The notes beneath the pieces were generated by a model that made no database searches, had not been told where the DNA came from, and worked only from the letters and a program-made list of their open reading frames with translations. This document shows, piece after piece, positions 1 to 35,472 of a stretch of DNA of 35,472 nucleotides (position 1 is its first letter; each line of letters begins with the position of its first letter). The stretch is from NCBI GenBank assembly GCA_014727815.1, contig WJMS01000033.1:1-35472 (forward strand), read 5' to 3'. The translations under genes and the position numbers were made by a program. The stretch is from a candidate division GN15 bacterium. Its GTDB lineage: Bacteria; Zixibacteria; MSB-5A5; GN15; FEB-12.

Positions 1-1122
1 CAGCTTGATTCGGCGGCGTGGGCCTATCGTGAGTTGGCCCGGCTGGTTCCGGACAATTATCGCCCCTGGCAGGAACTGGGGCGGATCGAACAACAACTCG
101 GCAAGCGGGCTTCGGCCAGGGCGGCGTATCAGAAGTCGGTCCTGATCGACAGCAGCCGCGCCAATGTGATTTCAATGGCCGGGCTGGGGGAGATCTACGC
201 CCAGCAGGGACCGGCCGACTCGGCGAGCTACTACTTCGCCAAAGCGCTTCGCGCTGATCCGTCGAATGAGCTGGTCCACATGCTGGCGATTTCACACTTC
301 ATTGAGCAGGACTCCCTTCCGGCGGCGCTCACACACTCAGTGCGGTTGGCACAGATTGCGCCCGACAACAAGCATGTCCGTCGGCGACTCGGCCTTATCT
401 ACCTTGATCTCGACTCATTGCAGCAGGCCGACTCGGTCTTCACCGACCTGATTGACTCCGGTGACCGCAACTGGTTCAACTACTCCTATCTCGGCGAGAT
501 TGACCTGCGCCAGGACAAGTTCAGCGATGCGGTCAGACAGTTCGAAAAAGCCATCAAACGCAACGATACGGTGGCCGGGCTTTGGCTTAACAAAGGCCTG
601 GCGCTGCGCAACCTGGATAACGATGACGCCGCCATTGATACGTACCGCGAGGGATTAACCTCGGTCAGCAACCCGGCCGGGCGAAGCGCGCTGTTATTCA
701 ACATGGCGGTGATCTATGAACAGTCGGACAAGATTGACTCGTCAATTCAATCGTTCGAGTCGCTTCTGGAAATCGACCCGGACAACGCCCAGGCGCTCAA
801 CTACCTCGGCTACATGCTGGCCGACCGCAACATGCGGCTCGACTACGCCCGGCAACTGATCGAACGAGCGGTCGGATTTCAGCCCAACAATGCCGCTTTC
901 CTGGACAGCTACGGCTGGGTTCACTACAGGTTGGGCAACTACGATGAGGCGATCAAGTATCTCGAGCAGGCGGTTCAACTTGACAGCGATGCCGTCATTT
1001 TCGATCATCTGGGCGATGCCTACCATGCGGTCGGGGACAGTGATTTGGCCCGCCAGTGGTGGCAGCGGGCGCTGGAACTGGAGCCCGACAACGATGCGAT
1101 CAGGGAGAAGATAAACCGTTGA
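1..1122 (+). CDS. TPR-repeat protein, 5' end outside the window
   Basis: The reading frame is open from base 1, so this is the 3' part of a longer gene; the TTG at 34 is only an internal codon. The visible 373 residues are a run of tetratricopeptide repeats. Degenerate 34-residue units recur, with helix-A signatures such as W/LxxLG.I and A..AY.K/A..YLE.A, and units ending in DPDNA, QPNNA and EPDND. TPR arrays are protein-interaction scaffolds, often in assembly of envelope or secretion complexes. The last codons overlap the TTG start of the Ig-like lipoprotein by 3 bases (TTGA at 1119-1122), so the two are probably co-translated. No catalytic domain is visible, and the missing N-terminus could carry a signal peptide or another domain. 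The TPR assignment is sure; the cellular role is not known. Confidence 0.9.
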   Translation, partial: QLDSAAWAYRELARLVPDNYRPWQELGRIEQQLGKRASARAAYQKSVLIDSSRANVISMAGLGEIYAQQGPADSASYYFAKALRADPSNELVHMLAISHFIEQDSLPAALTHSVRLAQIAPDNKHVRRRLGLIYLDLDSLQQADSVFTDLIDSGDRNWFNYSYLGEIDLRQDKFSDAVRQFEKAIKRNDTVAGLWLNKGLALRNLDNDDAAIDTYREGLTSVSNPAGRSALLFNMAVIYEQSDKIDSSIQSFESLLEIDPDNAQALNYLGYMLADRNMRLDYARQLIERAVGFQPNNAAFLDSYGWVHYRLGNYDEAIKYLEQAVQLDSDAVIFDHLGDAYHAVGDSDLARQWWQRALELEPDNDAIREKINR

Positions 1123-2801
1123 CCAGTACTCCGGAGTGGAAGGGCCGCAGTGTTGTCGCGGCCGCTTTACTGCTCCTGTTTGCCTGTGCCGAGGTGGCCC
1201 AGCCGCCCGGTGGTCCGATCGATCAGACCGGCCCGACTCTGCTGCAAGCGACGCCTGCCGACGGCGCCACCAATGTCGCGCCCGACAACAAGATCCGGCT
1301 CCTGTTTTCCGAGCGCATTGTCCGTCCACGCACCGGCCAGCCGGTGTTCATCGCGCCGCGACCCGACCGTCAGGCCGATATCGACTGGGGCGCCGATGAC
1401 ATCGTCATCACCCTGCCCGACAGCTTCCAGACCAATCAGACATACCTCGTCTCGATCGCCTCGACAATCGCCGACCTTCGCGGCAACAAACTCGACACGA
1501 GTATCACGATCGCCTTCACAACCGGCGAACGTCTCGACAGCGGCTCGATCGCAGGACACGTGATAGAAAACGGTCAGGCGGTGGGAGCCGCCCATGTTGG
1601 ATTGTTCGATATGAGCTACTTCAGCGACACGACCCTGATCGATTCTGTCTTGCCGGAGTATCAGACAATCACTAATGATGACGGCTACTTCTCATTCAGC
1701 TATTTGCCGCCGGAGGAGTTTCGTCTGGTGGCATGGCGCGATCAGAACCGCAACGAGGTGCTCAATCCGATTCGTGAATCGTTTGGCGTTCCGGACCGCC
1801 AGATCGATCTATCCGGCGACCTTCCGTTGTATGACCTGACGCTTCCGTTGACCTCCCGCGACACTACCAGCGCTGCGATCATCTCGGCGACCTACACCCA
1901 GGACAAGTTGTTCCGGGTGCGCTTCAGCCGTCCGCTGCCGATCGATCTGCTGTCTCGTGAACCGGGTAACGCTCTGCTGCGGGCCATTGATGAAACCGTG
2001 GCGACGGTCGCGGCTCTGGGATTGCTGGAGCGCGATGAGGACTCAGTGTCGTCGGCCACGCTCTACTTTGGTGAACTCGAGCCCGGACTGTACGACCTGG
2101 AGATAACGTATGATGCCAGTCGCCCGGCGGTGACCCTCGACAGTGTCGCGGTCGAGCGCCGCGAGGATCAGGCGCCGCCGACTATTACTTCGTTTCATCC
2201 CGAGGACGCCCGGGTGTTCCTGCGTGAGGCGCGGATGCGCCTGCTGTTCTCCGAGCCGCTGGACCGCGACTCGATCACTCCCGCGACTTTTGCCCTGCTC
2301 GAAAACGACACGCTACCGATACCGGTAGCCAACAGCTGGGGCGATCCCTTCCAACTCGACTTCACCGCACGCCTTACCCCGGGCAATAGCTACCGGCTCG
2401 ATGTCACCGAGTTCGACCTGATCGACCGGGCCGGCAACCTGCTGGGGGACTCGCTGACCACATACTCATTCAGCATCTACGATACTGATTCACTTGGCTC
2501 TATTGCCGGGCAAGTGAGTGTACAGCTTTCGGACCGGACAGGGGAGACGGTGATGGTTGTGTTCGATCGTGTCGGACAGCAAGAGACCTTTACGCTCCCG
2601 GTCCGAGGCAACCGCTTCCGTATCGACCTGCCCTCGGGCAAGTATCTGCTGTCGGCCTTCATCGACAGCGATCTCAACGGGGAACCAAGCAACGGTTCGT
2701 TGTTTCCCTACACCTTCTCCGAACCGCGCACGGCGGTCGAGGACACGGTCGCCGTTCGTGCTCGTTTCGAAACGTCGGGGATCGAGATCACTTTCCGCTG
2801 A
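1119..2801 (+). CDS. Ig-like (SbsA/Big_5-type) domain lipoprotein
   Basis: Predicted 560-residue exported lipoprotein. I chose the TTG at 1119 because it yields a short signal peptide (hydrophobic run at residues 12-21) ending in an LFAC lipobox with Cys23. A purine-rich AGGGAG lies 5' of it at about 1102, and the TTG overlaps the upstream stop as TTGA. A frame-open start at 1056 would bury the signal in a 21-residue extension. After the Cys comes a PPGGP linker and a bacterial Ig-like domain at roughly residues 35-135 (P..GATNV, then FSERI). A GSIAG-type carboxypeptidase-regulatory-like beta domain starts near 150. A second Ig-like domain is near 350-460 (FSEPLDR.S), and a second GSIAG-type beta module forms the C-terminus. 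Proteins of this build are cell-surface or periplasmic structural lipoproteins of unknown role. The tight link to the TPR gene suggests a joint envelope function. Confidence 0.82.
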   Translation: MTSTPEWKGRSVVAAALLLLFACAEVAQPPGGPIDQTGPTLLQATPADGATNVAPDNKIRLLFSERIVRPRTGQPVFIAPRPDRQADIDWGADDIVITLPDSFQTNQTYLVSIASTIADLRGNKLDTSITIAFTTGERLDSGSIAGHVIENGQAVGAAHVGLFDMSYFSDTTLIDSVLPEYQTITNDDGYFSFSYLPPEEFRLVAWRDQNRNEVLNPIRESFGVPDRQIDLSGDLPLYDLTLPLTSRDTTSAAIISATYTQDKLFRVRFSRPLPIDLLSREPGNALLRAIDETVATVAALGLLERDEDSVSSATLYFGELEPGLYDLEITYDASRPAVTLDSVAVERREDQAPPTITSFHPEDARVFLREARMRLLFSEPLDRDSITPATFALLENDTLPIPVANSWGDPFQLDFTARLTPGNSYRLDVTEFDLIDRAGNLLGDSLTTYSFSIYDTDSLGSIAGQVSVQLSDRTGETVMVVFDRVGQQETFTLPVRGNRFRIDLPSGKYLLSAFIDSDLNGEPSNGSLFPYTFSEPRTAVEDTVAVRARFETSGIEITFR

Positions 2802-2841
2802 GCTGTCCTGCGAAAACAAGTCAGTAGCGATTTCCAGGCAT

Positions 2842-2868
2842 AAAAAAAGCGGGACCGAGTGGTCCCGC
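2842..2868 (-). terminator. Rho-independent terminator of the OmpA-like lipoprotein gene
   Basis: On the minus strand a perfect 8-bp stem (GCGGGACC / GGTCCCGC, 2849-2868) with a 4-base loop is followed directly by seven T residues (2842-2848). It lies 33 bases past the stop at 2902. The same stem could also slow transcription from the plus-strand Ig-like gene that converges here, but there is no good T-run on that side. Confidence 0.9.
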
Positions 2869-2901
2869 CTTGATCTTCTATCCGAAACTCAGCGCATGTG
2901 C

Positions 2902-3501
2902 TCAGTTGCTGCTGACATTGCCCCAGATGGTGAGGCTCACGCGACGGTTACGGGAGTGCGTGTTCTGTTCATCAGGCATCGCGGTCGGCTTGTCCTCGCC
3001 ATATGAGGTCGTGAACATGCGGTACAATGAGATGCCAAACCGGTCGGCAAGGTAGCGCTTGGCCGCGGTGGCACGCATTTCACCGAGGATCAGGTTGTAG
3101 CGCGCCGGGCCGGTGCGGTCGGTGTGACCGGCGATTTCGATAATTGCACCCGGGTTGCCTTCGAGCTTCATCCCGGCTTCATCGAGAATACCGGCGGCAA
3201 CATCGGTGATCTCATACTGATCAAACTCGAAGTTGATCGTGCCTTCCCAGATGATCTGATAGTTTTCGAAACCGGCGGCCTTGTTGATTGCCATGTCAGC
3301 TTTTTCTTCAAGCTGCTGAGCCAGTTGCTGCAACTGCTGAACGTCGGCAGCATTGGCTTCGGCTGTTTCGGAAACGGAATTGATTCTCGAGCCCATTCTG
3401 GATTCAGACTGCGCGATCTGTTCGTTGACGTATTCCTTGTTGACGCCGCAGCCGATCAAAAGCAGACTCAATGCCAGTGTCATGACTACGAATGTTTTCA
3501 T
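2902..3501 (-). CDS. OmpA/Pal-family peptidoglycan-associated lipoprotein
   Basis: A 199-residue lipoprotein. The start is ATG at 3501, with a strong Shine-Dalgarno (GGAGGAAGGAAGG, about 3510-3525) upstream; a longer frame to 3543 has no support. The N-terminus is a lipoprotein signal with LIGC lipobox (Cys18). Residues about 20-75 are a heptad-rich, probably coiled-coil stretch like the stalk of Lpp- or Pal-type proteins. The C-terminal 110 residues are an OmpA-like peptidoglycan-binding domain: INFEFDQYEI, then AGHTDRTG, then NHS-like RNRRVSLTI at the end. By family knowledge it tethers the outer membrane to peptidoglycan, which supports a diderm envelope. It is a single-gene unit with its own promoter and terminator. 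Pal itself is normally next to tolB; no tol genes are visible here, so I give no gene symbol. Confidence 0.88.
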   Translation of the reverse strand: MKTFVVMTLALSLLLIGCGVNKEYVNEQIAQSESRMGSRINSVSETAEANAADVQQLQQLAQQLEEKADMAINKAAGFENYQIIWEGTINFEFDQYEITDVAAGILDEAGMKLEGNPGAIIEIAGHTDRTGPARYNLILGEMRATAAKRYLADRFGISLYRMFTTSYGEDKPTAMPDEQNTHSRNRRVSLTIWGNVSSN

Positions 3502-3560
3502 GTGTGTTTGATCCTTCCTTCCTCCAGTTTTATAACACCACAAGGTCGTCGATTGATCCT

Positions 3561-3589
3561 ATCTTATTGCCCGACAGCAGCCAAAGCAA
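3561..3589 (-). promoter_or_regulatory. Putative promoter of the OmpA-like gene
   Basis: On the minus strand TTGCTT (3584-3589) and TAAGAT (3561-3566) are separated by exactly 17 bases. They sit 60 bases ahead of the ATG at 3501. This fits a primary-sigma promoter. The -35 has the TTGC form that recurs before leuS, rimP and tRNA-Arg. Confidence 0.42.
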
Positions 3590-3639
3590 GCGAAAAATCC
3601 ACCTCCCCATGATCCGCCGACAGTCCCGGAAAAACTTTC

Positions 3640-4467
3640 CTATTGTTTGATACCACCCGCGGTGACCCCTGAAACGATCTGCCGTTGCATGATGAAAAAC
3701 AATGCAAGGACGGGCAGGACAGCGAGGGTCGATCCGGCCATCAGATGCTGCCAGTCGATCGCCTGATGGCCCTGCAGCATGGCCAGCGCCACCGGAAGGG
3801 TGCGCATGCTCTCACTCGAAGTGAGAATGAAGGGGAACAGGAATGAATTCCAGTTGGTGATGAAGGCCAGGACACCCAGTACGGCAATGGCCGGTTTGGC
3901 CATCGGCATCACAATCGTAAATAGAATCCGCGCCTCAGAAGCGCCATCGACCCGGGCCGCCTCTTCCATCGAGGGCGGGATCGTTTCGATATACTGTCGC
4001 GCCAGAAAAATCCCGATCGGGTTTATGAGAAACGGCAAGATCAGCGCCCAGTAAGTGTCGTATATACCACCCTTGAGGCAGATGAGATAGAGTGGAATGA
4101 TTACGATATGGACCGGGATCATAAGTACGATCACCACACTTACGAACAACAACCGGGTGAACCAGGACCGGTGACGCGCGAGTACCCAGCCGACCATCAC
4201 ACAGAAGATGATGTTGCCGACTGTCACCGCTACCGCGACAAACAGCGAATTGAACATGTACCGGGCCATGCCGCTCTGGGTGAAGAGGTCGATGAAGTTT
4301 TGCAGGGTAACCGCCGTGCTGAGCAGGGAATCGGGCGAAAGCGTAGCCGTCTTGTCCAGTAACGCCACACGGGCCATCCACACCAGCGGCCCCACCATCA
4401 CGGCAAGGATGGCGACCAGCACGACATAGTGCACGATGCTGCCGACAATCGAGCGTGACCTCACCAC
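3640..4467 (-). CDS. Sugar ABC transporter permease, MalG type
   Basis: A 275-residue inner-membrane protein with about six membrane segments. The EAA loop that docks to the ATPase is seen at roughly residues 165-195 (MEEAARVDGAS...P), the hallmark of binding-protein-dependent permeases. The C-terminus ends in a short VTAGGIKQ tail, typical of the MalG/UgpE/LacG branch of CUT1 importers. It starts with GTG at 4467, overlapping the stop of the upstream permease by 7 bases (GTGGTGA), so the pair is coupled. It is the last gene of the binding protein - MalF-like - MalG-like unit. No ATPase gene follows; 138 bases later comes the OmpA-like gene with its own promoter. Substrate is probably an oligosaccharide or glycerol-phosphate-type compound, but it cannot be read from the sequence. 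Confidence 0.9.
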   Translation of the reverse strand: MVRSRSIVGSIVHYVVLVAILAVMVGPLVWMARVALLDKTATLSPDSLLSTAVTLQNFIDLFTQSGMARYMFNSLFVAVAVTVGNIIFCVMVGWVLARHRSWFTRLLFVSVVIVLMIPVHIVIIPLYLICLKGGIYDTYWALILPFLINPIGIFLARQYIETIPPSMEEAARVDGASEARILFTIVMPMAKPAIAVLGVLAFITNWNSFLFPFILTSSESMRTLPVALAMLQGHQAIDWQHLMAGSTLAVLPVLALFFIMQRQIVSGVTAGGIKQ

Positions 4468-5333
4468 AGCGGCTGCCTCCGTCGTATCACGGTGAATTGG
4501 AGCAGGGAGAACAAGCCAATTATGACGAACAACACATAGGCCGCCGCCGAGGCATAACCAAACTTGAACTGCGTCTGCAAACCGGTTTCATAGATGAAGT
4601 AGACGACCGTCGATGTGTCAAACTTGCCCTTGGTCATCACGAATATCTCAACGAATACTTGAAACGACTTGATCGAGTTGATCACGAGGATAAACAGTGC
4701 TACCGGTCGCAGGAGCGGCAGCGTGATCGTGAAGAACTGCCGCAGTGATGACGCCCCCGATATCTCGGCCGCCTCGTACAGCTCATCCGGAATCGCCTTC
4801 AAGCCGGCCAGGAAGATCAGCATGTAGTAGCCGACCGCCATCCAGACATCCATCGCCATGATCGAGTAGAGTGCAGTCGAGCTATCGTAGAGGAAGCCGT
4901 GTGTCGGCACGTCCAGGCCGACCATCTGCGCCAGCAGGGCGATATAGCCGCCGCGCTGGAAGAGGTTGGTGAAGATCAGCGCCACGACCACCATCGAGGT
5001 CACCCATGGCAGGAAGTAGGCCGAGCGAAAGATCCCGCGTCCTTTGAACTCTCGGTTGACCAGCAGGGCCAGCGCCAGGGCGATCACGGTCGTGACCGGG
5101 ATCGTCCCGATTACAAAGATAAAGGTGTTCTTGAGCGAATTGAGGAAATCGGAATCGCTGAACAGCGCGACGTAATTGTCGAAACCAACCCATTCCGGCC
5201 CGCTGCGGCTGAGCAGGCGATAGTCGGTGAAGCCCATCCACAGGCTGTAGAGCAGAGGAAAGGCCCAGAAAATGACAAAACTCAGAACCCAGGGCGACGC
5301 GAACAGAAATCGGCTGAGCCGACGCGAGGTCAT
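4461..5333 (-). CDS. Sugar ABC transporter permease, MalF type
   Basis: A 290-residue polytopic membrane protein. The N-terminus (FASPWVLSFVIFWAFPLLYSL) is the usual first segment of MalF/UgpA/LacF-like CUT1 permeases. The EAA loop is at about residues 188-215 (YEAAEISGAS...LP.LRP). It pairs with the MalG-type permease to form the transmembrane channel. The ATG at 5333 overlaps the binding-protein stop by 4 bases (ATGA, 5330-5333), indicating translational coupling. The family usually has five to eight helices; six are visible here. Confidence 0.9.
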   Translation of the reverse strand: MTSRRLSRFLFASPWVLSFVIFWAFPLLYSLWMGFTDYRLLSRSGPEWVGFDNYVALFSDSDFLNSLKNTFIFVIGTIPVTTVIALALALLVNREFKGRGIFRSAYFLPWVTSMVVVALIFTNLFQRGGYIALLAQMVGLDVPTHGFLYDSSTALYSIMAMDVWMAVGYYMLIFLAGLKAIPDELYEAAEISGASSLRQFFTITLPLLRPVALFILVINSIKSFQVFVEIFVMTKGKFDTSTVVYFIYETGLQTQFKFGYASAAAYVLFVIIGLFSLLQFTVIRRRQPLW

Positions 5334-6547
5334 TGCTCCATAATCTCACTGATTTGCTGCTGCGCTTTAAGCAGGGCGGTTGCCGGCAGACCGTCACCGA
5401 ACAGCGCATCCTCGACTGCCTGCTCGATCTCATCCTCGATATACACCCAGTCCGGATCGACCGGCGGGTGCTTGGCGAACTGGATCTGCTTGATGAAGGT
5501 CTGCAGGTGGATGTTGTCCTGGAAATATGCGTCCTGCTGAGCGGTCAGGCTCGATGGGTTCGCGGAGCGGTTGGCTTTGCAGAATCGCAGCTGATTCTCG
5601 GGACTGGTGACGAATTCGATAAACGTCAGCGCTTCCTCACGATGGTCGCTCATTTCACTTATTGCCAGAAACTCGCCCCCTTTAAACGACCGGCCGGGAT
5701 ACTGCGGACCGGGGAAGAGGGTGCTGGCCAGGTTGATGTCCCGGTCCTCGAGTTCGATCCGTTTGAGGAGCCAGTCCCCGGAGAGAATGACACCAACGTT
5801 GCCGTTGAGAAAGGCATCCTCGATACCCCGCTGACTGTCGACATAGCCGTAGAGGTCGTGCAACTTCTTGTACTGTTTCAGCGCCTCCACCGCCATCAGG
5901 GACGACAGAACGCAGTACTCCCGGTCATCGGTAAAGATCTGTGCCCCGTACGACCAGAAGAACGGCAGAAACTTCTTGTACAGGCGGTGCTTTTCGGCGG
6001 TATTCGAGCCCCAGCCGTAGATCCCCTGCGATCGACCGGCTGAATCGATCCGATGGATGGCATCGTAGAACTGCGCGAACGACACCGGCAACCAGGTGGT
6101 ATCAAAGCCGGCCAGGGTCAGGTGGTCGCGATTGAGAAAGACCACCCGGGTGCCCAGAATCCAGGGTCGCGCGTAGATGGCGCCTTCGTAGGTAGCCATA
6201 TCCCATCCCTGGAAACCGGCCGTATCGGCGCCCAGGTCATCGGTCAGATCAGCAATCTGGCCGCTGGCCGCAAACTGGGCGATCCAATCGGAGCCCAGTT
6301 CAACGACATCAGGTCCACGACCCGAGGCGAAACCGATCACGATTTTTTCGTGCCCGTTCGACCACGTCAAATCGGTCACGTTGACATTGATATCGGGATG
6401 GGCCGACTCGAATTCGGTCACTATTGAGTCTATGACCGGTTTGACCGCCGGGTCGGTCCAGAATTGCCACCACTCAAGGGTCGTTTCGGCTGATACGGTT
6501 GCTCCGGCGAGGAGCACTACTATGGCCAGTATAAGTACACGTTTCAT
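5330..6547 (-). CDS. Extracellular (periplasmic) sugar-binding protein of an ABC importer
   Basis: A 405-residue solute-binding protein of the family-1/MalE-like class. I chose ATG 6547 because it begins a clean Sec signal (MKRVLILAIVVLLAGATVSA, cleavage after VSA). The frame is open further upstream to 6628, but that extension has no signal character and crosses the probable promoter. There is no lipobox Cys, so the mature protein should be free in the periplasm, consistent with a diderm. Mature sequence features typical of the family are WWQFW at the start, FE..HPDI.V, the GPDVVELGSDW segment, and a late GGEFLAIS...EALTFIEFVTSPENQ block. It is the first gene of a three-gene unit. The ATPase must come from elsewhere, as happens with shared MsmK/UgpC-type ATPases. 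Confidence 0.9.
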   Translation of the reverse strand: MKRVLILAIVVLLAGATVSAETTLEWWQFWTDPAVKPVIDSIVTEFESAHPDINVNVTDLTWSNGHEKIVIGFASGRGPDVVELGSDWIAQFAASGQIADLTDDLGADTAGFQGWDMATYEGAIYARPWILGTRVVFLNRDHLTLAGFDTTWLPVSFAQFYDAIHRIDSAGRSQGIYGWGSNTAEKHRLYKKFLPFFWSYGAQIFTDDREYCVLSSLMAVEALKQYKKLHDLYGYVDSQRGIEDAFLNGNVGVILSGDWLLKRIELEDRDINLASTLFPGPQYPGRSFKGGEFLAISEMSDHREEALTFIEFVTSPENQLRFCKANRSANPSSLTAQQDAYFQDNIHLQTFIKQIQFAKHPPVDPDWVYIEDEIEQAVEDALFGDGLPATALLKAQQQISEIMEQ

Positions 6548-6595
6548 GCAAGTCGCTTTCGGTTTTGTTGCTGCCGGACTTTTCAATCGAGCTGT

Positions 6596-6624
6596 AATTA
6601 AGCCGCCCTCTCCGGCGGGGTCAA
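6596..6624 (-). promoter_or_regulatory. Putative promoter of the sugar transporter operon with a dyad in its spacer
   Basis: On the minus strand TTGACC (6619-6624) and TTAATT (6596-6601) are 17 bases apart. The spacer holds a perfect inverted repeat, CCGCC-6-GGCGG (6603-6618). A dyad between the -35 and -10 boxes is a classic operator position, so repression by a dimeric regulator is a reasonable inference. No regulator gene is adjacent. The leader to the ATG at 6547 is about 45 bases. Confidence 0.45.
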
Positions 6625-6675
6625 ACAAAAATCTTTTAGTTGCATATGGCCGAGCCCCGAGCTTGAATCGGTTTG

Positions 6676-7485
6676 ATGCCGTTACTCGTGCTTGTCAACA
6701 TCATTGCAACCGGTACCCCGTGGTTTGACACCGGTAAACTGCCGATCCTGATTGCCGCCATCATTGCCATCGGCATCGTCCTGATCGCCACCTACCATCG
6801 CCGCAGCCGGGAGCGCTTCCAGCTTCGCAAGATTGCCGGGCTCGAGGCAGTCGAGGAGGCGATCGGCCGCGCTACCGAAATGGCTCGCCCGTTGTTGTAT
6901 ACACCCGGCTGGGGCGGTGATATCCAGCGCCCGACAACGATAGCGTCAATGAACATCCTCAGTCACGTCGCTGCACGGGCGGCCCGCTACGACTGCCAGC
7001 TGGTCTACCCGACCCACGACCCGGTTATCATGAGTGTGGCCCAGGAGGTGGTTAAAGAAAGTTATGTGCAGGAAGGCCTGGCGGATCGTTTCAATGAAGA
7101 CAACATCCGCTACGTGTCCTCGTCGCAATTCGGCTACGCGGCCGCGGTTGAGGGACTGATCACCCGCCTCGAGCCGGCCTCGATCTTTCTGCTCGGGACC
7201 TTTGAGGCCGAGTCACTCATCATGGCCGAGACCGGCAACTTCGTGGGCGCTATCCAGATCGCCGGCACCGACTCAACTATTCAGCTCTCGTTTTTCATAG
7301 TCGCCTGTGATTACACCCTGATCGGCGAGGAGCTGTTCGCTGCCTCGGGCTATCTCTCGGGCGACCAGTCAATCCTCGCTTCGGTCCGCGCCCAGGATAT
7401 GATGAAACTGATCATCATGGTTCTGCTGCTGATCGCCGTCATCTGGGCCTCCTTCGCACCCGACTCAACCTGGTGGCGGTTCTGA
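6676..7485 (+). CDS. Membrane-anchored globular protein, first gene of the four-gene membrane cassette
   Basis: A 269-residue protein I cannot assign to a characterised family; from memory it resembles sequences labelled DUF6754, which I could not verify. A short N-terminus leads into a membrane segment at about residues 22-40 (PILIAAIIAIGIVLIA). A globular alpha/beta-looking domain occupies 44-240, and a second membrane segment lies near 244-260. Conserved-looking stretches are TPGWGGDIQRPTT, YPTHDP and FEAESLIMAETG. Near the C-terminus, at 212-229, the pattern is D-x2-L-x3-E-L-x-A-x2-G-x-L-x-G. The third gene of the cassette carries the same spacing. Start is ATG 6676 or the adjacent TTG 6673; the ribosome site is weak. 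The stop overlaps the next ATG (TGATG at 7483-7487). The function is unknown. Confidence 0.75.
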   Translation: MPLLVLVNIIATGTPWFDTGKLPILIAAIIAIGIVLIATYHRRSRERFQLRKIAGLEAVEEAIGRATEMARPLLYTPGWGGDIQRPTTIASMNILSHVAARAARYDCQLVYPTHDPVIMSVAQEVVKESYVQEGLADRFNEDNIRYVSSSQFGYAAAVEGLITRLEPASIFLLGTFEAESLIMAETGNFVGAIQIAGTDSTIQLSFFIVACDYTLIGEELFAASGYLSGDQSILASVRAQDMMKLIIMVLLLIAVIWASFAPDSTWWRF

Positions 7486-8108
7486 TGCGACGGCGGATCC
7501 CTCAGCTTATCTGCGGTCTGTTCGGCCTGGTGGTCTTTCTCTGCTATTTCTCCTCGCACCCGACTGCCCGGTCGATCTACCTGACCGTTACGCTCGACTA
7601 CTGGCAGATTATCTTCGCCTTCACCCTGATTGTCGGGGCGATCAGCTTTGTCCGGGTCAACCTTCGCGGCATCGAGCGAGGCGAGGATCGTTCGTATCGG
7701 ATAGCTTCGCTGGTCGGCGTGATCACCATGCCGCTTCTGGCGCTCATCTGGGGACTGAAGGGCGGCAGCCCGTTTATGTGGGTTTTCGAGAATATCCAGG
7801 TGCCGATGCAGTCCACCGTCTTTGCGCTGCTGGCCTTTTTTGTTGCCTCGGCCTCATATCGAGGCTTCCGGGCGCGTTCAATGCAGGCGGCCATCCTGCT
7901 CGGGGCGGCCCTGCTGATGTTGATCGCACGCTCGACAATCGGTGATATGCTCTGGGCGCGGATCCCCGAGGCTGCCGAGTGGGTCCGGACGACGCCGGCG
8001 ATGTCAGCCCGACGGGCTATCCTGATTGGTATCGGTCTCGGCTCGCTGACCACCTCGGTTCGCGTCCTGATCGGTATCGAGCGCACCTGGCTGGGAGGGG
8101 AGAAGTGA
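7485..8108 (+). CDS. Polytopic membrane protein, second gene of the cassette
   Basis: A 207-residue protein with about six hydrophobic segments: near residues 7-22, 40-56, 72-90, 110-126, 133-149 and 176-196. A charged cytoplasmic-type loop (RGIERGEDRSYR, 61-72) and a positively charged turn (YRGFRARS, 125-132) suggest defined topology. I recognise no transporter or enzyme motif. The ATG at 7485 overlaps the upstream stop by one base, and its own stop overlaps the next start in the same way (TGATG, 8106-8110). Expression is therefore almost certainly coupled to both neighbours. It looks like a membrane partner or channel-like subunit for the two anchored globular proteins, but that is inference from arrangement only. 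Confidence 0.72.
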   Translation: MRRRIPQLICGLFGLVVFLCYFSSHPTARSIYLTVTLDYWQIIFAFTLIVGAISFVRVNLRGIERGEDRSYRIASLVGVITMPLLALIWGLKGGSPFMWVFENIQVPMQSTVFALLAFFVASASYRGFRARSMQAAILLGAALLMLIARSTIGDMLWARIPEAAEWVRTTPAMSARRAILIGIGLGSLTTSVRVLIGIERTWLGGEK

Positions 8109-8917
8109 TGCGTCTGGAATCACGCCACTGGGTCTTCCTCGGCCTCTTTCTGGTCATCCTGCTGAGCATGCTGCTCCAGATTGACCTCGGGGTAAAAGTC
8201 TCACAAGACACGCAGCGGATGCACGACTATATAGAGAACCTCCCGCCCGGCTCGGTGCTGATGCTTTCGTTTGACCATGAGGCCTCTTCGCTGCCGGAAA
8301 TCCGTCCGCTGGCGCTGGCCGTCCTGAGGCATGCGTTCGCTAACGGTCACAAGCTGATCGGTGTGGCCCTGCTGGCCGAGGGGACGGGGATCGGCTATCG
8401 CTTGATGGAGCAGGTGGGCAAGGAGTACGGCAAGGTGTACGGCGAGGACTACGCTTTCCTTGGCTTCAAGCCGCAGTATATCGCAGCCATGCTCTCCATG
8501 GGCGAGTCGATCCGACAGACCTTCCCGGAGGACTATCTCGGGCGACCGTACGATGACCTGCCGATGCTTGCCGGTATCACCAATTATGAGCAAGTGGACG
8601 GGGTCATTTCAATCGCCGATGGTTCCCTGACCACCCACTGGGTCGAGTACGCCGGCAACCAGTATGGCGTGCGGGTATCGGCGGCGGTGGCGGCGGCAAT
8701 GGTTACCACGTATGACCCGTACCTGGCCTCGGGGCAGATGCATGCCATGATCGGCGGCCTTCGGGGCGCCGCCGAATACGAACAGCTCATCCATCGCGGC
8801 GGCAGCGGCCTGCGCGGCATGCTGGCCCAGACCGCGGCGCATGTCTATGTCATCCTGATGATTATCGCCGGCAATGTCGTTTACTTCTTGAACCGTAAGA
8901 AGGGGAGGAAGCGCTGA
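8108..8917 (+). CDS. Membrane-anchored globular protein, third gene of the cassette
   Basis: A 269-residue protein with a membrane segment at residues 8-27, a globular domain at about 40-240, and a second membrane segment near 244-262 followed by a basic tail (NRKKGRKR). The globular part begins PPGSVLMLSFDHEASSLPE and ends with D203-x2-L-x3-Q-M-x-A-x2-G-x-L-x-G220. This plan and the final pattern match the first gene of the cassette, so the two domains may be distant paralogues. The basic C-terminal tail predicts the C-terminus inside the cell. With two membrane spans this would put the globular domain outside the cytoplasm. The stop overlaps the fourth gene's ATG (TGATG, 8915-8919), which has a good AGGGGAGGAAG ribosome site. 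Function unknown. Confidence 0.75.
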   Translation: MRLESRHWVFLGLFLVILLSMLLQIDLGVKVSQDTQRMHDYIENLPPGSVLMLSFDHEASSLPEIRPLALAVLRHAFANGHKLIGVALLAEGTGIGYRLMEQVGKEYGKVYGEDYAFLGFKPQYIAAMLSMGESIRQTFPEDYLGRPYDDLPMLAGITNYEQVDGVISIADGSLTTHWVEYAGNQYGVRVSAAVAAAMVTTYDPYLASGQMHAMIGGLRGAAEYEQLIHRGGSGLRGMLAQTAAHVYVILMIIAGNVVYFLNRKKGRKR

Positions 8918-9528
8918 TGGATATCGGCACCATTGTCGCGGGCATCCTCACCCTGGCGATCCTGACTTTCCTCTACCGGGACAACCCGATCTACAAGATG
9001 GCTGAGTCGATTCTGATCGGCGTGGCGATCGGTTATATTCTCGTGATCACCTGGACTAACTCGCTGATGGCCCTCCTGTTTAAACCGCTGTTTGGCGCGG
9101 GGGAGGGGTGGTTGCTTGTGCCACTTCTGCTCGGCCTGATGATGTTTGGCCGGTTGTTTAAGAAGACCTCGCTCTTATCGCGCATTCCGATCGGCGTTCT
9201 AATCGGCTCCGGCGCCGGGGTGGCGATCCCGGCGATGCTCGAGGCCCGAACGCTTCGGCAGCTCTCGGCGACGGTCTCCCCGGTGATCGCCGATGGCTCC
9301 CTGGATATCTCCATGCTGGTGATCCTGGTGGGAGTCCTCAGCACCTTGATCTACTTCTATTTCAGCCGAGAGCAGGTCGGTTGGTGGGGCAAGACGGCCA
9401 AGCTCGGCACCTACTTCTTGATGATCTTCTTCGGCACGACATTCGGCTACACGGTCATGTCGCGCATGTCGACCTTCATTGGCCGAATGGAGTTCCTGCT
9501 GACCGATTTCCTTCGGATCATCAACTGA
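8917..9528 (+). CDS. Polytopic membrane protein, fourth gene of the cassette
   Basis: A 203-residue, very hydrophobic protein with about six membrane segments: near residues 5-20, 30-47, 65-80, 89-106, 132-148 and 163-181. A glycine-rich segment (IPIGVLIGSGAGVAIPAML, 90-108) precedes a charged loop (EARTLRQ). The same charged-loop-after-helix theme recurs at REQVGWWGKTAK (151-162). No known transporter, protease or transferase motif is visible. It starts with ATG 8917 behind a strong Shine-Dalgarno and overlaps the third gene's stop by one base. It is probably the last gene of the coupled set; no clear terminator follows. Confidence 0.72.
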   Translation: MDIGTIVAGILTLAILTFLYRDNPIYKMAESILIGVAIGYILVITWTNSLMALLFKPLFGAGEGWLLVPLLLGLMMFGRLFKKTSLLSRIPIGVLIGSGAGVAIPAMLEARTLRQLSATVSPVIADGSLDISMLVILVGVLSTLIYFYFSREQVGWWGKTAKLGTYFLMIFFGTTFGYTVMSRMSTFIGRMEFLLTDFLRIIN

Positions 9529-9547
9529 TCCGGGCTGTTGTACCAGT

Positions 9548-9664
9548 ATGATCTGTCCCCGCTGCAAGACGGCCATGGAAGAACTAAAGCGAAGCTTCCA
9601 CAAACAGCGCAAATGGGTCTGTCCCAAATGCGGTTACGTACGATTTCAGCAGATCAAAAAGTGA
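9548..9664 (+). CDS. Small zinc-ribbon protein (38 residues)
   Basis: A short frame encodes MICPRCKTAM at its start and CPKCGY near residue 25. That gives two CxxC knuckles 19 residues apart, the pattern of a single treble-clef or rubredoxin-like zinc ribbon. The remaining residues are basic (KRSFHKQRK), which would suit nucleic-acid or ribosome contact, though this is inference. It lies 19 bases after the membrane cassette and 111 bases before the DUF72 gene. No clear Shine-Dalgarno is visible. The Cys pairs with the expected spacing make chance unlikely. Whether it belongs with the cassette or stands alone is open. Confidence 0.62.
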   Translation: MICPRCKTAMEELKRSFHKQRKWVCPKCGYVRFQQIKK

Positions 9665-9775
9665 TTGAATCGGCCCGGTTTCCGCCCGATATTGCCGCAA
9701 CCTCGTGAATAATCTCGCGTATCTCTGGTAACGATCCCGAGGGAGCAGATACTGCCTGATAAACAGTTAGACACC

Positions 9776-10552
9776 ATGGATAACGTACGTATAGGTACCT
9801 CCGGCTACAGCTTCGAGGACTGGCGGGGCAAGTTTTACCCGGAGAAGATCGAGAAAGGGAAGATGCTGGACCACTATGTGCAGCACTTCCCGACGGTCGA
9901 GATCAACTCGACCTACTATCGCATCCCGCATCCGGCCGTAATGAACAATATCGTGGCCAAGGGGCCACAGGGCTTTGATTTCATGGTCAAGGTGCCGCAG
10001 TCGTTTACGCACAAGCGCCGGGACCTGGACAAGGATATCGAGGAGTATCGGGAGTGTGTGCAGCCGGTGGCCGAGGCAGGCAAGCTGTCCGGCCTGCTGG
10101 CCCAGTTTCCGTACTCCTTCAAGTTCACGCCACAATCGCTGGACTACATCGCCCGCTGCCGCGACTGGGTCGCGCCGCACCCGCTGTTTGTCGAATTCCG
10201 CCACAAGAGCTGGGTCAACCGTCAAATGTATGATCGGCTGAAGGCCGAGGGGATCGGCTACGTTTGTGTCGATGAACCTGAGCTGCCCAATCTGTTGGCG
10301 CCTGATGCGTTCGCAACCACCGATACCGCCTATGTCCGCCTGCACGGGCGAAACGCCGAGCAGTGGTGGGATGGCGGTCCGCTGCGCTACGACTACCTGT
10401 ACAGCCCGGAGCAGCTCGAGGAGTGGAAGGCGAAAGTTCGAAAACTGGCTGAGAAACACAAGCGGGTCTATGTCTTCTTCAATAACTGCCATGAGGGCCA
10501 GGCGGCCGATAATGCCGCTCAATTCATGGCCATGCTCGAGGCGTCGACGTAG
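9776..10552 (+). CDS. DUF72 family protein (YecE-like)
   Basis: A 258-residue protein with the classic DUF72 opening (RIGTSGYSFEDWRGKFYP), the VEINSTYYRIP motif, and the later YVRLHGR and FFNNCHEGQAA.NA segments that define the family. Its full length agrees with the usual 240-270 residues. DUF72 proteins adopt a TIM-barrel-like fold; the biochemical role is not firmly established. Start ATG 9776 is supported by the family N-terminus; a ribosome site is not obvious. It is followed, 70 bases on, by the promoter and leader of the ABC exporter, and seems to be its own unit or the end of the preceding one. Confidence 0.93.
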   Translation: MDNVRIGTSGYSFEDWRGKFYPEKIEKGKMLDHYVQHFPTVEINSTYYRIPHPAVMNNIVAKGPQGFDFMVKVPQSFTHKRRDLDKDIEEYRECVQPVAEAGKLSGLLAQFPYSFKFTPQSLDYIARCRDWVAPHPLFVEFRHKSWVNRQMYDRLKAEGIGYVCVDEPELPNLLAPDAFATTDTAYVRLHGRNAEQWWDGGPLRYDYLYSPEQLEEWKAKVRKLAEKHKRVYVFFNNCHEGQAADNAAQFMAMLEAST

Positions 10553-10567
10553 GCTCGCTGTTTTTTA

Positions 10568-10595
10568 TTGACGGGGTAACACGGATTCTTACCAT
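10568..10595 (+). promoter_or_regulatory. Putative promoter of the NatAB-type ABC exporter operon
   Basis: TTGACG (10568-10573) and TACCAT (10590-10595) are 16 bases apart, giving a leader of about 20 bases that contains GAGGA ahead of the ATG at 10623. Both boxes match the primary-sigma consensus moderately well. Confidence 0.35.
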
Positions 10596-10622
10596 ATGCC
10601 AACCATGTGAGGACAACCATCT

Positions 10623-11558
10623 ATGTATCTGGTGCTTGATTCGGTTCGCAAGGAGTTCGACAACAAGGTGGCGGTCAATGACCTCTCGCTCGAGGTGCCG
10701 CGCGGTGTGATCTATGGGATTATCGGTCCCAACGGCGCCGGTAAAACCACCACTATCCGGATGATCATGAATATCATCGCACCGGACTCCGGACGCATCA
10801 TCTTCGAAAACCAGGAGGCCGACCGGAATTTCACCGACCGGGTCGGCTACTTGCCCGAAGAGCGCGGTTTGTACAAGAAGATGACGGTCAAAGATGTCAT
10901 GACCTACATGGCCGAACTCAAAGGGAAGCGCTTCGCCGAGATCGAAGACCGTATCGACCCCTGGCTGGAGCGGATGGACCTGCTCGACTACAAAGAGCGC
11001 AAGGTCGAAGACCTCTCCAAGGGGATGGCCCAGAAACTGCAGTTTCTGACTACGATCCTGCACGACCCGGATGTGGTCATTCTCGATGAGCTTTTTTCGG
11101 GGCTCGATCCGATCAATATCGAGCTGATCAAGGACATCCTGCTCGAGCTGAAGCGCTCCGGTAAGACTATTCTTTTCTCCACCCATGTCATGGAGCAGGC
11201 CGAGAAGCTCTGCGACCATATTTGCATGATCTCTTCCGGGAAGAAGGTTCTTGACGGCAAGATGGCCGAGGTGAAGGCGCGGTTTGGTAAGGGGACAATC
11301 CAGATTGAAATCGATGGTGATGGTAGTTTTGTCCGCACTATCGACGGGGTCGCTTCGGTGACCGAGTTCCCCAATTATCTCGAACTGCGGCTCGGCAAGG
11401 GCGCCAATCCGAGTGCGATCCTCAAGCAGATAGTCGACAAAGTCGCCGTGACCCGGTTCCAGCTCTCGGAACCGTCGCTCTACGACATTTTTATCGATAC
11501 CGCCAAAGTCTCCCGCGAGCAATTGATGGGGGAAGGGGAGGAGGCCCATCATGGCTAA
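10623..11558 (+). CDS. ABC transporter ATP-binding protein, NatA-like
   Basis: A 311-residue ATPase. Walker A is GPNGAGKTT (35-43), the signature is LSKGM (131-135, where LSGGQ is canonical), Walker B with catalytic Glu is VVILDE (151-156), the D-loop is SGLD (159-162), and the switch His is H188. After the nucleotide-binding domain, a region of about 90 residues carries the EPSLYDIFID-type C-terminal segment typical of ATPases that pair with ABC-2 permeases (NatA/CcmA/YhaQ-like). The residue after the catalytic Asp-Glu pair is Leu rather than the usual Pro (DELFSGLDP). Its TAA stop overlaps the permease start by 8 bases (11551-11558). Together they form an efflux-type exporter, substrate unknown; sodium or lipid-like substrates are known for relatives. 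Confidence 0.92.
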   Translation: MYLVLDSVRKEFDNKVAVNDLSLEVPRGVIYGIIGPNGAGKTTTIRMIMNIIAPDSGRIIFENQEADRNFTDRVGYLPEERGLYKKMTVKDVMTYMAELKGKRFAEIEDRIDPWLERMDLLDYKERKVEDLSKGMAQKLQFLTTILHDPDVVILDELFSGLDPINIELIKDILLELKRSGKTILFSTHVMEQAEKLCDHICMISSGKKVLDGKMAEVKARFGKGTIQIEIDGDGSFVRTIDGVASVTEFPNYLELRLGKGANPSAILKQIVDKVAVTRFQLSEPSLYDIFIDTAKVSREQLMGEGEEAHHG

Positions 11559-12870
11559 GTTCTGGGTCATCTTCAAGCGGGAATACACCCAGGTCGTCAA
11601 GAAAAAGTCGTTCCTGGTGGGTATCTTCCTGACACCTGCCCTGATGGCGGCGTTCATTCTCCTGCCCGGCCTGCTGGCTACTACCGAACAGTCGGAGCCG
11701 GAGCGGGTGGCGATTGTCGATCGCAGCGGGATGCAGTTGGGTGAGCGATTCGCCGAAGAGGTCAAGCGGTATACGATCACCGAGGATGAGATCGAGGCCT
11801 ATCGTATCGTCGAGATATTCGAACTGAGGACCACCGAGGGCGAACGATATACCGAGTTGATCGATTCGCTGTCCCAGGTCATCCAGGATAAGGGAGTGAA
11901 ATACGTCCTCGCCTTCCGCCCCAATCCGCAGCTCTCCGATACCAACCTGACACTGATTACGAATTCCGATGACTTCCGCGCGATCAACCGGTTCGAGCGG
12001 ACGCTGACCGACATTGTGTCGTCGATTCGGCTGCAGGAATCCGATGTCAACCTGCCGGTCGACTCCGTGCTGACCTTAACCAATCGGATCGACCTGCAAA
12101 TCCGCGACACCAAGGGCGAGTCGATCCCGTTTGAGGTCAAGTACTTCTCAGCGCTGGCGTTTGTCATGCTTATCTACGCCATGATTGTCTCGTACGGGAG
12201 TATCCTGATGCGCTCGGTAATCGAGGAGAAGAGCAGTCGGATTATGGAAGTCCTGCTGTCCTCAGTGACTCCGTTCGAGTTGATGCTCGGCAAGGTCCTC
12301 GGCCTGGGCGCCGCCGCCCTGACCACAGTGGTGGTCTGGGTCGTGCTGGGCGGCTTAATAATGGTCGGAACCGGGGGGACGGTGGTGGCGATCAGCGATT
12401 CGATATCGCGGGTCGTCTTCAACCCGGTTATTGTTACCTTTTTCGTGCTCTTTTTGGTCTCCGGGTATCTGCTGTATTCGACGATATTCGCCCTGATCGG
12501 CTCTATCCTAAACAGCGAGAAGGAGTCGCAGAACTATATTTTCCCGATCGTGATCTTCCTGATGCTTCCGGTGATTGTCGGGATCGGGGTGGTGCGGGAT
12601 CCGTATGTCATTTGGGCCCAGGTAATGTCGTATATTCCGCTGTTTTCGCCGACAATGATGATAATGCGCATAATGTTCATTGCGCCGACCGAAACGAGCT
12701 ACTCGCTCTTTTCAGGGATTGTGTTTGAAGGAACAGTTTCGTTCCTTCTGGTTGTCGCAGCGACGCTGCTGATGACGTGGATATCCGGACGGATCTTCCG
12801 GATCGGTATTCTGATGTATGGTAAACGACCGACCCTGCCGGAGTTGATGCGCTGGGTCCGTCACAAGTAA
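11551..12870 (+). CDS. ABC-2 family exporter permease, NatB-like
   Basis: A 439-residue membrane protein. One N-terminal helix (about 20-43) is followed by a large extracytoplasmic domain (about 45-200), then five or more C-terminal helices. The cytoplasmic coupling segment EEKSSRIMEVLLSS..P.E.M.GK (about 225-255) is the hallmark of the ABC-2/NatB subgroup. It partners with the overlapping upstream ATPase. The ribosome site (GGGGAAGGGGAGGAGG) is very strong and lies inside the ATPase C-terminus. The carboxypeptidase gene starts 20 bases after the stop and is likely in the same transcript. Confidence 0.92.
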   Translation: MAKFWVIFKREYTQVVKKKSFLVGIFLTPALMAAFILLPGLLATTEQSEPERVAIVDRSGMQLGERFAEEVKRYTITEDEIEAYRIVEIFELRTTEGERYTELIDSLSQVIQDKGVKYVLAFRPNPQLSDTNLTLITNSDDFRAINRFERTLTDIVSSIRLQESDVNLPVDSVLTLTNRIDLQIRDTKGESIPFEVKYFSALAFVMLIYAMIVSYGSILMRSVIEEKSSRIMEVLLSSVTPFELMLGKVLGLGAAALTTVVVWVVLGGLIMVGTGGTVVAISDSISRVVFNPVIVTFFVLFLVSGYLLYSTIFALIGSILNSEKESQNYIFPIVIFLMLPVIVGIGVVRDPYVIWAQVMSYIPLFSPTMMIMRIMFIAPTETSYSLFSGIVFEGTVSFLLVVAATLLMTWISGRIFRIGILMYGKRPTLPELMRWVRHK

Positions 12871-12890
12871 ACAGGGATGTGACCGCAAAC

Positions 12891-13835
12891 ATGATTCGTC
12901 GAGCCAGCCTGCCGAAAGTGCTCCTGTTGCTGGCCGCGTTTGTCTTTTTCTCCGCGAATACGGTTTATTTCGTGGAGGGGGGAGACAATCCGGCCCTGCG
13001 AGCTAAATCCGACCCGACCTATCATTTCGATTTCGACCATGTCCGGGAGAAGACCCCGTACCTCAATGTCAAGGCAGCGATTGCGGTCAATTACGCCAAC
13101 GGAGAGGTGATTTACACCAAAAACGCCGAAACCCCGCGGTCGATCGCCTCGATCTCCAAGCTCGTCTCGGCCATGGTCCTGATCGATCAGAATGTCAACT
13201 GGGACTCGACGCAGACGATTACCAAAGAAGACGCCTACCGGTCATCGCGCTCCCGGCTCCGGGTTGGCTATGAACTGACCCTGAGGGATCTCCTGTACGC
13301 TGCCCTGATGAATTCCGACAACCGCGCCACCCGGGCGCTGGCCCGGGCCTGCTCCGGCACGATTGAAGCGTTTGTTGAAGAGATGAATCGCAAGGTCAAG
13401 AGCCTTGGGCTCAAAGAGACCGTGTTTTATGAGCCGACCGGGCTGGATTCACGCAACGTCTCGACGGCTCACGAAGTCGCCAAGGTCCTGCACTACGCAA
13501 CAGACTACGAGCTGATCGCCGATATCACGTCGCAAAGATCGCAAAAGGTTACAGTAGTCAATCGCCGCAATCGCAGGCTCCAGATGGCCAACACGAATCT
13601 GATGATCTACTCGCCCTATGAGGTGCTTTCCGGCAAGACCGGGTACATTCGGGCCGCCGATTACTGCCTCGCCACGCTGATTGAAGACCGCCATGGTGAC
13701 CAACTGACGGTCGTCCTGCTTGGCTGCCCGGGCAACCGGCTGCGTTTCCGCGAGACCCGGAAGCTCTCGAACTGGGCCTTTAACGAGATTCGCGAGGCCC
13801 GAGAAGCCCGGGCCGAAGAGCTGGCAGCCAAATAG
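12891..13835 (+). CDS. D-alanyl-D-alanine carboxypeptidase (peptidase S11)
   Basis: A 314-residue penicillin-binding-protein-type enzyme. By family knowledge it removes the terminal D-Ala of peptidoglycan stem pentapeptides in the periplasm. Catalytic motifs are all present: SISK (Ser87, Lys90), SDN (142-144) and KTG (249-251). The N-terminus is a Sec signal or anchor (VLLLLAAFVFFSANTVYF). I prefer ATG 12891; a GTG at 12879 would add four residues, but its AGGGA lies too close. There is no C-terminal beta domain or amphipathic anchor as in E. coli DacA, so it resembles the short PbpG/DacF branch. It is probably cotranscribed with the ABC exporter. No terminator is evident. Confidence 0.9.
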   Translation: MIRRASLPKVLLLLAAFVFFSANTVYFVEGGDNPALRAKSDPTYHFDFDHVREKTPYLNVKAAIAVNYANGEVIYTKNAETPRSIASISKLVSAMVLIDQNVNWDSTQTITKEDAYRSSRSRLRVGYELTLRDLLYAALMNSDNRATRALARACSGTIEAFVEEMNRKVKSLGLKETVFYEPTGLDSRNVSTAHEVAKVLHYATDYELIADITSQRSQKVTVVNRRNRRLQMANTNLMIYSPYEVLSGKTGYIRAADYCLATLIEDRHGDQLTVVLLGCPGNRLRFRETRKLSNWAFNEIREAREARAEELAAK

Positions 13836-14231
13836 TCTCCGGTCGGGGAAGGGGCAAGGCCCGCGACTTGTCCGCCCATTTCATTCCGACTCTCACATGT
13901 TTCATTACGTTGCACCATAATGAACTAATCAGATCAGTTTCGCGAGTGACTTGATTCACGCGCTGTTCGAGTCGGTCGGCCGAAATTGCCGGGCAATCGG
14001 TAGAACCTATCGGACTAATCGAAGACAGATGGGTTGATCCGAAGGTCTGCACTGGCAATCCGAATAGGATTGGTCCGCGAGGAAGAGTGAGACCGGTCGC
14101 ACCTGGAATGGCGGGACTGAGGCTGAGGCCCGGCACAATGTCCTATAATATATATTATGTTAATATTCCAATCTCAAACCAACCGTGCCCGAGCGCTCCA
14201 CCGGCCCCGAATGGCCGACTTTCATCGACAG
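13836..14231. other. Non-coding gap between the carboxypeptidase gene and leuS
   Basis: This is the only gene-free stretch over 300 bases. Both flanking genes end here, so no gene promoter is needed. Open frames inside are short, lack start signals and resemble no protein. What can be seen is pairing potential: a 10-bp stem 14011-14020 with 14068-14077 (one G-U), an internal CAATCC-5-GGATTG (14056-14072), and ATTGCC-G-GGCAAT near 13985. An AT-only island holds a perfect 14-bp palindrome at 14145-14158 and a TATAAT at 14144. No convincing terminator for either gene was found. Confidence 0.5.
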
Positions 14232-16727
14232 CTATCCCTTGACGACGATATTCAGCAACCGTCCCGGGACGTAGATCTTCTTGATTATCTGCTTGGCCTC
14301 GGTATGGGCCTGAATGCGTTCGCTGGCGAGCGCTGTCTCTTCAACCTGGGCCTGGTCGGCGTCAGCCGGCACATTAATAGAGTCGCGCAGCTTGCCGTTG
14401 ACCTGGACGGCAATCTCAATCAAGTCGCCGACAATGGCCTCCGGATCGTATTCCGGCCAGCCGGACCTGAACACTGAGCCGTCTAACCCGGCGCGTTCCC
14501 AGAGTTCTTCGGCCAGATGCGGCGCCAGCGGCGCTACCAGTTGAATCGTCTTGAGGATGACGGCGTCGTTCAGTTGATCGTTGCTTATCTTGTCCGGCTC
14601 GTAATCCCGGGTAAGCTCCATAAGCGCGGCAATTGCGGTGTTGAACTGCAGCCGCTCACAGGACTCCGAGACTTTCTTGATTGTCTGGTTCAGCTTCACA
14701 TAGATGTCGCGGTCGGCGCCGGACAGTTCAGCCAACGTGAAGTGTTGCTTTAAGTCCGGGAAACTCTCTCGATAGCTCTCGACCATCGGGTACAGCCGGT
14801 TCATTACGAATTTCTCGACCCCGACAATGCCTTCGTCGCTCCACGCGACCTCCTTGTCAGACGGCGCGGTGAAATACATGGCGAGCCGGGCGATATCGAT
14901 CCCGCGTTCTCCCATGACCGCAATCGGCGAGACGACATTTCCCTTGGATTTCGACATCACCTCACCCTGCGCATCCATCACCATGCCGTGATTAAACAGC
15001 CGCGTCGCCGGTTCATCGATATCCAGCCAGCCAATATCCCTGAGGAACTTGGTAAAGAAGCGGAAATAGATCAAATGCCCGGTGGCGTGGGTTATCCCGC
15101 CGACATAGAGATCGATCGGCATCCAGGCCGCGGCCTTCTTTTTGTCGAACGGCTCGTGGTCGTTGTGCGGGTCGATATAGCGCAGGAAATACCACGAGGA
15201 ACAGACAAACGTGTCCATTGTGTCGGGATCCCGCTGCGCCGGGTTACCGCACTCGGGGCAAGTGACATCCATATACTCCGGCACATCCGCCAGCGGCGAA
15301 CGGCCTTTGGGCATGTAATTCTCGACTTTCGGCAGCAACACCGGCAGATCCGTATCCGGTACGGCCACCGGACCGCATTTCTCGCAGTGTATGATCGGAA
15401 TCGGACAGCCCCAGTAACGCTGGCGGGAGATCGACCAGTCCTTTAAGCGGTAGTTGGTAACCACCCGGCCGATACCCTTTTCCTCGGCGAAGCTGTTGAC
15501 TGCACCGATTGCTTCCAGGCCGGCCAGGCCGTTGAAATGTTCCGAATTGACCATCACACCATAGTCGGTGTAGGCATCATCCATCTGACTGGCGTCCAGC
15601 ACCGTACCTTGATCCGGATGAATCACTACTTTAATTGGCAGGCCGTATTTGCGGGCGAAGGCGAAGTCTCGCGTGTCGTGCGCCGGCACCGCCATTACGG
15701 CGCCGGTGCCATAGCCGGCCAGGACATAGTCGGCGACCCAGAGCGGCACCCGCTCACTATTAAAGGGATTGATCGCATACTTGCCGGTGAAGACGCCATC
15801 CTTGTCGCCGGTCGCGGCAGCCCGGTCGATCTCGGAGCGAGCCAGCGCCTCCTGGCGATAGTCCGCCACTGCCCCGGCTTCGTCGCCCGTCAGATTGAGC
15901 CGGTCGATCAGGTCCGACTCGGGGGCGATCGCCATGTAAGTCACGCCGTAGATGGTGTCCGGGCGAGTGGTGAAAATCGGCAGCTTCTCCCCCGTCTCTT
16001 CGATCACAAAGTCGACCTCAAGCCCTTGCGAGCGGCCGATCCACTCGCGCTGCATCGCCTTGACATTCTCCGGCCAGCCGGGGAGCTTGTCGAGGTCGTC
16101 AATCAGTTGATCGGCGTAGTCAGTGATCTTGAAATACCAGCCGACCAGCTCCTTCTTTTCCACCTTGGCGCCGGAGCGTTCGGCGTAGCCATCCTTGACC
16201 TGCTCGTTGGCCAGCACCGTCTTATCGACCGGGTCCCAGTTAACCCAGCTCTTTTTGCGGACTGCCAGGCCTTTCTTGAAGAGCTGGATGAACATCCACT
16301 GGGTCCATTTGTAGTAGTCCGGATCACACGAGGCGACCTCGCGGGACCAGTCGAATGAGATTCCGACCTTCTGCAGCGTGCTGCGGGAGACCTCGATATT
16401 GGATTTGGTCCATTTGTCCGGATGGATATTGCGCTGGATTGCGGCTCGCTCGGCCGGCAGCCCGAAAGCATCCCAGCCGAACGGATGCAGCACGTCGCGG
16501 CCCATCATCATCTGCCGACGGGCGACTGCATCGCCAATAATGTAGTTGCGGAAATGGCCCATGTGGATATCGCCCGAGGGATAGGCGAACATCACCAGCA
16601 TGTAGAACTTATTGTCCTTGTCCGGCAGGTCGACCGTTTCATATAGACCGGTTTCCTGCCAGCGTTGCTGCCATTTGGACTCAATCTGTTTGAAGTCGTA
16701 GCGTTGTTTGTTCTTCGCGGTCGCCAT
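14232..16727 (-). CDS. leuS: Leucyl-tRNA synthetase
   Basis: An 831-residue class I synthetase that charges tRNA-Leu. The HIGH motif is HMGH (55-58) and the KMSKS motif is MSKSK (591-595). The editing (CP1) domain is intact, with TTRPDTIYG (253-261) and GTGAVMAVPAHDTRD (340-354). Two CxxC pairs (C448/C451 and C490/C493) form the zinc element. ATG 16727 is chosen because GGGAGA lies 8 bases upstream and the MATAKNKQRYDF start suits the family. The frame extends to 16892 without support. It is the last gene of the long minus-strand block but has a promoter-like sequence of its own. Confidence 0.97.
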   Translation of the reverse strand: MATAKNKQRYDFKQIESKWQQRWQETGLYETVDLPDKDNKFYMLVMFAYPSGDIHMGHFRNYIIGDAVARRQMMMGRDVLHPFGWDAFGLPAERAAIQRNIHPDKWTKSNIEVSRSTLQKVGISFDWSREVASCDPDYYKWTQWMFIQLFKKGLAVRKKSWVNWDPVDKTVLANEQVKDGYAERSGAKVEKKELVGWYFKITDYADQLIDDLDKLPGWPENVKAMQREWIGRSQGLEVDFVIEETGEKLPIFTTRPDTIYGVTYMAIAPESDLIDRLNLTGDEAGAVADYRQEALARSEIDRAAATGDKDGVFTGKYAINPFNSERVPLWVADYVLAGYGTGAVMAVPAHDTRDFAFARKYGLPIKVVIHPDQGTVLDASQMDDAYTDYGVMVNSEHFNGLAGLEAIGAVNSFAEEKGIGRVVTNYRLKDWSISRQRYWGCPIPIIHCEKCGPVAVPDTDLPVLLPKVENYMPKGRSPLADVPEYMDVTCPECGNPAQRDPDTMDTFVCSSWYFLRYIDPHNDHEPFDKKKAAAWMPIDLYVGGITHATGHLIYFRFFTKFLRDIGWLDIDEPATRLFNHGMVMDAQGEVMSKSKGNVVSPIAVMGERGIDIARLAMYFTAPSDKEVAWSDEGIVGVEKFVMNRLYPMVESYRESFPDLKQHFTLAELSGADRDIYVKLNQTIKKVSESCERLQFNTAIAALMELTRDYEPDKISNDQLNDAVILKTIQLVAPLAPHLAEELWERAGLDGSVFRSGWPEYDPEAIVGDLIEIAVQVNGKLRDSINVPADADQAQVEETALASERIQAHTEAKQIIKKIYVPGRLLNIVVKG

Positions 16728-16742
16728 CGCAGTATCTCCCAT

Positions 16743-16759
16743 GGGACCAACCCGGTCCC
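16743..16759 (-). promoter_or_regulatory. Stem-loop in the leuS leader
   Basis: GGGACC-5-GGTCCC forms a perfect 6-bp stem directly upstream of the leuS ribosome site, which begins within a few bases of its 3' arm. It is too short for a T-box and has no T-run. It may shield or protect the mRNA 5' end; the role is inferred. Confidence 0.35.
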
Positions 16760-16773
16760 GACAAGTGGCGCAC

Positions 16774-16802
16774 ATAATAACAAAATCGGTATAGGCAGGC
16801 AA
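16774..16802 (-). promoter_or_regulatory. Putative leuS promoter
   Basis: On the minus strand TTGCCT (16797-16802) and TATTAT (16774-16779) are 17 bases apart, in the 107-base gap between the deacetylase stop and the leuS ATG. The predicted leader is about 40 bases. Confidence 0.48.
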
Positions 16803-16834
16803 GATTTTACCCGCTGTCGCACGGACGGGTCGGG

Positions 16835-17563
16835 TTACCGGCCGCGCAGGCGGTTGAGCAGCACGGTCCCGGCCGAGAAGGCGTGTGTGCACTGCGCTTT
16901 CAGCGCCTCTACCCGGCTGCCCCGGATTCGACGCAGTACTGCGGCCGGGGTGTCATAGCCATAGACGGGCACCCGCCCCCGGGTCAGGGCCTCGTCCGTA
17001 TCGGTCGGCAGGTCCATGGTGTAGCCGCGCTCATAGCCGGCCGATTCGACGGCCGAGAGCACTCGCTGATCGACCCGACCGAACGGGTAGGAAATGTCGG
17101 TCACCCTCTCCCCCGTCACCGACTCGAGTAGACGTCGCGAGCCGGTCAGTTCATCGCCCAGCTGATCATCGCTGAGCGAGGTTAGATCAGTGTGGGAGTG
17201 GCCGTGCGAGCCGAACCGGACGCCGATGTCTGCCAGGGCTTTGATTTCATCAAAACTCAGATGCGGCGTGCTTTGGAAGATGCGGCTGTAGTCCCAGTCA
17301 TTGGCTCGACCGATCCAGCCGGTTGGAACGAAGACAATCAGCCGGAAGCTGTACCGTGTCATGAGAGGCGGCAGCGCCTCGGCCAGGTGCGCATAGCCGT
17401 CATCGAAACTGATTGCGATATCGCCGGTAAGAGAAAACCCCTGATCCATAAGGTGGTTCAGGAGTTGTTCAAACCGCCGGGGCGGGTAGTTGGTTACCCC
17501 GTAGCTGAACCGGGGCATCATCTTATGAAAGGCCAGTACGATCGGGGTCGGCTCAGAGCACAT
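16835..17563 (-). CDS. Polysaccharide deacetylase (NodB-homology, CE4)
   Basis: A 242-residue protein with the NodB core: an AFHK start strand, motif 1 SFDDGY (Asp54, Asp55), and motif 2 SHGHSHTDLT with metal ligands H120 and H124. A later SYPFGR segment is motif 3. CE4 enzymes remove N- or O-acetyl groups from cell-wall or exopolysaccharides using a metal ion. No signal peptide is seen. Either it acts in the cytoplasm, like some lipid-linked-sugar or NodB-type enzymes, or it is exported without a recognisable signal. ATG 17563 overlaps the M16 peptidase stop by 11 bases, so it is coupled to that gene. Confidence 0.87.
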   Translation of the reverse strand: MCSEPTPIVLAFHKMMPRFSYGVTNYPPRRFEQLLNHLMDQGFSLTGDIAISFDDGYAHLAEALPPLMTRYSFRLIVFVPTGWIGRANDWDYSRIFQSTPHLSFDEIKALADIGVRFGSHGHSHTDLTSLSDDQLGDELTGSRRLLESVTGERVTDISYPFGRVDQRVLSAVESAGYERGYTMDLPTDTDEALTRGRVPVYGYDTPAAVLRRIRGSRVEALKAQCTHAFSAGTVLLNRLRGR

Positions 17564-18827
17564 CCTTCAACACGTTCTTCTTGACCGGACCCAGCACCGA
17601 CACGGCCATCTGATCTTCATCGAACACCCGATTGGCCTGCTTGAGCACATCCGATGCCGTTACTTCATCGATCGCCTTCAGCGTATCCTGCAGGGTCACA
17701 TAGCGACCATACATCAGCTCCAGTCGGGCAATCCGGCTCATGCGGGTGTATGTCGATTCCAGCCCGAGGATCAGCTGTCCCTTGAGCTGCGCTTTGACCT
17801 GCTCGATCCGCATCTTGCTCAGTCGATTCCGGGTCAGTTTGCGGAACTCATCGCGGATGATCTCCACCGCTTTCGGCAGGTGCCGACCGTCGGTCGCGAG
17901 ATACGTTCCAAATATGCCCGTGTCGCGGTAGAAGTCGTGGAAGGCATAGATCGTGTAGGCCAACCCGCGCTCTTCACGGATCTTCTGAAACAGCACCGAA
18001 GACATGCCGCCCCCGAGATAGGTCGCCAGCACCATCATCGGCATGCGCTCCATCGAGCCGTAGGCCAGGCCCGGGAAGCCGATACAGACATGCGTCTGGG
18101 CCCCGGTATCGCGAACGATATCGATTCGCTTCAACGGCGTCCGGTCGGCCCGTACGGCGGGCGGCGAATCACCATCGCCAAAACGGAATTTCTCCCGCAC
18201 GAGTCGCACCAGCTTCTGGTGTGACACCGAGCCGCATGCCGCGACCACCACCGAACCGTTCTGGTAGTTGCGGCGGTAGTAATCCATCATCCGCTTGCGC
18301 GACATGTTTCCGATCGTGTCTTCATTGCCCATGATCGGGTAGCCCAGGGGATGTTCGCCCCAGTAGGTGCGGGCGAACTGATCAAAGACCCGGTCGACCG
18401 GATTGTCTTTTGACTCCTTGATCTCCTCGATTATGACGTGCTTCTCCCGCTTGAGATTGTGCGGGGTCATGCGGGCGTTGCAGGTCAGATCGGCGAGCAC
18501 ATCCACCGCCTGCGGCAATGCTTCATCAAGCACCCGGGCGGTATAGCAGGTATGTTCGCGCGAGGTCCACCCGTTCAGGCTGCCGCCGATCGATTCGAGC
18601 GAATCGGCAATCTGCCGGGCGGTGCGGTTGCGGGTGCCCTTGAAGACCATGTGTTCGATCAGATGGGACACACCGTTTTCGATATTCGACTCGTTGCGCG
18701 AGCCGACATCGATCCACACCCCGAGCGATACAGACCGAACGGCCGGCAGGCTCTCGCTGATCACCCGCAGGCCGTTCTTGAGGGTCGTCTTATTGAACTG
18801 ACTAATCGTCGTCTGTCGGTTAGCCAT
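17553..18827 (-). CDS. M16-family zinc peptidase (processing-peptidase-like)
   Basis: A 424-residue pitrilysin/insulinase-type protease. The inverted zinc motif HLIEH (55-59), with Glu58 as the catalytic base, is intact, and the third ligand E135 is exactly 76 residues after H59. The second half carries the Arg/Tyr pair ([11 protein letters not shown]) that completes the active site. At this length it is a single-chain member with one active domain and one inactive domain, like the bacterial peptidases often found next to pnp. ATG 18827 has a GAGAGG ribosome site. The 24-base gap to pnp upstream and the overlap with the deacetylase downstream place it in the pnp operon. Its substrate is unknown. 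Confidence 0.93.
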
Positions 18828-18851
18828 CAGCCTCTCTTCAGGTGCGACGCG

Positions 18852-20963
18852 CTATCCCTTGCGGCTGTGGCTGGGGCGTCGGTCGTCGCCCTGCAGCAGC
18901 GCCTTGCGGGAAAGGCGGATCTTGCCGTCGCGGTCGATATTGATCACTTTCACTTCCATTCGGTCACCGACCCGGCAGATGTCCTCGACCTTGTTCACGC
19001 GCTGCGTGTCCAGCTCGGAGATATGCACGAGACCGTCGGTGCCGGGGAGGATCTCGACAAAGGCGCCGAAATCAGTAACACGCCGAACAATGCCGTTGTA
19101 TACCTTATCCATCTCGGCTTCCTCGGTGAGTGCCTTGACGCGCGCCACGGCGGCCCGGCCGGCTTCACCGTCGGACGATGCGATCAGCACCGTGCCGTCG
19201 TCATTGATGTCGATCTTGGCGCCGGTCTCCTCGACGATCGAGCGAATGACCTTGCCGCCGGGGCCGATCACGTCGCCGATCTTGGACGGGTTGATCTTGA
19301 TCGTGATAATGCGCGGTGCAAACTGCGACAGCTGATCGCGATGCTTGGAAATCGTCGCGTTCATCTTGTCCAGAATATGCAGCCGGGCGGTGCGAGCCTT
19401 GTCCAGCGCCATGCGCATGGTATCGATATCGAGACCGGTGATCTTGATATCCATCTGGATGGCATTCACACCCTCAGTGGTGCCGGCCACTTTGAAGTCC
19501 ATGTCACCGAAATGGTCCTCGTCGCCGAGAATATCGGTCAACACGACCGTCTTGTCATCCGACTTGATCAAGCCCATGGCGATCCCCGCCACGGCGGTCT
19601 TGATCGGCACGCCGGCATCCATCATCGCCAGCGAGCCGCCGCAGACCGACGCCATCGAGGACGACCCGTTCGACTCCATGATATCGGAGACCACGCGCAG
19701 GGTGTACGGGAAGGCTTCTTCGTTCGGCACGATCGGCAGCAGCGACCGCTCGGCCAGGTTGCCGTGACCGATTTCCCGGCGGTTGGTGCCGCGGATCGGC
19801 TTGGTTTCGCCGGTCGAGAAAGGCGGGAAGTTGTAGTGAAGCATGTAGCTCTTGGTCGACTCGCCCTCGAGTTCGTCGAGCCGCTGCTCGTCGTACTTGG
19901 TCCCCAGCGTCACGGCCACCAGCGCCTGGGTCTGGCCGCGGGTGAAGATCGCCGAACCGTGCGTCCGCGGCAGGAAACCGACTTCGCAAGTGATTTCGCG
20001 AACGTCGTCGGGACCGCGACCGTCGATCCGTTTCTCCTCCTTGAGGATCATGGCACGCGCAGCCTCGCTGTCGATATCGTGCAGGACATTTTTGATATCG
20101 CCCTCAGAGTCCTCGAACTCCTCGGCGAGCGCCTCGATAATCTCGTTCTGGATTTCTTTCTTGCGGTTACGGCGGGACTCCTTGTCGACGATCCGGTTGG
20201 CTTCGTCGAACTTGTTCCCGGCGAGTTCCTTCACGCGCGAAATCAGCGTCTCGTCGATGCTGACCGGGGTGTACTCGAACTTCTCCTTGCCGCACATCTT
20301 CCGCAACTCTTCGATCTTCTCCAGGATCTTCTTGATATGATCGTGACCGAACATCAACGCCTGGATCAGGTCCTCCTCACTGACCTCGCGCGAGCCGCCC
20401 TCGACCATCGTAATCGCATCGGCCGAACCGGCCATGACGATATTGAGATCGCACTCATCGAACTGGTCGATGGTCGGGAAGATCACGAATTCACCGTCGA
20501 TACGGCCGACCCGCACGCCGGCGACCGATTTCGAGATGGGGATGTCGGAGATCGTGATCGCGGCGGCGGTCCCGATCAGGGCCAGGACATCGGTGTCGTT
20601 CTGCTGATCGTGGGAGATGATGAAATTGATACACTGGGTTTCGCCGCGGAAGTCATCGGGAAACAGCGGGCGGATCGGACGGTCGATGATACGCGCCGAG
20701 AGGATTTCCTTTTCCGATGGTCGCCCTTCACGCTTGAAGAATCCGCCGGGGATCTTGCCGGCCGAATAGGCTTTTTCCCGGTACTCGACGGTGAGCGGGA
20801 AAAAGTCGAAGCCCACCCGGGGCTCGGTGTCGGCACAGACGGTGGAGATGACCATGGAGTCGCCAAGGCGAACCGTGACCGCGCCGTTGGCCTGTTTGGC
20901 CAGTTTGCCGGCTTCTATCTCCAGGGTCCGTCCACCGATTTCTAACTCTACTTTGTGTGACAT
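18852..20963 (-). CDS. pnp: Polyribonucleotide nucleotidyltransferase
   Basis: A 703-residue 3'-5' exoribonuclease that degrades RNA by phosphorolysis and can add tails. It holds two RNase PH domains (about 1-215 and 305-530) with the helical linker between, a KH domain ([11 protein letters not shown], about 560), and an S1 domain at the C-terminus ([18 protein letters not shown]). The length matches the family. It lies 11 bases after rpsO, the standard rpsO-pnp pairing. In E. coli pnp is autoregulated through its leader; no comparable long leader is present here. Confidence 0.98.
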
Positions 20964-20974
20964 GAATCCTTTCC

Positions 20975-21244
20975 TTATCGCCGCAGACCGAGTCTCGAGA
21001 TGACGTCGCGGTAGCTTTCGATGTCGCGATCGGCCAGGTAGTCGAGCAGGCGGCGGCGCTGTCCGACCAGCTTCAGCAGGCCGTGGCGGGTGTGAAAGTC
21101 CTTTTTGTGCATCTTCATGTGCTCGGTCAAATAGGTAATACGCTCGGTAAGCAGCGCGATCTGCACTTCCGGTGATCCGGTGTCTTTGTCGTGCAGCTTG
21201 TGTTTGTCAATGATCTCGAGCTTGTCGTCTTTGCTCAGAGGCAT
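20975..21244 (-). CDS. rpsO: 30S ribosomal protein S15
   Basis: An 89-residue primary rRNA-binding protein of the small-subunit platform. The family signature is clear: [37 protein letters not shown] 21244 sits inside the last codons of ribF, overlapping by 10 bases, with an AAGGAGAACGGAG ribosome site. The gene therefore has no separate leader; the autoregulatory RNA known upstream of rpsO in several phyla would have to lie in ribF coding sequence. Confidence 0.98.
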
Positions 21245-22188
21245 CTCCGTTCTCCTTCGGATAGTATGTTCAATACCTGTTCTTTGTCTTTTTCAATCTG
21301 AGCGACCAGCGCCTCGGTCGAATCATACTTGTGATTGCCGCGCACGTAGCGGACCGGGTAGACGACAATCTCCTCGTCGTAGATGTCCCGGTCGAAGTCG
21401 AATATGTTCGCCTCCACCGTCACCCGCTCGGCCGGGTTGAAGTGATTCTGGCCGATAAACATCATCCCGCAGTGCGACTGACCGGCCACTTCGACCCAGC
21501 AGGCATATACTCCCTCGGTCGGCAGCAGCTTGCGGGTCGAGTAACAGACGTTGGCGGTCGGGTAACCGATCTTGCGCCCAAGACCGATACCGCGTTCGAC
21601 CGTTCCGTATATGGCGTATTCATGACCCAGCAACTTGATCGCCTCGTCGAACCGTTCTTCCTTCAGCGCTCGGCGAATCCGTGATGATGACACCGGGTGC
21701 CCATCGACAATTACCGGCTGGACGACTTCAACCTCGAAGCCGTAGCGCTCACCAAACTCACGCAGCGAATCGATCGAGCCGGAGCGGTCCTTGCCGAAAT
21801 GATGGTCGTAGCCGACAATGACCCGTTTGGCGCCGACCGTATCCACAATCACCTTCTTGACGAATTCCTCGGCCGACCAGCTGCGGAGTTCGTCATTGAA
21901 CTCGAGCACCAGCACGTGGCCGTCGAGAAAGTCCGGTACAAACTTTTCCTTTTCCTCAATCGAGGTCAACAGCATTGGCGGGTCGTTCGGCGTCACGACC
22001 ACCCGCGGATGCGGGTGAAAGGTGATCAGCACCGGTTCGAGATTGTGCCGCATGCTGTGGTCACGTACGCGACAGAGAATCTCCTGGTGTCCGCGATGGA
22101 TCCCGTCGAACGTGCCGAGCGTCGCCACCGCGCCGTTACCGTTGGTGCGAACGAACCGATTCAGGCCTCGAATAAAATGCGTTGTCAA
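21235..22188 (-). CDS. ribF: Bifunctional riboflavin kinase / FAD synthetase
   Basis: A 317-residue enzyme that makes FMN and FAD from riboflavin. The N-terminal adenylyltransferase domain shows [10 protein letters not shown] (25-34) and the HFGKDRSG loop. The C-terminal kinase domain shows [10 protein letters not shown] and the GVYACWVEV strand. The start is TTG at 22188, overlapping the truB stop as TTGA; translation from it gives the normal MTTHFIRGL opening and no alternative ATG is nearby. The position between truB and rpsO is the common order. No FMN riboswitch is visible. Confidence 0.95.
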
Positions 22189-23132
22189 TTCAGCACTCGC
22201 TCATAACTAAAAAGCTGTGCATCCGTTGCCCGGTCGAACTCCTCTGAGCCGATCACGGCGCGCCCGATCGCCAGACACCGCCCGGCGCGGTCGGTCAAGA
22301 GCAGCGGATCGCCGACCGCAAATCGGCCGCGTAACCGCAGTGCATCGGCCTGCCGGATGGGCGGTCCCTGGACCACCCGCGCGGCCAGGTCGTCAGCAAT
22401 CTCAATCGCCGCGAACGGCAGCACTCGCTCGATCGGGACTAAGTGTTGTTCCAACTCCGAGTTAGAGTGCAATCGAATAATATCTGATAAACTCAGCGAA
22501 TCGTCAAGGGAGAATACACCGACTTTTGTCCGTCTTAGCCCGGCCAGATAGGCGCCGCAGCCCAGCGCCCGGCCCAGATCGTGGGCCAGACTGCGGATAT
22601 ACGTGCCTTTGCTGCAGCGAATCCGAAGTCGAACATCCGGCCCGTCGACCGAAAGCAGCCCCAGGTCGTCGATCCGGACTGTCCGGACCGGCCGCTCCAC
22701 CTCCTCCCCGCGCCGAGCGGCCTTATACAGGCGCTTGCCGCCGACCCGAACCGCTGCGTACGGCGGCACCATCTGGCGGATTTCGCCCCGAAACGGCTCC
22801 AGCGCAGCCTCAATCTGTTCGGTGGAAAGGCCCGGATCGGGCAGTTGCTCGCACGGCGAGTCGAGTCCCTCGGCGTCGTAGGTCGGTGATTCAACGCCAA
22901 GTCGAATCGTCGCCTCGTACTCTTTGTCAGTATCCGTCAGATAGCGAGAGATCTTCGTGGCACGGCCAATACAGACAACAAGCAAACCATCGGCAAGCGG
23001 ATCGAGCGTGCCGGTATGACCGCCACCGCGCTGGCCAATGGCCCGGCGAATCTCGTCGACAACATCGTGACTCGTCATTCCCACCGGTTTGTTAACCGGG
23101 AGGACGCCGTGATATCGCTCAGCCCCGCTCAT
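22185..23132 (-). CDS. truB: tRNA pseudouridine-55 synthase
   Basis: A 315-residue enzyme that isomerises U55 in the T-arm of tRNAs. It has GVLPVNKPVGMTSHDVV at the N-terminus, the catalytic GGHTGTLDPLADGLL loop (Asp44), and the KGTYIRSLAHDLG motif. A C-terminal PUA-like extension (residues about 240-315) is present. ATG 23132 is chosen from the family N-terminus and AAAGGCGG upstream; the longer frame to 23237 is antisense-like sequence inside the DHH gene. The start overlaps the DHH gene by 14 bases. Confidence 0.96.
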   Translation of the reverse strand: MSGAERYHGVLPVNKPVGMTSHDVVDEIRRAIGQRGGGHTGTLDPLADGLLVVCIGRATKISRYLTDTDKEYEATIRLGVESPTYDAEGLDSPCEQLPDPGLSTEQIEAALEPFRGEIRQMVPPYAAVRVGGKRLYKAARRGEEVERPVRTVRIDDLGLLSVDGPDVRLRIRCSKGTYIRSLAHDLGRALGCGAYLAGLRRTKVGVFSLDDSLSLSDIIRLHSNSELEQHLVPIERVLPFAAIEIADDLAARVVQGPPIRQADALRLRGRFAVGDPLLLTDRAGRCLAIGRAVIGSEEFDRATDAQLFSYERVLN

Positions 23133-24144
23133 CCACCGCCTTTCGCAGCAAGTCGAGCAGGGCCGCTTTGGCCTCGGCGAGGGGCAGATCGATCTGACAC
23201 CCGGCGGCGGAGAAGTGCCCGCCACCGCCAAATTCATGAGCTACCTGAGCGACATTGACACCGTCGCGAGCACGCAGCGACACTTTCGTGCAGCGGTCGG
23301 AAACTTCTTTGAGCAGCGCGCCGGCGACCACGCCGCGACTGTACAGGGTGTAGTCAACCATGCCTTCAGACTCAGAGGATTGCGCCCCGGCCGACTTGAG
23401 CATCTCCCGGGTCATCGTCAACAGGCAGACCCGGTTATCGAAATGGAACTCGACACCATGCAGTATCTGGCCGGTCAGGTTGAGGGTCGAAGGCCGCATA
23501 TTGTAGTAGACCATATCGCAGACATGGTGCGGGTCAGCGCCGGCCTCGATCAGAGCCCCGGCGATTTCCATCGTCCGACGGGTCGTCGAGGGATACCGGA
23601 AACGACCGGTGTCGGTCATTATCGCCGTATATAAGGAGGTTGCCACCGCGGAATTCATGTCGTAGTCGACCGCCTCGAAGAACTCGTAGACCATCTCTCC
23701 GACCGATGACATGGTCGTCTCGATCCAGTTAATAGCGCCCAAATCGAGGGCGTCGGGATGGTGATCGATATTGATTATCTTCACGGAATCGGTGAGATAC
23801 CTTGCGGCCGATCCGACCCGGGCGAGGGTAGGACACTCGAGCACAACCGCCGCGTCGACCGCGAAGTCGTCCGGCAGGCTCGACACCTCAACGATACCTT
23901 CAACACCGGGGAGGAACCGATACTTTTCCGGGATTTCGGAATCCCGAACCATCGTGACCGACTTGCCCAGGTCACGCAGGTAGGCGCCAATCGCCAGCTG
24001 TGACCCGAGCGCGTCGCCGTCGGGATCGAGATGGGAGACGACCAGGATGCGACCGGCGTTTTCGAACGCCTCTCGGATACGAACGATCGTTGCGCTGCGG
24101 GTGTCAGTCTTGCTCGTCGTCTTTTCGTTCACGCTTGATTTCAT
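23119..24144 (-). CDS. nrnA: DHH/DHHA1 phosphoesterase, NrnA-type (nanoRNase / pAp phosphatase)
   Basis: A 341-residue bimetal phosphoesterase. VSHLDPDGDALGS (37-49) is motif I, the NIDHHPD motif sits near residue 125, and the DHHA1 domain ends with FGGGGHFSAAG. Family members hydrolyse very short RNAs, pAp or cyclic dinucleotide products. Together with pnp in the same operon, that suits the last step of RNA decay. The start is uncertain: ATG 24144 overlaps rbfA by 41 bases without a good ribosome site, and a GTG four codons later is possible. The gene position between rbfA and truB is a frequent order. Confidence 0.92.
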   Translation of the reverse strand: MKSSVNEKTTSKTDTRSATIVRIREAFENAGRILVVSHLDPDGDALGSQLAIGAYLRDLGKSVTMVRDSEIPEKYRFLPGVEGIVEVSSLPDDFAVDAAVVLECPTLARVGSAARYLTDSVKIINIDHHPDALDLGAINWIETTMSSVGEMVYEFFEAVDYDMNSAVATSLYTAIMTDTGRFRYPSTTRRTMEIAGALIEAGADPHHVCDMVYYNMRPSTLNLTGQILHGVEFHFDNRVCLLTMTREMLKSAGAQSSESEGMVDYTLYSRGVVAGALLKEVSDRCTKVSLRARDGVNVAQVAHEFGGGGHFSAAGCQIDLPLAEAKAALLDLLRKAVDERG

Positions 24145-24472
24145 TGAGTAGCTGTTCAATCCGAATGCTGTCTTCGATCGATTTATCAAAAACAAACGTC
24201 AACTCGGGAATGTGCCGGACACGAAGGTTACGGCCGATCCGCGAGCGAACGTGGTTCTTCTCCTGCTCGAGATACCGCGCGACCAGTGCGCGATCCTCTT
24301 CGCTGCCGAGGTACGAGTAATACACTTTGGCATAGCGCAGGTCGTCGGTCAACGTGACACGGGTGAAGGTAAGCATGCCGTTGCCGGGCACCGGCATGTC
24401 GGTGTGAAAGAGCTCGGAAATGTCGCGGAGTATCTGTCCGCTCAGTCTGTCGGCGCGTTTATATTGTCGCAT
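24104..24472 (-). CDS. rbfA: 30S ribosome-binding factor A
   Basis: A 122-residue KH-fold protein that matures the 16S rRNA 5' end of the small subunit. Recognisable parts are R.DRLSGQILRDIS at the N-terminus, VTLTDDLRYAKVYYSYLG, R.LRVRHIPELTFVFD, and the charged tail. Its length is typical. It starts with ATG 24472, 60 bases after infB; a stem-loop occupies that gap. No strong Shine-Dalgarno is visible. Confidence 0.96.
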   Translation of the reverse strand: MRQYKRADRLSGQILRDISELFHTDMPVPGNGMLTFTRVTLTDDLRYAKVYYSYLGSEEDRALVARYLEQEKNHVRSRIGRNLRVRHIPELTFVFDKSIEDSIRIEQLLNEIKRERKDDEQD

Positions 24473-24497
24473 GGGATTTCACTAGCTGCTGCGGCGC

Positions 24498-24524
24498 CGG
24501 AGCGGCAGTCGACCAACCGCTCCG
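24498..24524 (-). other. Stem-loop between infB and rbfA
   Basis: A perfect 8-bp GC-rich stem (CGGAGCGG / CCGCTCCG) with an 11-base loop sits in the 60-base gap. No T-run follows in either direction, so it is unlikely to be a terminator. It could be an mRNA stabiliser or processing site that sets relative amounts of IF2 and RbfA. Confidence 0.45.
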
Positions 24525-24532
24525 AACCGCGG

Positions 24533-26797
24533 TTAACTTTGCAGGGTGCGGGCCACTTCCACCAGTTCGTAGGCTTCGATCACGTCTCCGACCTTGATAT
24601 CCTGGAAATTCTCGATGCCGATACCACACTCGTAGCCCTCCTTGACCTCGCGGGCATCTTCCTTGAACCGTCGCAGTGACCCGATATTGCCCTGATACAC
24701 GACTTTGCCGTCGCGAAGGAGCCGTACCTTGTCCTTGCGGTTGATCCGGCCTTCCTTAATGTAGCAACCGGCAATCACACCCACCCTTGGGACACGGAAG
24801 GTGTCACGCACCTCGGCCATACCGACCAGGTTTTCCGACACGTCGGGCGAGAGCAGTCCTTCGAGCGCCTTGCGCACGTCGTTTTCCGCTTCGTAGATCA
24901 CCGAGTACTGGCGGACATCGACCTTTTCCGTACGGGCCAGTTCGCGCGCGCGCACATCGGGAGCAACCTGGAAACCGATAATGACCGCATCGGAGGCCGC
25001 CGCCAGCAGCACGTCCGATTCGGTCACGGCGCCGACACCACTGCGAATGATGTTCGTCTTGACTTCTTCGGTGGCAATCTTGCCGAGCGTATCTGAGAGC
25101 ACTTCCACGGATCCGTCGACATCACCCTTAATGATCAGGCGAAGCTCCTTGATCTGGCCCTCGCGAATCTGATCGAACACTTTCTCGAGCGTCACCGCGC
25201 CCTGTGGCCGGCGATGTTCGTATTCGCGCTTGATCTGACTGCGCTTCATCGTGATTTCGCGTGCCTCCTGATCGTCATGCACAACCAGGAAACTGTCCCC
25301 CGCCTGGGGCACTCCGGACAGGCCGGTAATCTGCGCCGGGGTCGAGGGGCCGATCTCGTCGATCTTCCGTTCGCGATCGTCTATGAGCGTGCGGACACGT
25401 CCCGAGTACATGCCGGCAACAATCGGGTCACCGATACTGCAGGTGCCGCGCTGGATCAGCACGGTCGCCACCGGGCCGCGACCACGTTCGAGTCGTGAAT
25501 CGACAATCACTCCCTGGCCGCGAATCGATGGGTCGGCTTTCAGTTCGAGCAGCTCAGACTGGAGCAGGACCATGTCGAGCAGCTTGTCGATCCCGATCCC
25601 ACTTTTGGCCGACACTTCGACCATGATCGTCTTGCCGCCCCACTCCTCATCGAGCAGGTTCAGCTGCGACAGCTGGGTCCGCACGTTGTCCGGGTTGGCA
25701 TTCGGCTTGTCGATCTTGTTGATCGCGACGATAATCGGCACACCGGCCGCCCGGGCGTGGTCGATCGCCTCTCGGGTCTGGGGCATCACTGACTCATCGG
25801 CGGCCACTACCAGAATTACGATGTCCGTAATCTGCGTCCCGCGGGCGCGCATGGCCGTAAAGGCCTCGTGACCCGGGGTATCGAGAAAGACGATTCGCTG
25901 ATCGTTGTGGGTTACTTCGTACGCGCCGATATGCTGGGTGATGGCGCCGGCTTCGCCGGCCACCACGTTGGTCTTGCGGATGTAGTCGAGCAGCGAGGTC
26001 TTCCCGTGGTCGACATGGCCCATGACCGTCACCACCGGCGCCCGTTCCTCGAGATGCTCTTCCTGTTCCTCTTCGCGGGCGTGCTCGCCGATATCGGCCA
26101 TCTCTTTGGTCTCAAACCCGAACTCACTGGCGACCATCTGGATCGTGTCCATGTCGAGCCGCTGGTTGATGGTGGCCATGGCGCCCATGCCCATCAGCTT
26201 GCCGATCACATCAACCGGCTTGACCCCCATCAGTCGGGCCAGCTCGGCCACCGACATATACTCGTTGACTTCGATGATGTTATCATCGATCACATCGGCA
26301 TGCTCGGCATCGCCGTGGCCGCGACGGTATTTGCGGCGCTGTTTTCCGCCGCTGATACCGGCCATCGTTGCCTTGAATGACTTCTGGACTTCGCTCTTAT
26401 CGACCTCGCGACGGCCCTTTTTACGTCGACGTTCTTTCTTCTTTTTCTTCTTTTCGATACGACGAAGCACACTGGACAGCTTATCGGTCGAATCCTTGAC
26501 CTTAATCCCGCCACTGCTCGTGACCACCGGTGCATCGGCGGCCGGTTCCTCAGACGACCCTTGCTGCTGCTGGGGCTGCGGCTGGGCCTTTGCCTGGGTC
26601 TTCTGCTTCATGTCCTTCTTGGCTTCCTGCTTTTCGGCCGCAAACTTCTGTTCGACCTTCTGCATCATCTCCGGAGTAGCCACGGACATGTGAGACTTGG
26701 GCTGGAAACCCAGCTCATTCAGGATGGTGAGCATGGCATTCGAGGATATCTTGTATTCCTTGGCAAGCTCGTATATGCGTTTTGATTTGCCTGGCAC
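24533..26797 (-). CDS. infB: Translation initiation factor IF-2
   Basis: A 754-residue GTPase that brings initiator tRNA to the 30S subunit. The IF2_N domain opens the protein (KSKRIYELAKEYKISSNAML). A disordered linker (about 60-165) is rich in Gln, then Lys/Arg, with a dense basic patch near 112-131. A second IF2_N-like domain lies near 175-230. The G domain has G1 GHVDHGKT (260-267), G3 DTPGH (306-310) and G4 NKID (360-363). Domains II to IV follow to the end. It starts with GTG 26797 behind a strong GAGGAGGT ribosome site, the best in the block. The genes for YlxR and the L7Ae-like protein that sometimes sit between nusA and infB are absent. Confidence 0.97.
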   Translation of the reverse strand: MPGKSKRIYELAKEYKISSNAMLTILNELGFQPKSHMSVATPEMMQKVEQKFAAEKQEAKKDMKQKTQAKAQPQPQQQQGSSEEPAADAPVVTSSGGIKVKDSTDKLSSVLRRIEKKKKKKERRRKKGRREVDKSEVQKSFKATMAGISGGKQRRKYRRGHGDAEHADVIDDNIIEVNEYMSVAELARLMGVKPVDVIGKLMGMGAMATINQRLDMDTIQMVASEFGFETKEMADIGEHAREEEQEEHLEERAPVVTVMGHVDHGKTSLLDYIRKTNVVAGEAGAITQHIGAYEVTHNDQRIVFLDTPGHEAFTAMRARGTQITDIVILVVAADESVMPQTREAIDHARAAGVPIIVAINKIDKPNANPDNVRTQLSQLNLLDEEWGGKTIMVEVSAKSGIGIDKLLDMVLLQSELLELKADPSIRGQGVIVDSRLERGRGPVATVLIQRGTCSIGDPIVAGMYSGRVRTLIDDRERKIDEIGPSTPAQITGLSGVPQAGDSFLVVHDDQEAREITMKRSQIKREYEHRRPQGAVTLEKVFDQIREGQIKELRLIIKGDVDGSVEVLSDTLGKIATEEVKTNIIRSGVGAVTESDVLLAAASDAVIIGFQVAPDVRARELARTEKVDVRQYSVIYEAENDVRKALEGLLSPDVSENLVGMAEVRDTFRVPRVGVIAGCYIKEGRINRKDKVRLLRDGKVVYQGNIGSLRRFKEDAREVKEGYECGIGIENFQDIKVGDVIEAYELVEVARTLQS

Positions 26798-26859
26798 TGA
26801 TTACCTCCTCGAATCTATAGCCTGGGTGTCCGGTGTGATCGATCGTCGTCGTTTGTCAC

Positions 26860-28473
26860 TCAGGCAGACTCCTTGTCTTCATGTTCAGTTGGTTCGCTGG
26901 TGCTCTCCCCCGATTCGACCTGGCCGGCCGGCGACTTGGTCTCGTCGGTCTCTTCGTCGGCCTCATCTTCGGGTGCGTCCGCGCTCTCCTCGGGCGTCTC
27001 AGCCGGCTCTTCTTCCGGCGCCGGAGCGGTTGCCTGCGGCACCTCATCGTCTTCAGTCACGGCTTCTTCGGTATCCGCTTCCACAGCCGACTCGTCAAGT
27101 GACTCGTCATCGCTGGCCGTGTCGAAGGCTCCCTCGGCATCTTCAGCCGCCTCGTCTTCGACCTCTTCCTCGTCCGGCTCACCGGCTGCGATCAACTCGG
27201 CCTGCCTGGCCTCATGCTCTTCTTCGAGCTTCTTGACAAATTCGCGGGCGCGCTCGATCAACGTCTCGGCCGTTTTCGGTCCGAGTCCCTCGATCCGGCT
27301 CAATGTCTCAACGGACGCCTCGGCCAGTCGCTGTACCGAACTGATGTCAGCGTCGACCAGCCGGTTGCGGATTTTCTCGCCAACTCCCTCGAGCTGGCCG
27401 ACCGGCACGAGCATCTCAGCCTCGCGACGGCGCTTCTCGTTGTATTCGGTCTCGGAGAGGATATTCACTTTCCAGCCGGTCAATTTCGACGCCAGCCGGG
27501 CGTTCTGGCCGTTGCGGCCGATTGCCAGCGACAGCTTTTCGTCTTCGACAGCGACCGTCATCTTCTTCTCGAGCATGAACACGTCGATATTGGTCACCTT
27601 GGCCGGCGCCAGTGCACGGGTGACAAATAGCTCCGGATTCGATGCCCACGGCACGATGTCGATCCGTTCGTTATTCAGCTCACGTACGATACTCTGCACG
27701 CGAACGCCCTTGATGCCGACACAGGCGCCGACCGGGTCGATTCGCTCGTCGGAACTGTAGACCGCTACTTTGGCCCGCTCACCGGGTTCGCGCGCGATCG
27801 CCTTGATCTCGATCACCCGCTCATAGATTTCGGGCACTTCGAGTGCAAAGAGGGCGCGCAGGAACTCATCGTTGACGCGTGAGAGCAAAATCACCGGCCC
27901 ACGCGGCGACTGCTGGACATCGAGAATGTACGCCCGGACGCGGTCGCCCTGGCGGAATTTCTCGCGTGGAATCTGCTCACGCACCGGCAGGATTCCCTCG
28001 CCGCGGCCAAGATTGACAATAACATTGCCTTTGTCGATCTGCTGCACGATACCCGACACCAGCGTCCCGACCTTGTTGATGAACTCGTCGTAGATACGCT
28101 CGTGCTCGACATCGCGAATCTTCTGGATGAGGATCTGCTTGGCCGAGGCGATCGCGTTACGGCCGAATTCGGTTTCGTAGTCGAGAAAGATGTCGATCTC
28201 GTCACCGAGTTCGGCGCTCGAATCGATCTCCCGGGCATCCTCGAGCGAGATTTCGACCACCGGATCCTTGACCTCGTCGACCACCTTCCGGGTGGCAATC
28301 ATAAACAGCTCGTTCGATTTCTTTTCGTACTTGAACGAGATGTTGTCGGTGTAGTCGTATTTCTTCTTGGCGGCGGCCAGCAGACTGGCTTCCAGCGTCT
28401 CCACCACCGCGTCAAAGTCGATATTCTTCTCGCGTGCGATCAAGGTCATCGCATCCAAAATGTCGAATGCCAT
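26860..28473 (-). CDS. nusA: Transcription termination/antitermination factor NusA with an acidic tail
   Basis: A 537-residue RNA-polymerase-binding factor that controls pausing and termination. Domain order: N-terminal polymerase-binding region (1-130), S1 (about 135-200, VSGIVQQIDKGNVIVNLG), two KH domains (about 235-370, with AIGRNGQNARLA at 317-328), and a helix-hairpin-helix region (360-415, IEGLGPKTAETLI). The remaining 107 residues (431-537) hold 47 Asp/Glu, two Lys and no Arg, and look disordered. Many NusAs end after the KH or HhH region, and the E. coli protein uses a C-terminal acidic-repeat region for autoinhibition and partner contact. This tail may act alike, but it is not homologous by eye. 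It follows rimP by 15 bases. Confidence 0.97.
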   Translation of the reverse strand: MAFDILDAMTLIAREKNIDFDAVVETLEASLLAAAKKKYDYTDNISFKYEKKSNELFMIATRKVVDEVKDPVVEISLEDAREIDSSAELGDEIDIFLDYETEFGRNAIASAKQILIQKIRDVEHERIYDEFINKVGTLVSGIVQQIDKGNVIVNLGRGEGILPVREQIPREKFRQGDRVRAYILDVQQSPRGPVILLSRVNDEFLRALFALEVPEIYERVIEIKAIAREPGERAKVAVYSSDERIDPVGACVGIKGVRVQSIVRELNNERIDIVPWASNPELFVTRALAPAKVTNIDVFMLEKKMTVAVEDEKLSLAIGRNGQNARLASKLTGWKVNILSETEYNEKRRREAEMLVPVGQLEGVGEKIRNRLVDADISSVQRLAEASVETLSRIEGLGPKTAETLIERAREFVKKLEEEHEARQAELIAAGEPDEEEVEDEAAEDAEGAFDTASDDESLDESAVEADTEEAVTEDDEVPQATAPAPEEEPAETPEESADAPEDEADEETDETKSPAGQVESGESTSEPTEHEDKESA

Positions 28474-28488
28474 GCAAGCACTCCCTCA

Positions 28489-28941
28489 TCAAAAAACAAT
28501 CGTGGCCTTGCTGATCTCGGTCAACGGCACGGTGAATTCCTCTTCACCCTGTGTAAACGTGACCTGGCCGTCGGAGACAGCCGCGATCTCGGCCGTTACT
28601 TTCTTGCGCTTCGGGTCGGCAAACAGCACTTTGACCGTTTCCCCGACCCGGTACCGAAAATCCTGTTCGGTCGACAGGGGGCGATCGAGCCCCGGCGAGG
28701 ACACCTCGAGCGTGTACCCCCGCTCAAACCAGTCGGTCCGGTCGATCAAGTCGCCGATCGCCCGTGACAGGCGGGCGCACATGTCAAGCGACACCCCACC
28801 CTGACAGTACACGAAAAAACGCAGCGTCACGCTGCTTTTGTACCGCGACAGAACGATGTCGGCCAGTTCGCAGTCTTCCGCCTGAAGCGGCGCGGCGACC
28901 AGCCCGGCCAACTGATCCTTCAGTTTCTGATCAGCGCTCAT
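28489..28941 (-). CDS. rimP: Ribosome maturation factor RimP
   Basis: A 150-residue protein needed for 30S assembly. The family pattern is clear: GGVSLDMCARLSRAIGDLID, then YTLEVSSPGLDRPL, then the C-terminal SH3-like beta domain. ATG 28941 has AGAGGT upstream. It opens the rimP-nusA-infB operon; a promoter and a leader stem-loop precede it. Its length is typical. Confidence 0.95.
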   Translation of the reverse strand: MSADQKLKDQLAGLVAAPLQAEDCELADIVLSRYKSSVTLRFFVYCQGGVSLDMCARLSRAIGDLIDRTDWFERGYTLEVSSPGLDRPLSTEQDFRYRVGETVKVLFADPKRKKVTAEIAAVSDGQVTFTQGEEEFTVPLTEISKATIVF

Positions 28942-28957
28942 CGACCTCTAACGTATC

Positions 28958-28979
28958 ACGCCGGGCCGATGCCCGGCGT
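28958..28979 (-). promoter_or_regulatory. Stem-loop at the 5' end of the rimP-nusA-infB leader
   Basis: ACGCCGGGC-4-GCCCGGCGT is a perfect 9-bp stem with a four-base loop. It begins within a few bases of the expected start site of the promoter just upstream and ends 16 bases before the rimP ATG. No T-run follows. A 5'-terminal hairpin commonly protects mRNA from 5'-end-dependent decay; the role here is inferred. Confidence 0.5.
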
Positions 28980-28987
28980 AACCTGCA

Positions 28988-29016
28988 AATATATCAGTTA
29001 TCTCGTTAGCGCGCAA
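28988..29016 (-). promoter_or_regulatory. Putative promoter of the rimP-nusA-infB operon
   Basis: On the minus strand TTGCGC (29011-29016) and TATATT (28988-28993) are exactly 17 bases apart, between the proS stop and rimP. The 5-of-6 match of the -10 box and the spacing make it one of the better candidates in the window. Confidence 0.52.
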
Positions 29017-29029
29017 CTCTTTTTACGGC

Positions 29030-30748
29030 TCAGTGCAACTTCTCGGCGAGGCCGCGGACGGCCCCGATGATATCGTCGAGCGGCACCAGTTCGACCTCCG
29101 TCCCGCTGCGCGCTTTCATTTCTATTTTACCATCCTTGAGCGACTTGTCCCCGATCGTCAGACGGATCGGCAGGCCGATCAGGTCGGCATCATTGAACTT
29201 TACACCCGGGCGCTCATCCCGATCATCCCATAACACATCAATGCCGGCATCGTTCAGAGCCGCATAGACTTTCTCGGCCGCCTCGACATGCTTCTCGTTT
29301 TCCATGCTGATCGGGATTAGTTCGACTAGATAAGGCGCGATATTCTTCGGCCAGATGATCCCCTTCTCATCATAGTAGCGCTCCAGCGCCGCCTGCGGCG
29401 TGCGGGTGATACCGATTCCGTAGGAGCCCATGATGCATGGGTGCTCCGTGCCGTCGGCGTCGAGAAAGGTCGCGTCGAGCGATTCCGCGTAGCCGGTACC
29501 GAGCATAAAGGTGTTGCCGACCTCGATCCCTTTCTTGGCGATCAAATTGCTGTCATGTTCGGGAGCCAGGTCACCCGGTCGCGCTTCGGTGATATCCGCC
29601 ACTTTAGTAGCCTTGAAATCGCGGTCACTATTGACGTTGATGATGTGCTTCTCTGTGGCGTTGGCGCCGACCACAAAATTGGTCAGTTTGGTGACCAGCG
29701 GGTCGACAATAATCGGGACGTCCTTCAGCCCGACCGGCCCCGAAAATCCAACCGGGGCGCCCGTAATCTGCTGAATCTCAGCTTCCGATGCCATCGCCAA
29801 CTCATTGGCGCCCAGTGTATTTTTGAGCTTGGTCTCGCATAGCTCGCGATCCCCGCGGACCAGCGCGGCGGCCGGCTTGCCGTCGGCCATGTAAATGAGC
29901 GTCTTGACCAGCCGGGTCGGCTTCACTTTGAGGAAGGCCGTGACTTCTTCGATAGTCGCCGCCCCCGGCGTATCGACCGTTTCCATCTCGCGCTGTTCGC
30001 TCTCGGTTTCGATTTTGCTGGTATCGCGGAACTCGGCCTTTTCAATGTTGGCGGCATACTCGCCATCTTCACTCACGATAATCGTCTCTTCACCGGCATC
30101 GGTGTCGACCAGCAGCATAAACTCATGGGCCGCTTTACCGCCCATGACGCCGGTGTCCGACTCGACCTTGATGACATCGAGACCCGCCCGGCGGAAAGTC
30201 GCGTAGTAGGCATCGATCATTTTCTGGTAAGTGACCGCAAACGACTCTTCATCGGCATCAAATGTATACGCATCCTTCATGATGAACTCACGGCCACGCA
30301 TGAGGCCGAACCGCGGGCGGATTTCATCGCGAAACTTCACCTGGATCTGGTACAGGTTGAGCGGCAGCTGCCGGTAGGAGCGGATTTCGCCGGCGACCAG
30401 GTCGGTGACGGTTTCTTCGTGGGTACCGCACAGCACCATCGGCTGCTCATGCCGATCCTTGAGACGCATCTGCTCCTTGCCGACCTTGTCGTAGCGGCCG
30501 GACTTCTGCCAGAGCGTAGCCGGACAGAGCACGGACATGGTGATCTCGAGGCCGCCGGCCCGGTTCATCTCTTCACGCACGATACGGGAGAACTTCTCGA
30601 TCACGCGCTGCATCAGCGGCAGGTAAAGATAGATACCTGCGGCAAGTTTCCGGATATAGCCGCCGCGAAGCAGCAACTGATGCGAGATCAGTTCGGCGTC
30701 GGACTGGTCTTCGCGCAAAGTGGGTATGTACGACTGCGTCCAGCGCAT
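29030..30748 (-). CDS. proS: Prolyl-tRNA synthetase, bacterial type
   Basis: A 572-residue class II synthetase charging tRNA-Pro. Motif 1 is in the LP..Q.V...I..I.R.EM region. Motif 2 is FRDEIRPRFGLMRGREF (139-155). Motif 3 is GSYGIGITR with downstream Arg. The editing insertion (INS, about residues 225-395) between motifs 2 and 3 marks the bacterial form and should clear mischarged Ala. The anticodon-binding domain is the last 110 residues. ATG 30748 has AAAGGA at the right distance. It precedes rimP by 88 bases. Confidence 0.97.
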   Translation of the reverse strand: MRWTQSYIPTLREDQSDAELISHQLLLRGGYIRKLAAGIYLYLPLMQRVIEKFSRIVREEMNRAGGLEITMSVLCPATLWQKSGRYDKVGKEQMRLKDRHEQPMVLCGTHEETVTDLVAGEIRSYRQLPLNLYQIQVKFRDEIRPRFGLMRGREFIMKDAYTFDADEESFAVTYQKMIDAYYATFRRAGLDVIKVESDTGVMGGKAAHEFMLLVDTDAGEETIIVSEDGEYAANIEKAEFRDTSKIETESEQREMETVDTPGAATIEEVTAFLKVKPTRLVKTLIYMADGKPAAALVRGDRELCETKLKNTLGANELAMASEAEIQQITGAPVGFSGPVGLKDVPIIVDPLVTKLTNFVVGANATEKHIINVNSDRDFKATKVADITEARPGDLAPEHDSNLIAKKGIEVGNTFMLGTGYAESLDATFLDADGTEHPCIMGSYGIGITRTPQAALERYYDEKGIIWPKNIAPYLVELIPISMENEKHVEAAEKVYAALNDAGIDVLWDDRDERPGVKFNDADLIGLPIRLTIGDKSLKDGKIEMKARSGTEVELVPLDDIIGAVRGLAEKLH

Positions 30749-30824
30749 GATCTTATCCTTTGTCTGTCAATTAGTTACTACCCCCGCCGGGGATTTGTAT
30801 CGACTACCGTTCGTTCGCAAAGAA

Positions 30825-30852
30825 TATCTAAGATAGCCAACGGGATCGTCAA
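30825..30852 (-). promoter_or_regulatory. Putative proS promoter
   Basis: On the minus strand TTGACG (30847-30852) and TAGATA (30825-30830) are 16 bases apart, about 75 bases ahead of the proS ATG. The alternative -10 GATATT would give an 18-base spacer. A small GC stem-loop lies at 30780-30794 in the leader. Confidence 0.38.
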
Positions 30853-30904
30853 TGCAATGGAAAAGTTGGCGGTCCCAGTCGCCGGTTGGTCCGCATTTTT
30901 CTAG

Positions 30905-30933
30905 TTGCGTGAACCGGGCGCCACATATATTGT
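30905..30933 (+). promoter_or_regulatory. Putative tRNA-Arg promoter
   Basis: TTGCGT (30905-30910) is followed at 17 bases by TATTGT (30928-30933), or at 15 by TATATT. A 7-bp stem (CGGAAGC-10-GCTTCCG, 30944-30967) lies between it and the tRNA and may mark the precursor leader cut by RNase P. Confidence 0.35.
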
Positions 30934-30974
30934 ATGAGCCTTACGGAAGCGACTTCTCAGGCTTCCGATCATCT

Positions 30975-31046
30975 GCCCCCGTGGTGTAACGGATAACGCG
31001 TCGGCCTCCGGAGCCGGAAATTCAGGTTCGATTCCTGACGGGGGTA
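30975..31046 (+). tRNA. tRNA-Arg(CCG)
   Basis: The 72-base sequence folds as a complete cloverleaf. The acceptor stem is GCCCCCG with CGGGGGT (terminal G-U). The D stem is GTGT/ACGC with one wobble. The anticodon stem is TCGGC/GCCGG. The loop CTCCGGA has anticodon CCG at 31008-31010, reading the Arg codon CGG. The T arm is TCAGG-TTCGATT-CCTGA. The discriminator is A31046. CCA is not encoded and must be added afterwards. Six T residues follow at 31048-31053 and may end transcription. Confidence 0.97.
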
Positions 31047-31093
31047 CTTTTTTATGCCTGCATCAATGCGGTTGATTCGAGACGGACAAGTAA

Positions 31094-31121
31094 GGGCCGG
31101 TAACATCGCTGTCACCGGCCC
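31094..31121 (-). terminator. Probable terminator of the secreted repeat-protein gene
   Basis: GGGCCGGT/ACCGGCCC forms a perfect 8-bp stem, extended by ACA/TGT after one mismatch. It lies 40 bases past the stop at 31161. On the minus strand it is followed by TTACTT, a weak T-rich stretch, so termination may be partial. Read on the plus strand it could back up the tRNA end. Confidence 0.5.
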
Positions 31122-31160
31122 CGGTCAATGAAGGGATATAAGATACGGTGAGGCGTTTTG

Positions 31161-32894
31161 CTATCTCTTCTCCTCGAAGGTGATCGTAATGCCCCAGTTC
31201 ATCGGATCGCGCGGCGGCGTTGAGTTCCAGTCGGCAAACGAGTGGGAGCCGTCGGTCACGTAGACTACTTCGTAGGTTCCCTCCGGCAGAAGGATCATGT
31301 CGTCGAACACGCGGTTTTTGCTGGCGCCGCCGGCATGATCGGTCTTGCGCCAGGTCATCTCCCAGACATCGCGGCCGGTCGCTTCATCGACGATATACGC
31401 GTAGTCATACATACGGCCACCGGTGCCTTCGCCAATGGCATAGATATGCACCCAGGCATCTTCCTTCAGCGTAAACCGCTCCCGGCGCTGTTCATTGTCC
31501 CGCATGCGCGTCAGACGAACGAGCAGGTTGCCTTCATCGACCAGCTCCTGTTCGGAGACCAGCTCCACCCCGGAGCCGCCGTTGTCGACCGGGTAGATCG
31601 CCATACCATAGCTGCGTGCATCGTACGGCGGGCTCGTGTTCCAATCGTTGTACGCGTGCGAATCATCGGTCACATAAAATGCCGTATAGGCGCCCGGCCC
31701 TAGCGTGACCGTGCCGTCGTACATGCGGTTCTTCTCGCCGCCACCGGCGTGGGCTGTATTGCGTTCGGTCATCTCCCAGACCAGCCGACCGGAGCCGGCT
31801 TCCTGGATGGCGCCGTAGTCGACGAAACCGCGATGGCCTTTGGCATACTCGCCGATCGCGTATATCCGCAAGGTCGTTTCCCGGTCGACCTTGAAGGACT
31901 GCTCGAAGTAATCGTTGTCGCGGGCACGGGTGAAATCGATGATCGCCTCGCCCCGGTCGGGGACCTCAATTCTGGCAAAGCTGCCTCGGTTGAAATCGCG
32001 TCCCGGCAGTATGGTAACACCCCAGTTCAATGGATCGTACGGCGGGGCCACATTGAATTCTTCGAATGAATGGGAATCGTCGGTGACGACAAACAGGGTG
32101 TATTCACCCGCAGGCAGGCTGATCTCATCGTCAAACACCTGGTTTTTCCGCCCGCCACCGGCATACTCGACATCCCACTTGGAGATCTCCCAGACCTTCT
32201 CGCGCGATTCGTTGTCAACAATCCAGGCCTGATCGACCGGCTCACGGTAACCGCGCGGGAATTCGATCAGGGCGTACAACCGAAGATCCATGGCATGATC
32301 AAGCTTGAAGGCCGAGCGGATATATTCGGAGTCGCCCAGATGGGTATGGCGGATCAAAGCATCCGGGAAGCCGCCATCGGGCGAAAACGTCCCAATATCA
32401 CCGGATGACAATTCATCGGAGGTGACCCGGACATAGCACTTGTCCAGCTCCTCCAAATCCTCGTCATCCCAGTCTTTGGAGAAGATCTCGTTAATGATGT
32501 CCTTGAGATTGATCGAGTGATCATTCCACGACCAATAGCGCCCGGCGTACATGTACAACTCGTACTTGCCGGCCTCCAGCATCTCGCTGTCTTTGGCCTC
32601 GCGAAGCAGGCGGCTGCCGCGAACCCGATCAGTGCCCGGGGCCTGCATAACCCAGACCGGCTGACGGGTATCAGTATCGAGAATCCAGGCGTATACCGTC
32701 ATTTCGTCGGCGTGACGCGGCCGCATGCCGACCGCTTCGATCGTCACCCGGGCGTCCTTGCCGAGCTCGAAGCCGACCGCGGGGAGTTCCCCGGGGCGGA
32801 GATCATTGATCTGGGCGATCTCAACCGCCCGAACGCCGGCCATGGCGAGCAGCACGAGGCCGGTACTGAGCAGAATTGTTCGTAGTCTTTGCAC
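31161..32894 (-). CDS. Secreted protein with about four copies of a WEM/HAGG/VTDDSH repeat
   Basis: A 577-residue exported protein of unknown function. A Sec signal occupies residues 1-23 (LLSTGLVLLAMAGVRA). The rest is built of repeats of about 100-130 residues. The three clear ones end near 296, 434 and 572. Each holds YA-I-E, a WEM/WEI motif, an AGG-x2-KN core, a Y-x4-VTD-[DG]-SH motif, and a PP-x-D-x3-[WY]-G close. A diverged first copy lies near 45-125, with WVM at 81-83. The predicted strands suggest beta-sandwich modules, and the Asp clusters could bind metal; both are inference. The start is GTG 32894 with GAGGAG six bases upstream. It is monocistronic, between the tRNA and the flavoprotein operon. 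I do not recognise the family. Confidence 0.85.
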   Translation of the reverse strand: MQRLRTILLSTGLVLLAMAGVRAVEIAQINDLRPGELPAVGFELGKDARVTIEAVGMRPRHADEMTVYAWILDTDTRQPVWVMQAPGTDRVRGSRLLREAKDSEMLEAGKYELYMYAGRYWSWNDHSINLKDIINEIFSKDWDDEDLEELDKCYVRVTSDELSSGDIGTFSPDGGFPDALIRHTHLGDSEYIRSAFKLDHAMDLRLYALIEFPRGYREPVDQAWIVDNESREKVWEISKWDVEYAGGGRKNQVFDDEISLPAGEYTLFVVTDDSHSFEEFNVAPPYDPLNWGVTILPGRDFNRGSFARIEVPDRGEAIIDFTRARDNDYFEQSFKVDRETTLRIYAIGEYAKGHRGFVDYGAIQEAGSGRLVWEMTERNTAHAGGGEKNRMYDGTVTLGPGAYTAFYVTDDSHAYNDWNTSPPYDARSYGMAIYPVDNGGSGVELVSEQELVDEGNLLVRLTRMRDNEQRRERFTLKEDAWVHIYAIGEGTGGRMYDYAYIVDEATGRDVWEMTWRKTDHAGGASKNRVFDDMILLPEGTYEVVYVTDGSHSFADWNSTPPRDPMNWGITITFEEKR

Positions 32895-33051
32895 GTGTGC
32901 TCCTCTATCGCATCAGTGCCAGTTCGATAGTCGTATCATCTACCCCAGTGTACGTTTTTGACGGAAGGATGTTTCGCCGGCAACAGTCCGGACCTACGAA
33001 CAACCGGCGCCTCCGGGATCCCTGTCGAACGCACAGTCAAGCATCACAAGT

Positions 33052-33069
33052 TATTACATTACTGTAATA
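33052..33069. repeat. AT-rich inverted repeat downstream of the flavoprotein gene
   Basis: TATTACA-4-TGTAATA is a perfect 7-bp dyad in an otherwise GC-rich region. It sits in the 216-base gap between the secreted-protein start and the flavoprotein stop. Next to it AACTGGC occurs twice, at 33071-33077 and 33085-33091. It could be an operator for the secreted-protein gene or a weak end signal for the flavoprotein operon; neither is proven. Confidence 0.4.
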
Positions 33070-33110
33070 TAACTGGCACGCCTAAACTGGCGCATTAGCA
33101 CCGCCGGGAA

Positions 33111-34364
33111 TCAGCTAAAAAAGGAACGAAGGACCGTAGCGACTGCGAAGACTTTCCGAGGGTCGCCCGTGTCGGACATGAATTCCTTGAACCGCTGCTG
33201 CAGAAGAGGGCTTTTCTGGATTCGCCAGGAGACGAAGTCATTCAGCCAGGGTCGGGAGAGCCATCGTTCGGCAAAGAAATAGCCGCGGTATTTCGGTCGA
33301 AGCTCTGTCTGAATCCGCGCCGGATAGGTCGTAAGCCGGCTGAAGTCGCTCGTGCGAAAGGCCTCGTCGACTGCTTGGGCAGCCAGCTCGCCGGTCTCCA
33401 TCGCCTTGCCGATTCCCTCCCCGGTGAACGGGAACGTCGTCCCGACTGTCTCGCCGATCGCAAGTATCCGATTGCTGGGGTGGACCGGATCGGCGCCGGT
33501 CAGACCGCATCGAAGCGCCGCGCCGGTCAGTTTTGAGGTTGCCGAAGACGCCGCCATCAGCTCCCGACCCTGCGGAAACTGCTCGAGGAAGACCTGCAGG
33601 GTTCGCTTGAGATTGCCGACCGACACACCCGGCTTCATATAGCAGCCGCAGCCGACATTGTAGTTGTTATTGCCGAGGGGAATGATCCAGGCATAGCCGG
33701 GAATCAGGGTGCGGTCGTAGGAGAGAATCATCTTGTCCATTCGGTAGCTGCTTTTGACATAGCGGCGGACCGCGATCGCGCTCGGTTCCTGCCGGGTTAT
33801 CAAACCGAGCTTGGTTGCCAGATGCACCTGCGCGCCGGTGGCCAGCATCACCAGGCGGGCCCGGAGCTTCTCCTTGCGGCCGGTGGCGGTCAGTGCAACC
33901 GTACCATCGGTGGTGACTTCGGCATCGACGATATTGGCGCGCGTGAGGGCAGCCCCTCGCGTCCCGGCGCCATAGGCAATAATCGTGTCGAGGGTCTTTC
34001 GACGGAGCGTGCAGTACTGCCCGGGGACATCGAAATGATGTCGACCGGGGCTGTAGATCGTAGCCGATGGTAGCTGCCAGGCTTCGCGTTCGATGTCATC
34101 GCCGAGACCGGCCCGTCGGAGCGCCTCGAGTGAATCGTACAGCAGGCAGTCGCCACAGGCCTTATCACGCGGAAAGAGATCGCGCTCGGCAATCAGCACA
34201 TCGTAACCGGCGTCGGCCAGGTGCAGGCCGGCGATCGAACCGGCCGGACCTCCACCGACAATGATGACATCGTACCGACGCGGCGGAGTATCCTCCAGAG
34301 CCAGTTGCTTCGGTTGCGGAGTAATCTCGCCGGTGCGCACCGGATGTCGTGTCGTCACTGTCAT
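33111..34364 (-). CDS. Geranylgeranyl-reductase-family FAD-dependent oxidoreductase
   Basis: A 417-residue flavoprotein. The dinucleotide-binding motif VGGGPAGS (36-43) with E60 at the end of strand 2 binds FAD. KACGD (68-72) is the family's conserved Cys-containing segment. GETVGTTFPFTGEGIGKA is the second FAD motif and the marker of the geranylgeranyl reductase group. Members reduce isoprenoid double bonds in chlorophyll, archaeal lipids or quinones, and bacterial relatives include poorly defined oxidoreductases, so the substrate is open. An N-terminal extension of about 28 residues precedes the FAD domain. The start ATG 34364 lies 16 bases after the acetyltransferase stop; the two form one operon. 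No membrane anchor is seen. Confidence 0.9.
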   Translation of the reverse strand: MTVTTRHPVRTGEITPQPKQLALEDTPPRRYDVIIVGGGPAGSIAGLHLADAGYDVLIAERDLFPRDKACGDCLLYDSLEALRRAGLGDDIEREAWQLPSATIYSPGRHHFDVPGQYCTLRRKTLDTIIAYGAGTRGAALTRANIVDAEVTTDGTVALTATGRKEKLRARLVMLATGAQVHLATKLGLITRQEPSAIAVRRYVKSSYRMDKMILSYDRTLIPGYAWIIPLGNNNYNVGCGCYMKPGVSVGNLKRTLQVFLEQFPQGRELMAASSATSKLTGAALRCGLTGADPVHPSNRILAIGETVGTTFPFTGEGIGKAMETGELAAQAVDEAFRTSDFSRLTTYPARIQTELRPKYRGYFFAERWLSRPWLNDFVSWRIQKSPLLQQRFKEFMSDTGDPRKVFAVATVLRSFFS

Positions 34365-34380
34365 CGGCTTCGTCCGGGTG

Positions 34381-35472
34381 CTAAAATCCCGTCAAACAGA
34401 GGGGTGAAGCCTCGGTCCGGAAGATCGTGGTCACCTGATCGATCAGAGCCGGATCGGAGGTCTCCGCCCGGCCGTACTCCCACAACCGCTCAAACGACAC
34501 CGCCCCCATAAGCAGCGACGAGAAATCTTCCATGGGCAAGGCGATTTCGGCGTCGGTAGCGTCAGAATCGACCAGGGCGGCCCGGCCATTGGCAAACCGC
34601 AACACACGGCGACCGTTCTCCTGAGGCAGGAAGGTGTCCTCGAGAGTGATCCCGAGCGTCATCTCCCCCGCTCCGAAGGTATCGTCACCGAGCAGGTCGA
34701 GCAGCCGGGCCAGATCGATCACCCGGTACATGATGCCAACCCCGGCCGTATTGGTCGAGTGATGTACCGGTCTTTCTATGACGCTGCTGTCATTGCGTGG
34801 ATCATGCAGCAGAAAATGCAGCGAATCATCGGACGAACTCAGGCGCACCCACCTCACCTGATCAAGCTGGCTTTGCAAGAAGCCCAACAACCCCGCCAGC
34901 GCCTCTCTGGTAAGATAGACCAACTGATGTACACGCAGATCGTAGCCGATGAAGTTGTGCGGATCGAAATTGTCGAAGGCAATAACGGCATATCCCTCCA
35001 GGACACCATCACGGGCAAACCCGATCACTTCCTGCCTGGCATCGGCGCCGAAAATGCGGAAGAAGGCGTGTTCGTTTTCCTCGATCATGCCGTTGCGCCG
35101 TTTGAAGTACTCGTTGTGACAACCGACCAGGCTGGGGATATCGGCCGCCGAAAGAAACCGGACCTGCCGACGAAGATTCGACGCCGGCAGTTCGGCCGGT
35201 TTGATTTGATAGTGGTTCATCTTGGCGCCGTATCCGAAGCCCATCTTGCGGTAGAAGTCGGGTCGAAAGGGCCAGAGCAGGGCCATCGGCGCGCCGCGTT
35301 CGCGGTAGTGATGCAGGTAGAATTGCATCATCTCCCAGGCCACCCGCTCTTTCTTGTGCATCAGGTCAACGGCCACCCCGCCGACGCCGCCGGCCGTTAC
35401 GGCAGTGCCGCGGACATTGAGCCGGAAGTCGTGGAAGCGCATCGCCCCGACCAGCTCATTGTCTCGAAACAG
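34381..35472 (-). CDS. Eis-like GNAT acetyltransferase, 5' end outside the window
   Basis: The frame is open through base 35472, and the ten codons before the ATG at 35442 read LFRDNELVGA, normal family sequence, so the gene starts beyond the window. The visible 363 residues show a GNAT core (GGVGGVAVDLMHKKERVAWEMM, then ALLWPFRPDFYRKMGFGYG), a second degenerate GNAT-like domain, and an SCP2-like C-terminal domain. The acetyl-CoA loop normally reads RxxGxG/A; here it is KKERVAWEMM, a clear departure. The protein ends in Phe (CLTGF); in Eis proteins a C-terminal Phe carboxylate is reported as catalytic. Eis relatives acetylate aminoglycosides, amines or peptides. It is upstream of, and cotranscribed with, the flavoprotein gene. 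Confidence 0.85.
   Translation of the reverse strand: MFRDNELVGAMRFHDFRLNVRGTAVTAGGVGGVAVDLMHKKERVAWEMMQFYLHHYRERGAPMALLWPFRPDFYRKMGFGYGAKMNHYQIKPAELPASNLRRQVRFLSAADIPSLVGCHNEYFKRRNGMIEENEHAFFRIFGADARQEVIGFARDGVLEGYAVIAFDNFDPHNFIGYDLRVHQLVYLTREALAGLLGFLQSQLDQVRWVRLSSSDDSLHFLLHDPRNDSSVIERPVHHSTNTAGVGIMYRVIDLARLLDLLGDDTFGAGEMTLGITLEDTFLPQENGRRVLRFANGRAALVDSDATDAEIALPMEDFSSLLMGAVSFERLWEYGRAETSDPALIDQVTTIFRTEASPLCLTGF

Follow-up and report, generated by a model that had tools for sequence, protein, structure and literature searches.

We found that four adjoining, so far unstudied membrane protein genes in the window, the whole 35,472-nucleotide stretch of DNA analysed here, encode a core machine, often present in multiple copies, in several phyla of uncultured bacteria. 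Their products very likely assemble physically as one inner-membrane complex, and the four proteins probably work with one shared ATP-using partner. All four genes lie on the forward strand. g1 (6676..7485) encodes a DUF6754 membrane protein, with a Rossmann-like domain between two transmembrane (TM) segments, as judged from a PF20539 match, an AlphaFold (AF2) model and topology. It is followed by g2 (7485..8108), a six-TM protein without known family, by g3 (8108..8917), a TM–Rossmann-like domain–TM protein according to its AF2 model and topology, again without known family, and by g4 (8917..9528), a membrane protein with about six TM segments and likewise no known family. The genes are joined by TGATG stop/start overlaps, each a 1-base overlap of TGA with ATG, at 7483..7487 (g1-g2), 8106..8110 (g2-g3) and 8915..8919 (g3-g4), and the coordinates of genes and junctions are exactly those given in an earlier note on this DNA. 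Junctions vary in relatives (TGATG, ATGA or other arrangements) and the exact overlap is not kept; it is gene order, not junction type, that is the conserved feature of the cassette. Since dN/dS against orthologues is 0.07-0.18 for g1-g4 where dS is measurable, which indicates purifying selection, these are real, selected genes.

A comparison of gene neighbourhoods, which the earlier note had suggested, showed that the order g1-g2-g3-g4 is kept in 81 of the 82 loci that could be tested, i.e., g1 loci with enough downstream sequence, from about a dozen candidate phyla. This count comprises 79 loci with the genes in order on one strand and two that allow for a split gene (L035 and L074). The sole exception is L040, a lone g1, and a second locus that looks like a lone g1 (L066) lies at a contig end; both are on Stahlbacteria/WOR-3 contigs. 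In a Cloacimonadota-group genome, a second g1 is found behind a complete cassette (L155). These three loci show that g1 is separable, and they count against the explanation that we favour below.

The genome that contains the window has five complete cassettes, since searches with g3 and with DUF6754 each hit five places: one in the window, one on contig C204 and three in tandem on contig C131. Scanning a genome collection yielded more than 560 relatives, nearly all from metagenome-assembled genomes (MAGs). Phyla were named for the best 80 of these >560, whose records are labelled Zixibacteria, Poribacteria, WOR-3/Stahlbacteria, TA06, Fermentibacteria/Aegiribacteria, Latescibacterota, Edwardsbacteria, Coatesbacteria, CSSED10-310, Mcinerneyibacteriota, Celaenobacter and others; such names are record titles, which are fallible for MAGs. 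Every one of the 133 genomes of the window's phylum has DUF6754, mostly in 3-6 copies, and so do 59/59 sampled Poribacteria-group genomes (mostly one copy), 58/60 Cloacimonadota-group genomes and 12/16 genomes of the L070 group, absences being affected by MAG incompleteness; it is in none of 14 control genomes. g4 occurs in 132 of the 133 genomes of the window's phylum, with copy numbers that closely match those of g1. The five copies of the window's genome are scattered over different deep clades of a tree built from 88 concatenated cassettes. While the window copy falls in a clade of 15 window-type loci with support of 1.0, those on C131 and C204 cluster with cassettes of other record labels and phyla, and the cassette duplications are therefore old, predating the split of the phyla. 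Such old duplications would fit specialised units. The idea of a single complex, which the earlier note had drawn from the alternation of the four genes, is partly supported and withstands the refuting conditions that the note had set: members of the set are hardly ever found singly, the copy numbers of g1 and g4 agree closely, and not one of the four proteins matches a characterised family. Two other readings were considered and rejected. For an anti-phage defence system, PADLOC gave no match at E<=0.01 to g1-g4 or to the two associated proteins MutL and HAY described below; for a mobile-element or viral origin, there was no phage/plasmid match and no relative in a viral collection (single-sequence query).

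What the four proteins are can be said in part. g1 is a full-length member of Pfam family PF20539 DUF6754 (E = 1e-98, 330 bits vs. a cut-off of 27, profile positions 4-249/257), a family without described function, and no paper on DUF6754 or PF20539 was found in the literature library searched. This catalogued domain in g1 is one correction to the earlier note, which saw no recognised transporter, secretion or enzyme motif in any part. No Pfam or NCBIfam family matches g2, g3 or g4 of the window above cut-off, and a member-by-member scan (69 g2, 58 g4 and 73 g3 sequences) gave scattered weak matches only. Among these, the TM domain of Lnb lipoprotein N-acyltransferase (PF25221) matched g2 below its cut-off (19.4 bits vs. 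25.2), over 43 residues and in 1 of the 69 members. A PDB sequence search with g1-g4, HAY and MutL returned nothing useful.

The predicted architectures are clearer. Family-average hydropathy gives g1 and g3 two TM segments around a domain of ~200 residues, and g2 and g4 six TM-like regions each, which supports the alternation of anchored and polytopic proteins described earlier; AlphaFold agrees for g1 and g3. The proposal that these two are globular subunits is borne out by confident AF2 models (pLDDT 90.3 and pTM 0.84 for g1; pLDDT 96.4 and pTM 0.91 for g3), in both of which a six-stranded alpha/beta domain lies between two TM helices, with an identical order of 15 main secondary-structure elements. 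Despite this matching order, common descent of g1 and g3 was rejected because their profile comparison was no better than column-permuted controls; homology of g2 and g4 was not detected either, nor was sequence homology among any of the four proteins. Foldseek searches of the PDB with g1 and g3 gave generic Rossmann-like matches only, and solved relatives are distant. In the g1 model, the invariant residues Q151, E179, T198, Q203, E218 and E219 are at or just past the C-terminal strand ends, which is the usual ligand-binding side of Rossmann folds. In the g3 model, invariant H245 and N256 are inside the second TM helix.

Charge patterns suggest that the two globular domains face opposite sides of the membrane. 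On family average, g1 has 4.4 K+R in the 15 residues after TM1 and few before, so its domain is probably cytoplasmic, in agreement with its exported N-terminus. For g3, where the last 7 residues carry 5.5 K+R and the stretch following TM1 is poor in them, a periplasmic location of the domain is probable. The g2 pattern is N-in/C-in with six TMs, and that of g4 is ambiguous. The window g1 is a short form, without the exported N-terminal FN3-like region found in most relatives. That region is present in the C131 paralogues, and in one Cloacimonadota-group genome it extends over several hundred residues and includes both FN3-like parts and a segment resembling a coiled coil.

The genes on either side of the cassette are of narrower distribution. 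As the earlier note had remarked, a zinc-ribbon gene (9548..9664, forward strand) follows at once; it encodes 38 amino acids (CPRCK...CPKCGYVRFQQ) with a weak Zn_ribbon_TFIIB match, is kept downstream of g4 in 13 window-type cassettes, window included, and is highly conserved (CPRCK..MKE.KRSFHKQRKW.CPKC..VRFQQ). In L078 and L087, the zinc-ribbon ORF after g4 is an unrelated one. On the other side, divergent from the cassette, genes for a sugar ABC transporter (3640..6628, reverse strand) encode a solute-binding protein and two permeases, without an ATPase gene. Its solute-binding gene also adjoins 14 further window-type cassettes (L014-L025, L028 and L044) and is absent in L027. This transporter is probably not part of the complex, and both it and the DUF72 neighbours were rejected as parts of the system since their synteny is confined to the window-type clade. 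Elsewhere, in loci of the Fermentibacteria type and in two others, a gene for a CarboxypepD_reg/TonB-plug outer-membrane protein begins shortly after g4, at ~200-300 bases in most cases (L052, L056, L058, L063, L069, L073, L080 and L083).

Clustering of neighbours across phyla revealed three further genes, which encode a small protein (sml), MutL and HAY. Profile searches showed that the cassette closes a seven-gene operon, sml-mutL-hay-g1-g2-g3-g4, in several phyla. This operon is found in Fermentibacteria/Aegiribacteria loci, in L070 and nine same-phylum relatives, and in L037, L079 and L080; the set is rearranged in L077, and L051, L061 and L093 have hay-g1-g2-g3-g4. In L082, and on contig C131 of the window's own genome, MutL-HAY and tandem cassettes are divergently arranged. 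Between MutL and HAY there is an unrelated-looking ORF in L079, and in two other loci (L006:652-1449 and L082:2531-3301) a C-terminally anchored protein with a signal peptide and a weak PsbP-like match.

The operon MutL, encoded outside the window, is an ASKHA protein with a full-length match to PF13941 (433 bits vs. 27). It shares this match and a phosphate-type motif (DCGSTTTK) with GlmL/MutL proteins but differs from them in being longer (~600 aa) and in lying beside membrane genes, with no mutase gene seen adjoining. It also scores below the curated cut-offs for GlmL (NF040745, 240 bits vs. 475), the GlmL subfamily TIGR01319 (177 vs. 204) and ornith_Or-4 (NF040744). HAY, whose sequence begins MAHAYTPGL, is weakly similar to RnfC_N, biotin-lipoyl and KOW, and a fused relative also to NqrA_N; from these sub-threshold matches, we infer barrel-sandwich domains and a C-terminal KOW-like part. 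A single full copy of HAY is the rule in the window's phylum, where 78/79 high-quality genomes have the gene; this amounts in Zixibacteria genomes to one HAY per about five cassettes, and MutL is single-copy in the window's genome. In the L070 group, HAY (13/16 genomes) and DUF6754 agree in 15/16, three genomes being without both; in the exception (L183), sml-mutL-hay runs to the contig end where g1 would start. That MutL and HAY act together is suggested by a natural fusion of the two (947 aa, L157:1965-4808) in another genome of the window's phylum, with no cassette in the 6 kb covered there; similar long ORFs occur in most Cloacimonadota-group genomes.

The best explanation overall, which draws on comparative and computational evidence and in our estimate stands evenly between right and wrong, is an inner-membrane g1-g4 complex with a shared ATPase module. 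The four proteins would be obligate subunits of one complex, with g2 and g4 as the membrane core, the Rossmann-like domain of g1 in the cytoplasm, that of g3 in the periplasm and, in most copies, the FN3-like domains of g1 in the periplasm as well. A soluble cytoplasmic module made of the MutL-family ASKHA ATPase, HAY and the small protein would work with this complex, HAY most likely docking MutL onto the cytoplasmic domain of g1, and ATP turnover would drive or reset a conformational change passed across the membrane. A single ATPase module would serve several paralogous membrane units, each with its specificity set by the exported extension of g1, and the window copy would be a satellite unit without that extension. 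That MutL-HAY energises the g1-g4 complex seems to us slightly the better bet. A transport or envelope-assembly role for the complex is a possibility, and a rather unlikely one.

Several observations count against this explanation. Most Poribacteria and WOR-3 loci lack MutL-HAY next to the cassette, and the window's genome has it on a different contig from the window copy. HAY is present in 60/60 Cloacimonadota-group genomes, including two without DUF6754, so the ATPase module may serve other partners too. Finally, known MutL/GlmL proteins serve B12 mutases, not membranes. As for known systems, group II ECF transporters offer a works-like analogy only, one energising module for several membrane units. 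They differ in that the operon ATPase belongs to the ASKHA class and not to the ABC class; homologues of S, T or EcfA were not found, and g1-g4 have no Pfam match to the ABC ATPase or EcfT/S families. Likewise, the type IV pilus PilM-PilN-PilO set resembles the cassette only in how it would work, by an actin-fold cytoplasmic protein with TM-anchored globular subunits, and differs from it by the two polytopic subunits of the cassette; in g1-g4, neither Pfam nor NCBIfam shows a match to PilM, PilN or PilO.

The same gene set could be read as a membrane signalling complex, in which the FN3 region of g1 and the periplasmic domain of g3 sense an envelope or extracellular cue that the cytoplasmic domain of g1 relays to MutL-HAY, the different copies being different receptors. 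Such a design would be in keeping with the presence of several membrane units for one cytoplasmic module, and with an exported part of g1 that is highly variable (from very short to several hundred residues) next to a strongly conserved cytoplasmic domain. However, no recurrent kinase, cyclase, receiver, GGDEF or DNA-binding partner is found beside the cassette across phyla, and four obligate subunits are many for a receptor, which makes this reading unlikely. We judge equally improbable that the set is a membrane-bound enzyme complex, where the Rossmann-like domains of g1 and/or g3 would be catalytic, for example in a lipid, glycan or cofactor reaction at both membrane faces, and g2 and g4 would be scaffold. 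Conserved polar residues at the g1 strand ends speak for it, as does a weak structural similarity of g3 to halves of GT-B glycosyltransferases and of g1 to the folds of sugar isomerases and cofactor carriers, but these matches are generic (TM-score <=0.37 on query), and at the sequence level there is no match to any enzyme family or PDB chain. Four independently acting membrane proteins with nothing but common regulation would suit the lack of sequence homology among g1-g4, but this is very unlikely since conserved order, whole-cassette co-duplication and matched copy numbers across phyla would then be unusual.

We return to the complex with a shared ATPase module, whose novelty is in the whole, g1 and MutL both belonging to catalogued sequence families. 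It may represent, at somewhat less than an even chance, a new class of ATP-driven trans-envelope machine in which one ASKHA (actin/Hsp70-fold) ATPase and a barrel-sandwich adaptor power several paralogous four-subunit units, with Rossmann-like domains on either side of the inner membrane. If true, an ASKHA ATPase serving such a membrane complex would be a new energising principle, and the seven-gene set is small enough for laboratory expression and testing. A gene set that nearly all sampled genomes of several phyla contain, in up to seven copies, and that has no functional annotation, is likely to be central to the envelope or energy biology of those phyla.
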